A stretch of 56,859 nt of DNA, taken from an uncultured Lachnospiraceae bacterium. GTDB lineage: Bacteria; Bacillota; Clostridia; Lachnospirales; Lachnospiraceae. The position numbers and the translations under genes were made by a program. The notes under the pieces were generated by a model that was not told the DNA's origin, ran no database searches, and saw only the letters and a list, made by a program, of their open reading frames with translations. How positions within the stretch are numbered: position 1 is the stretch's first letter; every line of letters begins with the position of its first letter. Positions 1 through 56,859 of this stretch are shown one piece after another. The stretch covers positions 1 to 56,859 of the forward strand of contig CANPYE010000004.1 in assembly GCA_947588005.1 (NCBI GenBank), read 5' to 3'.

Positions 1-1194
1 AAGGAGCGGGTGGCGTATTTTAAGAGCGAGGACAAGCTTCTGGAGGCGCAGCGGATCGCGGAGCGGACGAATTTCGATGTGGAAATGATGCGGGAGACCG
101 GTTTCTGTTCCGGTATCGAGAATTATTCCCGCCATCTGGTGGGGACTGCGCCGGGGGAGCCGCCGTATACGCTGCTGGATTATTTTCCAGACGAGTTTCT
201 GATGATCGTGGACGAGTCCCACATGACGCTGCCGCAGGTGCGGGGGATGTATAACGGGGACCGGTCTCGGAAGCAGACGCTGGTGGATTACGGCTTCCGC
301 CTGCCGTCGGCGCTTGACAACCGGCCGTTGAATTTCGGGGAATTCGAGGGCAAGATCGACCAGATGATGTTCGTGTCGGCGACGCCGGGGGACTACGAGG
401 CGGAGCATGAGATGCTGCGGACCGAGCAGATCATCCGGCCTACGGGCCTTCTGGATCCGGAGGTGAGCGTGCGTCCCGTGGCCGGGCAGATCGACGATCT
501 GGTGGCGGAGTGCAATAAAGAAATCGAAAAGGGCAATAAAGTGCTGGTGACGACGCTGACCAAGCGGATGGCGGAAGATCTGACCGATTATATGCGCGAC
601 GTAGGGGTGCGCGTGAAGTACCTTCACTCCGACATCGACACGCTGGAGCGGGCGGAGATCATCCGGGACATGCGGTTAAATGTATTTGATGTGTTGGTCG
701 GCATCAATCTTCTGCGCGAAGGGCTGGATATCCCGGAAATCTCGCTGGTGGCGATTCTGGATGCGGATAAGGAAGGATTTCTGCGGTCGGAGACTTCATT
801 GGTACAGACCATCGGCCGCGCGGCGAGAAATGTGGACGGCCATGTGATCATGTACGCGGACGTAATCACGGATTCCATGCGGCGGGCGATCGATGAGACG
901 AACCGGAGGCGGAAGATCCAGCAGGAGTATAACGAAGCCCACGGCATTACGCCGGTGAGCATCCGCAAGGCGGTCCGGGATCTGATCGCGATCTCGAAGG
1001 CGGCGGACGAGGACCTGCAGGCGAAGGAGAACGAGAAGGATCTGGAATCCATGGACGCTGCAGAGCTGAACAAGCTGATGAAGGAGCTGCAGAAGAAGAT
1101 GCATAAGGCCGCGGCGGAGCTGAATTTCGAGGAAGCAGCCGTGCTGCGCGACCGGATGCTGGAAGTGAAGAAGACGCTTCTGGATATGGAATAG
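1..1194 (+). CDS. uvrB: UvrABC system protein B, 5'-truncated by the window edge
   Basis: UvrB is the damage-verifying helicase-like subunit of nucleotide excision repair; it receives lesions from UvrA and recruits UvrC. The frame is open from base 1, so the N-terminal Walker A region lies outside the window. About 397 residues remain: the DESH box of the helicase core (VDESH), the [10 protein letters not shown] motif, the C-terminal helicase lobe with [13 protein letters not shown] and QTIGRAARN, and the C-terminal UVR coiled-coil motif ([12 protein letters not shown]) that contacts UvrC. The first start-like codon, GTG at 10, is internal. This is a host housekeeping gene, and identification is certain. 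Confidence 0.98.
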
Positions 1195-1312
1195 AAGGAG
1201 AGCGCCGGTCCAGAGCGCCGGTCCGGTGCCCGGACGGAGTGAAGATAAAACACCGGACCGAACCGCGCGCTTCTGCCGGAAGGAGCGTGTGCTAAGTACA
1301 TGGGAAATTTTT

Positions 1313-1434
1313 TGATGCGTACGCTGTGGCTGGCTTGTTCTTTATGATACGTACGCCGTGGCGGAATCGATCTTTGTGATGCGTACGCCGTGGCGGGATC
1401 GATCTTTATGATACGTACACCGTGGCGGGATCGT
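1313..1434. repeat. Four tandem 32-bp repeats
   Basis: Four head-to-tail units with an exact 32-bp period begin at 1313, 1345, 1377 and 1409. Each starts TGAT(G/A)CGTACGC and most contain GTGGCGG(G/A)ATCGATCTTT. The last unit runs into the 3' end of the leftward DUF5688 gene and supplies its last codons. The rest of the 211-bp gap after uvrB holds an inverted repeat, GGTCCGGTG at 1220-1228 with CACCGGACC at 1251-1259, which lacks a T tract. Units 2 and 3 are the most alike. The function is unknown; they could be a regulator-binding array or a slippage-prone minisatellite. Confidence 0.8.
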
Positions 1435-2353
1435 CCGCCGGAATGATCTCATCGGCTGTCCGCGAGTAGAAATACACATGGTTGGACAGCCGGTCTTCGA
1501 CCGCGACCGCATTTTGATTGATCGTGGTCACCATATCGGTAAGCTTGTGAAATACGACGCTTTCGTCGTAAGGCAGCAGGAGAACTTCGTGGATGCTGGA
1601 AGGAAGGATCACCAGATCCTGGTCCAGCCGGTCCGCGAAGGATTTCAGTACGTTCGGATACAGCATGACGCTGGCGCCGTGAAGCCCGGAGGTATTGCTG
1701 AGGACATAAAGCGGCACCGCTTCGTGGCCCGGATACAGCGTGTCGACTACGCCGGGATAGTAGCCGGCGCCCATTTGTTCCCTTGCGATACCGTCTATAA
1801 CCGCGGACATATTTTTCAGGTCCGGAGGCAGAAGAATCGGCGTGTTTTTTTCCGCCAGGGCGAAAAGCTCCTCCGGTTCGGCCTGCCACTGTTTAATATG
1901 GCGCTTGTGGATCATCGAGGTCATCTGCCCCAGAGGGCTCTGCTGAAGAAACAGATAGAAGACGATGGAGAGATCCTGAAATGGGAAGGATACCGCGTCC
2001 TCCAGAAGGGCGAGATTGTCCTTCGTATTGATCACACGGTAGGTGATTTTGTCCCGCAGGCGGCTGAAATCGTTAAGGACAGAGAAGTCCAGATGAAGGA
2101 TGTCTGCGCTTTCCCGGTAAATGGTTACGATTTCTTCCACCAGAGTATCCATCGGATGCCCTTCCAGAAAGCGTTCGTAATAGTAGTTCAGATAAATGAC
2201 CGGCGCCGCGTTCTGATCCTTCGGCGTGATGACGAGACCGTCCATAAACAGTCCGTTGTTTTTCGGAAATCGGCTGACGATCAGCCGGTAACCGGCTCCC
2301 AGGCGGCTCTGCAGCCTGGATGTGATCGCATCCTGAAATGCTTCGTATACCAT
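1406..2353 (-). CDS. DUF5688 family protein
   Basis: A 315-residue cytoplasmic-looking protein without signal peptide or membrane segment. It resembles the DUF5688 family, which is common in Lachnospiraceae and has no assigned biochemical role. Recognisable stretches include PVIYLNYYYERF near residue 50 and VLSNTSGLHGASVMLYP near residue 220. The start at 2353 is chosen because the AAGGGGGG ribosome site lies just upstream; the frame extends further 5' through the tRNA gene, which cannot be coding. Its C-terminal codons lie in the last unit of the 32-bp repeat array, so the protein end may vary between strains. Confidence 0.8.
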   Translation of the reverse strand: MVYEAFQDAITSRLQSRLGAGYRLIVSRFPKNNGLFMDGLVITPKDQNAAPVIYLNYYYERFLEGHPMDTLVEEIVTIYRESADILHLDFSVLNDFSRLRDKITYRVINTKDNLALLEDAVSFPFQDLSIVFYLFLQQSPLGQMTSMIHKRHIKQWQAEPEELFALAEKNTPILLPPDLKNMSAVIDGIAREQMGAGYYPGVVDTLYPGHEAVPLYVLSNTSGLHGASVMLYPNVLKSFADRLDQDLVILPSSIHEVLLLPYDESVVFHKLTDMVTTINQNAVAVEDRLSNHVYFYSRTADEIIPADDPATVYVS

Positions 2354-2547
2354 ACGTATACCCCCCTTAATAGATATAATTATGTAAACTGCGCGCACAG
2401 CAACATACCACAATGCGTTTTCTGCAATCTGCGGAATCTGCGGCCGGTTCGGCCTGTGATAAGTGAAGCTTTGAAATAAATGAATAAGCTGATTGATGTT
2501 CCTATTATAGCGGAAGAAATAGCATTTGACAAGAGGGAAAATAAAAA

Positions 2548-2619
2548 TGCGTCTGAGAGGAATCGAACCTCCGCACGCGGCTCCGGAGGCCACTGCTCTA
2601 TCCACTGAGCTACAGACGC
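2548..2619 (-). tRNA. tRNA-Arg (anticodon CCG)
   Basis: The reverse strand folds into a full cloverleaf: acceptor stem GCGTCTG/CAGACGC with discriminator A, D arm GCTC...GAGC, anticodon arm GTGGC-CTCCGGA-GCCGC and a T arm with TTCGAAT. The seven-base anticodon loop puts CCG at positions 34-36, reading the CGG arginine codon. CCA is not encoded. Its promoter is just upstream. tRNA genes are frequent phage integration sites, but this one is intact and lies 2.2 kb from the prophage boundary, so it does not seem to be the site used here. Confidence 0.96.
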
Positions 2620-2628
2620 ATCGATTAT

Positions 2629-2657
2629 ATAATACTACGTTTGGGGGAAGGATGCAA
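2629..2657 (-). promoter_or_regulatory. Promoter for the tRNA-Arg gene
   Basis: On the reverse strand TTGCAT (-35, 2652-2657) is separated by 17 bp from TATTAT (-10, 2629-2634), which places transcription start just before the mature tRNA 5' end at 2619. Confidence 0.6.
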
Positions 2658-2694
2658 GCGGAAAATGAAAGATGCCGGAAAAATTTTTCCCGCA

Positions 2695-2723
2695 TTGCAT
2701 TTTACAGGTCTTTTTGCTAGAAT
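2695..2723 (+). promoter_or_regulatory. Promoter for the membrane protein gene at 2755
   Basis: TTGCAT (2695-2700), a 17-bp spacer and TAGAAT (2718-2723) form a sigma-A-type promoter about 30 bp upstream of the GGGAGG ribosome site of the downstream gene. Confidence 0.6.
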
Positions 2724-2754
2724 AGAACAAGGCTCGGAACGGGAGGCGTTTTCG

Positions 2755-3564
2755 ATGAAGGATAAATGGAATTTTCGCGGAAGGTTTGGAAACAGCGACC
2801 TGATGCATTACCTGCGGTTTGCGGTGATCCCGCTGGCCGCGGTGATATTGATTGCGGTGATTATCAGCGCAGATAAAGGAACGGACGGCGGCGCGGCGGC
2901 CGGAGATACGGCGGTCGTGGAGAATGAGGCGGAGAACGGCGGAAATGAAGACTTCCGGAACGGCTTAGACGGCGCGAACCAGCCGGACGGCGCGGCAGCC
3001 GGGGAAGATGCGGAGACCGCGGCCGGTTCGGCGTACGCGGACATCGATATTTCCGGGTATACGCTGAAACAGGATGAGGTTCCGGAGCTTCTGGCGCTGG
3101 TGCGGACCTACTGCCAGGCGAAGGAGGACTGCGACGCGGAGCTTCTGGCCAGATTGTTCGGAAAGAGCGGACTGACGGAGGAAGAACTTGCGGCGGAGCG
3201 GGAGCGCATGGAGCTGGTGAAGGCCAGCGTTAAGCGGTACGAGAATATTTCCTGCTACTCGATCGAGGGACCGGAGCCGGATTCCTATGTGATCTTTCCG
3301 TATTTTGAGATTTGCTACCGGGGGGCGGAGACCCTGATGCCGCAGCTGACCTGGGGGTATGTGACAAAGCTGGATGACGGGAGCTTTGTGATGAACGAGG
3401 AGGTCAGCGAGGACGTGGCGGCGTACATTGCGCGTATCGGTGAGAAGGAAGACGTAGCTGCCGTCAGGGCGCAGGTCGCACAAGCGCAGGCGTCAGCCAT
3501 TGCGTCGGATGAGAAGCTTAAGAGTATCTACAGCGGGGAGTCGGAGGTCGTGATCGGCAACTGA
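2755..3564 (+). CDS. Single-pass membrane protein with extracytoplasmic domain, unknown function
   Basis: A 269-residue protein. A short basic N-terminus is followed by one hydrophobic helix at about residues 22-40. Next comes a low-complexity Gly/Ala/Asp/Glu linker at about 42-95, then a folded domain at about 100-250 that should lie outside the membrane. The ATG at 2755 is chosen over upstream starts because GGGAGG lies 8 bp before it and the promoter at 2695-2723 precedes it. The layout resembles small NTF2-like surface proteins of clostridia, but I cannot assign a family. It lies between tRNA-Arg and queA and looks like a host gene. Confidence 0.75.
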   Translation: MKDKWNFRGRFGNSDLMHYLRFAVIPLAAVILIAVIISADKGTDGGAAAGDTAVVENEAENGGNEDFRNGLDGANQPDGAAAGEDAETAAGSAYADIDISGYTLKQDEVPELLALVRTYCQAKEDCDAELLARLFGKSGLTEEELAAERERMELVKASVKRYENISCYSIEGPEPDSYVIFPYFEICYRGAETLMPQLTWGYVTKLDDGSFVMNEEVSEDVAAYIARIGEKEDVAAVRAQVAQAQASAIASDEKLKSIYSGESEVVIGN

Positions 3565-3597
3565 GCCCGAAGCGCGGGCGGAAGCCGCCGGGAGAGA

Positions 3598-3773
3598 TGG
3601 TACAGAGCGGCCTGTGCCCGGGAACTGAGAAGACGGTACAGAACGGCTTGCGCCGGGAATCACGGAGACGGTACAGAGCGGTTTGCGCCGGGAACCGCGG
3701 AGACGGTACAAAGCGGCTTGGGCCGGGAACTGAGAAGACGGCACAGAGCGGCTTGCGCCGGGAACCGCGGAGA
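3598..3773. repeat. Five tandem 35-bp repeats upstream of queA
   Basis: Five units start at 3598, 3634, 3669, 3704 and 3739. The period is 35 bp, except for a first unit of 36. The consensus opens CGGTACAGAGCGGCTTGCGC and ends with a purine-rich GGAGA or AAGA. The array fills most of the 229-bp gap before queA and ends 20 bp before its start codon. It is extragenic and GC-rich and differs in sequence from the 32-bp array near uvrB. It may be a minisatellite; a regulatory role for queA is possible but not shown. Confidence 0.85.
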
Positions 3774-3793
3774 CGAAATGGAGAATTGATTGC

Positions 3794-4819
3794 ATGAATG
3801 TATCGGATTTTAATTTTGAACTTCCACAGGAGCTGATCGCCCAGGACCCGCTTGAGGACCGGTCGGCGTCCCGGCTCCTGGTGCTTGATAAGACGACCGG
3901 AGCGGTCTGTCACCGGCATTTTCGGGATATTGTAGATTATCTGCGGCCCGGAGACTGTCTGGTCATCAATGACACGAAGGTGATCCCGGCCAGGCTTTAC
4001 GGCGTGAAGGCCGGCACCGGCGCGAAGATCGAGGTGCTTCTTCTGAAACGCGGAGAGAACGATGTATGGGAGACGCTGGTGAAGCCGGGGAAGAAGGCGC
4101 GGCCGGGGACGGAGATCATTTTCGGGGACGGACTTCTGAAGGGCCGCGTGCTGGAAGTGGCGGACGAAGGAAACCGGATGATCCAGTTTACCTATGATGG
4201 AATTTTCGAGGAGATCCTGGACCGGCTGGGGCAGATGCCGCTTCCGCCTTATATCACGCATCAATTGAAGGATAAGAACCGCTACCAGACGGTGTACGCG
4301 GTTCATGAGGGGTCTGCCGCCGCGCCTACGGCGGGGCTTCATTTTACGAAGGAGCTGTTGGCGCAGATCGGGGAAATGGGCGTGAAGATCGCCCGTGTGA
4401 CTTTGCATGTAGGCCTGGGGACCTTCCGGCCGGTGAAGGTGGAGAATGTGCTTGACCATCATATGCATTCGGAATTTTATATGGTGGACGAGGATGCGGC
4501 GCGGAAAGTCAATGAAACGAAGAAGGCCGGGGGCCGCGTGATCTGCGTGGGAACGACAAGCTGCCGGACCATCGAGTCGGCGGCGGGGGAGGACGGGCTT
4601 CTTGCAGCCGGAAGCGGATGGACGGAAATATTCATTTATCCGGGATATCGGTTCAAGCTTCTGGATGGGCTGATCACCAATTTCCATCTGCCGGAATCGA
4701 CGCTGGTGATGCTGGTGTCGGCGCTGGCCGGACGGGAGCATGTGCTGGCGGCATATAAGGAAGCGATCCGGGAGAAATACCGCTTCTTCTCGTTTGGCGA
4801 CGCTATGCTTATCGTTTAA
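3794..4819 (+). CDS. queA: S-adenosylmethionine:tRNA ribosyltransferase-isomerase
   Basis: QueA transfers and isomerises the ribosyl moiety of S-adenosylmethionine onto preQ1 in tRNA to make epoxyqueuosine. The 341-residue length is normal. Family signatures are present: FDFELP-type N-terminus ([14 protein letters not shown]), [13 protein letters not shown] near 56, LPPYI near 150, the APTAGLHFT motif near 177, [10 protein letters not shown] near 210 and the C-terminal [17 protein letters not shown]. The usual final FSYGDAM is here [10 protein letters not shown]. The gene is intact and is the last host gene before the prophage, so the attachment site lies in or just after its 3' end. Confidence 0.98.
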
Positions 4820-4841
4820 CACCGAAATCGTACATTTGTAA

Positions 4842-4884
4842 ACAAAGAAAAGCTCCTGGAATTAACCGGGGGCTTTTTCTTTGT
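4842..4884. terminator. Bidirectional terminator between queA and the integrase gene
   Basis: An extended inverted repeat runs from ACAAAGAAAAGCTCC to GGGGGCTTTTTCTTTGT. It has a GC core and T tracts on both strands, so it can end rightward queA transcripts and leftward integrase transcripts. The integrase stop codon lies inside it. Confidence 0.8.
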
Positions 4885-6619
4885 ATGTGAATTTGTGGGA
4901 GAGCCCGTTCCTGAACACTATGCAGGAAACCCTCCCGTCAACGAGCATTACGGAATCAAGGATTGTTTCCATGTAGGTTTTCAGCACGTCGGGCGAGACG
5001 CTTTCCGCCAGGTTCTTGTAGTAGATGTACTCCCGGCTGGACAGCTCTCTGGAGATCAGGAGGTGGCTTGCCTGGACAATAAAATCTTCGTCGGACAGGG
5101 TGGAGGTGGCTCCTCTGGAAACCATGCCGAGCTTTGTACTGATCTGCTCCATAGTCTTGACGATTGCCTCTTTTTTGAGAATGAAGTCCTTTTCACTCAT
5201 GGCAGAATCAGAATACAGGTACAAGTCCTGGAGCCGTTTCAAAGCGCGCTCCTGTTTTTCTTTTTCACGTCTGAGCTGTTCGATCTCAGGATCAACAGCA
5301 GCTTTCTTTTTCCGAGGTCTGCGGACAGCGAATGTAAAGGAGCTGTCAGAGCCGTACCGGGACAGCAGGTTAAAGAACTCATGCAGACCGTCCTCGTCAA
5401 TATGTTCAACCTGGGAAAAGGTATTCCCGTACAGCAGCCGACGCTCCAGCTCCTCCGGCGTCCTGATCTTTGAAAAGCCAGCTTTCGCGTTCAGCATATT
5501 CAGGATATAGTTAATGACAAACTCGCCGATCACAATGTCGTTGACGCTGGGATTGTCACACTCTTTCGACCGGCGCCTCAGAGGGCAACTGTACGTTGAG
5601 GTCCGGTAGCCGTTGGCATGGAGCCGTCCGGGAGTAGAAAACATCTTGTTTCCACACTTCCCACAGTACGCGATCCCGGAAAAGACGTGTACGTTTTCCC
5701 TGAGACATTGCTTTCCGAGCGAATTGCGGTTCCTGGCATTATGGTCCCGGATAGCGATCATGCGCTCATGTTCCTCCAGGGTGAAGATAGCCGGGTGATG
5801 ATCTGGAACCATGACCCACTCGTCAGACGGGTTCTCTACCCGGTGTTCGGTTCCCTTGTACCGGTTGTACCGATATATCCCGGCGTAGAACGGACTGGAC
5901 GTTATGATCCAGACAGCGGTAGAGGTCCAGTCAACGCCGGCGCGGGTGACATACCCTCTTTCGTTCATAAGCCGGGCAGTATGGATCAGTGACTTATTCT
6001 CCAGATAGTCGTCCTTTATCTCAATGCAGATTTTCGCCTCGTCCTCTCGGATTGAAAATTTCCCGGTATCAGGATCATAGTCATACCCGAATGGTATGCG
6101 CCCGCCGTTCCATTGGCCGGAGTTTGCCCTGGAGATCATGGTGGCAGTCACGCGCTCAGAGGTCATATTACGCTCAAGCTCCGCAAACACCAGGATAATT
6201 TTCAACATGGCCTCGCCTATCGCCGTGGAAGTGTCGAACTGTTCATTTTTGCTCACAAAGGTAACGCGGAGGTCCCTAAGTTCCTCATACATTTCCGCAA
6301 AGTCCAGCAGATTCCGGGAGATACGGTCAATCTTCCAGACCAGGACGTGGGAAAACTCGCCGGCCCTGATCCTGGAGATCATCTGCTGGAAAGCCGGGCG
6401 GTCAGTATTCTTGCCGGAGTACCCGGCGTCCTCGAAAATCTCATAGTCCTCTATACCCAGAATCAGCTCACTGTATGCAGTCAGGTCTTTGCGCTGCATA
6501 GGCAGAGAATCGCGGTCTATCTGCTGAGTGGTAGATACCCGGATATAAATAGCAACCTTTTTCGGCCTTGACTGGCCTGATTTGGCAATTCTAGGCACTT
6601 TTCTTTTTGTTCTACTCAT
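4862..6619 (-). CDS. Large serine recombinase (prophage integrase)
   Basis: A 585-residue large serine integrase that should catalyse attP x attB integration. The resolvase domain (about 20-160) carries the nucleophile Ser29 in YIRVSTTQQ, and GYSGKNTDRPAFQQM and LVWKIDRISRN follow. A recombinase domain (about 180-300) contains IPFGYDYD. A zinc ribbon near 315-355 has CGKCGNKM and a later Cys pair, and a coiled coil lies near 420-470 (EQLRREKEKQERALKRLQ). The ATG at 6619 follows a GGAGG. It is the outermost left prophage gene, transcribed outward. A separate excision factor is not recognisable. Confidence 0.96.
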   Translation of the reverse strand: MSRTKRKVPRIAKSGQSRPKKVAIYIRVSTTQQIDRDSLPMQRKDLTAYSELILGIEDYEIFEDAGYSGKNTDRPAFQQMISRIRAGEFSHVLVWKIDRISRNLLDFAEMYEELRDLRVTFVSKNEQFDTSTAIGEAMLKIILVFAELERNMTSERVTATMISRANSGQWNGGRIPFGYDYDPDTGKFSIREDEAKICIEIKDDYLENKSLIHTARLMNERGYVTRAGVDWTSTAVWIITSSPFYAGIYRYNRYKGTEHRVENPSDEWVMVPDHHPAIFTLEEHERMIAIRDHNARNRNSLGKQCLRENVHVFSGIAYCGKCGNKMFSTPGRLHANGYRTSTYSCPLRRRSKECDNPSVNDIVIGEFVINYILNMLNAKAGFSKIRTPEELERRLLYGNTFSQVEHIDEDGLHEFFNLLSRYGSDSSFTFAVRRPRKKKAAVDPEIEQLRREKEKQERALKRLQDLYLYSDSAMSEKDFILKKEAIVKTMEQISTKLGMVSRGATSTLSDEDFIVQASHLLISRELSSREYIYYKNLAESVSPDVLKTYMETILDSVMLVDGRVSCIVFRNGLSHKFTYKEKAPG

Positions 6620-6628
6620 TTATACCTC

Positions 6629-6655
6629 CAAAAGAAAAAGCCCCTCCACGGGGCT
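6629..6655 (-). terminator. Terminator of the leftward repressor transcript
   Basis: On the reverse strand AGCCCC-GTGGA-GGGGCT is followed by TTTTTCTTTT. It lies at the stop codon of the small gene at 6654-6827 and would separate the repressor unit from the integrase gene. Confidence 0.75.
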
Positions 6656-6827
6656 ATATCTTGTCTATTTGGCTGGCGTATTTGTTCAGAGCCGCCCAGA
6701 CGACGTTTCGATCATCCCGGCTTGCCAACTGGTAACACATGACAAGTCTCTGCAATTCCTGAACCTGAGCGTCCTGAGAATGACTGCCAATCAGATCGAC
6801 GATAGCACCGGTCTTTTTCGTTTCCAT
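6654..6827 (-). CDS. Small phage protein downstream of the repressor
   Basis: A 57-residue hydrophilic protein (starts METKKTGAIV, ends KYASQIDKI) with no family I can name. The ATG at 6827 is preferred to one 30 bases upstream because AGGAGG lies 5 bp before it. It follows the CI-like repressor in the same leftward unit with a 49-bp gap and ends at the terminator. Its position suggests a lysogeny-related accessory role, which is inference. Confidence 0.6.
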   Translation of the reverse strand: METKKTGAIVDLIGSHSQDAQVQELQRLVMCYQLASRDDRNVVWAALNKYASQIDKI

Positions 6828-6876
6828 AAGTCCTCCTATCTGTGCTTCTGGCACCACATGAAATACTCACTCGTTA

Positions 6877-7215
6877 TTATGCTTTTTTAATATCCGCGTA
6901 CTTCTCAGGCACCGCCATGTGAGTACGCAAAAAATCCTTGCACATCTGCTGCTTGTCCTCTGGAATCCTGGCTATGATCGACAGCCATTCACGCTCAGAA
7001 TCGGTCAATGTGTTTCCCGGAGCTCCCTCCAGTGTAATTAGATAATCCAAAGAAACGCCGAGTTTCCTGGATATGGCAAGAGCGAGATCAATATTTGGCA
7101 CAGAGCCCTTTTTCCATTTGCTGACGTTGCCGGTGCTAAAACCGAGCTCTTTTAGAACAGCAGTAGGGGAAGTACCCAAGTCCCTACAAACCTTGTAAAT
7201 ATTATCGTAGAACAT
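6877..7215 (-). CDS. CI-like phage repressor (XRE family)
   Basis: A 112-residue protein with an N-terminal Cro/CI helix-turn-helix at about residues 5-62 (SPTAVLKELGFSTGNVSKW, then AISRKLGVSLDYL). A short helical C-terminus lacks the Ser/Lys peptidase of LexA-type repressors. The ATG at 7215 follows a GGAGG. It is transcribed leftward, divergent from the early operon across a 173-bp operator region. It is the best candidate to bind the ACGCACCA-type sites here and at 47.4 and 53.2 kb. Control of lysogeny is inferred from position and family. Confidence 0.88.
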   Translation of the reverse strand: MFYDNIYKVCRDLGTSPTAVLKELGFSTGNVSKWKKGSVPNIDLALAISRKLGVSLDYLITLEGAPGNTLTDSEREWLSIIARIPEDKQQMCKDFLRTHMAVPEKYADIKKA

Positions 7216-7233
7216 ACTACCTCCTAAATTTTT

Positions 7234-7285
7234 ACGCACCAAAGGAAGAAAAACGCTTGACAAACGCACCATTGGACGCTACTAT
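7234..7285 (+). promoter_or_regulatory. Immunity region: early rightward promoter with overlapping operator
   Basis: TTGACA (7257-7262), a 17-bp spacer and TACTAT (7280-7285) form a strong promoter toward the Cro-like gene. The spacer is filled by AACGCACCATTGGACGC, and a second ACGCACCA copy begins at 7234. The spacer and flank match the two duplicated right-arm promoters at 17 of 19 positions, and the 7234-7256 segment (CACCAAAGGAAGA...AAACGC) also recurs there at 21 of 23. This suggests a shared operator set bound by the CI-like and Cro-like proteins. The leftward repressor promoter is not obvious. Confidence 0.75.
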
Positions 7286-7388
7286 ATCAAATATAGAATG
7301 AAATTGAGGACGAAAACGAAACGCAAAATCATAATCCATTTCATTTTATATCAAAACCGCACAAATGTAAAGCAAAGGAGGGTGTCCA

Positions 7389-7598
7389 ATGGCAAAAAAG
7401 TTGTCAACCTGGTGTAAGGTAGCGAAAAAAACCATGATCGACAGGGATATGGACGTAAGCGAGCTTGCTGAAACCCTGGGCCTGTCCAGACCATACGTTT
7501 CTTCGATCCTTAACGGCAGGGTGAACAGCCCAGTTGCCGTAAAAAAAATTAGTGACTATCTGCATATACCGGATGCAGGAAGTGAGCTGCAAGTCTAA
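7389..7598 (+). CDS. Cro-like XRE regulator
   Basis: A 69-residue single-domain helix-turn-helix protein with VSELAETLGLSRPYVSSILN as the HTH core and SPVAVKKISDYLHI as the stabilising helix. It is the first gene of the rightward early operon, divergent from the CI-like repressor, and starts 6 bp after AAAGGAGGG. By position it should act like Cro, opposing the repressor at the shared operators. DNA-binding family is confident; the lytic-switch role is inferred. Confidence 0.85.
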   Translation: MAKKLSTWCKVAKKTMIDRDMDVSELAETLGLSRPYVSSILNGRVNSPVAVKKISDYLHIPDAGSELQV

Positions 7599-7630
7599 AG
7601 ACATTATACGGTAACGGAGGGTCGAAGAAC

Positions 7631-8128
7631 ATGGAGAGTAGCTGTACGAAATGCAACGAGAATGTGTACTTTGTCTGCAGGAAACAGGCAGCATTGTATA
7701 ACGACAAGCTGAACAGCCGCGAAAACGCTGCCGAGCTCCTGGGAATTTCCCCGTCAACACTCGCAAACCATGAGCTGGGGATCACCAAGAGCGTACCGGT
7801 TGACACGGTTGTGATGATGGCAGACCTCTACCACGCGCCAGAGCTGAAAAACCTCTACTGCAAGAATGAGTGTCCGATTGGTCGGAGTTTACCGGTTGCG
7901 ACGAAAGTAAACACCCTGGAGTGGATAACGATTCGGATATTGAATAATCTGGACGCAGACCGGATCAGGGCGATCAAACAGGCTCTCTTGCGGATAGCGG
8001 AGGACGGCGAGATAGACAGCCAAGAGAGGATAGAGCTTGACGGCATTGTTAAGAATCTGGACAACCTGGCAAAGTCAATCTCAGAGCTGAGACTGCTGGC
8101 AGAGAAATGTGAGGAAAGGAGCGGGTAA
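7631..8128 (+). CDS. XRE-family phage regulator with C-terminal helical domain
   Basis: A 165-residue protein. The HTH lies at about 28-75 (NAAELLGISPSTLANHELG) and is preceded by a Cys-containing N-terminus (CTKCNENVYFVC, possibly metal binding). A C-terminal helical half (about 100-165) contains IRAIKQALLRIAEDGEID. Similar proteins occur in early operons of clostridial siphophages. It lies 32 bp after the Cro-like gene behind a GGAGG and probably controls early transcription, but the target is unknown. Confidence 0.75.
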   Translation: MESSCTKCNENVYFVCRKQAALYNDKLNSRENAAELLGISPSTLANHELGITKSVPVDTVVMMADLYHAPELKNLYCKNECPIGRSLPVATKVNTLEWITIRILNNLDADRIRAIKQALLRIAEDGEIDSQERIELDGIVKNLDNLAKSISELRLLAEKCEERSG

Positions 8129-8130
8129 AA

Positions 8131-8289
8131 ATGGAGCTTGCTGAACGCCTGCGTAAGATCATGGAAAAGGAGTTTGGGATCAGGACGGACGCCGACCTGA
8201 TAGAGGCAGTACAGGATCAGGACGGAGTTGACCTGGGAATATTCGTTATCCCGGTCCAGAAAGGGGATGTTGTGAGTGCGCCGGTCTAA
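8131..8289 (+). CDS. Small early protein, unknown function
   Basis: A 52-residue acidic protein (MELAERLRKIM...VVSAPV). It starts 2 bp after the XRE regulator stop, with GGAAAGGAGCGGG as ribosome site. Its end overlaps the start of the wall hydrolase gene by 14 bp, which suggests translational coupling. No family recognised. Confidence 0.6.
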   Translation: MELAERLRKIMEKEFGIRTDADLIEAVQDQDGVDLGIFVIPVQKGDVVSAPV

Positions 8290-8878
8290 ACGGAAAAGAG
8301 GGACATGGAGGCTTTTGGCGGTTTCTGCGTCCATGATGATTTTAGCATTATCTCTCCAGAGCATAGCGGCGCAGAAAAGGGCGGGAGCTGACAGGCCAGA
8401 GGAAATACAGACCGCACAGGCTGTAACAGAGCCGGAGACGGAACGGCAGACGTCCGGCGAAATGGAAGTATTGCTGGCGGAGCCGGAACAGCAGACAACA
8501 CTGATCCGCAGCCGCGACTGGAGCTGGGAAGATTCGGAGATTCTGCTGAAAATTGCTATGGCTGAGGCAGAGGGAGAACCGACCGAGGGCAAGGCGCTGG
8601 TAATGCTGGTGGTCCTCAACAGGGTATGGAGTGAAGATTTTCCCGGAACGATTCAGGAAGTGGTATTCCAGGAAAACCAGTTCTCCGTTACGGAGCCCGG
8701 AGGGAGGTACTACACGACGGAGCCGAACGAAGATTGCCGGAAAGCCCTGGAGCTTGTGGAAAGCGGCTGGGACGAAAGCCAGGGAGCTTTATACTTCGAG
8801 AGCTGCGACGCCGATAGCTGGCATAGCCGGAACCTGGAATTACTGTTCCAGTATGGCGGCCACAGATTTTACAGGTAG
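8276..8878 (+). CDS. SleB-like cell wall hydrolase, membrane-anchored
   Basis: A 200-residue protein. A basic N-terminus is followed by a hydrophobic signal/anchor at about residues 12-32, a Glu/Gln/Thr-rich linker to about 80, then a hydrolase_2 (SleB-type) domain at about 88-200. That domain has LLKIAMAEAEGEP with the likely catalytic Glu, ALVMLVVLNRV and GALYFES. The family cleaves peptidoglycan glycan strands. The GTG at 8276 fits the frame and the AAGGGGA site upstream. Its place in an early operon rather than the lysis cassette is unusual and suggests action in superinfection, wall remodelling or early envelope change. Confidence 0.85.
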   Translation: MRRSKRKRGTWRLLAVSASMMILALSLQSIAAQKRAGADRPEEIQTAQAVTEPETERQTSGEMEVLLAEPEQQTTLIRSRDWSWEDSEILLKIAMAEAEGEPTEGKALVMLVVLNRVWSEDFPGTIQEVVFQENQFSVTEPGGRYYTTEPNEDCRKALELVESGWDESQGALYFESCDADSWHSRNLELLFQYGGHRFYR

Positions 8879-8888
8879 GAGGAATCGT

Positions 8889-9077
8889 ATGAAATGGGTG
8901 TGTAAAAACTGGCTTATGCTGACGGTTGGACTGATCTTGACGACGCTGGCCGTCCAGTATGCGTACTCAGTCAGGGGCTACATAGCGATAGGGAGCGAAT
9001 GGCTCATTCTCCCGTTTATGTTCTTCTGTAAGTCATTCGCCAGACAGGTCGCGGAGGATGTGAAAAAGTGGTTGTAG
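8889..9077 (+). CDS. Small two-helix membrane protein
   Basis: A 62-residue protein with two hydrophobic segments (about 7-24 and 34-52) and a short charged C-terminus ending KKWL. It lies directly after the SleB-like hydrolase behind AGGAGG and overlaps the next gene by 10 bp. It could be a membrane partner of the hydrolase, or a superinfection-exclusion peptide; neither can be shown from sequence. Confidence 0.6.
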   Translation: MKWVCKNWLMLTVGLILTTLAVQYAYSVRGYIAIGSEWLILPFMFFCKSFARQVAEDVKKWL

Positions 9078-9349
9078 AGTATCAGGAGATCAGGGAGCGG
9101 CTGGAAAGCGACGGGTATTCAGTGAGTGATGAAGATTACGGGAGGCTTGTTGAATACGCCAGGAGGAAAGCTGAAGCCGCAGGAAAAGATGAAAGTTATA
9201 TGCCGTATCTCCTGCCGGACGTGATAAGGGAACACCTCATAAGGGCGGCAATCAATTACGTCGGTTTCGGGATCATGGCTATTAACAAAGAATATCAAGA
9301 GGAGGTAAGAGGTCATGGGTCAAATGACAACAGAACAGTATTTGTCTAA
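9068..9349 (+). CDS. Early phage protein, unknown function
   Basis: A 93-residue, mainly helical, charged protein using a GTG start inside the end of the preceding gene. Its last 35 bases overlap the recT start, so the three genes look translationally coupled. It has no recognisable domain; similar short proteins lie just before recT in clostridial phages. Confidence 0.6.
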   Translation: MVVEYQEIRERLESDGYSVSDEDYGRLVEYARRKAEAAGKDESYMPYLLPDVIREHLIRAAINYVGFGIMAINKEYQEEVRGHGSNDNRTVFV

Positions 9350-10271
9350 GATTCAGGCGGGATTGACCGCTGAACTGACAAAGCACAAAGACGCGCTGCC
9401 ACCGGGTTTCAATCAGACGCGATTCGTCCTGAACTGTATTACAGTGATTCAGGATATGATGTCTGACCGGAAGAAACGGGAAAAGCTGTCAGAGGTAAAG
9501 TTGGAGACTATCCCGGTATGCCTTGCAAAGGGCGCGTACCTGGGACTGGACTTTTTCAACGGGGAATGTTACGCAATCCCATACGGCGGAAATATGCAGT
9601 TCCAGACGGACTATAAGGGCGAGATCAAACTGTGCAAGCGGCACAGCAAATCTCCCATTAAGGACATCTTCGCTAAGGTCGTCCGGGAGGGTGACGAATT
9701 TGTTGAGGAAGTGGACGGAGGAAAGCAAAACGTACTTTTCAGGCCGCGCCCGTTTTCCTCAGCGGCCATGATCGGAGCGTTTGCAATCGTGGTATATAAG
9801 GACGGGTCAATGCTGTACGACACCATGAGCGCGGTCGAGATCGAGCAGGTCCGGGAGACGTACTCAAAAGCGAAGAACAGCGACGCATGGGTGAAGTCCA
9901 CGGGAGAAATGTATAAAAAGACGGTTCTCCGCCGACTTTGCAAGCTGATCGACCTGGACTTTGATAATATCGAGCAGCGCCGGGCGTATGAGGACGGAGG
10001 CGACGCGGTATTTGAGAATCAGATCGGAGGCCAGCCGAGGGCGGCGCTCCCGGACAATGGGACACCGGTAGATGTATTCGCACAGGCGGCACAGCAGAGA
10101 CAGAAAGAGCCGGTACAGGCAAAGCGTCAGGAACCGCAGGAGACACAGGCACAGAGAACGCAGTACGCGGACGAGTTTGCGGACTTCGAGAGGGAATACG
10201 AGGGTCAAGCGCCGGGCTACGATCCAGATTTTAATATCCCAGACGACGATCCGGGTCTGCCGTTCAGATAA
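9315..10271 (+). CDS. recT: RecT family single-strand annealing protein
   Basis: A 318-residue recombinase. RecT coats and anneals single-stranded DNA in phage recombination, working with an exonuclease partner. The conserved core (about 25-240) includes LAKGAYLGLDFFNGECYAIPY, MQFQTDYKGEIKL and RPFSSAAMIGAFAIV. The tail after 240 is Gln/Arg/Pro-rich and ends in an acidic stretch (FNIPDDDPGLPF) like the SSB-type acidic tails that recruit partners. The likely nuclease partner is encoded two genes downstream at 11212. Confidence 0.95.
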   Translation: MGQMTTEQYLSKIQAGLTAELTKHKDALPPGFNQTRFVLNCITVIQDMMSDRKKREKLSEVKLETIPVCLAKGAYLGLDFFNGECYAIPYGGNMQFQTDYKGEIKLCKRHSKSPIKDIFAKVVREGDEFVEEVDGGKQNVLFRPRPFSSAAMIGAFAIVVYKDGSMLYDTMSAVEIEQVRETYSKAKNSDAWVKSTGEMYKKTVLRRLCKLIDLDFDNIEQRRAYEDGGDAVFENQIGGQPRAALPDNGTPVDVFAQAAQQRQKEPVQAKRQEPQETQAQRTQYADEFADFEREYEGQAPGYDPDFNIPDDDPGLPFR

Positions 10272-10289
10272 TCAGAGGAGGTAAGGAGC

Positions 10290-11207
10290 ATGGAAGAAAT
10301 CAGCGTAATCGTCAACCAGACGCCGGGTGTGGTTAGCTGGAATTTTGAGGAGGTAAAGGCGTTTCTGGAAGAAAGCCTGAAAACCTACCAGACAACAATT
10401 TATACTGACGACACGATTAAGTCAGCAAAGTCCGACGTGGCCGCGCTGAGGAAGTTGTCAGGGGCGATAGAGGATCGCCGGAAAGAGATCAAGGATAAGT
10501 GCCTGGAGCCGTATGCGATTATCGAGGCTCAGGCAAAAGAGCTTGTTGCCCTGATCGACAAACCGATTGGAGCAATCAACGAGCAGGTAAAGGATTACGA
10601 GAACCGCCGCAAGGAAAAGGTGAGGGCTGAGATACTGGCCTACTGGCAGCAGAGGGCCGGGAGCCTGCCGGAGGAGATTCGGGAAAAGGCTAAGAACGCG
10701 ATTTATGATCCTAGGTGGGAGAACGCCACAGCGACCAAAAAGAGCTGGCGGGACGGTATCGACGCAGGGATTGACAGGATCACATCTGAGCTGGAAACGA
10801 TCCGCTCCATGCAGAGCGAATTTGAGGAGGATATGCTGACGGTCTACAAAGCCACGCTTTCCCTCCAGTCTGCTATCCAGAAAAAGAACGAGCTGGATAT
10901 GCAGAAACGCCGCATTTTGGAAATGGAGCGTCAGCGGAAAGAGCGAGAGGAGGAAGAACGCCGGAGACGTGAGGCGGCTGCGGCGGCACAGGCCGCAAAG
11001 CAGGAGACACAGCCGGCACGGGCGGCAGAGGAAAGACCGGAGCCGATTCAGAAAGCTCCTGAACCTGTCCAGAGGCCGGTCCTGGAACACGCGCCGGCAC
11101 AGCAGACAGGAAACCGGATCACCCTGGAGATCACAGGGACGCCGATCCAGTTAAAGAAGATCAGAGACTACATCCGCTTTACCGGAGCGGATTACAGGGA
11201 GGTATAA
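10290..11207 (+). CDS. DUF1351 family recombination-associated protein
   Basis: A 305-residue protein similar to DUF1351, found beside RecT or Erf genes in Firmicute phages. It is nearly all helical. The N-terminal half has KSAKSDVAALRKLSGAIEDR. A long coiled coil (about 205-245, Glu/Arg rich) leads to an Ala/Pro/Gln linker, and a small C-terminal beta-alpha unit contains RITLEITGTPIQLKKI. It lies between recT and the nuclease gene with short gaps, so it probably joins them in a recombination complex; its activity is unknown. Confidence 0.82.
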   Translation: MEEISVIVNQTPGVVSWNFEEVKAFLEESLKTYQTTIYTDDTIKSAKSDVAALRKLSGAIEDRRKEIKDKCLEPYAIIEAQAKELVALIDKPIGAINEQVKDYENRRKEKVRAEILAYWQQRAGSLPEEIREKAKNAIYDPRWENATATKKSWRDGIDAGIDRITSELETIRSMQSEFEEDMLTVYKATLSLQSAIQKKNELDMQKRRILEMERQRKEREEEERRRREAAAAAQAAKQETQPARAAEERPEPIQKAPEPVQRPVLEHAPAQQTGNRITLEITGTPIQLKKIRDYIRFTGADYREV

Positions 11208-11211
11208 GAGT

Positions 11212-12015
11212 ATGCAGTTGACAGCAGATAACTATTTTTCAGAGGCGGCGAATTATGAATATATGTCCGTATCTCAGTTCAAAGACTTTGCCGGGACATA
11301 CGGAAAGGTAGCTTGCGAGGCTTGCGCTATGGCAAAGCTCCGGGGCGAATATGTGGAGGAGGAATCGACGGCCTTACTGGTCGGGAGTTACGTTGACGCC
11401 TATTTCGAGGGATCACTGGACAAGTTCAAGGCAGAGCACCCGGACATCTTTAAGAAAACCGGCGACAAGGGTTTGAAGTCAGAGTATATCCAGGCAGAGG
11501 AGATCATCAAGCGGATAGAGCGTGACGAGCTTTTTATGAAATATATGTCCGGGCAGAAACAGGTCATTATGACTGGGGAGCTGTTCGGAATACCGTGGAA
11601 GATCAAGATAGATTCGTATCTGGAGAACCTTGCCATTGTCGATCTGAAAGTGATGAAATCGCTCACGGCACTGGAATGGGTAAAAGACGTGGGCTATCTG
11701 GACTTTATCCGGTATTGGGGCTACGACATTCAGGGTGCTGTCTATCAGGAGATCGTCTACCAGAATACCGGAAAGCGGCTGCCGTTCTACATAGCCGGAG
11801 CCAGCAAGGAAAAGACGACGAATATTGAGGTGATCCACGTTCAGGACAACTACCTGAGAGACGCTATGAGCATGGTGGAGTACAACATAGAGAGAGTGAA
11901 ACAGGTAAAAGCTGGCGAGGTTCCTCCAGAACGCTGCGAGATTTGCGATTACTGCCGTGAGACAAAGGTGTTGAAAGCGCCGATAGGCATACAAAATCTC
12001 GTTGCGGAGGTCTGA
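11212..12015 (+). CDS. PD-(D/E)XK exonuclease (DUF3799-like), RecE/YqaJ-type partner of RecT
   Basis: A 267-residue nuclease. The catalytic region (about 120-150) has MTGELFGIPWKIKIDSYL followed by IVDLKVMKS, which supplies the Glu/Asp...Asp-x-Lys metal site. The C-terminal CEICDYCRETKVL has Cys residues like those of iron-sulfur or zinc-containing phage nucleases of this class. It should degrade one strand of double-stranded ends so that RecT can load. The gene starts 4 bp after DUF1351. Confidence 0.85.
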   Translation: MQLTADNYFSEAANYEYMSVSQFKDFAGTYGKVACEACAMAKLRGEYVEEESTALLVGSYVDAYFEGSLDKFKAEHPDIFKKTGDKGLKSEYIQAEEIIKRIERDELFMKYMSGQKQVIMTGELFGIPWKIKIDSYLENLAIVDLKVMKSLTALEWVKDVGYLDFIRYWGYDIQGAVYQEIVYQNTGKRLPFYIAGASKEKTTNIEVIHVQDNYLRDAMSMVEYNIERVKQVKAGEVPPERCEICDYCRETKVLKAPIGIQNLVAEV

Positions 12016-12016
12016 A

Positions 12017-12796
12017 ATGCTTAAAAAACATTTGGATTGGTGGTTGGAGCAAATGGCATGGATTAGTGTAGACCAGAAGTTAATAGGCGGAAAGCTGAGG
12101 AAACTCTATAAAGCCATAGGCTGCTCCCAGAATGAGGCTGTTGGCATATTGATAGGCTTGTGGTTGTGGGGAATCGACAATGCCGGAAAAGACGGACTGA
12201 TCGTAAGCGCAGACCGTGAGGACATAGAGGAATTTATCCAGAGCGGGCTGTCTGCAAACCTCGATCCGCGAGATGTAGTCAGGAGCCTGATTGAGACAGG
12301 CTGGATTGATTACGAGGACGGTCATTACTACATACACGACTGGCAGGATTGGAACCGGTACTACACTAAGTATGTCGAGGAAAAAGAAAAACACGCAGAG
12401 AGAATGAGGAGATACCGTGAAAAACAATACAGCCAAGCTCCACTGGAAACCGCGCCCTCAGTACAAGAGGGCAAAACGGAGAAAAAGGGAGCGAAAAGGC
12501 ATAATTACGGGACAGAGTTTGAGGAGTTCTGGAGCATATATCCCAGGAAAGACGACAAAGGGGAGGCATTCGCAAAGTATTCCGCAAGAAGAAAAGACGG
12601 TTTCTCTGCCGAGGAGTTAAAGGCGGCGGCGGAATCCTACAAAAAACAGTGTGAACAACGCCATACAGAAAAGCAGTATATCAAACAGGCAAAGACATTT
12701 TTAGGCGTTTCTCTCCCGTTTACACAGTTTATTCCAAAGGAGCCGGAGCCAGAACAGCAAGAAAGCGGCAACCCATTCAGGAGAAACGGAGGCTGA
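12017..12796 (+). CDS. Phage replication initiator / replisome organiser
   Basis: A 259-residue protein. An N-terminal winged-helix region (about 15-110) contains EAVGILIGLWLWGIDNAGKDG and VRSLIETGWIDYEDGHYYIHDW, as in phage replisome organisers of the DnaD/GP-O type. A basic linker follows, then a C-terminal helical part (FEEFWSIYPRKDDKGEAFAKY) typical of the same family. It should bind the phage origin and recruit the helicase loader encoded next. The ATG at 12017 is chosen because GCGGAGG lies 7 bp upstream. Confidence 0.85.
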   Translation: MLKKHLDWWLEQMAWISVDQKLIGGKLRKLYKAIGCSQNEAVGILIGLWLWGIDNAGKDGLIVSADREDIEEFIQSGLSANLDPRDVVRSLIETGWIDYEDGHYYIHDWQDWNRYYTKYVEEKEKHAERMRRYREKQYSQAPLETAPSVQEGKTEKKGAKRHNYGTEFEEFWSIYPRKDDKGEAFAKYSARRKDGFSAEELKAAAESYKKQCEQRHTEKQYIKQAKTFLGVSLPFTQFIPKEPEPEQQESGNPFRRNGG

Positions 12797-12800
12797 TGTC

Positions 12801-13667
12801 ATGGATAACGGAATCTCAGGAGCGGCGCTGAAAGCCCTGGAGGATATGATACCAGGGGAGAGGGAGCCGGAAAACGGTGATTACGTCGGAGAGGACGGCC
12901 TGCTGTATTGCGGGAAGTGTAACACTCGGAAAGAGCGGATCATCCGTATGCCGGAGCTGATCGGAGGCGGCGGGGAGCGGAAAGTCCCTATTATCTGCAA
13001 ATGCCAGGCCGAGAAAGAGGCAAAGCGGAAAGAGGAGGAGCAGTACCGGGAGGAAATGAACCGGCTCCAGAGGATCAGGGACGCCTCGCTTATGGACGCG
13101 AAATACCGGGCGGCGACGTTTGACAGCTACCTCGAAACAAAGGACAATCGGAAAGCTCACAATGTAGCCGTGAAGTATGTGGATAATTTCAAGTCCATGT
13201 ATGAACAGTGCCAGGGGATCATCTTCTGGGGGCCGGTGGGAACCGGCAAGAGCTTTACGGCGGCCTGTATCGCAAATGCGCTCCTGGACAGGAGAATATC
13301 CGTCATTATGACCTCATTCGTGAAGATTCTGCAGAATATCCAGAACGGCGACGAGGCGCAGTACATAGCAATGCTGAATAACGCCAAGCTGCTGATCCTG
13401 GACGATCTGGGTACAGAGCGGAATACGGATTATGCGCTGGAAAAGGTATACAACATCATAGACAGCCGATCCAGAGCCGCCAAGCCTATGATCCTGACAA
13501 CGAATCTGAGCTTGCGGGATATGCTGGAGGCGTCAGATGTCAGGTATCAGCGTATCTACGACAGAATCTTTGAAACGTGCCTGCCGGTGGAAGTCTCCGG
13601 AGAATCATTCAGGCGTATATCAGCGGAAAGACGGTTCGACAAAATGGCCGAGTATATGGAGGGATAG
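12801..13667 (+). CDS. DnaC-like helicase loader ATPase
   Basis: A 288-residue AAA+ protein. The N-terminus carries a zinc ribbon (CGKCNTRK near 37 and CKC near 67). A coiled segment leads to the ATPase domain with Walker A GPVGTGKS near 144 and Walker B LLILDDLG near 197, then the TTNLSLRDM sensor and YDRIFE motifs of the DnaC/IstB group. It should load the replicative helicase at the phage origin together with the preceding organiser protein. Confidence 0.93.
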   Translation: MDNGISGAALKALEDMIPGEREPENGDYVGEDGLLYCGKCNTRKERIIRMPELIGGGGERKVPIICKCQAEKEAKRKEEEQYREEMNRLQRIRDASLMDAKYRAATFDSYLETKDNRKAHNVAVKYVDNFKSMYEQCQGIIFWGPVGTGKSFTAACIANALLDRRISVIMTSFVKILQNIQNGDEAQYIAMLNNAKLLILDDLGTERNTDYALEKVYNIIDSRSRAAKPMILTTNLSLRDMLEASDVRYQRIYDRIFETCLPVEVSGESFRRISAERRFDKMAEYMEG

Positions 13668-13671
13668 CAGT

Positions 13672-14073
13672 ATGGACAAAATAAGAGCGAGTATTAAGAA
13701 GTTCAGGGAGGAGGCGGGGCTTTCACAGAGAGCCCTCGCCGAGAAAGCCGGGAAGTCAGAGAGCGCAGTCCGGGGATATGAGAGCGGATCAACGGATATT
13801 CCGTTGAGCGCGTTACTCGGTATCTCGAAAGCCCTGAAAGTGTCCCTGGGAGAATTGGAAACCGGGGAGCGGAAAAAGACGGTAAAGCCGGAAGTGAAAC
13901 CGGTGGAGCTGAGAATCTACACCCAGGAGGAGCGGCTGAACGTGGCCGCTATCCTGGTAAAGAACGGTTACAGGGTGAGCCAGTCAAAAAGGAACCGCAC
14001 TCAGACCGGGAAGATCGTTGATTATTATTTGGTTGTCGAGGAAACCTCGTCAACTGCAGACACCAGCAGATAG
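13672..14073 (+). CDS. XRE-family protein with C-terminal extension
   Basis: A 133-residue protein. Residues 1-62 form a canonical helix-turn-helix (AGLSQRALAEKAGKSESAVR). The C-terminal half (about 75-133) contains TQEERLNVAAILVKNGYRVS, a short alpha-beta unit seen in phage and mobile-element proteins. The ATG at 13672 has GGAGGG about 10 bp upstream. Location inside the replication operon suggests regulation of that operon or of a host gene; not determinable here. Confidence 0.75.
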   Translation: MDKIRASIKKFREEAGLSQRALAEKAGKSESAVRGYESGSTDIPLSALLGISKALKVSLGELETGERKKTVKPEVKPVELRIYTQEERLNVAAILVKNGYRVSQSKRNRTQTGKIVDYYLVVEETSSTADTSR

Positions 14074-14086
14074 GAGGGCAGCGGAT

Positions 14087-14605
14087 ATGTTGGAGGAAAT
14101 GAGAGAGTTCCAGGAAAAAGTGGAGAGTATCGCGCTGGAATACGGTTACGAGCCTCAGAGCCGCCAGCTCATAGAGGAAATGGGTGAGCTGATTCAGGCG
14201 GTTAATAAGGAGTGGCGCATACAGCGGAAGTATTGGGACATCAACACCGAGGCAGAGCTGAACAATGCCAGGGACGAAATTCTGGAGGAGATCGCGGACG
14301 TCCAGATCATGTTATGGCAGGTGGCTTTCCTGATCCAGCATGACAGCAGATCAGAGAAAAGCCCGGAGGAAGTATTGAGCACGATTATACGGGACAAACT
14401 GAATCGCCAGATCGCCCGTATCAATAAGCGGCATAACCAGCCGGAACGCATGACCGCGAAAGAAAAGGAATTTGCCGAGGCGGTAAAGCCTATCCACGAA
14501 TGGCTGTGCAAATACGGCGACCCATATACGTCCGTGACAGTAGAGCAGAACGGGGCAGAGGCAAAAGAGGGCATTATGGCAAAACCGCTCCCGATACCGG
14601 ATTGA
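14087..14605 (+). CDS. MazG-like nucleotide pyrophosphohydrolase
   Basis: A 172-residue protein with the all-alpha NTP-PPase core: IEEMGELIQAVNKEWR followed by EEIADVQIMLWQVAF, giving the EExxE...ExxD metal-binding pattern. The family hydrolyses (d)NTPs or ppGpp-like nucleotides and in phages may tune nucleotide pools or stress signalling. A C-terminal extension from about 110 has no clear match. The ATG at 14087 follows TAGGAGGGC. Confidence 0.82.
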   Translation: MLEEMREFQEKVESIALEYGYEPQSRQLIEEMGELIQAVNKEWRIQRKYWDINTEAELNNARDEILEEIADVQIMLWQVAFLIQHDSRSEKSPEEVLSTIIRDKLNRQIARINKRHNQPERMTAKEKEFAEAVKPIHEWLCKYGDPYTSVTVEQNGAEAKEGIMAKPLPIPD

Positions 14606-14615
14606 GGTGGGAATC

Positions 14616-15074
14616 ATGGAAGTAAAATTCACAGTCCTGGGAGAGCCCCAGGGAAAAGGGAGGCCGCGATTCGTGGCAAGGTACAATCCGGTGGAGCAGC
14701 GGGCTTTCGGCCAGGCACACACGCCTGATAAGACTATCGTGTATGAGAACCTTGTTAAGACAGAGTACGCAATCCAGACAGGGAATCACCGGTTCCCGGA
14801 CGGAAGTATGCTGGATATGCGGATAATGGCATTTTACGGCATTCCAAAGAGCGCGACAAAGAAGAATAAGGAGCGAATGGCAAAAAGACTCCTACGGCCT
14901 GTAAAAAAGCCTGATATGGACAATGTGGTTAAGATCATAGCCGACAGTCTGAATCAGGTTGCATATAAGGACGACACCCAGATTGTGGATTGCCAGTGCC
15001 GGAAGTTTTACTCCGACAATCCACGGGTGGAAGTAACGATTAAGGAGGTAGAGACTGGTGGAGATAACGTCTAA
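14616..15074 (+). CDS. rusA: RusA-type Holliday junction resolvase
   Basis: A 152-residue endonuclease that resolves branched replication or recombination intermediates. Conserved features: N-terminal GEPQGKGRPRF, the KPDMDNVVKIIADSLN motif with catalytic Asp residues, and YKDDTQIVD. The ATG at 14616 is chosen over the GTG at 14607 because the latter is part of the GAGGTGG ribosome site. Its 3' end overlaps the next gene by 17 bp. Confidence 0.93.
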   Translation: MEVKFTVLGEPQGKGRPRFVARYNPVEQRAFGQAHTPDKTIVYENLVKTEYAIQTGNHRFPDGSMLDMRIMAFYGIPKSATKKNKERMAKRLLRPVKKPDMDNVVKIIADSLNQVAYKDDTQIVDCQCRKFYSDNPRVEVTIKEVETGGDNV

Positions 15075-15489
15075 GATATTCACGCTTGCGCCACTGACCT
15101 ATCAGGAAATGTCGGCGCTGGTTCCTTTGAAGATGTTGACAGAGGGCAACATCATAAAAGAGATCAGGCTGGCGATACTGTTCAAGGAAATGGAGCAGGA
15201 CTTGGAGAGGGCGAGAGCTATATCCAGGGAGCCGGTCGAGGAAGTGCAGGACGCCGGCGACACCAGAGGGCTGACGCTCAGGATCAGGAAGATTCAGGAA
15301 AGAATGTCCGCTATCCGGTTCCGGCTGTCAATCCATGACTACGCCGGGGAGCTGGAGCGGGTGATCCTGGTGGAGAGGCTGAATGAACTGTATAGACAGG
15401 CAAGAGGAATCGACCCGGACGGAGTGAACCGGTTCGAGCGGTATATTGACAAGAAAGTAAGCAAAATGCAGAGGAGGAATAGGAAATGA
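15058..15489 (+). CDS. Phage protein of the replication operon, unknown function
   Basis: A 143-residue basic helical protein (starts MEITSKIFTLAPLTYQEMSA) using a GTG start inside the rusA 3' end, with AAGGAGG correctly spaced. A central coiled-coil-like segment (about 38-95) and a Lys/Arg-rich end (KMQRRNRK) suggest nucleic-acid contact. No family recognised. It overlaps the next gene by 4 bp. Confidence 0.65.
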   Translation: MEITSKIFTLAPLTYQEMSALVPLKMLTEGNIIKEIRLAILFKEMEQDLERARAISREPVEEVQDAGDTRGLTLRIRKIQERMSAIRFRLSIHDYAGELERVILVERLNELYRQARGIDPDGVNRFERYIDKKVSKMQRRNRK

Positions 15490-16184
15490 GTACAGGTCCG
15501 ATCAGTAAGCAGCAGAGGGAAGAAATGATCCAGGAGTTTGAAAGCCTGCTCCTGAGCACCGGGCGCGAGGGAATGGAGGCGCTGGTAGACTTTATCCGTA
15601 AGAGCGACTTCTACACAGCGCCGGCGTCCACAAAGTATCACAGCAGCTTTGAATCAGGTCTGTTGTATCACAGTCTGGAGGTATTCCACTGTCTGGACAA
15701 AAAGACCAGCGGAGGAGAGTATAACGTGTTCCGGGGAGTTTTGGAGCCTGAGGATGGAAACGCCGGGGGAGTTACCCAGGACAGTATCATTATCACCGGC
15801 CTGTTACACGACATCTGCAAGACGTACTTTTATGGCACTGAGCTGAAAAACCAGAAGTCATATGATCCTGAAAAGGTGGCCGCCGCGTACCGGGGACAGG
15901 TCAAGCACGATAACAACGGTGACTTTATCTGGGAGACGGTCCCGGTCTACACGGTGGACAATAAGATTCCATACGGACACGGCGAGAAGTCGGTTATGAT
16001 GATCGAGGAGTTTATCCGTCTGAAACCGGTGGAACGGTATGCAATCCGCTGGCACATGGGCTTTACTGAGCCGAAAGAGATGTGGAATGACCTGAACGCC
16101 GCCATTAAGACCTATCCGCTTGTGTTCGCTCTCATGGAGGCAGACCAGGAGGCAACATTCCTGACGGAGGCATACAATGAGTGA
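15486..16184 (+). CDS. HD-domain phosphohydrolase
   Basis: A 232-residue protein with an HD metal-dependent hydrolase core: YHSLEVFHCL supplying the first His, H108-D109 in GLLHDICK, then GHGEKSVMMIEE and a final Asp in MEADQEA. HD proteins act on nucleotides, cyclic nucleotides or nucleic acids; the substrate cannot be read from sequence. In phages such proteins are proposed to adjust nucleotide pools or degrade signalling nucleotides, including those of anti-phage systems. It is coupled by 4-bp and 8-bp overlaps to its neighbours. Confidence 0.8.
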   Translation: MSTGPISKQQREEMIQEFESLLLSTGREGMEALVDFIRKSDFYTAPASTKYHSSFESGLLYHSLEVFHCLDKKTSGGEYNVFRGVLEPEDGNAGGVTQDSIIITGLLHDICKTYFYGTELKNQKSYDPEKVAAAYRGQVKHDNNGDFIWETVPVYTVDNKIPYGHGEKSVMMIEEFIRLKPVERYAIRWHMGFTEPKEMWNDLNAAIKTYPLVFALMEADQEATFLTEAYNE

Positions 16185-16449
16185 GAAAAAGCGGACTGTC
16201 TCGAATCTGGAATATCTGCAAAGCCTGGACAGCATGAAAGCCCTGAGAGGGCTGAGCCTGAACGACGCGACGCTCCTGCTGACTGATCCTATGAACTGCG
16301 TGGAGTGCATAGCGGAAAAACAGTGCGCCGACCGGTACGGACAAAAGACCGGAGAGAATACGGGTAGCGACTGCCTGACAGTGGTAGCCGCCTACCTGAA
16401 ACAAGATCACAAGGAGGTCAAGAAAGAAAATGGATATGGAGAACATTAA
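16177..16449 (+). CDS. Small Cys-containing phage protein
   Basis: A 90-residue protein. The middle contains DPMNCVECIAEKQCADRYG and a later Cys (GSDCLTVV), which could form a small metal or disulfide site. It overlaps the HD gene by 8 bp and the next gene by 20 bp. The function is unknown; it appears part of the same translationally coupled string. Confidence 0.65.
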   Translation: MSEKKRTVSNLEYLQSLDSMKALRGLSLNDATLLLTDPMNCVECIAEKQCADRYGQKTGENTGSDCLTVVAAYLKQDHKEVKKENGYGEH

Positions 16450-17020
16450 AAGCCTGACGCTGGAGGACGAGACGTTCGAGGAGCCGCGCCAGAATTTCAA
16501 CCGGGTACTGCAGAGGCTCTTTAAGAGCATGATCGAAAGCGGCTCCACTGAGGGCTCTATCACCATGAAAATGGACGTGACGCTGGAGCAGGAATACATC
16601 CCGAACTATGACCCGAACGTGGAGGGCGAGAGCAGGAAGATTTCCAAACCGTCCTTTAAGCACAAGGTTTCCTCCACCGTTACGGTTAAGGACGAAATGA
16701 GCGGCAACAAAGACCCGCAAATGGAGCTTGTCTGGGATGAAGATAAGCAGATGTATATTCTGGCCTACATATCCAACACAGACCAGCGGAGTATCTTTGA
16801 CGCAGACCAGCCCTGGAACCAGAACCGGGCGGACGCCGGCAGCATGCCGGAGGATCAGACCGCTCTGGAGGATAGGGGAGCGCCGCAGATCGAGGGCCCG
16901 GTAGCGGATGAACACGCTTTGCCGGGAGATGTAGTTGACGGTGATTTCAGAGAAGTGGAGGAGGACGACGGGGACGGGTACGAGTACGACGACCCGGACG
17001 ACCCGGATAACGACGAGTAG
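16430..17020 (+). CDS. Acidic phage protein, unknown function
   Basis: A 196-residue protein. The N-terminal half is mixed alpha/beta (SITMKMDVTLEQEY and KVSSTVTVKDEM). The C-terminal quarter is extremely acidic, ending in Asp/Glu/Tyr-rich sequence. The strong negative tail could mimic DNA or bind a basic partner, which is speculative. An AGGAGG lies 12 bp before the ATG at 16430; a second ATG six bases later is possible. Confidence 0.65.
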   Translation: MDMENIKSLTLEDETFEEPRQNFNRVLQRLFKSMIESGSTEGSITMKMDVTLEQEYIPNYDPNVEGESRKISKPSFKHKVSSTVTVKDEMSGNKDPQMELVWDEDKQMYILAYISNTDQRSIFDADQPWNQNRADAGSMPEDQTALEDRGAPQIEGPVADEHALPGDVVDGDFREVEEDDGDGYEYDDPDDPDNDE

Positions 17021-17036
17021 AGAGGAGGAGCCAGAC

Positions 17037-17303
17037 ATGGCAAACGGTAATTTTGGTGTGTGTGCTGGGTGCAGACAACAGATTATGTGGATCAGGACAA
17101 GAGCCGGAAAGAATATGCCCGTCAATCCGCAAATGCTCAGTTACAGGGCGGACCCGTCCGGAGTGGAGAAGATCGTTACTCAGTACGGAGACGTGGTTAC
17201 GGGAGTGACGGGAGTAGACCCGGAACAGGCGGACGGTATCGGGTATATCTCACATTTCGCCACCTGCCCGCAGTCGAGGAACTACCGGAGGAAAAGGGCA
17301 TAA
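17037..17303 (+). CDS. Small zinc-finger-like phage protein
   Basis: An 88-residue protein with an N-terminal CAGC pair followed by QQIMWIRTRAGKNMPVNP. A C-terminal HFATCPQS provides further Cys/His ligands, resembling small zinc ribbons that begin CxxC...W. It starts 9 bp after AGAGGAGG. The role is unknown; it precedes the late regulator gene. Confidence 0.7.
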   Translation: MANGNFGVCAGCRQQIMWIRTRAGKNMPVNPQMLSYRADPSGVEKIVTQYGDVVTGVTGVDPEQADGIGYISHFATCPQSRNYRRKRA

Positions 17304-17421
17304 AAAAACGAGAAGTCCAGCGCATATCTCCCAAAAAGATAATTGCCGAACTCCACGAAACGGTACTGTCATTATATGGCAGGTTCGAGGAAAAGTCAAG
17401 AAATTTTTGGGAGGTAGCGCA

Positions 17422-18009
17422 ATGGCTAAGCGGGAGAAAGTATATAGTATCACAGAGGAGCAGTTACAGGCGGCAATCAGAGAGGCGGCGCAGACCGGGA
17501 TTGACGCCTACAAAAAGGAGCACAAGGACACGACCAGACGGAAAATATCTCGGTTGTTGTACCGGACAAAAACTCTGCTGGAAAAGTATTCGGAGCTGAT
17601 GGCGTTTGCCAACAACTCCGTTTACACGTTAGAGCGGGCTCAGGAAGTGAATGAGGGAATCGCCGACCTGGACATATTGACAAAGTTCGGCATCTATGAG
17701 AGCGACAAGACGCTCCACAGCCTGGAACGGGGAGTTGTCACCGTCAACATGGTAATGACCCATGTGAACAATATGCTGGAAATATACCGGAAGTCATGCG
17801 AGAGCTCCGCGTCAAAGGTGAAACAGAGGCAGTACCGGGTGATCTACCATATGTACCTGTCGGACAAAAAGCTGACATCAAAAGAGATCGCCGACATGGA
17901 GGGCGAGGAGGTACGCACGATCCAGAATGACGCGAAAGCCGCGAGAGAGGACTTGACAGCCCTTATTTTCGGCCTGGACGGATTGCTCACAAGAATTATC
18001 AGGGAATGA
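17422..18009 (+). CDS. ArpU/RinA-like late transcription regulator
   Basis: A 195-residue helical protein. The C-terminal third resembles sigma-70 region 4: QYRVIYHMYLSDKKLTSKEIADMEG forms the helix-turn-helix, followed by VRTIQNDAKAAREDL. This pattern is typical of ArpU/RinA-type activators of packaging and structural genes. It is the last gene of the early unit. The presumed late promoter and the candidate ncRNA lie immediately downstream. The ATG at 17422 follows GGGAGGT. Confidence 0.75.
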   Translation: MAKREKVYSITEEQLQAAIREAAQTGIDAYKKEHKDTTRRKISRLLYRTKTLLEKYSELMAFANNSVYTLERAQEVNEGIADLDILTKFGIYESDKTLHSLERGVVTVNMVMTHVNNMLEIYRKSCESSASKVKQRQYRVIYHMYLSDKKLTSKEIADMEGEEVRTIQNDAKAAREDLTALIFGLDGLLTRIIRE

Positions 18010-18072
18010 CCTACAAAGGCTCCATGAGGCTATAAAGGCTCCCACACGGTACAAATTTACGTTTTTTTTACG

Positions 18073-18101
18073 TTGCGCCTACATTACGCGAGTGATATAG
18101 T
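18073..18101 (+). promoter_or_regulatory. Candidate promoter of the structured RNA / late region
   Basis: TTGCGC (18073-18078), a 17-bp spacer and TATAGT (18096-18101) follow the late-regulator gene in an intergenic region. Transcription would start near 18107, exactly at the first hairpin of the downstream RNA. The weak -35 fits an activator-dependent late promoter. Confidence 0.55.
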
Positions 18102-18106
18102 GTAAA

Positions 18107-18298
18107 AAGCAAGTTCTACTTGCTGGCTGTTCGTAACCAGACCCGGTAATCAGGTTACGCCATGCTCATTATTCCTCTGACGGGCGGGGAGGCTTTCTCC
18201 CCGTCCCGGATATATGAGCAGGAAAAGACAGCGGCAAGCAGTACAGCTACCCATGATCCCACGAAAGGGCTGTGCCACATCTGGCATGGCCCTTTTCT
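18107..18298 (+). ncRNA. Candidate structured non-coding RNA
   Basis: No open frame with a ribosome site lies here, but successive helices do. AGCAAGT/ACTTGCT has a 3-nt loop (18108-18124). CGTAACC/GGTTACG pairs at 18132-18138 and 18153-18159. A long arm is closed by GCTCAT/ATGAGC (18164-18169, 18214-18219) and encloses an 11-bp GC-rich hairpin (18181-18208). A terminator follows (18267-18298). Promoter, several helices and terminator together suggest an independent RNA of about 190 nt between the late regulator and cargo genes. Alternatives are a long 5' leader with an attenuator, or a packaging (cos/pac) signal. Confidence 0.5.
18267..18298 (+). terminator. Rho-independent terminator at the end of the candidate ncRNA
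   Basis: GGGCTGTGCCA pairs with TGGCATGGCCC over 11 bp (two G-U pairs) around a CATC loop, followed by TTTTCTTG. It lies 30 bp before the ParB-like gene, so downstream genes need read-through or antitermination. Confidence 0.8.
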
Positions 18299-18328
18299 TG
18301 TGGATAATCCAGAAAGGAGGGAAAAGCG

Positions 18329-18934
18329 GTGAGCATGGATAACATGGAGGATAACAGCAGTTTACCGGAAAAGAGGATTGAAGTCTTGACTATGAAAGCC
18401 GGGGAGATCAAGACGGGCTTCGGCAATCCGAGGAAGATCACCAAAAAGAAACGCGAGGAGCTGCAGCGCTCCCTGGAGACGTTTGGTGACTTCGGCATAT
18501 TCCTGATCGACGAGCAGGACAACGTGATTGCCGGCAACATGAGGCTGGCGGTCCTGAAAGAGATAAACCCGGATCAGGAAGTCACCTGTAAGAGGCTCAT
18601 AGGCTACACGGAGGCGGAGCTGCGGGCGATCAACATCAAGGACAATACCCATGCCGGGGAGTGGGATATGGACTTGCTGGCGGACTGGACGGCAGATTTC
18701 AATATCGACCTGGGGCTTGACCTGGACACGGGTAATCCGCAGGACAGGCGGATAAAGGAAATGGAGCTGATCAACTACGAGAAGTACAATTACGTCCTGA
18801 TCGTCTGCAAAAACGAGTTGGATTATAACAATCTGACCCGGAGGCTGGGTATCGACACAAAGGCAAAGGTCAAAATCAATGACAAAAAGAAAATACGGGC
18901 AAGGGCGGTGTGGTTCCATGAAACAGGATTATAA
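18329..18934 (+). CDS. ParB/sulfiredoxin-fold nuclease-like protein
   Basis: A 201-residue protein with a ParB N-terminal fold at about 17-100: GFGNPRKITKKKREELQRSL, then GDFGIFLIDEQDNVIAGNMR with the GxxR-type motif. AELRAINIKDNTHAGEWD follows, as in phage ParB proteins of packaging regions. Such domains can bind or cleave DNA, use nucleotides, or accompany DNA-modification genes. The GTG at 18329 follows AAAGGAGGG. It overlaps the glycosyltransferase-like gene by 17 bp, so the two are probably co-translated. Confidence 0.85.
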   Translation: MSMDNMEDNSSLPEKRIEVLTMKAGEIKTGFGNPRKITKKKREELQRSLETFGDFGIFLIDEQDNVIAGNMRLAVLKEINPDQEVTCKRLIGYTEAELRAINIKDNTHAGEWDMDLLADWTADFNIDLGLDLDTGNPQDRRIKEMELINYEKYNYVLIVCKNELDYNNLTRRLGIDTKAKVKINDKKKIRARAVWFHETGL

Positions 18935-19640
18935 GAGTATCGGAATCTATGTACCGTCCTATAAGCGCTCAGACCAGATCAAGACCTGGAATGTCCTGAA
19001 TGATTGTACCTACGTCGTGAGAGAGTCCGAGGCCGAGGCATACCGGGCGGCGGGAGTGACAAAGGTGCTGGCCGCGCCGGACGCGGAGATTGATTCGCTC
19101 CCGAAAGTCCGACAGTGGATCATAGACAATACGCCAGAGGATATTGTAATCCAGGTGGACGACGACCTGCAGAGGTTTTCCTATGCGAATAAGAATAACA
19201 TTGTCGAGATTGAGGACAAGGACGTGATCGACATGGAGCTGGAGCGGGTGGCGCAGATAATCTCCGACCTGGATATAGGATTCGCCGCGCTCCCCATGCA
19301 GGAGAACGTCCTGAAATATTCCAGGGAGTTTTCTTTCCGGTCCACAATCGGGATCGTATGCTGGTTCAATAAATCGGCGCTGGCCGGGCGGTATGATGAA
19401 AATATCCGGTTCAAAGCAGACATTGACTTTGAGCTCCAGGAGCTATTGCATAACCGGATAATGATCGTCCCCGAATATCTGCGGGTGAAAGCGGTCTACG
19501 ATAAGAACGCCGGAGGTAACAGCGTCACAAAGAGCAGCAGGACAATCCAGGAGGCTGTGGAGTACATGAAAAATAAGTGGGGGCGGCATTACTCCCACAA
19601 TTTCAAGAGCAACGTATCGAGGATTAACGTGAGGAGGTAA
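18918..19640 (+). CDS. TET-associated-glycosyltransferase-like (TAGT) protein
   Basis: A 240-residue GT-A-type protein. The N-terminus has IGIYVPSYKRSDQIKTW, the central nucleotide-sugar/metal site is IVIQVDDDLQRFSYAN, and the C-terminal half has FKADIDFELQELLHNR and NAGGNSVTKSSRT. This order recalls the TAGT family, whose characterised members glycosylate hydroxymethylated cytosine in phage DNA. Assignment is from memory of motifs, not a search. ParB-like and sugar-nucleotide dehydrogenase genes flank it. No TET oxygenase or cytosine methyltransferase is visible, so the acceptor could differ. The ATG at 18918 overlaps the ParB gene end. Confidence 0.6.
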   Translation: MKQDYKSIGIYVPSYKRSDQIKTWNVLNDCTYVVRESEAEAYRAAGVTKVLAAPDAEIDSLPKVRQWIIDNTPEDIVIQVDDDLQRFSYANKNNIVEIEDKDVIDMELERVAQIISDLDIGFAALPMQENVLKYSREFSFRSTIGIVCWFNKSALAGRYDENIRFKADIDFELQELLHNRIMIVPEYLRVKAVYDKNAGGNSVTKSSRTIQEAVEYMKNKWGRHYSHNFKSNVSRINVRR

Positions 19641-19644
19641 AACA

Positions 19645-20412
19645 GTGAAGAATATCGTCATAGTAGGACACGGAGTAGTAGGTAAGAACCTGGAGCGGGA
19701 GCTGCGGGTACTCGACCCGGATGTACTGGACAAGTACAAGCCGGAGGAAAACTGCGTGGACAGGGAAAGACTGGCAAAGGCCGGTGAGAAATGGGACGCC
19801 GCGTTCATCTGCGTGGACACTCCTATGAATGAGGACAGCGTATGTGACGTATCGGAAGTGGGGAACGCGATCCGGGAGAACGACGCGGAGGTATACATCA
19901 TCAAGAGTACCGTACTGCCGGGAACGACGGAAAGGCTGAGACAGAAAACCGGAAAGCGGATCATATTCAGCCCGGAGTATTACGGGGGCACACAGCACTG
20001 TAATAACTTCCAGTTCAATTTTACGGTCCTGGGAGGAGAGGCGGAGGATTGCCAGGAAGTAGTCCAAATGCTCCAGAGCGTATATGACGCCACCCACACA
20101 TTCAGGATCACCGACAGCACGACGGCGGAGCTGGTGAAGTATATGGAAAACTCCTGGCTGGCGACAAAGGTTTCATTCTGCGGACAGTTCTTCCTACTGG
20201 CGGAGAGCCTGGGCGTGAGATACGAGGAGCTGAGAGAGCTTTTTATCCTCGATCCCAGGATAAACCCGTCCCACACATTCGTATACCGGGATAAACCGTA
20301 CTGGGACAGCCATTGTCTGAATAAGGACGTGCCGGCGATAGCGGCGCTGGACGGGACGGAGTTCCTGAGAGGCGTGATCGAGTTTAACCGGAGAATGAAA
20401 GAGCGGGAATGA
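19645..20412 (+). CDS. Short UDP-glucose/GDP-mannose dehydrogenase-like protein
   Basis: A 255-residue NAD-dependent sugar-nucleotide dehydrogenase relative. The Rossmann motif is VGHGVVG (Gly8-x-Gly10-x-x-Gly13), with CVDTPMNEDSVCDVS and STVLPGTTERL next. The central helical part ELVKYMENSWLATKVSF leads to SHCLNKDVPAI, where Cys224 matches the catalytic Cys of GxCxxKD. It stops soon after, lacking the usual C-terminal sugar-nucleotide domain of roughly 400-residue enzymes. It starts 5 bp after the glycosyltransferase gene with GAGGAGG. Likely it makes an oxidised sugar donor for that enzyme; the short length may change specificity. Confidence 0.85.
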   Translation: MKNIVIVGHGVVGKNLERELRVLDPDVLDKYKPEENCVDRERLAKAGEKWDAAFICVDTPMNEDSVCDVSEVGNAIRENDAEVYIIKSTVLPGTTERLRQKTGKRIIFSPEYYGGTQHCNNFQFNFTVLGGEAEDCQEVVQMLQSVYDATHTFRITDSTTAELVKYMENSWLATKVSFCGQFFLLAESLGVRYEELRELFILDPRINPSHTFVYRDKPYWDSHCLNKDVPAIAALDGTEFLRGVIEFNRRMKERE

Positions 20413-20448
20413 TTGTGAAAAGTCCACAAATTGTTTTGTTAAAATTTA

Positions 20449-20498
20449 GTGAACATTCACAAAAACGCATGGACACAAGGTTTGCTACCTGCTAAAAT
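20449..20498 (+). promoter_or_regulatory. Promoter with upstream 12-bp dyad
   Basis: TGGACA (20470-20475), a 17-bp spacer and TAAAAT (20493-20498) lie about 25 bp before the gene at 20523. The dyad GTGAA-CA-TTCAC (20449-20460) sits immediately upstream and could be an operator. The region is AT-rich compared with its surroundings. Confidence 0.6.
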
Positions 20499-20522
20499 AA
20501 AAGAAAAAGTGAGGTAGAGATC

Positions 20523-21086
20523 ATGGGTTACAATTTAATCACGCAGCGAGGGTACGATTTTTACAAGGTATCATCTTCACTCCAAAAGGCAATCAGGAGA
20601 GGGGACGTGAGAGTGGCCGGGTATATGGCACTGGAACTGTTCCCGAAATACGCGGAGTATTGCTGGAAACGGCTCCTGACCGTATCGGCTGAGGATTGCT
20701 ACGGAACAATCACCAAAGAGATCACCGCATTGTATGACGCTTTCCATATCGTGAACAAAGGCAAGAGAGGAGACGAGCTGGGAGGGCGGGTATTCATAAG
20801 CAAGGCGGTGATTCTTTTATGTACGCAGCCACACAGCCGGGACGCCGACATCTTATCGAATTTCGTCTATGACAAGAAACGAGGGTTGACGGACGAACAG
20901 ATAGAGGCGTATATGGCGGAGGTGCGGGAGGAGGACATTCCGATACCGGGGTACGCGTATGATTTCCACACGCGGGAGGGCAAGAAAGCGGGTAAGACCA
21001 AACAGCAGTTTTTTGTGGAGGAGGAAAATGCGCTTGCATACAGGCAGTTATCATTGTTTGAGGATATTGACCTCTCCAGAGCATAG
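20523..21086 (+). CDS. Stand-alone RarA/MgsA C-terminal-like protein with clamp-binding motif
   Basis: A 187-residue protein resembling the C-terminal clamp-loader-like helical domain of RarA/MgsA: SSLQKAIRRGDVRVAGYMAL, RLLTVSAEDCYG and GGRVFISKAVILLCTQPHSRDAD. The AAA+ ATPase part is absent, and the ORF has its own start and promoter, so it is not a frameshift product. The C-terminus carries QLSLF at 175-179, a match to the beta sliding-clamp binding consensus. It may compete with or recruit RarA or the clamp at phage forks; this is inference from the motif. Confidence 0.7.
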   Translation: MGYNLITQRGYDFYKVSSSLQKAIRRGDVRVAGYMALELFPKYAEYCWKRLLTVSAEDCYGTITKEITALYDAFHIVNKGKRGDELGGRVFISKAVILLCTQPHSRDADILSNFVYDKKRGLTDEQIEAYMAEVREEDIPIPGYAYDFHTREGKKAGKTKQQFFVEEENALAYRQLSLFEDIDLSRA

Positions 21087-21140
21087 TCCGGGGCACAAAG
21101 GCGGATAGCCCTGGGTAACATAATATTTTGACGGAGAAAG

Positions 21141-21176
21141 GCACTGTTTCCCACACGCGGGAGGCGGTGCTTTTCT
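21141..21176 (+). terminator. Terminator before the packaging genes
   Basis: GCACTGTTTCCC (21141-21152) pairs with GGGAGGCGGTGC (21159-21170) over 12 bp, including three G-U pairs, followed by TTTTCTGTTT. It closes the cargo block and lies 20 bp upstream of the small terminase gene. Confidence 0.75.
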
Positions 21177-21196
21177 GTTTATTGGCAGGTGGTGAG

Positions 21197-21634
21197 ATGG
21201 CAAATGAGCAAAACCTAAAGCGGTTCGGAACCGAGAGGGAACCGAGAGAGGCAGGGCGAAATGGAGGGAAAGCGTCCGGGGCGGCGAGGCGTAAGAAAAG
21301 GGAAATGCGGACAGCCGCAAAAATGCTCCTGAACATGGCGGCGACAGGAGAGAATACGACTGCAAACCTGGCGGCTATGGGTTTTGCTGAGGAGGACATG
21401 ACAAACCAAATGGCTATGCTTGTCCGGGTATTCCAGAAAGCCATGTCCGGGGACGTTCGGGCGGCAGAATTTCTCCGGGACACAGCCGGGTACAACCCGG
21501 AGACAAAGCTGAAAGAGCAGCAGTTTAAGTATGAAAAGGACAAGGCTATGGGTATGAATCAGGAGATCGAGGACACGTCGGAGGTCGATAGTCAGATATA
21601 TGGCAATCAGGAAGAAAAAGACGATACCGTTTAA
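21197..21634 (+). CDS. terS: Terminase small subunit
   Basis: A 145-residue basic protein. GRNGGKASGAARRKKREM near the N-terminus and a helical DNA-binding/oligomerisation core (NLAAMGFAEEDMTNQMAMLV, GDVRAAEFLRDTAG) match small terminases of Firmicute siphophages. It should recognise the packaging site and load the large subunit. The ATG at 21197 follows GGTGAG. Its end overlaps the large subunit gene by 35 bp, in line with co-translation. Confidence 0.8.
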   Translation: MANEQNLKRFGTEREPREAGRNGGKASGAARRKKREMRTAAKMLLNMAATGENTTANLAAMGFAEEDMTNQMAMLVRVFQKAMSGDVRAAEFLRDTAGYNPETKLKEQQFKYEKDKAMGMNQEIEDTSEVDSQIYGNQEEKDDTV

Positions 21635-22964
21635 TTTCTCAGATAAGCACCGCGCTTATATCTATGCCTGTCAGTTTAATACTTACAATATCCTGGAGGG
21701 AGCCGTCCGGTCCGGCAAGACCATTGATAATGTGTACGCCTTTGCACATGAACTTAAAACCACACCTGACAAAATACACCTTGCCACAGGTTCCACAATG
21801 GCAAACGCAAAACTGAATATCGGAGACGCCAACGGTTTCGGGCTGGAATACATATTCCGGGGACAGTGCCGGTGGAGCAAATACAAAGATAATGACTGTC
21901 TGAGGATCAAGGGTCCGAGTACCGGGTTCCGGGAGAAGATAGTCATTTTTGCCGGAGGGAAGTCCTCCGACAGCTACAAAAAGATTCGTGGTAATTCATA
22001 CGGTATGTGGATTGCTACTGAGATCAACCTGCACCATGATAACACGATCAAAGAGGCTTTCAACCGACAGCTTGCGGCGCGTCGGAGGAAAATATTTTGG
22101 GACTTGAACCCGGAGCACCCGAAAGCCCCGATCTATGAGGACTATATCGACAAGTACGCCGAGAAAGCTGCGGCGGGAATACTGCTGGGCGGGTATAACT
22201 ACCAGCATTTCAACATCTTTGAGAACCCGAACATCAGTAAGCAGAGGCTTGCGGAGATTGTAAGCCAGTATGATCCGGGCTCAATATGGTATATCCGGGA
22301 CATTGACGGAAAGAGAACCATAGCAGAGGGCCTGATCTACACCAGGATAGCAACGTCAATCGCTGCCGGCGACAACGTATTCTTCATGTCGGTGGAGGAG
22401 GCGGTCAAGGCCAATAAGCGCGGCGAGTTCATGGAGATAAACGTCGGAGTGGACTTCGGCGGGAACGGATCAGGACACGCGTTTGTTGCCTCAGCTCCAA
22501 CAACAGGGTATGGCAATCTGGTCGCCCTGTCGTCCGAATGGCACGACGCGGACGGTACAGACCCGGAGGACTTGTCCCGGATGTTCGTTGACTTCGTAAA
22601 GAAGATCATCAACACATACGGGTATGTCACACACGTTTATTGTGATTCTGCAGAGCAGGTCCTTATGAGAGGACTGAGGAGCGCCCTTGTCAGAAACGGC
22701 ATGGGTAACATCAAGGTCCAAAACGCAATAAAGGACAGGATCACGGACAGAATCTTTACACTGACAGCATTAGCGGCTATGGGGCGGTTCTATTATACAG
22801 AGGACTGCAAATCGCTCCAGGAGGCTATGAGCATGGCCGTATGGAACCCGAAAAGCATGGAGCTGGAACGTCTGGACGACGGTACGAGCGACATAGACAC
22901 GCTGGACGCGTTCGAGTATTCCTACGAGCGCGACTGGCGTAAATTCATCAAAAAGAAAAATTAA
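21600..22964 (+). CDS. terL: Terminase large subunit
   Basis: A 454-residue packaging motor and nuclease. Walker A-like GAVRSGKT lies at 34-41, a coupling/Walker B region at WIATEINLHH, and the nuclease domain in the second half with VGVDFGGNGSGHAFV and a later CDSAEQ. Length is normal for SPP1/PBSX-type enzymes. It should cut concatemers and translocate DNA into proheads through the portal encoded next. Confidence 0.96.
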   Translation: MAIRKKKTIPFNFSDKHRAYIYACQFNTYNILEGAVRSGKTIDNVYAFAHELKTTPDKIHLATGSTMANAKLNIGDANGFGLEYIFRGQCRWSKYKDNDCLRIKGPSTGFREKIVIFAGGKSSDSYKKIRGNSYGMWIATEINLHHDNTIKEAFNRQLAARRRKIFWDLNPEHPKAPIYEDYIDKYAEKAAAGILLGGYNYQHFNIFENPNISKQRLAEIVSQYDPGSIWYIRDIDGKRTIAEGLIYTRIATSIAAGDNVFFMSVEEAVKANKRGEFMEINVGVDFGGNGSGHAFVASAPTTGYGNLVALSSEWHDADGTDPEDLSRMFVDFVKKIINTYGYVTHVYCDSAEQVLMRGLRSALVRNGMGNIKVQNAIKDRITDRIFTLTALAAMGRFYYTEDCKSLQEAMSMAVWNPKSMELERLDDGTSDIDTLDAFEYSYERDWRKFIKKKN

Positions 22965-22976
22965 GGAGGCGGCACA

Positions 22977-24422
22977 ATGGCATTTTTGGAATTTATCAAA
23001 AGGGCTTTCGGAATGTCTGCCCGGAGAGATCAGGGAGGCACGTTCAATATTACGATAGCCGTCTCTGGAGCTATGGACAGGGCAATCGACAAATGGAGCC
23101 GAATGTACCAGAATGAGCCGTCCTGGAGGGGAGGCCCGGCCTGCGTGATACCTCTGAATCTGCCGGCAGCAATCGCGGAGGAAATGGCGCGGCTGGTGCT
23201 GACGGAGTTCACCATTGAAGTCACCGGGAGCTCCAGGGCAGATTACATCAACAAGCAGATTCAGGATAACTTTACAAGCCTGTCGGATCACATGGAGCTG
23301 TACTGCGCGAAAGGCGGTATCTGCATGAAACCATATGTTTCCGGGCAGACGATCAACATTGACTTCACCCAGGCGAACAGGTTTTATCCGACCGCATACA
23401 ACAGCAACAAAGAGATCACAGGGGCGGTATTCGTGGAAACCAAACGCCAGGGCGACTATATGTTTACCAGGCTGGAGGCTCATAACCTGGTGGGGACTGA
23501 TTACACGATCATCAACAAGGCGTACAGGTCCGAGCGGATATTCAGCCAGCTCTCAGACGACGATATGCTGTCCGAGGGCTTTACGGTGGAGCACCCGTTT
23601 ATGACGCCGGTGGAGCTGACACAGGTAGACGAATGGGCGAACCTGTCAGAGGAGCCGGTGGTGATCCACAATATTCAAAAGCCCCTGTTTGTATACGTCA
23701 AAGTTCCCAGGGCAAACACGGTAGATCAGTATTCCCCCCTGGGAGAATCGGTGTACGAGCGGGCAACGGAGATCATAGAACAGGCAGACCGGCAGTTCTC
23801 CCGTATTCTCTGGGAATATGAGGCATTGGAGGCGGCAATCCATGCGTCGGACGATCTGTTCGATTCCGATAAACACGGACACGCTATCCTGCCGGAGGGA
23901 CGTGAGAGATTATACCGGGCGTTCGACTTCCAGGGAAAAGACAGCGGCTCATTCATTAAGGAGTTTGCTCCGGCAATCCGGGACAGTTCCCTTTTTAATG
24001 GCCTGAATAAGTATTTCCAGCGGATTGAGTTCCTTTGCGGACTGTCATACGGTACGATCTCCGACCCTCAGCAGATAGAAAAGACCGCTGAGGAGATCAG
24101 GACGTCAAAGCAGAGGTCCTACACGGTAGTTTCCCGTATGCAATCAGCATGGGACGCGGCGCTGGATCACCTGATCTACGCTATGGACGTTATGTGTACC
24201 CTGTATAACCTGGCACCGGCTGGCGCGTCTGAAAAGACTACCACATGGGGCGACGGCGTTTTGGAGGACACCGAAAAGGAGTATCAACGGCGGTGGACAT
24301 GGGTGCTGGCCGGAAAGATGAAGATTGAGAAATTCTATGCGTGGTACTTCGGCTGTACCGAGGAGGAGGCAAAGGAGTATATCCCGGAGGCTCCGGCTGG
24401 AAACTATCCGCCTGAAGAATAG
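22977..24422 (+). CDS. Portal protein (SPP1 gp6-like)
   Basis: A 481-residue protein forming the dodecameric DNA gate of the capsid. It sits immediately after terL and before the minor head gene. Characteristic stretches are FNITIAVSGAMDRAIDKW near the N-terminus, YCAKGGICMKPYVSG, and FFNGLNKYFQRIEFLCGLS-like helices near 340 leading to STVEIRTSK-like GTISDPQQIEKTAEEIRTSK. AGGAGG precedes the start. Identification is by content plus order. Confidence 0.9.
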   Translation: MAFLEFIKRAFGMSARRDQGGTFNITIAVSGAMDRAIDKWSRMYQNEPSWRGGPACVIPLNLPAAIAEEMARLVLTEFTIEVTGSSRADYINKQIQDNFTSLSDHMELYCAKGGICMKPYVSGQTINIDFTQANRFYPTAYNSNKEITGAVFVETKRQGDYMFTRLEAHNLVGTDYTIINKAYRSERIFSQLSDDDMLSEGFTVEHPFMTPVELTQVDEWANLSEEPVVIHNIQKPLFVYVKVPRANTVDQYSPLGESVYERATEIIEQADRQFSRILWEYEALEAAIHASDDLFDSDKHGHAILPEGRERLYRAFDFQGKDSGSFIKEFAPAIRDSSLFNGLNKYFQRIEFLCGLSYGTISDPQQIEKTAEEIRTSKQRSYTVVSRMQSAWDAALDHLIYAMDVMCTLYNLAPAGASEKTTTWGDGVLEDTEKEYQRRWTWVLAGKMKIEKFYAWYFGCTEEEAKEYIPEAPAGNYPPEE

Positions 24423-24433
24423 GGGGCGAGGCC

Positions 24434-25696
24434 ATGCTGACACCTGAATACCTGGAAAGCTGCTGTGACAGTATTCTGGGAATATACGACGCGCTGAATG
24501 AATCAATCGTAAGGGACATAGCTCGCAGGATTGCAAAGACGGGGCGCGTTACCGATTCTGCCATGTGGCAGATCAAACAGTCTCAGGAGGCCGGCAAGCT
24601 CATGGAGGATATTGTCAAGGAGGTCGCGTCGATCACCGGCTTTTCGGACAGCTATATCCAGAACCTTTTCGAGGAGGCCGGGGCAAGGGCAATCCGATAC
24701 GAGGCTGATATATGTATGGCGGCGGGCTTGCCGTCGATCACCCTGAAACAATCGCCGGCCATGCTCCAGACGCTGGCGGCTGCGGTGGAAAAAACGAAAG
24801 GAAACCTGAACAACTTGACCGGCACAACGGCCATAGCGACACAGAGCCTATATTACCAGTACACCAACCTGGCATATATGCAAGTGTCCTCCGGGGCTTT
24901 CTCATATCAGGAGGCCATGAAACAGGCAATCCGGGCGGCGGCAATCGACGGAGGGAAAGTCCTATACGCGAATAATCACAGCTCAAAGCTGGATGTGGCA
25001 GTACGCAGGTCCCTACTGACCGGAGTAAACCAGACAGCGGCAAAGCTCACGGAAATGTACGCGAGTGAAATGGACTGTGATTATTACGAGACTTCCGCCC
25101 ACGCCGGGGCGAGGAACACGGGAGCCGGTTATCTGAACCATGAGAGCTGGCAAGGTCAGGTCTTTTGCATATCCGGGAAAGATCACCGATACCGGCAGTT
25201 TGAGGAGGCAACGGGGTACGGGAGCGGCGGAGGATTGTGCGGCTGGAATTGCCGGCACAGTTTTCATATGTTCTTTCCTGGACTGTCAAAACCGGCATAC
25301 AGCTCCAGCACCCTGGACGAGTATGCAAAGAGGTCGCACACATACCGGACGCCGGACGGTGAGAAAGTCACCATGACCGAGTACGAATGTACTCAGAAAC
25401 AGCGCGAGTATGAGCGGAAGATCAGGGAATCGAAAGCCTTGCTTGCCGGGTATGATTCCGCTGCAAAGGGAGCCGAAAATGCTACCCTGGAAAACTCCAT
25501 GCGTGAGGAGTTCAGGAATGAGAGCGTCAACCTGAAACGGTTAGAGGCTGAAATGAAAGACTTTTGCCGGCAGACCAATCGGGCAGTTGATTCCGCCCGG
25601 ACACAGGTTTATGCGGTGAAAGATAGAGACGGTAACATAGTAAATTTCAACAGGTCCGTAAGCCAAAAGGCTGTATGGGCGAACAAAAGGAGGTAA
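24434..25696 (+). CDS. Phage minor capsid/head morphogenesis protein (Phage_min_cap2-like)
   Basis: A 420-residue protein. The N-terminal two thirds are helical. The C-terminal domain has the conserved Cys/His-containing segment SGKDHRYRQFEEATGYG and CGWNCRHSFHMFFPG, like minor capsid protein 2 and related head-maturation proteins. Portal upstream and scaffold downstream support that it is packaged in the prohead, perhaps for ejection or assembly. It starts 11 bp after the portal gene. Confidence 0.85.
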   Translation: MLTPEYLESCCDSILGIYDALNESIVRDIARRIAKTGRVTDSAMWQIKQSQEAGKLMEDIVKEVASITGFSDSYIQNLFEEAGARAIRYEADICMAAGLPSITLKQSPAMLQTLAAAVEKTKGNLNNLTGTTAIATQSLYYQYTNLAYMQVSSGAFSYQEAMKQAIRAAAIDGGKVLYANNHSSKLDVAVRRSLLTGVNQTAAKLTEMYASEMDCDYYETSAHAGARNTGAGYLNHESWQGQVFCISGKDHRYRQFEEATGYGSGGGLCGWNCRHSFHMFFPGLSKPAYSSSTLDEYAKRSHTYRTPDGEKVTMTEYECTQKQREYERKIRESKALLAGYDSAAKGAENATLENSMREEFRNESVNLKRLEAEMKDFCRQTNRAVDSARTQVYAVKDRDGNIVNFNRSVSQKAVWANKRR

Positions 25697-25702
25697 ACCA
25701 GA

Positions 25703-26014
25703 GTGAAGAAACTGTTTATTTCACAGCCAATGAACGGAAAAAGCGACGAGGAAATTTTGGCTGTAAGGGCAAAGGCAATCGAGAGCGCAGAGAGGCATAT
25801 CGGTGAGCCGGTGGAGGTTATTGATTCGTTCTTCCAGAGCGCACCGGCAGACGCAAGACCGCTGTGGTTCCTGGGAAAAAGCCTCGAATTGCTGTCAACG
25901 GCAGATGTGGCGTACTTTGCTAAAGGCTGGGAAACGGCCAGAGGGTGTAAGATCGAGAATACTTGCGCCGTAGAGTATGGCATTGACGTCATTATTGAAG
26001 ATTACAGGGGGTGA
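25703..26014 (+). CDS. DUF4406/nucleoside 2-deoxyribosyltransferase-like protein
   Basis: A 103-residue Rossmann-like protein opening with KKLFISQPMNGKSDEEIL, the signature of DUF4406 proteins distantly related to nucleoside 2-deoxyribosyltransferases. The C-terminal GWETARGCKIENTCAVEYGI supplies the usual Arg-Gly-Cys and Glu motif. Such genes are common in phages and may process nucleotides or base-modified nucleosides. It lies inside the head operon, an insertion relative to the usual order. The GTG at 25703 follows AGGAGG. Confidence 0.75.
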   Translation: MKKLFISQPMNGKSDEEILAVRAKAIESAERHIGEPVEVIDSFFQSAPADARPLWFLGKSLELLSTADVAYFAKGWETARGCKIENTCAVEYGIDVIIEDYRG

Positions 26015-26321
26015 CTGAGGTATGGAGATCAGAGACGCGCCCTGAGAGGCCCATATTCGCATTTTAGCCGTTAATCGAACAAATTACCACCGGGCTGGAA
26101 ACAATCCCACCACGGCCCCATAACGGCTTTACAGGCTACTCAAAAACAGAATACCGGATTGTAAAAACCGGGAGGCTCCCCATGTAGGAGGTTCCCGTTT
26201 TTATTGCCCTGGAGGTATGGCATATAAACTACTCAATTTCCGTTCCGGGCGGATATATCCCGGATAGCAGAGCCGGAGTGAACCGGAATCTAAACAAAAT
26301 CAGCGAATGGAGGTACAGACC
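26015..26321 (+). other. 307-bp non-coding gap in the head operon
   Basis: I see no gene here. It holds CCTGAGAGGCCCA (26041-26053), ATTTTAGCCGTTAAT (26061-26075) and TAACGGCTTT (26121-26130), where AGCCGTT and AACGGCT can pair at a distance. The same words in the same order recur at 44444-44533 before the holin gene. A terminator follows at 26169-26202. The last 100 bases have no obvious promoter. Confidence 0.6.
26169..26202 (+). terminator. Terminator in the head operon gap
   Basis: CGGGAG and CTCC pair with GGAG and TTCCCG (one G-G mismatch) around CCATGTA, followed by TTTTTA. It would reduce transcription from the packaging genes into the scaffold and capsid genes. Confidence 0.7.
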
Positions 26322-26999
26322 ATGTACGAATTTTTAGTGAAACTTTTTGGCAAGGACGCAGACGGAAACCCGGAGGCACTGACTGCAGAGCAGTTAATCG
26401 CAAAGATCAAGGCCGACAAGAGCCTGAATCTGGTGAATCTGAAAGATGGCGGATATGTCTCAAAAGAGAAGTTTGACGCCAAAGACACAGAGCTCACCGG
26501 CGTAAAGCAGCAGCTCGCGGACGCCAACACAACGATCCAGTCCTATAAGGACATGGACATTGACGGTATCAAGAAGTCCGCTCAGGATTGGGAAACAAAG
26601 TACAAGACCGACACCAAAGCGCTCAACGATAAGTTGGAGGCTCAGGAACGGTCCCACAGGACAGACCTTTTCCTGTCCGGTTATAAGTTTTCGTCCAAAG
26701 CGGCAGAGGCCGGGATCAGATCAATGTTTGACGCGAAAGGCTTTAAGCTGGAGAACGGCGAGTTCCTGGGCGCGGCTGATTATATCAAGCAGCTCCAGGA
26801 GGACAAAGACTACAAGGGCGCTTTCGTGATCGAAAAAGAGGACGACCCGGACGACGCCGGATCAGGAGCAGGAGGGACGCAGACACCGCCCCCGTTCTTT
26901 GCTGCCGGTACGAACGGCGGCGCCGGAGCAGGAGGCAAAGGCGAACCTCTGAAAATCGACTTCGGCTTTACCCATTTGAGGGAGCCGGCAAAAAACTAA
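26322..26999 (+). CDS. Capsid scaffold protein (GP20-like)
   Basis: A 225-residue protein. It has an N-terminal MYEFLVKLFGKDADGNPEAL, a central coiled coil (DTELTGVKQQLADANTTIQS) and a flexible Gly/Ala/Pro C-terminus with a last basic segment (LREPAKN), a layout typical of GP20-type scaffolds. It should template prohead assembly and leave before packaging. The ATG at 26322 is chosen because the upstream candidate at 26307 forms part of the ATGGAGGT ribosome site. It precedes the capsid gene by 18 bp. Confidence 0.85.
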   Translation: MYEFLVKLFGKDADGNPEALTAEQLIAKIKADKSLNLVNLKDGGYVSKEKFDAKDTELTGVKQQLADANTTIQSYKDMDIDGIKKSAQDWETKYKTDTKALNDKLEAQERSHRTDLFLSGYKFSSKAAEAGIRSMFDAKGFKLENGEFLGAADYIKQLQEDKDYKGAFVIEKEDDPDDAGSGAGGTQTPPPFFAAGTNGGAGAGGKGEPLKIDFGFTHLREPAKN

Positions 27000-27017
27000 T
27001 TTCAGGAGGAAATCAAA

Positions 27018-27917
27018 ATGGCTAAATTGAATTATGCTACCGAGTATCAGGGAGCCCTGGAGCAGGAGTTCCCGTATGTACTGTATTTCGGGGCCCTGTT
27101 TGCTACCCCGAACAACAACCGTTATCGCTGGGTAAATTCCCAGGTGATTGAGATTCCGACGATCAAGACCACCGGACGCGTGGACGGCGACCGTGACACG
27201 ATCGGTACGCGCAAGCGTAATTATGATCTGAACTGGACGCCGCTGACGGTCGAGAATCACCGTACCTGGCAGACCCTCGTACATCCGCGTGATATTAACG
27301 AGACGAACCACGTCGCTACTATCGCCAACATTACGAGGGTGTTCAACGAGGAACAGAAGTTCCCGGAGATGAACGCGTACCTGATCTCCAAGCTGTACGC
27401 GGACTACACCGGCAAGGAAAAGACGGCTGATGATACCGCTCTGACTGAGGAGAACGTGCTGGAGGTATTCGACAAGTTTATGACCGACATGGACAACGCG
27501 AGAGTACCGAGAGCCGGCAGAATCCTGTATGTTACTCCGCAGACCCGGACGCTGATCCAGAACGCGAAGCAGATCGTCAGAAACATTGACGTAAGCCAGC
27601 GCTCCCAGGCAATCCGCAGAGCGATCACGTCCATTGACGAGGTGACGATCCCGGAGAGCGTTCCGCAGGACATGATGAAAACGGTGTACGACTTCACCGA
27701 GGGCTGGAAAGTGGACGATTCCGCAGACCAGATCAACATGATGTTAGTACACCCGCAGGCGGTCATTACGCCGATTCATTACGAGTTCGCGCAGCTTGAT
27801 CCGCCGTCCGCAGGCTCCCAGGGAAAGTGGGACTACTTCGAGGAGAGCTTTGAGGATGTATTCCTGCTCCCGTCTAAGATCGACGCGATTGCGTTCAACA
27901 TCACAAAAAAAGTATAG
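27018..27917 (+). CDS. Major capsid protein
   Basis: A 299-residue HK97-fold-type capsid protein placed directly after the scaffold gene. Typical segments are FPYVLYFGALFATPNNN, NYDLNWTPLTVENHRTW and ILYVTPQTRTLIQNAKQIV. The protein ends N-I-T-K-K-V at a TAG at 27915. The last codons ACA AAA AAA GTA TAG contain a perfect slippery heptamer, A AAA AAA at 27905-27911, so a fraction of ribosomes should continue in the -1 frame for 129 codons. That would give a product of about 427 residues. Confidence 0.93.
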   Translation: MAKLNYATEYQGALEQEFPYVLYFGALFATPNNNRYRWVNSQVIEIPTIKTTGRVDGDRDTIGTRKRNYDLNWTPLTVENHRTWQTLVHPRDINETNHVATIANITRVFNEEQKFPEMNAYLISKLYADYTGKEKTADDTALTEENVLEVFDKFMTDMDNARVPRAGRILYVTPQTRTLIQNAKQIVRNIDVSQRSQAIRRAITSIDEVTIPESVPQDMMKTVYDFTEGWKVDDSADQINMMLVHPQAVITPIHYEFAQLDPPSAGSQGKWDYFEESFEDVFLLPSKIDAIAFNITKKV

Positions 27918-27956
27918 GCTCTGTTGTAAAGATTCTCCCGCAGGAGCAGAGCCTAT
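27905..27956 (+). promoter_or_regulatory. Programmed -1 ribosomal frameshift signal in the capsid gene
   Basis: The slippery heptamer A AAA AAA (27905-27911) is in the correct phase and is followed by G. Two bases later a perfect 10-bp stem begins, ATAGGCTCTG (27914-27923) with CAGAGCCTAT (27947-27956). Its loop contains a nested CTCC/GGAG hairpin. The capsid stop codon lies inside the stem. The -1 frame is open from the slip to 28297. The short spacer means that the stem base must partly melt during stalling. Confidence 0.8.
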
Positions 27957-28300
27957 TAGGTGGATCGGTAACGGTTGAAAACTGCATGGACGAGGGAGCT
28001 ACCCTGACTGAGGCCGGGGAAGTAACCGCAACATTCCATAAGGTTGAGAGTTTCCCGGAGTTCAGCAGCGAACCGGGAGAGCAGACCGGCTTTTATTTTC
28101 CGTTCCACATGAGCGGGGTAAAGGGAGATAAAATGACCCTGAAAAAGAACGGAGTGGAGCGCGAGGATAAAAAGGACATAGAATTTGATCCTGATATTGT
28201 CGTGCGGCTGGAGGGAAAGACAGACACGCTGGAGATTATCGTTGACAGCGATTCTGTCGGAACCCTGACGTTCAAAAACAGCACGTTCAACGAAGATTAG
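27911..28300 (+). CDS. Capsid C-terminal extension made by -1 frameshift (decoration-type domain)
   Basis: This is the -1 frame part of a capsid fusion: 129 codons beginning S-I-G-S after the two slipped Lys codons. A linker of about 25 residues leads to a predicted beta-rich domain (MDEGATLTEAGEVTATFHKV ...). There is no ribosome site before the internal ATG at 27986, which argues against independent translation. It shares about 45% identity, including KKNGVEREDKKD, with the equally long extension after the tail-tube gene. By analogy with Ig-like phage decorations it may bind carbohydrate or cell surfaces. I do not recognise the fold. Confidence 0.8.
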   Translation, partial: SIGSVVKILPQEQSLLGGSVTVENCMDEGATLTEAGEVTATFHKVESFPEFSSEPGEQTGFYFPFHMSGVKGDKMTLKKNGVEREDKKDIEFDPDIVVRLEGKTDTLEIIVDSDSVGTLTFKNSTFNED

Positions 28301-28308
28301 CAATAGCG

Positions 28309-28332
28309 GGGGAGCTGAATTATCGGCTCCCC
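28309..28332 (+). other. GC-rich hairpin after the capsid extension
   Basis: GGGGAGC (28309-28315) pairs with GCTCCCC (28326-28332) without a T tract. A similar 7-bp hairpin follows the tail-tube extension. It could protect upstream mRNA from exonucleases rather than terminate. Confidence 0.5.
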
Positions 28333-28353
28333 TCACACAATAAGGAGGTTCGT

Positions 28354-28728
28354 ATGCTTAAAGCAAAAAGATTAAACCGGGTAATGAGAATACCTGACGA
28401 AAAAGCTCAGGAGTACCAGGCGCTCGGCTACGAGATCACGACTATGGACGGTAAGGTAATCAGCAAACCTGACAATCCGAAAGAAAAGGTCAAGGAGCTG
28501 GAGGGCAAGCTGGCTGAGGCGTCCGAGTATGCAGAAGCCAGGGACAAGGAAGTGGAGGACATGAAAGCCCAGGTAGCAGAGCTGGAGGAAAAGCTGGCTG
28601 AGGCGGAGAAAGCGTCTGCCACAAAGGACGGTGAGATCGCCGACCTGAAAGCAAAGCTGCAGGAGGCGGCAAACAAGGCCACTCAGAAAGCCGAGAAAAG
28701 CTCTGGCGGCGGCAAACAGACAAAATAA
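28354..28728 (+). CDS. Coiled-coil head protein
   Basis: A 124-residue protein. A short N-terminal alpha-beta unit (RVMRIPDEKAQEYQALGYEI) is followed by one long coiled coil of heptads from about 45 to 112 and a Gly/Lys tail. Similar proteins lie between capsid and head-tail connector genes in clostridial phages. The role in assembly is not known. AAGGAGG lies 8 bp upstream. Confidence 0.7.
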   Translation: MLKAKRLNRVMRIPDEKAQEYQALGYEITTMDGKVISKPDNPKEKVKELEGKLAEASEYAEARDKEVEDMKAQVAELEEKLAEAEKASATKDGEIADLKAKLQEAANKATQKAEKSSGGGKQTK

Positions 28729-28745
28729 CGGGGAGGACGATATAA

Positions 28746-29159
28746 ATGCTCCAGGAGGCTATAAAAAGTCCCTATGTGTCCTATGAATACTACCAGCAGA
28801 CCTTTTCCGGCAAAACGATCACGGAGGAGGAGTTTTCCAGATTAGAGTTCCAGGCGGAGGCGTTTCTTGACCGTATCACCTTTGGCCGGGTTAAAGGGCT
28901 CCCGGAAATACCCGAGGCGGTGAAGATGGCTATATGTGCTATGGCTGAATATTCCTGCCAGGAGGGGAAAAAGACGCCAGGCGTAAGGTCGGAGAACATA
29001 GACGGCTATTCAGTGAGCTACGGCGACACCGGATCATCTGGCAAGTCCCGGAGTGAGGAACTGTACCAGATAGCCAGCAATTATCTGATGTCAACCGGCC
29101 TGCTATTCAGAGGTGGGGTGAAAAGGCATGATTGTAAATGCGGACATCACCGTTTTTAA
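28746..29159 (+). CDS. Head-tail connector protein (Gp6/gp15-like)
   Basis: A 137-residue helical protein with YYQQTFSGKTITEEEFSRLE and AVKMAICAMAEYSCQEGKK, the pattern of adaptor proteins that extend the portal. It starts after GGGAGG. The C-terminus is Cys/His-rich (HDCKCGHHRF) because it overlaps the following gene by 32 bp; this tail may be a by-product of the overlap. Confidence 0.75.
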   Translation: MLQEAIKSPYVSYEYYQQTFSGKTITEEEFSRLEFQAEAFLDRITFGRVKGLPEIPEAVKMAICAMAEYSCQEGKKTPGVRSENIDGYSVSYGDTGSSGKSRSEELYQIASNYLMSTGLLFRGGVKRHDCKCGHHRF

Positions 29160-29550
29160 CCGGAGGTATATCCCGGAGGAACGGACTGAGAAATTCGTCG
29201 GGACAGTAATCAAAGGAGTTAGCTGGTATCACAGAAAGGGCACACAATCAGGGAGTGAGGAAACGTCCGACAGGGACGCGTACACGATCCGCATACCGGT
29301 AAGCGCCGACATGGGCGGGAAAGAGTACGCAGACCAGAGAGAATATGCCGCTATGGACGACGTGACCGCCTCCGGGTACTGGACTATTCAACCTGGAGCA
29401 GTCATTGTCCGGGGCATATCGGACAAGACAGAGGCAACAGAGACAGAGCTGAAAGAGGGTTATCTGGAAGTCATGGTTGTTACCAACTATACGGATAACC
29501 GGGACAGGTGTACGCCACCCATGCGGCACTGGCGGATAGGCGGTGAGTGA
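29128..29550 (+). CDS. DUF6751-like head-tail completion protein
   Basis: A 140-residue beta-rich protein (DITVFNRRYIPEERTEKFVG, then DAYTIRIPVSADM, ending MRHWRIGGE) that resembles DUF6751 proteins at this place in clostridial siphophages. It probably acts as head-closure or stopper protein. The start lies inside the connector gene (32-bp overlap) with AGAGGTGGGG ahead of it. Confidence 0.72.
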   Translation: MIVNADITVFNRRYIPEERTEKFVGTVIKGVSWYHRKGTQSGSEETSDRDAYTIRIPVSADMGGKEYADQREYAAMDDVTASGYWTIQPGAVIVRGISDKTEATETELKEGYLEVMVVTNYTDNRDRCTPPMRHWRIGGE

Positions 29551-29552
29551 TA

Positions 29553-29942
29553 ATGGCTACCACGATCAAGACGCCACGCGGCCAGATAATCCAGACGACG
29601 ACGGCATCAGGCAAGGTGAAAGCTGAGCTGACCTGGAACCGGAATTTCGGAGCTGTAAGGACGGAGAGCTTTTCGAGGGCTCAGAAGTTTGTGGACAGCG
29701 AAGTGCTGCGGTATTGCAGCGCCCTGGTTCCATTCCAGACCGGTATGCTGGATAAATCGGGAAAGCTGGGAACCGTAATCGGGAGCGGACTTGTCCAGTA
29801 TATTGCTCCATACGCGGCGGTGCAGTATTACAACACGGCTGAGAGCAGACCATACGACGCGAACCGGGGAGGCAAATGGTTCGAGCGGATGAAAGTGGCT
29901 CATAAGGCGGATATTCTCGCCGGGGCAAGAAAGCTCATGTAA
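29553..29942 (+). CDS. Minor capsid/tail-completion protein (Minor_capsid_2-like)
   Basis: A 129-residue protein containing TWNRNFGAVRTESFSRAQKF, VPFQTGMLDKSGKLG and YAAVQYYNTAESRPYDAN. This is the hallmark of minor capsid 2/HK97-gp10-like proteins at the head-tail junction. The ATG at 29553 is used rather than the GTG at 29547, which overlaps the previous stop. It is followed 12 bp later by the next completion gene. Confidence 0.8.
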   Translation: MATTIKTPRGQIIQTTTASGKVKAELTWNRNFGAVRTESFSRAQKFVDSEVLRYCSALVPFQTGMLDKSGKLGTVIGSGLVQYIAPYAAVQYYNTAESRPYDANRGGKWFERMKVAHKADILAGARKLM

Positions 29943-29954
29943 AGGAGGGATAGC

Positions 29955-30383
29955 GTGGAACCGAAGTCAATTATTGAGGCGCTGGAGAATTATTTCCTGG
30001 ATTGCCCTCTGATGAAAGATGGCTGTTTAAGAGTGGACTACCTGGGCGATCAGCCGGTGGAATATTCCATTGAGGTCTTACCTTGTGATCCGGTCCTGAA
30101 AAGGTACGTCAGCGGTGATACGATCCGCCAGTACCTTTTCGCTTTTGGGTCCAGGGAATATTACAGCCAGGAAAGACTGCAGAACATTCAGAACAGCGCT
30201 TTTTACGAGCGGTTATCCGACTGGGTGGAGAAACAAAGCCTGGCCGGGAATCTCCCGGAATTGCCTCCAGGAATGGAGGCTCAGGGAATAGCAGTGGTAT
30301 CATCTGGTTATCTGTTCGGAGAATCGAAACAGAGAGCCAGATACCAGATACAGTTACGTTTAGAATATTACAAGGAGGCGTAG
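29955..30383 (+). CDS. Tail terminator / minor capsid protein
   Basis: A 142-residue protein (VEYSIEVLPCDPVLKRYVSG; ESKQRARYQIQLRLEYYKEA). It is located just before the tail-tube gene, where siphophages encode the tail terminator. The alpha-beta order with a final beta strand fits that family. The GTG at 29955 follows AAAGGAGGG. Function is assigned mostly by position. Confidence 0.75.
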   Translation: MEPKSIIEALENYFLDCPLMKDGCLRVDYLGDQPVEYSIEVLPCDPVLKRYVSGDTIRQYLFAFGSREYYSQERLQNIQNSAFYERLSDWVEKQSLAGNLPELPPGMEAQGIAVVSSGYLFGESKQRARYQIQLRLEYYKEA

Positions 30384-30387
30384 AAAA

Positions 30388-30894
30388 ATGGCAGAGAAAA
30401 AGTCTGACAGAACAGTTGTAAAACGGCACCAGTTTGCGGACTATCTGAATGTTGCCACGGCTGAGGAGCCGAGCTTTGTGCTCATGGGTACAGGTTTTAC
30501 CACCCTTGACGAGGAGCCCGGCGCACAGACCGAGACAAAGAAGTATGTCAACGAGGCAGCAAGCTCCAAGTCCGTGGTCGGATATGAGACGGTATTCCCG
30601 TTTGAATCTGACTTCATCAAGGAGCAGGAGGCGATCATCGCCCTCTACAATGTAGGCCGCAATCACTACCTGGGTTCCGACGCGGAGTTTGAATACGTCC
30701 GTGTGGAGCTCTGGAACCAGTCCGAGACTGAGAATGAGTTTGAGGCGCGGAAGTTTATCGTTTCCGCTGAAATCTCTGAGATCAGCGGTGAGAACGATAT
30801 GCAGGTGTCCGGCAACCTGAACGCTATGGGCGATCCTATCAACGGGACGTTCAACACGACCACTAAGACGTTCACGCCGGCAAAAAAAGAGTAA
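30388..30894 (+). CDS. Major tail tube protein
   Basis: A 168-residue protein with beta-rich tail-tube features: VGYETVFPFESDFIKEQEAI, FEYVRVELWNQ, ARKFIVSAEISEISGENDMQ and GDPINGTFNTTTKTF. It is flanked by completion and chaperone genes. It ends A-K-K-E at TAA. The last codons GCA AAA AAA GAG TAA contain A AAA AAA G at 30882-30889, so a -1 shift can add 129 residues, giving about 296 in total. Confidence 0.92.
   Translation: MAEKKSDRTVVKRHQFADYLNVATAEEPSFVLMGTGFTTLDEEPGAQTETKKYVNEAASSKSVVGYETVFPFESDFIKEQEAIIALYNVGRNHYLGSDAEFEYVRVELWNQSETENEFEARKFIVSAEISEISGENDMQVSGNLNAMGDPINGTFNTTTKTFTPAKKE
30882..30889 (+). promoter_or_regulatory. Programmed -1 frameshift site in the tail-tube gene
   Basis: The slippery heptamer A AAA AAA (30882-30888) is followed by G and in-phase for -1 slippage, three codons before the stop, the same arrangement as in the capsid gene. 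The -1 frame stays open for 129 codons. No stem as strong as the capsid one follows; ACCCT-GTTAG-AGGGT lies about 40 nt downstream. Confidence 0.75.
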
Positions 30895-31277
30895 GCGCAC
30901 CCGTCGAAACTCCGCAAGGCAGCCTGACCCTGTTAGAGGGTGACACAAAGGTATCTGACCTTATGGAGGAGGGTGCTACCGTGGCGGACGACGGAACCGT
31001 CTCCGCCACTCTGCATAATTACGAGGAGTTTACCGAGTTCAGCTCCGATCTGGAGGAACAGTCAGGGCACTACTTCGTGTTCATGCTGAGCAGCACCGTG
31101 ACGGGTGCGCTTTTGACGATCAAGAAAAACGGCGTCGAGCGCGAGGACAAGAAAGACTTGCCGTTTGAAAGAGGCCCGTTTATTTTCAGGGTCGAACAGA
31201 CCTCAGATTATTTTGAGGTAATCGTGGACGGAAAGACCGTTGTAACGCTGAAATTCACAAACAGCGTGTTGGAATAA
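30888..31277 (+). CDS. Tail-tube C-terminal extension made by -1 frameshift (sibling of the capsid extension)
   Basis: A 129-codon -1 frame segment beginning R-V-S-A-P-V-E. A linker of about 25 residues precedes the domain MEEGATVADDGTVSATLHNY, which continues to KKNGVEREDKKD and a final beta-type TVVTLKFTNSVLE. The length is identical to the capsid extension and about 45% of residues match. No ribosome site precedes the internal ATG at 30963. Probably it decorates a minority of tail-tube subunits along the tail, as known for frameshifted Ig-like tail proteins. Confidence 0.78.
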   Translation, partial: RVSAPVETPQGSLTLLEGDTKVSDLMEEGATVADDGTVSATLHNYEEFTEFSSDLEEQSGHYFVFMLSSTVTGALLTIKKNGVEREDKKDLPFERGPFIFRVEQTSDYFEVIVDGKTVVTLKFTNSVLE

Positions 31278-31284
31278 TGACACC

Positions 31285-31308
31285 GGAGCCGTGGGAAACT
31301 GCGGCTCC
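31285..31308 (+). other. GC-rich hairpin after the tail-tube extension
   Basis: GGAGCCG (31285-31291) pairs with CGGCTCC (31302-31308), again without a T tract. It mirrors the hairpin after the capsid extension in placement and stem length. Confidence 0.5.
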
Positions 31309-31331
31309 AGCATAATATCAGGAGGTAGAAT

Positions 31332-31772
31332 ATGAACATTTTAGGCGTAGAGTTAAGAGACATTGATTTTATGGACGCGGACGAGCTGGAGAAATACGAG
31401 GCTGAGAATCAGTACGTCGTAGACAAGATAGGAGACGATGAACAGCTTGCCGGAAAGTCCACGGCGGACGCGCTCAGATACCAGTGCGGTATCGTGAATG
31501 GTTTCTTCGACAACCTGTTCGGGGCTGGGACAGCACAAAAACTGTTCAAGGGCAAGAACAACATCAAGGATCACATGGAGGCTTTCGCGGTAGTGGCTGA
31601 GGCGGCATACAACGCCAGAGTTGATTTTGACGCAATGACCGATAAATACAGCTTCATGCGGGCGGACCGTCAGCCGACGCCCGTAAACCGCGATCAGCGC
31701 CGAGCTGCGGAGAGAGCCAACCGGAACGCCGCATACGGGTATGGGAAGAACGGTAAAGGCAACCGTCATTGA
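31332..31772 (+). CDS. Tail assembly chaperone (gpG-like)
   Basis: A 146-residue helical protein (MDADELEKYEAENQYVVDKI; VNGFFDNLFGAGTAQKLF) with an Arg/Gly/Asn-rich tail. Together with the next gene it occupies the place of the gpG/gpT chaperones before the tape measure. The next gene begins at an overlapping TTG (ATTGA), a 4-bp overlap suggesting termination-reinitiation. I found no slippery site for a classic gpGT frameshift. Confidence 0.8.
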   Translation: MNILGVELRDIDFMDADELEKYEAENQYVVDKIGDDEQLAGKSTADALRYQCGIVNGFFDNLFGAGTAQKLFKGKNNIKDHMEAFAVVAEAAYNARVDFDAMTDKYSFMRADRQPTPVNRDQRRAAERANRNAAYGYGKNGKGNRH

Positions 31773-32368
31773 ATATCCTGATCGACGTACTGCCGGAAAC
31801 CGTGAGAGTGTCCGGGGAGGAATACGAGATACGCACCAATTTCCGCACGTCTATCCTGTTTGAGACGCTTATGCAGGACGACAGCGTGAGGGAAGATCAA
31901 AAGGTGTATAAGGCACTGAGCCTGTATTATCCAGTGATTCCACCGGACAAAAAAGCGGCCACCGACGCCATGCTGTGGTTTTACCGGTGCGGCAGAGAAG
32001 ATAACCCGGTGAAAAAGCAAATGGCGGCCAGGAAAGGCAAGACAAGGGTGTATTCGTTTGACTATGACGACGATTATATCTACGCCGCGTTTATGACGCA
32101 GTACGGAATCGACCTCCAGGACGTGGAGTATATCCACTGGTGGAAGTTCCGGGCTCTTTTCAATTCCCTCACAAGCCAGAATGAGTTTGTGAAGATCATG
32201 GAATACCGTAGCGTTGATCTGAAAGACGATATGCCAAAGGAGCAGAAAGCGTTTTACAGGAAGATGAAACGGCTCCACGCGCTCCCGGTTTCCAGGGACG
32301 AGGAGGAGAAGCAGAACGTCATAGAGCAGGCGCTATTAAACGGCGGCGACCTGACCGGCTTACTCTGA
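31769..32368 (+). CDS. Bacteriophage Gp15-family protein (tail chaperone region)
   Basis: A 199-residue protein of the Gp15 type. Signatures are YEIRTNFRTSILFETLMQDD near the N-terminus, RVYSFDYDDDYIYAAFMTQYG in the middle and HWWKFRALFNSLT. It starts at TTG 31769 overlapping the previous stop, with AAAGG 9 bp upstream. It probably acts with the preceding protein in folding the tape measure. Confidence 0.85.
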   Translation: MNILIDVLPETVRVSGEEYEIRTNFRTSILFETLMQDDSVREDQKVYKALSLYYPVIPPDKKAATDAMLWFYRCGREDNPVKKQMAARKGKTRVYSFDYDDDYIYAAFMTQYGIDLQDVEYIHWWKFRALFNSLTSQNEFVKIMEYRSVDLKDDMPKEQKAFYRKMKRLHALPVSRDEEEKQNVIEQALLNGGDLTGLL

Positions 32369-32370
32369 GA

Positions 32371-32562
32371 ATGGAGGCGGTTAGGATTGAGAAGATAAAA
32401 CATGAAGAACTGAGCCGGGTGAAATGCCCGGAGTGCAACTACCAAATGCCGATATTTTTCGACAAAACGGCAGAATGTTCAGGCGTGATAGTCCCATGCA
32501 AGGGGAGAAACTGTCACGCCTTTTTTGAAGTAAAAATTCGTAACGGGAAACAAATCAAGTAG
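32371..32562 (+). CDS. Com-like zinc ribbon protein
   Basis: A 63-residue protein with CPECNYQMPIFF and a later CKGRNC, a four-Cys zinc ribbon like the Mu Com family. It starts 2 bp after the Gp15-like gene. Com proteins regulate translation of neighbouring phage mRNAs; whether this copy does so is unknown. Confidence 0.75.
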   Translation: MEAVRIEKIKHEELSRVKCPECNYQMPIFFDKTAECSGVIVPCKGRNCHAFFEVKIRNGKQIK

Positions 32563-32608
32563 TGCCATTATGAGCCGATGATTTTTGCCTGAAAGTGAGG
32601 TGAGAGCA

Positions 32609-35600
32609 TTGGCGAATGATGGCACATTGAAATTTGATACTGCGATAGATTCCAGCGGTTTTCAAAAAGGGATCAGCAGTATCGGAAGTATTGCACAAAA
32701 AGGCTTACAAGCCACGGGAGCCATACTCACCGGAGCTACAACCGCGATAGTCGGGATCGGGGCAGCCGCGATCAAGGTAGGCTCTGACTTTGAATCTGCC
32801 ATGTCTAAAGTAGCCGCAATTTCAGGAGCGACAGGAAGTGACCTGGACGCGCTGAACGAAAAGGCGAAAGAAATGGGCGCGACGACAAAGTTCAGCGCGA
32901 CCGAATCAGCGAACGCTTTCGAGTATATGGCTATGGCCGGCTGGAAAACGGAGGATATGCTGAACGGTATCGAGGGCATTATGAACCTGGCAGCGGCCTC
33001 CGGTGAGGACTTGGCTACCACCTCTGACATTGTAACGGACGCATTGACCGCTTTCGGGTTTTCGGCACAAGATTCTACACACTTTGCTGATGTATTGGCC
33101 CAGGCGTCCTCAAACGCAAATACAAACGTGGGGCTCATGGGCGAGACGTTCAAATACGTCGCACCAGTAGCCGGAGCCCTGGGTTTTTCGGCGGAAGATA
33201 CGGCGACCGCGATAGGCTTAATGGCAAACGCCGGAATCAAAGGATCACAGGCCGGTACAGCTTTGAGGTCTGTGTTTACCAGACTTGCCAAGCCGACAAA
33301 AGAAGTCCAGACAGCTATGGACGCCCTCGGAATTTCCCTGACAGACAGCCAGGGGAACGTGAAGTCCCTGAATGAGCTGATGAAAGACCTGCGCGGCGGG
33401 TTCTCGAATCTCACAGACGCGGAACAGGCGGAAATGGCCGCCATGCTGGGAGGCCAGGAGGCTATGTCCGGCCTGCTGGCGATTGTAAATGCGTCTGATG
33501 AAGATTTTGAAAAGCTGACCAAATCAATCTACACTTGCGACGGTGCGGCGAAGAAAATGGCCGACACCATGAATGACAATCTGAAAGGCCAGCTCACGAT
33601 CCTGAAATCAGGGTTAGAGGGTTTAGGAATTTCCCTGTATGAGAATATGCAGGAACCGCTGAAGAACGTGGCAAAGACCGCTCAGGAAATGGTGGGGCAG
33701 CTCCAGGAGGCTTTCAACAATGGAGGACTGGACGGGCTTGTATCAGAGGTCGGAAGTGTAATGGCCGAGATCGTCCAGAAAGTAGCAGAGGCCGCCCCGA
33801 AACTCATAGATACCGCGTCCAGTTTGGTCGAATCATTTTTCAGCGGGATCATGGCAAATCTGCCTGAAATATCAGAGGCCGGTGTGCAGATTATCACAAG
33901 CCTCGCAACGGCTTTAATCAAGAACGCGGGCCTTTTGTGGAGTTCTGCGGTGGAGGTTTTTGCTCAGTTGCTATCTGGACTGTCAGAGCAGTTACCGCAG
34001 CTAACAGAAACGGCAAAAGCAGCCTTGTCTCAACTGGCAGATTCGCTGATAAAAAATGCACCGACAATAGGAGCGGCGGCGACAAGGATTGTACTCACTC
34101 TCGCGTCCCAGGTTATCGAAAACCTGCCAAAAATCATAGAGGCCGGAAAAGAGATAATCCGTGGATTGATCGAGGGCATAAGCCAGGAATCTCCGGCGAT
34201 AGGCGCGTTTCTGAGCGGATTATTTGAGGGTTTTTCCTCTACCCTCGGTCCAATAGTTGATAGCGTTATCGAGGTCGTTCAGAAAATATTTGACGCGATA
34301 AACAGCGCAGACCCGGCCACAATGGAGGCCATAGGAAAGGCGGTCGGGAAAATAGCTGCCGGCCTGGTAGCTCTAAAAGCTGCAAAAACAGCGGCAGGAT
34401 ATGTAAAAACCGCTGTAACCGCCATAGACGGAATAGCCGGAGGAGCGGCCAAAGCAATTAAAGAGCTCCCGAAACTCGCGAGCCACTTTACCTCGTTGTC
34501 AAGTGCGGCATCCGGCCTGAAAGATGCTCTGGCAAAAGCGCTACCCGGAATAACGAATCTGGGAAAGACGATAGCTCCAGCCTTTAAGTCGTTGACAACG
34601 ACCATAAGCGGTTTATTCGCCAAGATCGGCACGATTGCAAGCGGAGCCATTGCCAAAATAGGCAGTATCATATCAACAATAGGCCCGACGATAGCGGGCA
34701 TAGGAGCGGTAATAGGCGGCGCGGTAATGGCCGTCACTAATTTCTTCTCCATGCTAAAAGACGGCTTTAGCTGGCTGAAAGAAATTCTCATGGTGGTCGG
34801 TACTGCCATAGCTGCGGTAGGAGCCGTAATCCTCGGTGCGCCCGCATTGGTGGCCGGAGTAGTCGCCGGAATAGTGGCCGCGGTAGCGACACTGGTAGTC
34901 GTCATAAAGGATCACTGGGAGCAGATCAAGAACTTTTTCGTTGATATTGGAACGGCCATAGCCGATTTCTTTACCGGAATACCCGATAAGATCGGAAATG
35001 TCGTAGATGTGATTGTCACCTGGTTTTCTGAATTGCCAGGGCGGATCAGCGGTTGGCTGACTACGACGATCCAGAATGTTACCGCATGGGGCTCTGAACT
35101 CTGGACGACCGCGACAACGGCGGCGAAAAATTTCCTGGACGGCGTAATATCGTTCATTTCCAGCCTGCCGAATAAGATAGCCTACTGGCTGGGATATGCC
35201 ATAGGTACGGTAATTAAGTGGGGAGTTGACCTCTGGACGTGGGCGACAACGGAAATTCCGAAATTCGTTCAGGGAATCGTGGACTTTATCGCTGAGTTGC
35301 CGGGTAAAATCTGGACTTGGCTGGTAGACGCCGTAAACAAAGTTGTCCAGTGGGGTATCAACCTCAAAAACACCGCTGATACATGGGTGACAAATACGAT
35401 CAATTCCGTCGTTAAGTTCTTCTCGGAGTTGCCGGGTAAAATCTGGACTTGGCTGGTAGACGCCGTAAACAAAGTTGTCCAGTGGGGTATCAACCTCAAA
35501 AACACCGCTGATACATGGGTGACAAATACGATCAATTCCGTCGTTAAGTTCTTCTCGGAGTTGCCGGGTAAAATCTGGACTTGGCTGACGGACACGATTA

Positions 35601-36451
35601 CGAAAGTGACACAGTGGGGAGCAAACCTGCTGTCCACCATGTCCACAGCGGCGACTAACGCAATAAATAACGTCGTAAACTGGTTCTCCCAGCTACCCGG
35701 AAAGGTCTGGAATTGGCTGGTAAGCGTCGTTACCAAAGTGACACAGTGGGCCGCGAATCTCCTGTCTGCTGCAAGTACGGCAGCTCAGAACGCGGTCAAT
35801 AAAGTTACAGAATGGTTTTCACAGCTCCCTGGGAAAGTGTGGACCTGGCTCACAAGCACCATTTCAAAGGTGACACAGTTCGCCTCTGATCTGGCGTCAA
35901 AGGCCAGCTCTGCGGCTCAGGGATTTGTAAACAACATCATAAACGGCCTGAAAGGATTGCCGGATCAGGTAAAAACCATAGGCAGTAACATTGTCAATGG
36001 TATATGGAGCGGCATTTCCTCCGGCTGGGATTGGCTCGTAGGAAAGGTTAAGGGACTGGCAAACAGCCTGTTCGAGGGCGCGAAAGACGCCCTGGGAATC
36101 AGCTCACCGTCAAAGGTATTCGCCCAGGAGGTTGGCCGGTGGATACCACCCGGCATAGGCGTTGGCTTTGATATGACAATGCCAGACCTGGAAGATCAGG
36201 TTGACGACGAAGTAAGCGGGCTTGCCCGTAAAATGCAGGCTACGGTAGACCTGGAAACCGGGAATGTGACGGTACGCTCCAAGATCAAGGCGGAGCACAC
36301 GGCAGACACCGAGTACCCGAAAGGCGGCGACACCTACTACGAGGAAACGATAGAACAGCACAACGAGTACCATGTGCCGGTTGTGACGCCGAGCGAAACG
36401 GCGAGAGCCAACAGGGAGGCGGCACGAAAACTGTTAGGAGGTGTGAAGTAG
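32609..36451 (+). CDS. Tail tape measure protein
   Basis: A protein of about 1280 residues that sets tail length. The N-terminal third contains the TP901-type tape measure core (ISGATGSDLDALNEKAKEMG, AGIKGSQAGTALRSVFTRLA). The middle has hydrophobic Ala/Gly/Ile-rich helices (about 640-770). After about 780 there are roughly eight 44-residue repeats with LPGKIWTWL-type motifs. The TTG at 32609 is preferred to the TTG at 32585 because GTGAGGTGAG lies 4-14 bp before it. Two repeats are identical in DNA, showing a recent in-frame duplication. Confidence 0.95.
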   Translation: MANDGTLKFDTAIDSSGFQKGISSIGSIAQKGLQATGAILTGATTAIVGIGAAAIKVGSDFESAMSKVAAISGATGSDLDALNEKAKEMGATTKFSATESANAFEYMAMAGWKTEDMLNGIEGIMNLAAASGEDLATTSDIVTDALTAFGFSAQDSTHFADVLAQASSNANTNVGLMGETFKYVAPVAGALGFSAEDTATAIGLMANAGIKGSQAGTALRSVFTRLAKPTKEVQTAMDALGISLTDSQGNVKSLNELMKDLRGGFSNLTDAEQAEMAAMLGGQEAMSGLLAIVNASDEDFEKLTKSIYTCDGAAKKMADTMNDNLKGQLTILKSGLEGLGISLYENMQEPLKNVAKTAQEMVGQLQEAFNNGGLDGLVSEVGSVMAEIVQKVAEAAPKLIDTASSLVESFFSGIMANLPEISEAGVQIITSLATALIKNAGLLWSSAVEVFAQLLSGLSEQLPQLTETAKAALSQLADSLIKNAPTIGAAATRIVLTLASQVIENLPKIIEAGKEIIRGLIEGISQESPAIGAFLSGLFEGFSSTLGPIVDSVIEVVQKIFDAINSADPATMEAIGKAVGKIAAGLVALKAAKTAAGYVKTAVTAIDGIAGGAAKAIKELPKLASHFTSLSSAASGLKDALAKALPGITNLGKTIAPAFKSLTTTISGLFAKIGTIASGAIAKIGSIISTIGPTIAGIGAVIGGAVMAVTNFFSMLKDGFSWLKEILMVVGTAIAAVGAVILGAPALVAGVVAGIVAAVATLVVVIKDHWEQIKNFFVDIGTAIADFFTGIPDKIGNVVDVIVTWFSELPGRISGWLTTTIQNVTAWGSELWTTATTAAKNFLDGVISFISSLPNKIAYWLGYAIGTVIKWGVDLWTWATTEIPKFVQGIVDFIAELPGKIWTWLVDAVNKVVQWGINLKNTADTWVTNTINSVVKFFSELPGKIWTWLVDAVNKVVQWGINLKNTADTWVTNTINSVVKFFSELPGKIWTWLTDTITKVTQWGANLLSTMSTAATNAINNVVNWFSQLPGKVWNWLVSVVTKVTQWAANLLSAASTAAQNAVNKVTEWFSQLPGKVWTWLTSTISKVTQFASDLASKASSAAQGFVNNIINGLKGLPDQVKTIGSNIVNGIWSGISSGWDWLVGKVKGLANSLFEGAKDALGISSPSKVFAQEVGRWIPPGIGVGFDMTMPDLEDQVDDEVSGLARKMQATVDLETGNVTVRSKIKAEHTADTEYPKGGDTYYEETIEQHNEYHVPVVTPSETARANREAARKLLGGVK
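35294..35587 (+). repeat. Perfect 132-bp tandem duplication inside the tape measure gene
   Basis: 35294-35425 and 35426-35557 are identical, and identity continues 30 bp into a third copy (to 35587) before diverging. The period is 132 bp, or 44 codons, matching the repeat unit of the protein. Neighbouring repeats are only similar. Absence of any silent change indicates a very recent duplication that lengthens the tail without breaking the frame. Confidence 0.95.
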
Positions 36452-36452
36452 T

Positions 36453-37367
36453 ATGAATTTTCTCGACGTGACCCTGGAATGTAACGGTCAGTCATTGATG
36501 TTCGGGAAATCTGCGTCCGGCGAAAAAAGAGAGTTCGGGATTACCAAAATTGAGGGGCTCGAATCCTCGGAGCTGGAGATTAGCACCACCGACAACGCAC
36601 TGGTGGACGGCTCCACGGTGGACGGGAAACGTATCAAAAAGCGCCCCGTCCACATAGAGGCCACCTTGCGGGACGACCGGAACAATGAGACGAACCGCCA
36701 GCGGATCATTAAGTTTTTCAACCCGAAGTATAAGGGAAAAATGACAGTGAACCACAGCGGGACGACGCGGAATATCGAGTATGAGCTGGAGGGCTGGAAT
36801 TTCGTTGCAAAGAACAATGTGTTTAACCAGCTCGCCATTGTAGCCGATCTGATGTGTCCTGATCCCTTTATGAAGAACGTGGACAATTTCGGTAAGAACA
36901 TGGCAGACTTTTCCCCTCATATCGCTTTCCCCTGGAGAGTGGTTAAGGAAAAGGTCATAGTGCCGGAACCGTACAAGGGATTGACTTTACCCGGACAGAT
37001 CACCGGGTACAGGACGCTGACGAAAGAGGTTTATCTGCCGAACGACGGGGACGTACCGACCGGACTGCAGATCCAGTTTATTGCTGAGAGAGGTCCGGCG
37101 ACAAACCCGAAGATCACGCTTGTCGGCACCGGGGAATTTATCCGGGTAAAGGTAGCCATGCAGAAAGGCGACGTCCTGCTGATCGACACAAGCAAGAGAC
37201 ACCAGGTAATAGAGCTGAACGGCGTAAACGTCTATCAGAAGATCGACCGGCTATCGTCACCGTTCGAGCTGGCCGTGGGGCAAAACTACCTGGAGTATGA
37301 CGCAGACGAAAACTATACAAATCTCGACGTAAGGCTGTATTACACGCCTCTGTATTTGGGGGTGTGA
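36453..37367 (+). CDS. Distal tail protein (Dit-like)
   Basis: A 304-residue tail-tip hub protein. The N-terminal half contains LESSELEISTTDNALVDGS and RPVHIEATLRDDRNNETNR, typical of siphovirus tail component (Dit) N-domains. The C-terminal half (GDVPTGLQIQFIAERGPA; DVLLIDTSKRHQVIELNG) is the galectin-like C-domain. It starts 1 bp after the tape measure stop, with AGGAGGTG upstream, as expected for tail-tip gene order. Confidence 0.88.
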   Translation: MNFLDVTLECNGQSLMFGKSASGEKREFGITKIEGLESSELEISTTDNALVDGSTVDGKRIKKRPVHIEATLRDDRNNETNRQRIIKFFNPKYKGKMTVNHSGTTRNIEYELEGWNFVAKNNVFNQLAIVADLMCPDPFMKNVDNFGKNMADFSPHIAFPWRVVKEKVIVPEPYKGLTLPGQITGYRTLTKEVYLPNDGDVPTGLQIQFIAERGPATNPKITLVGTGEFIRVKVAMQKGDVLLIDTSKRHQVIELNGVNVYQKIDRLSSPFELAVGQNYLEYDADENYTNLDVRLYYTPLYLGV

Positions 37368-37369
37368 TT

Positions 37370-38461
37370 ATGCAGCTTATTGTTTTGGACAAGAATTTTG
37401 AAACGCTGGGGAGTATTCCCCTTTTCCGTACCCTGATATGGGTTCGGAGGTATGAAAAGCTGGGATGTTTCGAGCTCTACACGTCAAAGGACTATTTTCC
37501 GCTCCTGAACACTGGACGCTACCTGTATAGGAATGACAGCGAGGAGCTGGGCGTCATTGATGAAGTGAATTACTCCCAGGACGAAAACGGCGCCAGGGAA
37601 TCGTATGCGAAAGGCAATTTTGCCGAGTGCCTGCTGAAAGACAGGGTGATTGAATCAACCTTTACCCTGTCCGGCAATGCAGAGACGGGCATGAGGAACC
37701 TGGTAACACGAACGGCGATAAGCCCCTCGGATAAAGATCGGGTGATTGAGCATTTGAGGCTGGGTAACGTGAATGGGGTGGAGGGGGACGTAAACGTCCA
37801 GACCACGGGCGACAACCTGAGCGAAAAGCTCTATGAGGTTGGAAACGCCCTGGAGATCAGCCACCGTATCAGGTATGACTACCTGACGGACGACCTGGCC
37901 TTTGAAGTCTGGAAAGGTCTTGACCGGAGAGACAGCCAGGAAGTGAATAGCTGGGCGATCTTCTCCAATTCGTTCTACAACATACGGAACGTGGTTTATA
38001 ACAGAAATTCCAGCTCATACAAGAATTTTGCTTATGTCGCCGGAGAGGGCGAGGGCGCGGCGCGAACTATAATCACCGTTGACCTGAGACAACCCGGAGA
38101 GGAGCGCCGGGAAATATGGGTAGACGCAAGGGACTTACAGCGCGACGACGGAAACGGCCACATCACCGACGAGGCAACATATAAGCTCCAGCTCAGGCAG
38201 AGGGGCTTGGAAAAGCTGACCGAGTACAGGAAAGTGGAAACCGTCAATAGCGGAGTAGACCCAAACGCAAACCTGGTATACAAGAAAGATTTCGACCTGG
38301 GCGACCTGTGTACCTACATCAACACTGAGATCAATATTGCCACTGATAAGCGGATTACGGAGGCTATGGAGACGTATGAGGGCGGAGCCGAGGAGTTAGA
38401 GATCACGTTTGGAACAGATGAAATTACAACGGTCCAGCAGTTAATCAAAAGGGAGGTATAG
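37370..38461 (+). CDS. Siphovirus Gp37-like tail protein (Tal-like)
   Basis: A 363-residue protein resembling ReqiPepy6 Gp37-like tail proteins, which occupy the tail-associated (Tal) hub position. Signatures are FRTLIWVRRYEKLGCFELYT near the N-terminus, RVIESTFTLSGNAETGMRNL and KDFDLGDLCTYINTEINIAT near the C-terminus. The ATG at 37370 is chosen; a GTG two codons upstream overlaps the Dit stop. No lysozyme or peptidase domain is fused to it. Confidence 0.85.
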   Translation: MQLIVLDKNFETLGSIPLFRTLIWVRRYEKLGCFELYTSKDYFPLLNTGRYLYRNDSEELGVIDEVNYSQDENGARESYAKGNFAECLLKDRVIESTFTLSGNAETGMRNLVTRTAISPSDKDRVIEHLRLGNVNGVEGDVNVQTTGDNLSEKLYEVGNALEISHRIRYDYLTDDLAFEVWKGLDRRDSQEVNSWAIFSNSFYNIRNVVYNRNSSSYKNFAYVAGEGEGAARTIITVDLRQPGEERREIWVDARDLQRDDGNGHITDEATYKLQLRQRGLEKLTEYRKVETVNSGVDPNANLVYKKDFDLGDLCTYINTEINIATDKRITEAMETYEGGAEELEITFGTDEITTVQQLIKREV

Positions 38462-38466
38462 GAATT

Positions 38467-39423
38467 ATGCTGCGTTATGGTTTTTTCGACAGTGAGATAA
38501 CCGGGTACGACGAGGAGGGTATGCCGATTTTCGACAGGGCAGAATCGTCGGACTTCCTGGCTATGTTTATTTCAAGGATCATCAGCGACGGTGTGCTGGC
38601 ACAGCCGGCAGACTGTTTTCAGGTGATTGCAAACGACGGGCTGAGGTTAAAGGTGAGGCCCGGTTTTGGCATTGTAAGAGGCCGATTCGCTATGGACACA
38701 CAAGATTTCGAGGTTGTGATTCCAGAGGCTCCTACGGCCTATAAACGCATTGACAGGGTTATCCTGAGAGCTAACTACCTTATGCGCCGGTGCGAGATCA
38801 TAGTCAAGCCTGGTGTGGCCGCTCAGGAACCGAAACCGCCAGAGCTTTTACAGCCGGAGAGCGGCGACTATTACGAGCTGTGTCTGGCGCTGGTGGCCGT
38901 CAACTCGAATCAGACGGTTATCACTCAGGCAAATATCACAGATACCCGGTACGACAGTTCACAATGCGGAGTAGTGACACAGGTGATAGACCACCTGGAC
39001 ACCTCCGTATTTTTTGCGCAGCTCAACCAGTTTTACGAGGAGTTCACAGGGCAGTCCAATGACGACTACGAGCAGTTCGTCCGGGATATGAAAGCATACC
39101 TGGACGCGCTCAAATTGTCGGGCGATAACCAGCTCACGAATATTGTGGACATTATGAAACAGTTCGAGAACGGCGCGGAGCTGCGGTTTGAAGAATGGTT
39201 CAAGAACGTCAAAGACCAGCTCTCTGAGGACGTCGCCGGACATCTGCAGAACGAGGTGGACGATCTCCTGAACCGGGTAGAGAAGATAGAGTACAGCCTG
39301 ATAAACAACGAGGTAAGCGCTGAGATTGACCTGGAAGATCAGAGCAACGTGATCGACCTGGAAGATCAGAGCGATACCATAGAGGCGTACTGGCAGATAT
39401 GCGACTGTCATTCACGCCATTAA
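38467..39423 (+). CDS. Baseplate / upper tail-fibre protein
   Basis: A 318-residue protein. The N-terminal half is beta-rich, with RYGFFDSEITGYDEEGMPIF and VRPGFGIVRGRFAMDTQDFE. A helical middle (YEEFTGQSNDDYEQFVRDMK) and a coiled segment follow. The C-terminus repeats DLEDQSN/DLEDQSD, encoded by an 18-bp direct repeat near 39331-39380. The N-domain should attach to the tail hub while the C-terminal part carries the receptor-binding protein encoded next. Confidence 0.78.
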   Translation: MLRYGFFDSEITGYDEEGMPIFDRAESSDFLAMFISRIISDGVLAQPADCFQVIANDGLRLKVRPGFGIVRGRFAMDTQDFEVVIPEAPTAYKRIDRVILRANYLMRRCEIIVKPGVAAQEPKPPELLQPESGDYYELCLALVAVNSNQTVITQANITDTRYDSSQCGVVTQVIDHLDTSVFFAQLNQFYEEFTGQSNDDYEQFVRDMKAYLDALKLSGDNQLTNIVDIMKQFENGAELRFEEWFKNVKDQLSEDVAGHLQNEVDDLLNRVEKIEYSLINNEVSAEIDLEDQSNVIDLEDQSDTIEAYWQICDCHSRH

Positions 39424-39444
39424 AAATCAAAGGAGGTAAAACGC

Positions 39445-40377
39445 ATGGGAAAAAGAGTATCAGACATGGAGGCAGCCGGCGAGTTGAATCTGGACGATCT
39501 TCTCATGGTAGTTGTCGGGCAGAAGAACAACTACAAGATCACTTTCGGCGATCTCTGCGAGCAGGTCAAGAAACAGTTAAAAATTCCTGATGTCGTGGAG
39601 AGTATCAACATATCCGAAAAGTTGAAGATTCCGGACGGCCCCGTAATCAAAGAGGCGTTCGACAACATCAACGACCTGCTGATCTCCGCAGCAACGTACA
39701 CAGGAAAGCCGATTGGTATGTCCTGGGCGGAACTCTCCGCAAAGGTAAAGACGGAGGACTTCACCGGTTTGCATATCGGTGACTATATCGACATCCAGCA
39801 CACGGACGGCGAGGAGGCCAGAGTGGAATTGTCAGGGTTCAATACCTACATGAACGTGGGAGATAACCCTGTTTTGACAGCTCCGCATCTGGTCTTTACT
39901 TATCGTGACTGTCTGAAAGACACCTACAAGATGAATCAGACGAACGATAACACCGGAGGTACGGCGGCGGCAGAGCTGACTACCACGGTAAATACCACGA
40001 TCTACAATAAGCTGCCGGCAGACCTGCGGGCGGTCATTAAAGAGGTGCGGCGTCTGGAGAATAACAAGGGTACATGGGCATGGGCGAGCCGGAAGTTATG
40101 GCTCCTCCAGGAAACGGAAGTTTTCGGGCGGAACAACTGGAGCGACGGTTACGACGGCGGCGGTATTCAGCTCCCGATCTTCGCTCATTCCTACCGGCAC
40201 ATTGTTAAGGGATTAGGAAAAGGCGCGGCGGAACGCGGTTCTCGCGCCAACTGGTGGCTGGCCTCGCCGTCGAGCGTCTACGCTACGGCCTTTTGCATTG
40301 TCTCCAGCTATGGCCACGCCAGCAGCCACTACGCGTCCTACTCTTTTGGCGTCGCCCCCGGCTTCGTAATCTGCTAA
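39445..40377 (+). CDS. DGR target: variable tail protein with C-type-lectin-like domain
   Basis: A 310-residue protein. The N-terminus (SDMEAAGELNLDDLLMVVVG, YKITFGDL) looks like a tail-attachment region. The C-terminal domain (about 95-310) has PADLRAVIKEVRR, KLWLLQETEVFG, NWWLASPSSV and GVAPGF, as in DUF6273/FGE-type C-lectin folds used by many DGR targets. Codons 265-307 form the variable repeat. Thirteen residues differ from the template, all at template Asn codons: 279, 282, 285, 287-289, 291, 293-296, 299 and 301. It probably binds the host receptor. AAAGGAGG precedes the ATG. Confidence 0.93.
   Translation: MGKRVSDMEAAGELNLDDLLMVVVGQKNNYKITFGDLCEQVKKQLKIPDVVESINISEKLKIPDGPVIKEAFDNINDLLISAATYTGKPIGMSWAELSAKVKTEDFTGLHIGDYIDIQHTDGEEARVELSGFNTYMNVGDNPVLTAPHLVFTYRDCLKDTYKMNQTNDNTGGTAAAELTTTVNTTIYNKLPADLRAVIKEVRRLENNKGTWAWASRKLWLLQETEVFGRNNWSDGYDGGGIQLPIFAHSYRHIVKGLGKGAAERGSRANWWLASPSSVYATAFCIVSSYGHASSHYASYSFGVAPGFVIC
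40237..40365 (+). repeat. DGR variable repeat (VR)
   Basis: 129 bp at the 3' end of the target gene, aligned without gaps to the template repeat 917 bp downstream. There are 18 differences, of which 17 lie opposite template adenines (8 to T, 5 to C, 4 to G). The other is a silent G-to-T at 40284. The first 42 bases are identical. The invariant end GGCGTCGCCCCCGG fits the initiation-of-homing role of a GC-rich VR terminus. Confidence 0.96.
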
Positions 40378-40415
40378 TCTTCCAATCCCACCCCCTTGTG
40401 GGGTGGTTGGAAGAT
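40377..40415 (+). other. Hairpin/cruciform element after the VR
   Basis: ATCTTCCAA (40377-40385) pairs with TTGGAAGAT (40407-40415). Inside it CCACCCC pairs with GGGGTGG, leaving a 2-nt bulge on the 5' side and a CTTGT loop. It begins at the target stop codon, 11 bp after the VR. In Bordetella phage BPP-1 a hairpin at this place stimulates retrohoming. It lacks a T tract, so a terminator is less likely. Confidence 0.75.
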
Positions 40416-40443
40416 GGCGCGAATAAAACAGAAAGGAGCAGTA

Positions 40444-41121
40444 ATGAGCGTACTGAAAAACGACCGGGGAACGTCCGACCTGGAATTTTACCATACCGCG
40501 AGAATTTTGCGGCGGGAGATCACGCGGGAGCTCCTGCATGACTTTGGCGTCATGGACAAGGAAAACCGCAAGGCGAAGAATTTCCCGGACGACGGGCTGC
40601 GGGTCCAGATAGTAAAGCAATACCCGAAAATGGAAATATTTTTCAACAAGTACACCAGAATGAGGGAGGAGCTGAGGACGCGGGACGTTGTATCGGAGTA
40701 CCCGTTTTGGCTGGTATACAGGTTCCGTGATGAAATGATGGACTACCTGAAACAGCTCATGGACAACATCACCGCCGCGAATACGATTTACCCGGTGGAC
40801 GAGCGGGAGCTGGCCGACAGGCGGGCATACCAGACAATGGCAATAGCAAACTGCGAGCAAATGCTGCAGGCGTTCCAGTACATCATGGACGTGCTGCCGG
40901 TGGACGCGAATAAAATGCTCCGGTATGTTGACCTGATCGAAAAGGAAATTGCTCTGCTGAAAGGCTGGAGGAAAGCGAACAGCAAGATCGCCAGGCGTAT
41001 GCAGAAACAGCAGGAGGGAAACGCCAGGGCGTCCAGCGGGGAGCAATCCCAGGGAGCCAGAAAGCAGACGGGAGGGGCACGGTCGAGGAGGCCGGCTCCT
41101 CCAGCGAATCAGGATAAGTAG
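40444..41121 (+). CDS. avd: Avd-like DGR accessory protein
   Basis: A 225-residue helical protein between VR and TR. Residues about 1-190 contain Avd-type bundle helices (SDLEFYHTARILRREITREL, YPFWLVYRFRDEMMDYLKQL, ADRRAYQTMAIANCEQMLQA, MLRYVDLIEKEIALLKGWRK). The last 40 residues are a basic, disordered tail (Arg/Lys/Gln/Ala). It is longer than the about 125-residue Bordetella Avd. Avd binds the reverse transcriptase and template RNA and is needed for mutagenic cDNA synthesis. The ATG at 40444 follows AAGGAG; a TTG at 40396 lies inside the hairpin and is rejected. Confidence 0.85.
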   Translation: MSVLKNDRGTSDLEFYHTARILRREITRELLHDFGVMDKENRKAKNFPDDGLRVQIVKQYPKMEIFFNKYTRMREELRTRDVVSEYPFWLVYRFRDEMMDYLKQLMDNITAANTIYPVDERELADRRAYQTMAIANCEQMLQAFQYIMDVLPVDANKMLRYVDLIEKEIALLKGWRKANSKIARRMQKQQEGNARASSGEQSQGARKQTGGARSRRPAPPANQDK

Positions 41122-41153
41122 TTTATGTCACAGGTTATTTTCTGTAATAAATG

Positions 41154-41282
41154 GGTTCTCGCGCCAACTGGTGGCTGGCCTCGCCGTCGAGCGTCAACGC
41201 GACGAACTTTTGCAATGTCAACAACAATGGCAACGCCAACAACAACAACGCGTCCAACTCTAATGGCGTCGCCCCCGGATTC
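41154..41282 (+). repeat. DGR template repeat (TR)
   Basis: A 129-bp non-coding copy of the VR between avd and the reverse transcriptase gene. In the VR frame it has 14 AAC/AAT codons, mostly clustered from base 61 to 111. Of its 31 adenines, 17 differ in the VR. AAY codons are the classic DGR design: adenine mutation yields many residues but never a stop. The transcript from here should be the RNA template for mutagenic reverse transcription. Confidence 0.96.
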
Positions 41283-41532
41283 TGTGACAGCGGGCTATGA
41301 GTAGGTTTGTCAACCGATCCGCTGTAACTCGGAAGGAGAAAATAACCGTCCCGTCAAGGGTAAATTTATGCTTCGATACGGGCGGGTGGACGCTGCTTGC
41401 ATGGCGGCCTCTGAAATGAGGAACTACCTGAGAACGGTGGTAGCGGGTTGTGCCTGTCCCGACGCTACATACCCGGTCCCGTTAAGCAGTTAGTGTAAAG
41501 GCATGATTCAAAATACTGTACGGAGTGTGTTT
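41283..41532 (+). other. Spacer between TR and reverse transcriptase gene
   Basis: 250 bp without a credible gene. In characterised DGRs the RNA downstream of TR is needed for priming of cDNA synthesis by the reverse transcriptase-Avd complex, so this stretch probably belongs to the functional DGR RNA. It includes GC-rich segments around 41366-41430 able to pair, but I cannot fold it reliably by eye. Confidence 0.6.
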
Positions 41533-42804
41533 ATGAATAGTGAGGAGAGGAGGGAAAGACGTTACCAGAGGAGAAAAGCCGCCAGGAAAAGACAGCGGGA
41601 TAAGCGGTTGAAAGAGTATGACGATTTCGACCAGGTTACGGACGCAAACAATCTCATACTGGCCTTTAGAAAATCAAAGTCCGGCGTGGACTGGAAAGCC
41701 TCTGTCCAGAGGTATGAAATGAATATGCTGAGGAATGTCAACAATACCGTAAAATCTCTGACAGCGGGAGAGGACGTTTCTCAGGGTTTTATTGTGTTCT
41801 GGCTGTGCGAACGTGGAAAGCTCAGAATGATTAAGAGCGTACACATCAAGGAACGGGTAATACAGAGGGCCTTATGTGATTATGCGCTTGTACCCACTTT
41901 GCGGAATGGCCTTGTCTATGACAACGGCGCAAGCATGGAGGGAAAGGGTATTCACTTCGCGCTCAACAGGCTGGAGGCACACCTACACCAGTTCTATCGT
42001 GACAATGGTTTCTCAAACGACGGCTACATACTGGTAATAGACTTCTCGAAGTATTTCGACAATATTCTGCATGAGCCGGTGTATGACATACTCGCGCAGA
42101 ATTTTAGTGATGATAGAATACTGAATCTTGCGGGGCAGCTAATCCGCCCTTTTTGCGCTGGCCGCGAGGACGGGCTGCAAATATCACTCGGCATAGGGAG
42201 CCAGATTTCCCAGATTTTGGCTATCCGGTTTCCAAGTGACATAGACCATTTCATAGAGCAAGATTTAGGCGTACATTATCACGCCCGCTACAATGACGAC
42301 AGTTACCTGATCCACCAGAGCAAAGAGTATCTATGGCACTGTCTGGAAGTCCTGGAGGAAAAATTCCGGGAAAAGGGTATCATCATCAACCGGAAGAAAA
42401 CCCAGGTTATAAAATTGTCGTCCTGGTTTACATTCCTGAAATGGCGGTACAAGCTGACCGACACCGGCGGTGTAGTTAAAAAACCGTGTCCTGAATCAAT
42501 CACCAGGGAACGGAATAAGCTCAAAAAGCTCAAAAAGAGGTTCGACGCCGGCACCGTCACATTTGAAGATGTGAGGTGCCAGTTTGATTCCTGGGAGGGC
42601 TACATCAAGTATGGAGATTCCACCAGGACAGTCGAGAATATGTGTAATTTGTTTAACCGGCTGTTCGTACTGCCGGAGAATGGAGGTAATTATGGAGCTC
42701 ATAAAGTTCAAAAACGCAGATCAGAAGTACGAGGCAACGCTGACACCGGTAGGAAAAAACAAAGTGTCAATCCTGTTCGTCGGAGCGATCCCCCGTGGGA
42801 TTGA
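41533..42804 (+). CDS. DGR reverse transcriptase
   Basis: A 423-residue error-prone reverse transcriptase. A basic N-terminus precedes RT motif A (VIDFSKYFDN near 168-177), the DGR-typical motif GIGSQISQI at 220-228 in place of the group II intron type, and the catalytic YNDD at 253-256. Most RTs read YMDD or YADD, so Asn at the second place is less common. LKKLKKRF and the later thumb-like region follow. The ATG at 41533 (GGAG 7 bp upstream) is preferred to 41503. The 3' end overlaps the next gene by 113 bp, and the last 40 residues are basic and may be dispensable. Confidence 0.94.
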   Translation: MNSEERRERRYQRRKAARKRQRDKRLKEYDDFDQVTDANNLILAFRKSKSGVDWKASVQRYEMNMLRNVNNTVKSLTAGEDVSQGFIVFWLCERGKLRMIKSVHIKERVIQRALCDYALVPTLRNGLVYDNGASMEGKGIHFALNRLEAHLHQFYRDNGFSNDGYILVIDFSKYFDNILHEPVYDILAQNFSDDRILNLAGQLIRPFCAGREDGLQISLGIGSQISQILAIRFPSDIDHFIEQDLGVHYHARYNDDSYLIHQSKEYLWHCLEVLEEKFREKGIIINRKKTQVIKLSSWFTFLKWRYKLTDTGGVVKKPCPESITRERNKLKKLKKRFDAGTVTFEDVRCQFDSWEGYIKYGDSTRTVENMCNLFNRLFVLPENGGNYGAHKVQKRRSEVRGNADTGRKKQSVNPVRRSDPPWD

Positions 42805-43384
42805 TACCTCGGAGATCACCGTTTATACGGAATCGGGCGTCATGTATCTGGAATTAACCGGGTTCACGACGGAGTACAGACGGGTGGACGGTACGCTGAT
42901 CCTCTCGAATGACGGTTCAGTATATCCCGGAGAGGTGGAGCAGGAGATCGACCAGGAGAAGTTGCTGGAGGACGCAAAGGTTTCCAAAAAGTCGGAGGTC
43001 TGCCTGGTATGCAATACCACGATCACCGCAGGCTGTGACGTCATGGTGGGCGGCAAGCCGGAGCATTTCCGCCTGACGACGGACGACCAGCTCAACCTGT
43101 TCGGAAAGCAGATTCAGATTATGACCGGCTCGGAGAAGTTCGAGTACCATGAGGACGATAACCCGTGCCGGTATTTCAGCAAGGAGGAAATGCAGTCCAT
43201 TATCACGGCGCTCATGGCGTTCAAGACCTATCACACGACCTACTGTAACGCGCTGAATATGTGGATAAAGGCGTCTGAGACGGTGGAGGAAGTCCAGGGA
43301 ATCTATTACGGCTGCGAGGTTCCGGCAGCATACCAGAGTGAAGTCCTGAAAGACCTTATGAAACAGCAGGAGGGCATGGCATGA
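42692..43384 (+). CDS. Tail-region phage protein, unknown function
   Basis: A 230-residue protein. A beta-rich N-terminus (KVSILFVGAIPRGIDTSEIT) is followed by DQEKLLEDAKVSKKSEVCLV and a C-terminal helical domain (YFSKEEMQSIITALMAFKTY, MWIKASETVEEVQGIYYG). The last part recalls DUF4376-type tail proteins and tail-fibre assembly factors, but I cannot assign it firmly. The ATG at 42692 has GGAGG 5-6 bp upstream, so it truly begins within the reverse transcriptase gene. It overlaps the next gene by 4 bp. Confidence 0.7.
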   Translation: MELIKFKNADQKYEATLTPVGKNKVSILFVGAIPRGIDTSEITVYTESGVMYLELTGFTTEYRRVDGTLILSNDGSVYPGEVEQEIDQEKLLEDAKVSKKSEVCLVCNTTITAGCDVMVGGKPEHFRLTTDDQLNLFGKQIQIMTGSEKFEYHEDDNPCRYFSKEEMQSIITALMAFKTYHTTYCNALNMWIKASETVEEVQGIYYGCEVPAAYQSEVLKDLMKQQEGMA

Positions 43385-43821
43385 GAGCGATCCTGAAAAC
43401 GCTCCTGCTGTTCGCGGTAGGGGGCGCGGTCTATACGGTCATGGAGCTGGCTTTCCGGGGGAGGACGCACTGGACTATGTTTCTGGTGGGAGGAATCTGT
43501 TTCGTCCTGGTGGGTGGGCTCAATAACTGGTTTTCGTGGGAAATGTCGGTCCTTTGCCAAATGGCTGTATCAGCCGTAGCAATCACCGGCATAGAGTTTT
43601 TTGCCGGGCTGATCCTGAATGTGTGGCTAGGCCTGGGAGTATGGGATTACAGCAATATGCCCCTGAACATCATGGGGCAGATTTGCTTACCGTTTACGCT
43701 CCTATGGTTCCTGCTGTCATTCGTGGCGATTGTCCTGGACGATTATCTGAGGTGGCGCTGGTTCGGGGAGAAGTTCCCGGAGTACCACCTGACAGGGAGA
43801 GGCGGGAGCGGAAATGGATAG
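43381..43821 (+). CDS. CmpB-like (ABC-transporter type IV) membrane protein of the lysis region
   Basis: A 146-residue integral membrane protein with four or five hydrophobic helices. It contains WTMFLVGGICFVLVGGLNNW and GVWDYSNMPLNIMGQICLPF, as in the putative ABC-transporter type IV/CmpB family of clostridia. Phages often carry it near the holin, where an accessory-holin or envelope role is suspected but unproven. It is coupled to the preceding gene by ATGA. Confidence 0.75.
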   Translation: MRAILKTLLLFAVGGAVYTVMELAFRGRTHWTMFLVGGICFVLVGGLNNWFSWEMSVLCQMAVSAVAITGIEFFAGLILNVWLGLGVWDYSNMPLNIMGQICLPFTLLWFLLSFVAIVLDDYLRWRWFGEKFPEYHLTGRGGSGNG

Positions 43822-43984
43822 GACGGTTGAGGAATTGCAAAACGACCTGATAGAGGCTCAGAGGCATATCATAAGTGCGCTCATGGGCCTCTATTGCACT
43901 GAGCCGGTATTTGAATTGCCGGAGGAGCTGCAGAGCGACATACGGGACGCGAACAGCCTGTACCTGGAGCTTACTACACCATAA
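43814..43984 (+). CDS. Small phage protein, unknown function
   Basis: A 56-residue helical protein (MDRTVEELQNDLIEAQRHII) overlapping the membrane protein gene by 8 bp. The frame is open and the ribosome site is GGGAGCGG. The function is unknown; similar short coiled proteins lie before clostridial phage holins. Confidence 0.6.
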   Translation: MDRTVEELQNDLIEAQRHIISALMGLYCTEPVFELPEELQSDIRDANSLYLELTTP

Positions 43985-44004
43985 CCGAAAGAGAGGCGAT
44001 AGCT

Positions 44005-44427
44005 TTGAATTTTGCAGAAGTATTTTTCGGAGGAGGCGGCATCCTGGTCCTTGTCCTGTCAATCGTCCAGGTGTCAAAAATACAGATCAACCCCTGGAGC
44101 TGGCTTGCAAGGAAGATAGGCCGGGCAATCAACGGGGAAGTGATTGAAAAGGTGGACAATCTGGGAAAAGACCTAACCGCCCTCCGTACCGAGTGCGAGG
44201 AGAGGGAGGCGACGACCTGCCGGACACGGATCATGCGCTTTGGCGACGAGCTGCTGCATGACGTCCGGCACAGCAAGGAACATTTCGACCAGATTCTTTT
44301 GGACGTGACGTATTATGAGACGTACTGCCGGGATCACCCGAAGTTCCAAAACAACATAGCCGTCGAGACGATCTGCCGGATAAAATCGACCTACCGCGAG
44401 CGGCTGGATAAGCGGGACTTCCTGTAA
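44005..44427 (+). CDS. Membrane-anchored coiled-coil phage protein
   Basis: A 140-residue protein starting at TTG 44005 after GAGAGGCG. One N-terminal hydrophobic helix (about 4-22) precedes a helical cytoplasmic part (INGEVIEKVDNLGKDLTALR; EREATTCRTRIMRFGDELLH). It is a common gene of clostridial prophage lysis regions and is sometimes called a holin-associated protein. Its true role is unknown. Confidence 0.7.
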   Translation: MNFAEVFFGGGGILVLVLSIVQVSKIQINPWSWLARKIGRAINGEVIEKVDNLGKDLTALRTECEEREATTCRTRIMRFGDELLHDVRHSKEHFDQILLDVTYYETYCRDHPKFQNNIAVETICRIKSTYRERLDKRDFL

Positions 44428-44443
44428 CGCACCAGAAAACGCT

Positions 44444-44533
44444 CCTGAGAGGCCCAGAACGGCGATTTTAGCCGTAAATGAAGATTTACCCATGAAAGTG
44501 CGTAGAAAGCCTCCACAAGCCTATAACGGCTTT
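44444..44533 (+). repeat. Second copy of an intergenic element (pairs with 26041-26130)
   Basis: CCTGAGAGGCCCA (44444-44456), ATTTTAGCCGTAAAT (44465-44479) and TATAACGGCTTTT (about 44522-44534) repeat the same words in the same order as the gap in the head operon. AGCCGT and ACGGCT can pair across about 45 nt. No ORF runs through it. Confidence 0.55.
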
Positions 44534-44580
44534 TGAGGATAGAAACAAATCAACCAACCAAATGCAAGGAGGTATGTAAC

Positions 44581-44829
44581 ATGATGAAAGAGATCAACTG
44601 GAAGAAAAAGCTCACAAGCAGAAAGCTGTGGACAGCGGTAGCGTCTTTTGTGTCCATGATGATCGTTGCCACCGGTGGAGCCGAGAACACGGCTACCCAG
44701 GTAACGGCCCTTATCATGGCCGGCGCGTCCGTTGTGGCGTACATTATCGGCGAGGGGCTTACAGACGCGGCGGGAATTGGAGAAACAACCGTCGAAACGG
44801 AAGTCTCCGTTGAAGATGATTCCGAGTGA
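44581..44829 (+). CDS. Phage holin
   Basis: An 82-residue protein with KEINWKKKLTSRKLWTAVAS at the N-terminus, two hydrophobic helices (about 17-32 and 39-58) and an acidic C-terminus (VEDDSE). This is the layout of small class II holins of Firmicute phages. It should permeabilise the membrane for the endolysin encoded next. The ATG at 44581 has AAGGAGG upstream. Confidence 0.85.
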   Translation: MMKEINWKKKLTSRKLWTAVASFVSMMIVATGGAENTATQVTALIMAGASVVAYIIGEGLTDAAGIGETTVETEVSVEDDSE

Positions 44830-44847
44830 GTATGATCCTGGAGGAAC

Positions 44848-44880
44848 AGCCTGGGCGTAAAGCCTGGGCTTTTTCCTTTT
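44848..44880 (+). terminator. Terminator between holin and endolysin genes
   Basis: AGCCTGGGC (44848-44856) pairs with GCCTGGGCT (44862-44870) around GTAAA, followed by TTTTTCCTTTT. It leaves only 20 bp to the endolysin start, so it likely attenuates endolysin expression. Confidence 0.75.
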
Positions 44881-44899
44881 CAGGGGAAAGGAGCAGAGA

Positions 44900-46525
44900 A
44901 TGACAAACAGAGAAATGTTTGATCTGCTGAAAGCGGCGGGTCTGACTACTGAGGGAGTATGTGGACTTATGGCGAGCTTTCGGGCGGAAAGCGACATGAA
45001 CCCGAAGAACCTGCAGAACAGCGGAAACAAAAAGCTGGGAATGACCGACGAGGAGTACACGGAGGCCGTGGATTCCGGGAAGTACCAGAATTTTGTCCGT
45101 GATTCAATCGGGTATGGGTACGCACAGTGGACGTACTGGAGCCGGAAAGAGGGTCTGCTGCGGGCGGCGCGGGATAACGGGAGCTCCATTGGTGATCCAA
45201 TGACGCAGATTTCCTATGCACTCCAGGAGCTTGCCGGGTACAGGGACGTGATAGCGATCCTGAAAACCACCAGCTCAGTCAAAGAGGCAAGCGACATTGT
45301 ACTGAAAAAGTATGAGCGCCCCGCCGTCGTGTGTAACTATGAGGACAATCCGAGTGCGGAAAATAAAGCCGCTCTGGAGGCGGCTATGAATACCAGAGAG
45401 CAGTATGGAAATGAGTTCCTTGCCATGTTCTCTGGCGATCAGGGAAGTAAGGAGGAGATCGAATTGACGGAAAAACAGGCAAGGCAGAAGATTGCGGATA
45501 TTGCGGTAGGCTGGTATGGCCGGAAAGAATCAAACGGGAGCCACAAGGTTATCATTGACACCTACAACAGCCATAAACCGCTGGCGAGAGGATATGCCGT
45601 ACAGTACACGGACGCGTGGTGTGCGACCTATGTATCTGCGGTGGCGATTGTCGCCGGGTGGACAGATATTATCCCGACCGAGTGCGGCTGCGGTCCTATG
45701 ATCCAGCTCTTTGTTAATCTTGGGCGCTGGATTGAGAATGACGCGTATGTACCAAGCCCTGGGGACGTTATCTTTTATGACTGGGAGGACGGCGGGAATT
45801 ACGCCGTGACCGACAACACCGGGAACCCGGATCACGTCGGGTATGTCGTTTCCGTGAACGGAAACACGATCCGGGTAATCGAGGGTAACAAGGGCAGCGG
45901 AGAGGTAGCATACCGTGATCTCCAGGTGAACGGCAGATATATCCGGGGCTATGGCGTTCCTGATTATTCCAGGAAAGCGAACCAGGCGGAGGCACAGGGC
46001 AGCACGTCCGGGAATACCTCCGGCAGCACCGGATCAGGAACCGGCTCAGGATCAGGAGGCGGAATCTGCATGACGCCTCAGTGGGTCGGCGAAGTAACGG
46101 CGGACGTCCTGAATGTCCGCTCATGGGCTGGAACCGAGTACCCGAACATCAAGAGCTGGCCTCAGCTTGCAGAGGGGAACCGCGTCGAGGTATGCGACAG
46201 TGTAAAGGCGAGTGACGGGTCCACCTGGTACTATGTCCGCATTGACGGACGTATCTTCGGTTTCGTTCACTCCGATTACATCATGCGCCTGGCGTCCAGC
46301 TCAGGGAACACGTCCAGCATTAAGGTGGGAGATATTGTCCAGTTTACGGGCAATACCCATTATACAAATTCGTATGCCGGAGCTACCGGAAAGGGCTGCA
46401 GGCCCGGCAAGGCGAAAGTAACCGCGATCAACCAGGACGGGGCACACCCGTATCACCTGGTAGCAGTATCGGGCGGAGGGTCGAATGTCTACGGCTGGAC
46501 GAACGCCGCAGACGTGAAAGCCTGA
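44900..46525 (+). CDS. Multidomain endolysin: lysozyme-like, CHAP and two SH3-like domains
   Basis: A 541-residue peptidoglycan hydrolase. Residues about 1-145 match the phage tail lysozyme type, with likely catalytic Glu30 in ASFRAESDMNP. About 190-355 form a CHAP amidase/endopeptidase with Cys241 (DAWCATYVS) and His312 (PDHVGYV). A Gly/Ser/Thr linker leads to an SH3b domain at about 395-465 (VTADVLNVRSWAGTEY). A final SH3-like unit lies at 475-541 (GDIVQFTGNTHYTNSYAGA). Two catalytic domains plus two binding domains suggest cutting of both glycan and peptide bonds. Confidence 0.94.
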   Translation: MTNREMFDLLKAAGLTTEGVCGLMASFRAESDMNPKNLQNSGNKKLGMTDEEYTEAVDSGKYQNFVRDSIGYGYAQWTYWSRKEGLLRAARDNGSSIGDPMTQISYALQELAGYRDVIAILKTTSSVKEASDIVLKKYERPAVVCNYEDNPSAENKAALEAAMNTREQYGNEFLAMFSGDQGSKEEIELTEKQARQKIADIAVGWYGRKESNGSHKVIIDTYNSHKPLARGYAVQYTDAWCATYVSAVAIVAGWTDIIPTECGCGPMIQLFVNLGRWIENDAYVPSPGDVIFYDWEDGGNYAVTDNTGNPDHVGYVVSVNGNTIRVIEGNKGSGEVAYRDLQVNGRYIRGYGVPDYSRKANQAEAQGSTSGNTSGSTGSGTGSGSGGGICMTPQWVGEVTADVLNVRSWAGTEYPNIKSWPQLAEGNRVEVCDSVKASDGSTWYYVRIDGRIFGFVHSDYIMRLASSSGNTSSIKVGDIVQFTGNTHYTNSYAGATGKGCRPGKAKVTAINQDGAHPYHLVAVSGGGSNVYGWTNAADVKA

Positions 46526-46544
46526 CGCCGGAAAGTGAGGCTGT

Positions 46545-46655
46545 ATGGCGAAAGTGTTAATTGCGGTCGGCGGGTTTTTCCTGTCTACCACCGTAGCGAC
46601 GGTAATTGTCATGGCGGTGGCGATCAGACACGCGGCTGACTGCATGGATGAGTAG
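46545..46655 (+). CDS. Tiny membrane peptide downstream of the endolysin
   Basis: A 36-residue peptide with one hydrophobic helix (KVLIAVGGFFLSTTVATVIV) and a short C-terminus (HAADCMDE). It starts 20 bp after the endolysin stop with GAAAGTGAGG before the ATG and ends just before a terminator. It could be a spanin-like or antiholin peptide, but evidence is limited to size, helix and position. Confidence 0.55.
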   Translation: MAKVLIAVGGFFLSTTVATVIVMAVAIRHAADCMDE

Positions 46656-46670
46656 TCCGGGAACCGGCGC

Positions 46671-46703
46671 GGGAGGCTCCCCTGTTGTCAGGGGTCCTCC
46701 CGT
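46671..46703 (+). terminator. Terminator at the end of the lysis cassette
   Basis: GGGAGG and CCCCTG pair with CAGGGG and CCTCCC around TTGT. The following GTTGT gives a weak T tract. It marks the end of the late transcription unit. Confidence 0.65.
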
Positions 46704-46935
46704 TGTCCGGGTAGACTGGAAAACTACATGAGGTCTTGGCTCTGCAAGGAAAGGTATGTCACGGAAAAGATGAAGTCTGCCGGTCATGGCATGAGGTTAT
46801 CAAAGTGACCGGCAGATACGTCTTTGAATACCAGATGTTGAGAACAGAGTTTCCGAAAAGAGCAATATTAAAAATGCACAAATCGGCCGGCCTGTTGTTG
46901 GGTAAAATTTCGATTTCGTGCGAAAATAAATTCTT

Positions 46936-46944
46936 TGATATAAT
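46936..46944 (+). promoter_or_regulatory. Extended -10 promoter element
   Basis: TGaTATAAT gives an extended -10 with no good -35. Transcription would start near 46951, at the base of the TAAAA/TTTTA near-palindrome, which hints at a small RNA or leader. Confidence 0.4.
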
Positions 46945-47237
46945 TATCATCTGTGCCCTAAAAGGCGAATACAGGCATTTTAGGCACTGTCTCGCGGGGA
47001 GCCTTTTCTGGAAAATCAGCGGAAAGGCGATCATCTGTCACAATGCACAATCCCAAAGTTAGAAAATGTACGAAATGCAATATGCCGATCATTCCGGCAG
47101 ATATGTGTGGAAAATTACCGTATATGTCACTGTAACATCACGCAGTTTCCTGATCTGACCGTTAGGAAAAAGTACAGAATATCATCAAGGAAATTCGCTG
47201 AGCGTATTTCTTCCTTATTATATGTTTTACTGTATGC

Positions 47238-47300
47238 GTCACAAGTGACATATACAGTAGCATATACAGTAACATATACGGTATACGTCACAGTGACGTA
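47238..47300. repeat. Direct repeats and palindromes, possible protein-binding cluster
   Basis: Three 12-bp direct repeats (CATATACAGTAG, CATATACAGTAA, CATATACGGTAT) at 47249, 47261 and 47273 are flanked by dyads. GTCACAAGTGAC lies at 47238-47249 and the perfect palindrome TACGTCAC-A-GTGACGTA at 47284-47300. Another GTCACTGTAAC lies near 47127. Iterated half-sites with a 12-bp spacing suggest a regulator or replication/partition protein binding cluster upstream of the right-arm promoter. Confidence 0.65.
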
Positions 47301-47394
47301 ACGCTGCTTTTCAGAGTATATATTATATATCTTTATATTTATTATTCTTTATAACAAGATCATATCTCTATAAATACCCACAAGAAAATTTTTC

Positions 47395-47490
47395 AAAATT
47401 GCAAAAATAGGCTTGACACAACGCACCATGGTACGCTATACTCTAAGCATGGAACACACCAAAGGAAGATAAACGCACGAAACGGAGGAT
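47395..47490 (+). promoter_or_regulatory. Right-arm promoter, first copy of an exact 96-bp duplication
   Basis: TTGACA (47413-47418), an 18-bp spacer and TATACT (47437-47442) form a strong promoter. The spacer holds AACGCACCATGGTACGC, nearly identical to the immunity-region operator, and CACCAAAGGAAGATAAACGC follows. The segment ends with the AACGGAGGA ribosome site. It is identical to 53205-53300. Control by the phage repressor is inferred. Confidence 0.8.
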
Positions 47491-47495
47491 TTCAA

Positions 47496-47717
47496 ATGAC
47501 TATCTTACAGAGAGAAATGAGCGAGAGAAGTAAAGCGATCCAGAGAATGGGAAACATGATGTCTGCCGGAATGCTTGACATCACGCCGGAAAATGAAAGC
47601 ATGATCCAGAATGGGATCGCCGCCATGATCTCAGCTAATGAGGAGGCGGAAAAACTGCAAGCGGAAACATTCCGCAAAATGCCGTGGCTGAAAATATCGG
47701 CAGAGAAAAGCGCCTGA
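47496..47717 (+). CDS. Small right-arm protein, unknown function
   Basis: A 73-residue mainly helical protein (TILQREMSERSKAIQRMGNM). It is the first gene behind the duplicated promoter, with GGAGG 8 bp before the ATG. No family recognised. As the first gene of a repressor-controlled operon it should be among the earliest made after induction. Confidence 0.65.
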   Translation: MTILQREMSERSKAIQRMGNMMSAGMLDITPENESMIQNGIAAMISANEEAEKLQAETFRKMPWLKISAEKSA

Positions 47718-47741
47718 TTACAGGAGACAGGAGGAGCAGAA

Positions 47742-47966
47742 ATGAAGATGTGGACCTGTATTAGAAATATTGCTTTACACAAAGGTTTAACGACAGTCAA
47801 TTTCTATCAGGGAATCGACGCTCTGGGAGAGACAAGGTACATAGTCAGGAAAGAGACTTATGGCTGCCTGCCGTACAGAGAGGAAGTCACAAAAGAGGGC
47901 GGAAACATTCTTTTCAAAAAGCTTTTAGCTGACGGCTACAAGAAAATCTGGGAAAGGACAGCTTAA
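47742..47966 (+). CDS. Small right-arm protein, unknown function
   Basis: A 74-residue protein (GLTTVNFYQGIDALGETRYI; KKLLADGYKKIWERTA) that appears to be a compact beta-alpha fold. AGGAGGAG precedes it. It is one of a series of small genes with individual ribosome sites. No function can be assigned. Confidence 0.65.
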   Translation: MKMWTCIRNIALHKGLTTVNFYQGIDALGETRYIVRKETYGCLPYREEVTKEGGNILFKKLLADGYKKIWERTA

Positions 47967-47984
47967 CCAAACGGAGGTAAGGGA

Positions 47985-48173
47985 ATGTATAAGAAATTGG
48001 TCCAAATGATTATCGAGGCCGAGACGCCGGACGACATCAACGAAGTTTGCGGTAAGATCGGAAAGGCTTTCGAGAGTGAGAAAATTTCGTGGAAAGATCA
48101 CGAACAGCTTTTTGACCTGGTGGCGAAAATCGACGGCTCATACAGAAAAGGCGTCAAAACCTACAAAGCATAA
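47985..48173 (+). CDS. Small right-arm protein, unknown function
   Basis: A 62-residue acidic-basic helical protein (MYKKLVQMIIEAETPDDINE; SYRKGVKTYKA). It starts after CGGAGGTAAGG, 18 bp downstream of the previous gene. Similar short helical proteins are common in clostridial mobile elements, but none I know has an assigned function. Confidence 0.62.
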   Translation: MYKKLVQMIIEAETPDDINEVCGKIGKAFESEKISWKDHEQLFDLVAKIDGSYRKGVKTYKA

Positions 48174-48194
48174 TGAAACGGAGGAAGAAACGGT

Positions 48195-48575
48195 ATGATT
48201 ACAGTCTATTATGAAAAGTATTGGAATGACTTCATGCGCAAAGAAGAAACGGTAACTTTTTATTCCCTTGAAAGTGTAGCGGACTGGATATTCAATCAAA
48301 TGCGGTGCGACTACACAAAGAACACGCATATGATGAGTTTCCCCACGCCGGAGGCCGCAAAGCGAATAGGGGAAGACGGGCCGTGGGGAATTGAATTTAC
48401 GCCGGAGCACGGCGGGCCGATGTTCTGGATTCACATGATGAAAGAGGGCGAAAAAATCATCTTTACAGACGGTAAGATGACTGCAGGGAAAAAGCATTGG
48501 TCCCAGGCTGTGAAAGAATGGCTCCCATCCTGCCGGGAGCGGCAGAAAGCACCATGCTTCGATTTTGCCGAATAG
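48195..48575 (+). CDS. Right-arm protein, unknown function
   Basis: A 126-residue protein with alternating beta and alpha segments (ITVYYEKYWNDFMRKEETVT; FYSLESVADWIFNQM; EKIIFTDGKMTAGKKHWSQA). It begins after GGAGGAAG. The aromatic-rich C-terminal half suggests a compact binding domain. No family recognised. Confidence 0.65.
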   Translation: MITVYYEKYWNDFMRKEETVTFYSLESVADWIFNQMRCDYTKNTHMMSFPTPEAAKRIGEDGPWGIEFTPEHGGPMFWIHMMKEGEKIIFTDGKMTAGKKHWSQAVKEWLPSCRERQKAPCFDFAE

Positions 48576-48588
48576 GAGGAGTTTTAAT

Positions 48589-48834
48589 ATGTTGACGCTC
48601 ACATACGCGGACGGTGAAAACCATATCTGCCATAAAAACGGGTTCAGGACGCAGGCAGAGGCAGAGGAGTGGATCAGGAAGAACAAAGGAACCGTCGTAC
48701 CATTCAAGCTACTGGCCGACGATCCGGTATATGAGGGCTGCACGATAACCGTGAGGGACTATAAAAACTATGTTCCCGGATCATGCGGCAAATATAAGTC
48801 TGAGTACACGGTGGGACAGGCCACCATAATGTGA
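48589..48834 (+). CDS. Small right-arm protein, unknown function
   Basis: An 81-residue protein (NMLTLTYADGENHICHKNGF region; EEWIRKNKGTVVPFKLL). The ATG at 48589 follows AGGAGG; an upstream in-frame start lies in the previous gene without a ribosome site. Its small alpha-beta fold has no name I can give. Confidence 0.65.
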   Translation: MLTLTYADGENHICHKNGFRTQAEAEEWIRKNKGTVVPFKLLADDPVYEGCTITVRDYKNYVPGSCGKYKSEYTVGQATIM

Positions 48835-48851
48835 AAGAGGAGGTAAGGATC

Positions 48852-49169
48852 ATGGCATATCAGAGGAAAACGCGGGATCGCTGGGACATTGAAACAAATT
48901 TCGGCTACGGCTGGGAATGTGAGTGCAGCGAGTACACCAGGAGAGAGGCAAGGGTGCAGCTCAGAGCCTACCAGCAGAATAGCTGTGGGCGCTATGCTGT
49001 CAGAATGATAAAGCGCCGGGAAAGGCTGGAGGCTGAGGAGCAGCGCACCGGAGAGCCGAACACTGAGGCATACTGGGCGCCCCGTAAAGATACGTCAAAT
49101 CTGCCGGTAGCATTACGCGGAGGGAACTGGAACGAGGAGGGGAGTGTGAAAACGTGGAAACTATTGTAA
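48852..49169 (+). CDS. Right-arm protein, unknown function
   Basis: A 105-residue basic protein (MAYQRKTRDRWDIETNFGYG, then WECECSEYTRREARVQLRAY), Arg-rich and aromatic, with NTEAYWAPRKDTSNLP near the end. The ATG at 48852 follows GGAGGTAAGG. Similar proteins occur in ICEs and prophages of gut Firmicutes. It overlaps the next gene by 16 bp. Confidence 0.65.
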   Translation: MAYQRKTRDRWDIETNFGYGWECECSEYTRREARVQLRAYQQNSCGRYAVRMIKRRERLEAEEQRTGEPNTEAYWAPRKDTSNLPVALRGGNWNEEGSVKTWKLL

Positions 49170-49450
49170 AAATCGGTGGCGCAGAGCTGACGCTGGAGGA
49201 GGCTATGAAGTATTACCAGGAGGAGCGGTACATTGTAAATTACGGCGGAATCTACCAACTGCATTACAGCGCGGCGCAGCAGACGGTATACGGCAATAAA
49301 ATCTACACTGGAAAAGGGTTGACGCGGAAAGGGCGGTTCTTCGCTATGGACGCCCAGACAGTAAATCATCTTGTTGGCTTTAAGCTGGTGAGGGAAAAAG
49401 GAGAGGAGGACAAAGAGCATGGCACAGATCATAGAGTTTCCAAAGGCTGA
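49154..49450 (+). CDS. Small right-arm protein, unknown function
   Basis: A 98-residue protein from GTG 49154 (ELTLEEAMKYYQEERYIVNY; GIYQLHYSAAQQTVYGNKIY). It overlaps both neighbours (16 and 32 bp), which suggests coupled translation. No family recognised. Confidence 0.62.
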   Translation: METIVKIGGAELTLEEAMKYYQEERYIVNYGGIYQLHYSAAQQTVYGNKIYTGKGLTRKGRFFAMDAQTVNHLVGFKLVREKGEEDKEHGTDHRVSKG

Positions 49451-49928
49451 GAGTAACAGCTACCAGAATTTGAGCCGGTTGATCGAGCTGGCGAGTGATA
49501 CGGCGGTCCTGGAGTTCTACATGGAGGCGCTGGCCGTGTCGAATGAGGAGGGAAGTTTACTTCCCGGAGAGTGCGAAACACTGACGGAGCAGATCAGGAG
49601 GAAACGGCTGGAAGTCAGCAGACCGGTCCAGAAACCGGCTGTCGAGGCGTCTGATCCTGGATTGTATGTCTACTGCCAGGAAATGGGAGAGGGAAAACCG
49701 GCCTGCCAGATCGAGGCGGAGCGCAGCTATTACGGGCGGCATTATTATCTCAGGACGCCGCTGGAGCTGAGGGGAAAGGGTATCAGGCTCAACCGCACTC
49801 TGGAAGAAAAGAACCTGAAAGCGGCAGACAAGTACAAGGCCGGGTGGCTGGAATACCTGGTAACGGAGCGGGCGTTTGACCGCCTCCGGGAGCAGTACAC
49901 GATCAGCATGGAAAGCCTGTTGGATTGA
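49419..49928 (+). CDS. Right-arm protein, unknown function
   Basis: A 169-residue protein that opens with AQIIEFPKAESNSYQNLSRL. The IIEFP start is typical of small mobile-element proteins. A helical N-domain (about 15-70) and a C-domain with YVYCQEMGEGKPACQIEAER and RGKGIRLNRTLEEKNL follow. The ATG follows GAGGAGG. No biochemical role known. Confidence 0.65.
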   Translation: MAQIIEFPKAESNSYQNLSRLIELASDTAVLEFYMEALAVSNEEGSLLPGECETLTEQIRRKRLEVSRPVQKPAVEASDPGLYVYCQEMGEGKPACQIEAERSYYGRHYYLRTPLELRGKGIRLNRTLEEKNLKAADKYKAGWLEYLVTERAFDRLREQYTISMESLLD

Positions 49929-49940
49929 GGAGGTAAGCAG

Positions 49941-50252
49941 ATGAAATATTATAGCACACAGAGGCCGGTAACGCCGGGGAGCTACCCGAAACCGGAGGGA
50001 AACAAGGTTCTTGAAATTGTTAATTATGACAGCCGGCAGTACGTTCCTCAGATCGGGCGTGAGGCGTGGGGATATATCGTCTATGAGAGCAGGATCACCG
50101 ACAAAGAGGCCGCAGACTATGAGCTGGTATGGGAGCTGACCTGCTCCGGGTGCGTGAACGAGAAAGCAGACCGAAACATGGATTGCTGCTGGGATTGCAA
50201 CCGGAATCCGCGCCGGCGTCGCCAGGACTTATACAAGACAGGCAGGAGGTAG
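49941..50252 (+). CDS. Cys-rich right-arm protein
   Basis: A 103-residue protein. The N-terminal part is YYSTQRPVTPGSYPKPEGNK, and a central AWGYIVYESRITDKEAADYE follows. The C-terminus has ELTCSGCVNEKADRNMDCCW and CNRN, a likely zinc site, ending in basic residues. Related proteins appear in plasmids and ICEs of Clostridia. It lies 12 bp after the previous gene with GAGGAGG. Confidence 0.65.
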   Translation: MKYYSTQRPVTPGSYPKPEGNKVLEIVNYDSRQYVPQIGREAWGYIVYESRITDKEAADYELVWELTCSGCVNEKADRNMDCCWDCNRNPRRRRQDLYKTGRR

Positions 50253-50256
50253 GATC

Positions 50257-50811
50257 ATGGCACTGTATATGAAATTAGATTTATGGTCGATCATGGACGA
50301 GCTTGAAAAAATGACGGATTATTACATGGACGGAAACGAGCGCGGCAGTATCTATTGGGATTATTACAGCGACCAGATCAACGAGCTTGGAATTGCCGCC
50401 GCCGATATGGAAAATGAGATTGAGGAGCTGAAAAGTAAGATATGGTATCAAATGCTGGCAAAGGAAATTGAATTTTGCGACGCCGATTCATGCACCATGA
50501 CGGCAATATGCTGGTTTAACACGGCGGCCTGTATGCTGTCAGATACCGATATGCAGGCTCTTTTGGAGAGTGAGAACAACTACGAGGAGGATTTTATCCG
50601 CGAGAAAGAAAAGCGGATCAGGGCGCTGGAAAGGCTCACGAAAAAGCAGCAAATGTTTCTGTATACTGAGGTGGTTGGATTCATCACAAGGTTTCTGCAA
50701 CTGAAATCTGCCTTTGATGTTATCACATCCTGCATTAGGGAGCTGGAGTATCATCAGTCATTCGTGGTAAAAAAGGACGGAATCAGCGTCCCGGACGCCG
50801 CGTATCTGTAA
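50257..50811 (+). CDS. Helical right-arm protein, unknown function
   Basis: A 184-residue acidic, almost entirely helical protein (WSIMDELEKMTDYYMDGNER; IAAADMENEIEELKSKIWYQ; REKEKRIRALERLTKKQQMF). It starts 4 bp after the preceding stop with GGCAGGAGG. Not recognised; could be a scaffold or inhibitor-type protein, but nothing proves it. Confidence 0.62.
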   Translation: MALYMKLDLWSIMDELEKMTDYYMDGNERGSIYWDYYSDQINELGIAAADMENEIEELKSKIWYQMLAKEIEFCDADSCTMTAICWFNTAACMLSDTDMQALLESENNYEEDFIREKEKRIRALERLTKKQQMFLYTEVVGFITRFLQLKSAFDVITSCIRELEYHQSFVVKKDGISVPDAAYL

Positions 50812-50823
50812 GGGGGCGAGGGT

Positions 50824-51357
50824 ATGAAACTGGAAATCGAGGTAAAGCGCAGGAGGGGCAGCGTCACCCAGGGCGTTGCAGATGTATATGTAAACGGTGA
50901 AAAGGTGATCACGTTCGGAGACGATATTCAGATCATCAAGCCGGGGCAGCCATATTACAGTGAGAAAATAGGAGGATGGGCGAGCACGATCCCGGACGAA
51001 AGGTTTATCCTGGGACTGCTGTATCACCCATACGACGGAGTATATCATTACAGCGATCAGGTGAAAGCGATCCTGAAAAAAGAGATTGAGAGGTTACAGG
51101 GTATGAGCTGGGATATTGAGGTGTCGGACGGGATCAGGGAACGCATGAAGATAAAAGACGGGTTCGAGCCCTTTGTATCTCTGGCAGTTATGAGGCACAT
51201 GACAAAGGACTGGGGCGAAGTGGAGCCGGAGGAAAAGGAGCATAACGACAAAAACCCGCTTGCGGCAATCGGGGCATATACATTCCGCGAGGAATCAAAG
51301 GTTTATGTCAAGGCCGAGGACGGGCATTTACGGGTGTTTTTCCCGGAGGAATACTAG
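50824..51357 (+). CDS. Mobile-element protein with C-terminal ICE/plasmid-type domain
   Basis: A 177-residue protein. The N-terminal half is beta-rich (VADVYVNGEKVITFGDDIQI). The C-terminal half has FEPFVSLAVMRHMTKDWGEV, then NPLAAIGAYTFREESKVYVK and VFFPEEY. This order matches a domain widespread in conjugative elements and often misnamed as a restriction subunit. It contains no restriction or methylase motif. The function is unknown. Confidence 0.65.
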   Translation: MKLEIEVKRRRGSVTQGVADVYVNGEKVITFGDDIQIIKPGQPYYSEKIGGWASTIPDERFILGLLYHPYDGVYHYSDQVKAILKKEIERLQGMSWDIEVSDGIRERMKIKDGFEPFVSLAVMRHMTKDWGEVEPEEKEHNDKNPLAAIGAYTFREESKVYVKAEDGHLRVFFPEEY

Positions 51358-51369
51358 GAGGCGCGGACA

Positions 51370-51861
51370 ATGAAGAAAAGACACAGCCAGATTCAGGAGT
51401 TTGTCAAGAGTTATTACCAGGATAACGGGTGCGGTCCGACGACGCGAGAAATAGCGGAGGGTATCGGAGTGAAATCGACCTCGACCGTACACAGGTCTAT
51501 CTCACAAATGGAGAGGCTTGGCCTGATCGTAAAGGGCTCGCACTCTCAGCCCAGGAGCGTTAGACTGCCGGATCAGGAGCAGACGGTCTTTGTCCTATAT
51601 GGACACTGGCACACGCCGGGCGACGACGGGGCAAACGTCTGGGGAGTTTTCCCGAAAATGGAAGATTCTCAGAAGTTGATGTATTCGACAGGCGAGATCA
51701 TGGTAGAGGAGGCGGTGGACGCCGGAGTGGAGTTTAACGATATAAAGACCTCGGAAACCATGTACGCGGCTCAGGACGGAGAGGGGAATTTCGTGAGGCT
51801 GTATATCTCGGAACACAAGGTCGAGAAAAGCTCAGGAGGCAAGGAAAACAATGCTGTATAA
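51370..51861 (+). CDS. LexA-like winged-helix regulator without protease domain
   Basis: A 163-residue protein. Residues about 1-65 match the LexA DNA-binding domain (RHSQIQEFVKSYYQDNGCGP; TTREIAEGIGVKSTSTVHRS). The C-terminal part (about 75-155) is not the LexA Ser/Lys peptidase but a beta-rich domain of unknown type. It could bind SOS-like boxes or right-arm operators without RecA-driven cleavage, perhaps interfering with the SOS response. This is inference. Confidence 0.78.
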   Translation: MKKRHSQIQEFVKSYYQDNGCGPTTREIAEGIGVKSTSTVHRSISQMERLGLIVKGSHSQPRSVRLPDQEQTVFVLYGHWHTPGDDGANVWGVFPKMEDSQKLMYSTGEIMVEEAVDAGVEFNDIKTSETMYAAQDGEGNFVRLYISEHKVEKSSGGKENNAV

Positions 51862-52183
51862 TATTTTATACTGGAAGTCCAGGAAAAAGCTCAGGAAACG
51901 CGAATTAAAGGTGAAAGCCCTCTCAAAGAAGTGCGCTTATATGAGCGAGGAGATCAGGAGGCTGCGGCAGAGGGTGTCGGTCCTGGAGGACGGGTACGTT
52001 GTGGAATGGTGCGATAACTGCAATACTCAGGTGACTATGCTGTGGAACCCAGCGGCGGACGGGCTTGCGGCTTACTGCCCGTTTTGCGGGCGTGAATTGT
52101 TACTCTGCGATTCGTGCCACTTTAGCTGTGATATGGAATATGGCACAGGGGTATGTATCGGCAGAAAGATGTCTGGACGATAG
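51851..52183 (+). CDS. Coiled-coil zinc-ribbon protein
   Basis: A 110-residue protein. A basic coiled coil (about 8-48: KSRKKLRKRELKVKALSKKC) leads to CDNCNTQVTMLW and CPFCGREL, a zinc ribbon, and a last CDSCHFSC. The start overlaps the LexA-like gene by 11 bp, so the two are probably co-translated; it could be a DNA- or RNA-binding partner. Confidence 0.68.
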   Translation: MLYNILYWKSRKKLRKRELKVKALSKKCAYMSEEIRRLRQRVSVLEDGYVVEWCDNCNTQVTMLWNPAADGLAAYCPFCGRELLLCDSCHFSCDMEYGTGVCIGRKMSGR

Positions 52184-52198
52184 GGAGGCGAGGAGATC

Positions 52199-52792
52199 AT
52201 GGCGGCAAAGACAAAGACGAGCCGGGAAATGGCCGATCATTATGCAGAGGAGATCAAAAGGGAGCTGGATCACTGGAAGTATCTGTATGAGAATGGAGGG
52301 AGCGATCCGTTCTGGGAGGACGGAGTAAACCTGAACCTGACCCGTAACCACATCATATATTACAAGCGGAAATGCGAGGAAACACTGACGCCGGAGGAAT
52401 ACCCGGCAGAGTATTACGTCGGGACACCTCCGGAGGTGGATAATAAGTACATGGCGCGGAGAACTGAGATAGCGGATCATGCCAGGATTGCCCTGGCCGC
52501 GTACAAAAAGGACAGCAGTTACCTTTTCCTCCAGAGCGTGATCGGAAAGCTGGACAAGAAAAGCCCGGAGAGGGCACATATAGCGTCGATCCTGAGAACC
52601 GTTGACGGACTGGAGGACGCGATCAGGAGCGGTCGGTATGTGGACATGAGGAGGCACGAAAAGCCGGAGTTTTACCTGGACACATTCCGGCAGTACAGAT
52701 CAGAGGCAGAGAAACAGATCGGTTGCCAGGATCAGGAAAAGGAGCTGCCGCAGGGACAGCTATCCATTTTCGACCTATACAGCTTGACGTGA
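52199..52792 (+). CDS. Right-arm protein with C-terminal sliding-clamp-binding motif
   Basis: A 197-residue helical protein (SREMADHYAEEIKRELDHWK; NHIIYYKRKCEETLTPEEYP; HIASILRTVDGLEDAIRSGR). It ends in a flexible acidic/Gln segment with QLSIF at 187-191, a good match to the beta-clamp consensus QLSLF. A DNA replication or repair role is suggested by that motif only. GGAGGCGAGG precedes it. Confidence 0.65.
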   Translation: MAAKTKTSREMADHYAEEIKRELDHWKYLYENGGSDPFWEDGVNLNLTRNHIIYYKRKCEETLTPEEYPAEYYVGTPPEVDNKYMARRTEIADHARIALAAYKKDSSYLFLQSVIGKLDKKSPERAHIASILRTVDGLEDAIRSGRYVDMRRHEKPEFYLDTFRQYRSEAEKQIGCQDQEKELPQGQLSIFDLYSLT

Positions 52793-52834
52793 GGCCGGGG
52801 CGTGGTTTAACATGATGAAAACGGAGGTGGCGAC

Positions 52835-53143
52835 ATGAGAGCAGTAGATTTTATCGTGAGGCACATAGAGGAGCATAACATGACACAGACTGAGGCGGCG
52901 GCGCTGACCGGGTGGAGCAGACAGAATTTCTGGGACAAGCTGAATAACCGCAATCCCAGATACCGTACTATGCTGCATATCCTAACGTCTTTCGGGTACG
53001 AGCTGCACCTGGAGAGGCTGGACGGGAAACCGCTGGACGTTGACGAGGCGGAGTTTTTCGATACAGCAAGCCGGAGAGATGTTTTGTACGACGATATGGT
53101 GGACCTGGCCGGAGCTCTTGGGTATCAAGTGACAATTTCATAA
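52835..53143 (+). CDS. Helix-turn-helix right-arm regulator
   Basis: A 102-residue protein. Residues about 5-58 form an XRE-like HTH (IEEHNMTQTEAAALTGWSRQ; NFWDKLNNRN; MLHILTSFGYELHLERLDGK). The remainder is acidic and helical. It resembles small phage/ICE transcription factors. It is the last gene of the first right-arm unit before a terminator and the second copy of the promoter. Confidence 0.75.
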   Translation: MRAVDFIVRHIEEHNMTQTEAAALTGWSRQNFWDKLNNRNPRYRTMLHILTSFGYELHLERLDGKPLDVDEAEFFDTASRRDVLYDDMVDLAGALGYQVTIS

Positions 53144-53150
53144 AATAGGC

Positions 53151-53187
53151 AGACCGCAAGGCGTCCCAAGTAGGGGCGTCTTTTTCT
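53151..53187 (+). terminator. Terminator of the first right-arm unit
   Basis: AGAC-c-GC (53151-53157) pairs with GCGTCT (53176-53181) and an inner CCC with GGG, followed by TTTTTCTTG. It separates the first unit from the second promoter copy. Confidence 0.65.
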
Positions 53188-53204
53188 TGTGAAAAAAATT
53201 AAAA

Positions 53205-53300
53205 AAAATTGCAAAAATAGGCTTGACACAACGCACCATGGTACGCTATACTCTAAGCATGGAACACACCAAAGGAAGATAAACGCACGAAACGGAGGAT
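53205..53300 (+). promoter_or_regulatory. Right-arm promoter, second copy of the 96-bp duplication
   Basis: Identical over 96 bp to 47395-47490: TTGACA (53223-53228), TATACT (53247-53252), overlapping AACGCACCATGGTACGC operator and AACGGAGGA ribosome site. The two copies bracket a 5.8-kb block of genes and should share one regulator. As direct repeats they could also recombine and delete the block. Confidence 0.85.
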
Positions 53301-53306
53301 CAGGAA

Positions 53307-53585
53307 ATGATGAACGCACAGGTTGGAATGAAAGTCAAGGCTTACAAAGGGCACTGCGTAGGAATCATAATTGAAAGCACTGAATGGAGTGGAGAGATCG
53401 TAAAGGTAAACAAAAAGAGTATCAGAGTGCTCCTCACAGAAAGCACAAGCAAGTTCGGGAGCAGGATCAAGAACCATTTCGACAACCTTAACACCGAAAA
53501 GACCTATCGCTTTGTAAAGACCCTGAGTGACGGTCGGAGCCTCTACAGAAGCGAATCTGATTTATACGGAGCAATCACACTGTAA
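53307..53585 (+). CDS. Small right-arm protein, unknown function
   Basis: A 92-residue basic beta-rich protein (NAQVGMKVKAYKGHCVGIII; GEIVKVNKKSIRVLLTEST), probably a small barrel. It is the first gene behind the second promoter copy; its ribosome site GGAGGATCAGGAA lies in the promoter repeat. The barrel-like pattern could bind nucleic acid, but this is weak. Confidence 0.65.
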   Translation: MMNAQVGMKVKAYKGHCVGIIIESTEWSGEIVKVNKKSIRVLLTESTSKFGSRIKNHFDNLNTEKTYRFVKTLSDGRSLYRSESDLYGAITL

Positions 53586-53622
53586 GCTGGTAATAGCATA
53601 GAAAATCTGAGGAGGTAACGAC

Positions 53623-54114
53623 ATGGCAGCAACAAAGGATCAGGAAAGAAAGGCATTGGAGAAGATCAGGAAGATCGTGGAGGAACTGGGAGAGGACAGC
53701 TACATAGGAATGGCGTTCGAGGGATGTTTTGAAATCGCCGCCGAGAACATTGACAATGACTTCGGTTGTAGCATGAAACAGCGCTGGGAGAGCGCAGAGA
53801 AAAACGCAGAGGACTTCAAAAGGACTGCTGAATATTACGCGGCAGAGGCGGAAAAAGCCGAAAAGGAAGTTGAAGTTCTCAAAGGGAAAGTGCTTACCAC
53901 CAGCGAGGCCGGAACGATCAAAGCGATCCTGGCTCACAGCAAATCAGAGGCGGCGAGCATAGCAGACAGCTCGGCACAGATGATCGTCGAATACGCAGAC
54001 AGGCCGGACAGCCAGGAGTTCAGACAGGCAGTTCAGGATAACAGGAGCAGCAAGAGACGCATGGACGAGTGCAGTACACTCATTCAGAGATTGCTCGAAA
54101 CAATGAGTAAGTAA
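53623..54114 (+). CDS. Coiled-coil right-arm protein
   Basis: A 163-residue helical protein. A middle heptad region (SAEKNAEDFKRTAEYYAAEA; EKAEKEVEVLKGK) gives a long coiled coil, flanked by YIGMAFEGCFEIAAENID and a C-terminal helix. AGGAGGTAACG precedes the ATG. No recognised family. Confidence 0.65.
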   Translation: MAATKDQERKALEKIRKIVEELGEDSYIGMAFEGCFEIAAENIDNDFGCSMKQRWESAEKNAEDFKRTAEYYAAEAEKAEKEVEVLKGKVLTTSEAGTIKAILAHSKSEAASIADSSAQMIVEYADRPDSQEFRQAVQDNRSSKRRMDECSTLIQRLLETMSK

Positions 54115-54161
54115 ATTCAAGCCCGCCCCGGAGGTTACGAGGGCACGGAGGAATCTGGAGC

Positions 54162-54326
54162 ATGAGCGGGAAAAAGAGGTATTACGTTCCTGAGAACATG
54201 GTTCCTGAATTGGTCGCGGAAATTACGAGATCGCAGGCAAAAAGCAAGGTTTTCTTGAACGTAGAAGTAGTGCCGTACAAGGGCAGGAAGTACGAAAAAG
54301 GCACAATGGTTGTTACCGTAGGATGA
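54162..54326 (+). CDS. Small basic right-arm protein
   Basis: A 54-residue protein (GKKRYYVPENMVPELVAEIT; KVFLNVEVVPYKGRKY), an alpha-then-beta mini-fold. It starts after CACGGAGGAATCTGGAGC. A leader like GCCCCGGAGGTTACGAGGGC lies just before it, and a related one lies before the next gene. Unknown function. Confidence 0.58.
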   Translation: MSGKKRYYVPENMVPELVAEITRSQAKSKVFLNVEVVPYKGRKYEKGTMVVTVG

Positions 54327-54383
54327 TCCTTTTGGATTGAGCATAAACCGGCCCCAGGGTTATGAGGGCAGAAAGAGGGAGTT

Positions 54384-54905
54384 ATGAAACAGCCGTATTT
54401 TGAGAACATTGTCCGGGCTATCGACCCGGAAAACGCGGAGTACATCATGGGCGACAGCGAGATCACAGGAGAGTTTGAAAGGGTGCTGCAGTATCTCCGG
54501 GACGGAAAAGGCAGGCTGGCGGTATTCGTCCTGGGAGAGGCAAAGCAAAAGGTAAGAGAGTTCTCCGGACGCAGGCTCACGCCGGCGAATATCCGGGTAG
54601 GCGACGGAGTGACGATAAACCTTTGGTCCGACCGGAACGCGGCAACGGTTATCCGGGTTACGAGATCGACGGTGACGGTCCGGCAGGATAAGGCAACGAT
54701 CAACCCGGAGTTCAAGCCGGAGATCATACCGGGAGGATTCGCCGGACACTGTGTAAACCAGGACGAGCAGACGTACACCTACAAGCCGGACGCAAAAGGG
54801 CGCGAGTATACGTTTCACTGGTCCAGGAAGTACCAGAGATACGGCCAGCCTGGGAACCTGACACTGAGCAAAGGCCGGCATGAGTTCTATGATTACAATT
54901 TCTGA
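54384..54905 (+). CDS. Conserved mobile-element protein, unknown function
   Basis: A 173-residue protein. The N-terminal part is helical (ENAEYIMGDSEITGEFERVL). The C-terminal part is well conserved among clostridial plasmids and ICEs: GDGVTINLWSDRNAATVIRV, KPEIIPGGFAGHCVNQDEQT and GRHEFYDYNF at the end. It is probably a beta-domain. No activity is known. AGAAAGAGGGAG precedes the start. Confidence 0.68.
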   Translation: MKQPYFENIVRAIDPENAEYIMGDSEITGEFERVLQYLRDGKGRLAVFVLGEAKQKVREFSGRRLTPANIRVGDGVTINLWSDRNAATVIRVTRSTVTVRQDKATINPEFKPEIIPGGFAGHCVNQDEQTYTYKPDAKGREYTFHWSRKYQRYGQPGNLTLSKGRHEFYDYNF

Positions 54906-54917
54906 GGAGGCGAGCAC

Positions 54918-55217
54918 ATGAAAAAGTATCGGGTAAATGAATCAGAGCATTTCAATCTGTACTCTATGTACGATCACCTGAAAGCTATGGAGATTGATAT
55001 GCAGGAGGGGACAAGGCCGTGGGACGATAACGTGCTTGACCGGATCGAGGAGGTCGAGAGGCTTATGGATCAGGCTCCTCACGTCGGGAGCCTGGTAGAC
55101 TGGCCGACACTGAAACGCATACGCGAGATCAAGGACGAACGGCAGATAATCCGGTATCAGCGCAGTCTGGAGGCCGGCAGCACTGAAAGGGACGCAGCAT
55201 ACGCCTTTACGCTTTAA
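54918..55217 (+). CDS. Small right-arm protein, unknown function
   Basis: A 99-residue charged helical protein (NLYSMYDHLKAMEIDMQEGT; IRYQRSLEAGSTERDAAYAF). It starts 12 bp after the preceding stop behind GAGGAGG. No family recognised. Confidence 0.62.
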   Translation: MKKYRVNESEHFNLYSMYDHLKAMEIDMQEGTRPWDDNVLDRIEEVERLMDQAPHVGSLVDWPTLKRIREIKDERQIIRYQRSLEAGSTERDAAYAFTL

Positions 55218-55265
55218 GCGGCGGGCAGTATGAGCAATAAATCAAATTTCAAGGAGGATAACGAA

Positions 55266-55553
55266 ATGGCAGACAGCACAAAGGAAGTAAGCAGACTGGA
55301 GAAAATGGAGGCGGAACGCTCTCAGTTCATGGCGACAGCGAAAGAGGTTTACCCTCTGCTGGCAAAGATCAGGGACGCTCTGGCGAAGAACGGGTACACG
55401 GAATCAGCAAGAATCTGTGTAGCGGTTGACGGGTACATGGAGTTCAGCCCGTATGAGACGGGATGGCAGATGAACACTTACAGCCATGATCCGGCTCCGA
55501 AAGCAAGGTACGAGTACAGCGAGGCGATACCCGTGGAGGAGGTGACGGTCTAA
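55266..55553 (+). CDS. Small right-arm protein, unknown function
   Basis: A 95-residue protein (SRLEKMEAERSQFMATAKEV; LAKNGYTESARICVAVDGYM) with a helical N-terminus and a short beta hairpin. The ATG at 55266 is chosen because AAGGAGG lies 7-13 bp upstream; an earlier start at 55230 lacks one. Its stop overlaps the next start (TAATG). Confidence 0.65.
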   Translation: MADSTKEVSRLEKMEAERSQFMATAKEVYPLLAKIRDALAKNGYTESARICVAVDGYMEFSPYETGWQMNTYSHDPAPKARYEYSEAIPVEEVTV

Positions 55554-55738
55554 TGGCATATTTCGGAAATGAGGACAGGACAAACCACCGGCTCAACGTC
55601 GAGATCGAAAGGCAGATTGATATGTGGGAGGGTACGATCCACGGGTACGAGCTGAAGAATATGTACGAGAACGGCACAAGCTACGAGGCAATCTGCGAGT
55701 TTCTGAATATTGACTACGCTGACTATGAGGAGGAGTGA
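55553..55738 (+). CDS. Small acidic right-arm protein
   Basis: A 61-residue acidic protein (NHRLNVEIERQIDMWEGTIH; FLNIDYADYEEE). Its start overlaps the previous stop by one base, and the ribosome site GGAGGAGG lies within the preceding gene. Function unknown. Confidence 0.62.
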   Translation: MAYFGNEDRTNHRLNVEIERQIDMWEGTIHGYELKNMYENGTSYEAICEFLNIDYADYEEE

Positions 55739-55741
55739 GAA

Positions 55742-56119
55742 GTGAGCAAAACAGTGAGGATCACGACGGGTAACAAGATTGAGGTCATTGATATTACCTG
55801 GAGCATGAACGCTCAGGAGGAGGCTATCGGCTGCGGGTGCTCGGAGATTGTCCGGGCCCGCGGCCTGGTAGAAATGTTTCTGGACGACGTACCAAACGGG
55901 CGGGTAGTAATGCTGGTAGATGAATCAGGAATCGTAAAGCACCGGGAAACGAACCGGGCGGCGTCCGATCTTTACGGTTTCCAGGAACACGGCTTTGCGA
56001 TTGCCGGGGACGTGATTATCGGAATCCTGAGAGGTCCCGATTTTGTCCCACTGGACGACATGGCAGAGACGGTAAAAGACAGGCTGATGAAAAAGTACAC
56101 GTTTTTACAGGAGGCATGA
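55742..56119 (+). CDS. DUF3846-like protein
   Basis: A 125-residue protein from GTG 55742 behind GAGGAGTG. VEMFLDDVPNGRVVMLVDES, HGFAIAGDVIIGILRGPDFV and a helical end follow the DUF3846 plan: a degenerate Q-G repeat, a DE-G strand, then AGD-IIG. DUF3846 proteins are frequent in phages and conjugative elements and have no assigned role, although many overlap anti-restriction gene islands. Confidence 0.65.
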   Translation: MSKTVRITTGNKIEVIDITWSMNAQEEAIGCGCSEIVRARGLVEMFLDDVPNGRVVMLVDESGIVKHRETNRAASDLYGFQEHGFAIAGDVIIGILRGPDFVPLDDMAETVKDRLMKKYTFLQEA

Positions 56120-56121
56120 GC

Positions 56122-56859
56122 ATGGAAAGAGCATACGGCACAATTAACGAGAATATGGCAAGGGCAGCCAAAAACGCCAACTCCATGAGCGATTACCGCG
56201 ATGGGAGCGCCACTGAGGAATACAGGCAGTACGTCGATCTGGTGTACGACATTGTGGAGAAGATTGCAGAGGTACGGCCCCACTTGCTGGAAAAGGCTAT
56301 CAGAATGGCGGAGCGGTACAGCCGGAAACTGGCTGATTATTACAACGCATACTACCGGAACGAGGCAAGCTGCCCGTCGATCCTGATCTCAGGAGGCGGC
56401 AATTTCCCGGTTCGGAAAAAAGAGCGGCAGAACAGCCGGAGGGAAACGCTGATGAATGAGTGGCACTATCTCTCCGGGTACGCGGAGAGGATCAGGAGCC
56501 TGCTGACAATGGAGCAGCCGATCCTCTCCAGCGACGAAAACGCGATTGAGGCTCTGGAGGAAAAGCTGGCCGATCTGACGGCCACGCAGGAAAGAATGAA
56601 AGCGGCGAATAAGGCAATCCGCATGAAAGATGTGGAGGAGGGCAACGGTGTACTGGCGTCCCTGGGGTTCAGCGAGGAGGAGATCGAAAGTCTGAGGACG
56701 CCGGACATCTGCGGGAGAATCGGTTTCCCGGATTACGAGCTCTCCAATAACAACGCCAATATCCACCGCGTAAGCGGGCGACTGGAAAGCCTGAAAAAGG
56801 TAAAAGAGGCCGGCGACAAACAGACGGAATGTGAGTTTTGCAAAATCGTCGAGGACACG
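56122..56859 (+). CDS. Mobile-element protein, cut off by the window end
   Basis: The frame is open from ATG 56122 (GGAGGC upstream) to the last base, giving at least 246 residues. An N-terminal helical domain (YRQYVDLVYDIVEKIAEVRP) is followed by FPVRKKERQNSRRETLMNEW and a coiled segment (ALEEKLADLTATQERMKAAN). GRIGFPDYELSNNNANIHRV then leads to CEFC near the window end. This plan is common in clostridial phage, plasmid and ICE proteins of unknown function. The 3' end is outside the window. Confidence 0.75.
   Translation, partial: MERAYGTINENMARAAKNANSMSDYRDGSATEEYRQYVDLVYDIVEKIAEVRPHLLEKAIRMAERYSRKLADYYNAYYRNEASCPSILISGGGNFPVRKKERQNSRRETLMNEWHYLSGYAERIRSLLTMEQPILSSDENAIEALEEKLADLTATQERMKAANKAIRMKDVEEGNGVLASLGFSEEEIESLRTPDICGRIGFPDYELSNNNANIHRVSGRLESLKKVKEAGDKQTECEFCKIVEDT

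Follow-up and report, generated by a model that had tools for sequence, protein, structure and literature searches.

A complete diversity-generating retroelement in a prophage tail-tip locus, with one template and a probable second target gene at a distance

The window, that is, the whole 56,859-nt stretch of DNA analysed here, carries a complete and genuine diversity-generating retroelement (DGR) in a prophage tail-tip locus. It very probably belongs to one tailed prophage in which a single TR serves two target genes, working by homology with the DGR of Bordetella phage BPP-1. The prophage would thus harbor a machinery for the random rewriting of its tail-tip gene and apparently also of a distant second small gene. 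A preliminary description of this DNA had listed the full set of DGR parts, and every named part was located on the plus strand, in the order target 1, VR1, hairpin, Avd, TR and reverse transcriptase (RT). The complete DGR and its tail-tip setting were upheld, but the "special combination" of features claimed for it was not. The DGR class is already known, and the interest lies in the second target, which appears to be non-structural in function. The second target (outside the window), the recurring layout and the RT-2 RNA in the spacer all go beyond the earlier description. The features of the window are as follows.

4799..4809, no strand assigned: left attachment-site core GACGCTATGCT, located where a queA-like gene has its 3' end; a further copy lies outside the window at C46:4266
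4862..6619, minus: large serine recombinase, proposed integrase of the prophage (Pfam Resolvase, Recombinase, Zn_ribbon_recom)
38467..39423, plus: structural gene directly upstream of target 1 (phrog_1220, E 6.1e-55, label 'head protein')
39445..40377, plus: target gene 1, encoding a tail-tip protein of 310 aa whose C-terminal DUF6273 (PF19789, E 6.5e-12) holds the VR; downstream of Dit and minor-tail genes
40237..40365, plus: VR1, 129 nt, with 18 mismatches to the TR, 17 of them at TR adenines
40366..40385, plus: IMH-like 3' flank common to VR1 and VR2; GGCTTCGTAATCYGCWAATC begins within the VR end and is missing after the TR
about 40377..40416, no strand assigned: hairpin 3' of VR1, core stem CCACCCC-CTTGT-GGGGTGG (DNA fold z -6.4)
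40444..41121, plus: Avd, 225 aa, basic C-terminal tail (phrog_3206 'Avd protein of DGR', E 8.8e-8, residues 94-203)
41154..41282, plus: TR, 129 nt, 31 adenines
41287..41548, plus: RT-2 RNA (Rfam RF03077) in the TR-RT spacer, 94.5 bits (gathering score 40)
41533..42804, plus: RT, 423 aa, with RYNDD and IGSQISQ (phrog_1423, E 8.8e-70; tree placement)
56821..56859, plus: final 39 nt of the window, shared at full identity with C46:237-275; contig C46 carries the continuation of the prophage, the join being spanned by no single contig

By homology with BPP-1, RT and Avd would bind the RNA made up of the TR and the RT-2 spacer, and cDNA synthesis on it would introduce errors opposite template adenines. 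The mutated cDNA would then replace two regions: VR1, within the tail-tip gene, and VR2, about 18 kb off within the gene of a small stand-alone DUF6273 protein. Directly observed are adenine-confined mismatches and common 3' signals in both VRs, covariation in the spacer RNA, an RT of the DGR type and the att layout of one prophage. Over TR positions 17-125, VR1 is changed at 16/28 adenines versus 1/81 other bases (Fisher p 7.6e-11), and a single VR1 mismatch lies off a TR adenine. VR2, derived from the same TR, lies outside the window at C46:2770-2882 (L068:2770-2882); all of its mismatches (13/13) are at TR adenines (Fisher 9.7e-9 over TR 17-125). Between the two VRs there are 15 differences, 14 of them at TR adenines, so that at least two separate events must have occurred. 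Nine adenines are changed in both, five of them to the same base, which could hint at selection or a shared history.

The locus has both the IMH/IMH* difference and the hairpin 3' of the VR by which a DGR is recognized. Hairpins with a CTTGT loop follow VR1 and likewise VR2, and for VR1 none of 200 shuffles folded equally well; a stem was also looked for after the TR, where none was found. The repeat pair, previously called short at 129 bp, is of ordinary length, since in relatives most TR/VR pairs span 84-136 nt, and that of G126 spans 147 nt. Judged from its position, target 1 is plausibly the receptor-binding protein. The gene directly upstream of it had been called a baseplate gene; the 'head protein' label of its match does not agree with this, but its place downstream of the Dit and minor-tail genes fits the tail tip. 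A C-type-lectin fold is predicted for the target from the DUF6273 match and PMC10743442. A PDB sequence search with 13 aligned small targets gave one match, at only E 0.07.

The RT gene has a further in-frame ATG at 41503, and the best solved relative of its product is 8ub7 (E 6.5e-13). In a tree of 66 rows, which contains no retrons and from which L081 and L037 were removed before building, the RT belongs to a 27-row set of DGR-type RTs (98/85), and five rows labelled only by their QGxxxSP motif fall outside this set; its earlier assignment to the DGR type stands. A group II intron RT or maturase was rejected as an identity, with TIGR04416 scoring 65.6 bits against a curated cut-off of 300 and the tree placing the RT with DGR RTs. 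The YNDD active site, put forward as part of the special combination, is ordinary, being found in at least three other loci (L044, L047 and L055; the script pattern matched another spot in some rows). The long 225-residue Avd, another part of it, is indeed the longest of the measured set, but only by a modest margin: with one script throughout, the longest ORF between VR and TR is 241 aa in the window (225 from the ATG) and 101-212 aa in relatives, with five relative loci giving none under the script's filter. Searches with Avd gave no Avd match in Pfam and no match to a solved structure among PDB sequences (best E 0.34).

The spacer between TR and RT holds a full-length match to RT-2, with an insert of 54 nt at a place that spans 15 positions in the model. 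This RNA was reportedly described in Weinberg 2017 and, to our knowledge, has so far been merely a named RNA family. RT-2 was found with 25/27 RTs of the clade and with 0/16 of those scanned outside it, and it shows strong covariation (21 spacers). We propose that RT-2 is the part of this DGR's template RNA that is bound by RT-Avd. Its tie to the TR-RT spacer provides a searchable, covarying DGR RNA model for the whole clade.

Do these parts belong to one prophage, and do they still work together? Att cores lie at 4799 and C46:4266, the two contigs bear complementary flanks of one queA insertion, the far-side gene of C46 comes directly after queA in 19/22 loci among relatives, and the reading frame stays open across the 39-nt overlap between C46 and the contig of the window (C4). 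The att core, host gene order and overlap assign VR2 to this prophage, at a distance of about 18 kb. It is extremely unlikely that C46 came from a different element or strain, in which case VR2 would be either that element's target, hit in trans, or the relic of an independent DGR; this candidate was rejected on the same grounds. In its favor, the genome is fragmented (232 contigs; completeness 81%, contamination 3.8%) and C46 is a separate contig in it, and C46:1-236, ahead of the overlap, is not the same as the window sequence there. That RT-2 is instead a regulatory leader of the RT gene, outside the template RNA, is very unlikely. The match does extend into the RT start (41287-41548, with the ATG at 41533), but in most of the loci under comparison RT-2 begins 1-12 nt after the TR end (the gap is 31 nt for L013 and 81 nt for L037), and the BPP-1 spacer, according to the accessible part of PMC12875486, folds, recruits RT-Avd and primes cDNA. 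The DGR is probably active at present. No variation can be observed in the window prophage itself, of which no second or close copy was found (exact TR 23-mer, viral_contigs, 0 matches), as would suit a relic with complete parts and lost activity. A relic is nevertheless unlikely: RT, Avd and both targets are open, the TR, 3' signals and RNA are intact, and near relatives vary at TR adenines. The check on VR variation suggested earlier was run on these relatives, and their VRs are not fixed: in 23 pairs with RTs >95% identical (7 of them identical pairs, probably duplicate contigs), VRs differ at 302/696 TR adenines versus 8/1621 other sites.

A remote second VR is present in 17 loci, that is, the window locus and 16 others; L020, with a possible second VR (15/15 at A) at the locus edge and no clear gene, was left out of this count. 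A large metagenome survey used an approach that, as described in the accessible part of PMC8144416, would not detect remote targets, and these may therefore be undercounted. The second target stands 5-31 kb from the tail cassette, and in 8/17 loci its neighbor is a gene for a DNA methyltransferase or a DNA polymerase. A GC-rich stem of at least 7 bp follows VR1 in 11/14 two-target loci and VR2 in 8/14. A search with a four-row alignment (A2) gave 29 loci; the C46 target alone had no relative in viral_contigs, and two phage records with a relative of the small target (MT835607, MT835625) yielded no RT match within the fetched stretches. Between L159 and L160, which are identical, no VR2 variation is visible, and the comparison of VR2 by TR position between L133 and L134 was left out as misaligned (TR identity 27/95).

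What, then, is the role of the second target? Phage DGR targets are usually read as receptor binders. The gene on C46 (L068:2247-2900, outside the window) encodes a stand-alone protein of 217 aa, with DUF6273 as its only Pfam match (E 7.5e-15), and adjoins a DNA methyltransferase gene. This protein may work inside the cell and not in the virion. The chance that it is another virion adhesin, a Mtd-like receptor binder whose location outside the structural genes is incidental, falls just short of even. Both targets have a DUF6273 domain and share one TR, and an adhesin is what the authors of PMC10743442 themselves supposed for nd4_tgt2 and nd12_tgt2. On the other hand, target 2 consists of one domain and lacks the N-terminal portion that the tail target has, and the neighbors and distances found across the 17 loci also argue against an adhesin, though gene position bears on this only indirectly. 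An intracellular target would fit a broader and decidedly tentative picture: a widespread phage DGR group in which one template diversifies an outer tail-tip binder and, as a second kind of protein, a small non-virion one from the replication/DNA-modification block, perhaps a randomised intracellular recogniser (e.g., of host defence or rival-phage proteins), with RT-2 as the portion of the template RNA to which RT and Avd bind in this clade. Since a stand-alone target recurs at a distance from the tail genes, often next to methyltransferase or polymerase genes, it becomes possible to test whether DGRs diversify intracellular proteins too.

Compared with known systems, the window shares TR, VR, Avd, RT, an IMH-like 3' end, a hairpin after the VR and a structured TR-RT spacer with BPP-1, as described in the accessible parts of PMC3240598 and PMC12875486, but it has two targets, DUF6273 instead of Mtd, a hairpin loop of CTTGT and not GRNA, and an Avd that matches no solved structure in sequence. 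The nd4 and nd12 systems (PMC10743442) likewise have one TR and two VRs, with VR2 11-14 kb from the TR and DUF6273 alone in target 2. Their target 1, however, is a tentaclin, with Ig domains and the VR near the 5' end, whereas target 1 of the window has its VR at the 3' end and no Ig match in Pfam; the RTs are 28-32% identical. Faecalibacterium prophage Lelie (PMC11792537) has an RT only 27.5% identical and no RT-2 match, but also combines a large and a small DUF6273 target with one TR. Roseburia phage Shimadzu (LR596903) differs in its Myovirus-type genes (a tail sheath is annotated) and in a shorter Avd (19125-19535 as annotated). Like the window, it has the RT-2 RNA, an RT that is 46% identical, and a tail target together with a remote small target beside a DNA methyltransferase.

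The window holds a complete diversity-generating retroelement (DGR) on the + strand, and the template repeat (TR), variable repeat (VR1), target, Avd gene and reverse transcriptase (RT) claimed for it in the preliminary description could all be located. The DUF6273 domain forms the C-terminal end of target 1, the 310-aa tail-tip gene product. Avd matches phrog_3206 and the RT phrog_1423, and the genes 5' of the DGR match Dit and a minor tail protein.

40237-40365, + strand, VR1 (129 nt)
41154-41282, + strand, TR (129 nt)
42692-43384, gene overlapping the RT end (match to phrog_1348, tail fibre protein)

VR1 differs from the TR at 18 of 129 nt, 17 of which are TR adenines; the sole other mismatch is G to T at position 48. 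Over TR positions 17-125, 16 of 28 adenines are changed versus 1 of 81 other bases (Fisher 7.6e-11).

The closest solved structure to the RT is 8ub7, entitled 'Reverse transcriptase' (E 6.5e-13), which we take to be the DGR enzyme of the Bordetella phage BPP-1. A group II RT/maturase identity was rejected at 65.6 bits against a model cut-off of 300. In a tree of 66 RTs (L081 and L037 removed beforehand, retrons outside the tree), the window RT falls within a set of 27 rows, all DGR-type, with support 98/85, and not with putative group II enzymes, one of the placements that the preliminary description had set against a DGR. Five QGxxxSP RTs, labelled from the motif alone, separate at 100/100. 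Nor is the VR fixed among near relatives, the other outcome that it had held against the element: in 23 pairs with RTs more than 95% identical, seven of them identical throughout, VRs differ at 302 of 696 TR adenines versus 8 of 1621 other sites. In one pair (L009 and L041), the RT is identical at 1040 of 1041 positions and the VR differs at 23 of 34 adenines and 0 of 73 other sites. Repeat pairs involving the stretch ahead of the RT turned up in 72 of 86 sources.

How many genes does this TR serve? Searching its own genome with the TR gave four places: the TR, VR1, C46:2770-2882 (88%) and C5:35563-35652 (74%), C46 and C5 being other contigs. The C46 repeat, VR2, spans TR 17-129 and has 13 mismatches, all 13 at TR adenines. 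This repeat occupies the 3' end of a 217-aa ORF (L068:2247-2900, in the C46 locus), whose only Pfam match is DUF6273 and which an N6/N4 DNA methyltransferase gene (L068:1460-2221) precedes. Between VR1 and VR2 there are 15 differences, 14 of which fall at TR adenines; nine of these adenines of the TR are altered in both VRs, five of the nine to the same base. Both VRs share the 3' end GGCTTCGTAATCYGCWAATC, followed by a hairpin with loop CTTGT, and the TR has neither. In BPP-1, the 3'-end signal (IMH) and hairpin are enough to send the machinery to another gene (PMC3240598). Among 14 two-target loci, a stem of at least 7 bp within 75 nt follows VR1 in 11, VR2 in eight and the TR in none; behind VR2 of a ninth locus, G325, only an AT stem of 6 bp was found, and neither VR is followed by a stem of the required size in nd4, nd12 or Lelie.

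The genome has other DGRs. C5 carries a complete one near tail-like genes (L069: VR 7916-8038, Avd 8101-8511, TR 8532-8654, RT 8755-9912); its VR departs from its TR at 15 sites, all 15 of them adenines in the TR. On contig C6 (L072), an RT on the - strand (2761-3783) has a 111-nt repeat pair ahead of it, with 24 of 24 mismatches at adenines; this is a third DGR of the genome, its RT from a different branch.

The window contig and C46 appear to carry opposite ends of a single insertion, because the final 39 nt of the window are identical to C46:237-275, the reading frame open at the window end carries on in C46, copies of the core GACGCTATGCT lie at the queA end (4799) and at C46 4266, and the order of queA neighbours in relatives agrees. 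At the start of the window lie a uvrB-like and a queA-like gene, followed by a large serine recombinase gene, and a pseudouridine-synthase-like gene lies beyond the C46 core (the first two and the last named by reading). This last gene adjoins queA in 19 of 22 relatives' loci fetched with queA (exceptions L114, L115, L121); twelve uninterrupted queA ends were read. C46:1-236 is unlike the window sequence ahead of the overlap. If the contigs abut there, TR and VR2 would be about 18 kb apart (15.6 kb of window plus 2.5 kb of C46). The left block of the prophage also has a match to the beta-glucosyl-HMC-alpha-glucosyltransferase family phrog_842 (18879-19640), whose product may modify DNA or another substrate.

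Seventeen loci, this prophage included, have a remote second VR, its distance from the TR ranging from about 5.6 to 31 kb; the number gives no unbiased rate because several came from searches using the small protein.

Mismatches of remote second VRs to their TRs (at adenines/all) in phages, loci (L) and genomes or IMG/VR records (G)
This prophage: 13/13
Shimadzu: 15/15
nd4: 9/10
nd12: 13/13
Dulem virus 34: 15/16
Fontainebleau: 15/15
MT835491: 13/13
Lelie: 15/17
L132: 18/18
L133: 16/17
L134: 13/13
G172: 10/10
G288: 13/17
G060: 15/15
G324: 13/17
G325: 15/16
G326: 16/16

Twelve of 46 RT-matching phage records were examined, each in full or for the most part. A remote second VR is present in seven, and none was found in MT837512 (7.9-kb fragment), MT835664 (22.5-kb fragment), MT835543, MT835569 or MT835552. 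A family search matched the small target in 18 of 299 genomes, its own included, and an RT search in 14 of the other 17 gave some match in all 14, many weak. Relatives of the small target occur in 29 IMG/VR records, 16 of which also have an RT match, but in several (L161, L163, L165, L166) the matched ORF resembles the tail target. In G017, a genome of the same genus, the matched part of a small-target relative (C87:9796-10365; L188, L240) contains two stop codons; no close DGR RT was found there (best E 5.8e-5), and the relative is perhaps from a decayed prophage of the two-target kind.

DUF6273 was assigned by Pfam to the C46, L132 and L134 small targets and is named for those of nd4 and nd12 (PMC10743442) and Lelie (PMC11792537); the others were tied in by tblastn similarity to the C46 target or to aligned targets, MT835491 being the most divergent. 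The small target adjoins a DNA methyltransferase gene in this prophage, Shimadzu, Dulem virus 34, G325 and G060, and a DNA polymerase gene in Fontainebleau, G326 and nd4, hence in eight of 17 loci, the neighbours in L132, L133, L134 and nd12 lying outside the scan. In G288, a cytosine-methyltransferase-like ORF (named by reading) lies ahead of it, and the neighbours in G172 and Lelie had no Pfam match. A DNA polymerase A gene immediately precedes the small target in Fontainebleau (L151) and in the IMG/VR record G326 (L159), and the proteins of these two resemble each other. We infer early expression of the small target from gene position only. For 16 small targets (MT835491 left out), neither signal peptide nor membrane segment is indicated, because the 19-residue mean hydropathy never exceeds 1.34 and the N-terminal 12-residue mean never exceeds 0.94.

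Between TR and RT, the window matches the Rfam family RT-2 (RF03077) at 41287-41548. RT-2 was found in 26 of 47 distinct scanned sources with a DGR RT: in 25 of 27 tree rows of the window's RT clade (exceptions L049, L239) and in none of 16 scanned rows outside it; among sources outside the tree, L037 has it and L016, L034 and L046 lack it. Most loci have its start 1-12 nt beyond the TR; the distance is 31 nt in L013 and 81 nt in L037. Of 30 RNAalifold pairs, 25 have at least one compensatory change (fresh MAFFT alignment, 21 spacers). The BPP-1 spacer is folded, recruits RT-Avd, and has cDNA primed from an internal adenine (PMC12875486); most simply, RT-2 would be its counterpart in the window's clade. 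The Rfam 15 paper has RF03077 in a table without function (PMC11701678). A literature search returned no other paper naming RF03077 and none with both 'RT-2 RNA' and 'diversity-generating'; because its coverage excluded the original RT-2 description, the link is not claimed to be unpublished. The Avd gene (40731-40750) and the RT-2 region (41412-41431) share a near-repeat of 20 nt (90%), possibly by chance. Lelie has seven RAGATH-5 ribozyme matches between small genes across its right end (L265:43922-48597, - strand).

Two-target phage DGRs have been published for nd4 and nd12, where the second VR is also variable among nd4-like phages and target 2 is supposed to be Mtd-like in function (PMC10743442), and for Lelie, CP11 and Lagaffe_CP (PMC11792537). 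By word search, 'early' and 'replication' are absent from the main text of the former, and 'early', 'replication module' and 'far from' from the latter; among the matches listed by a literature search, none dealt with a second target of phage DGRs that is non-structural or acts inside the cell. Two-target DGRs as such are thus already known, and it is the recurrent remote second target that is worth an experiment.
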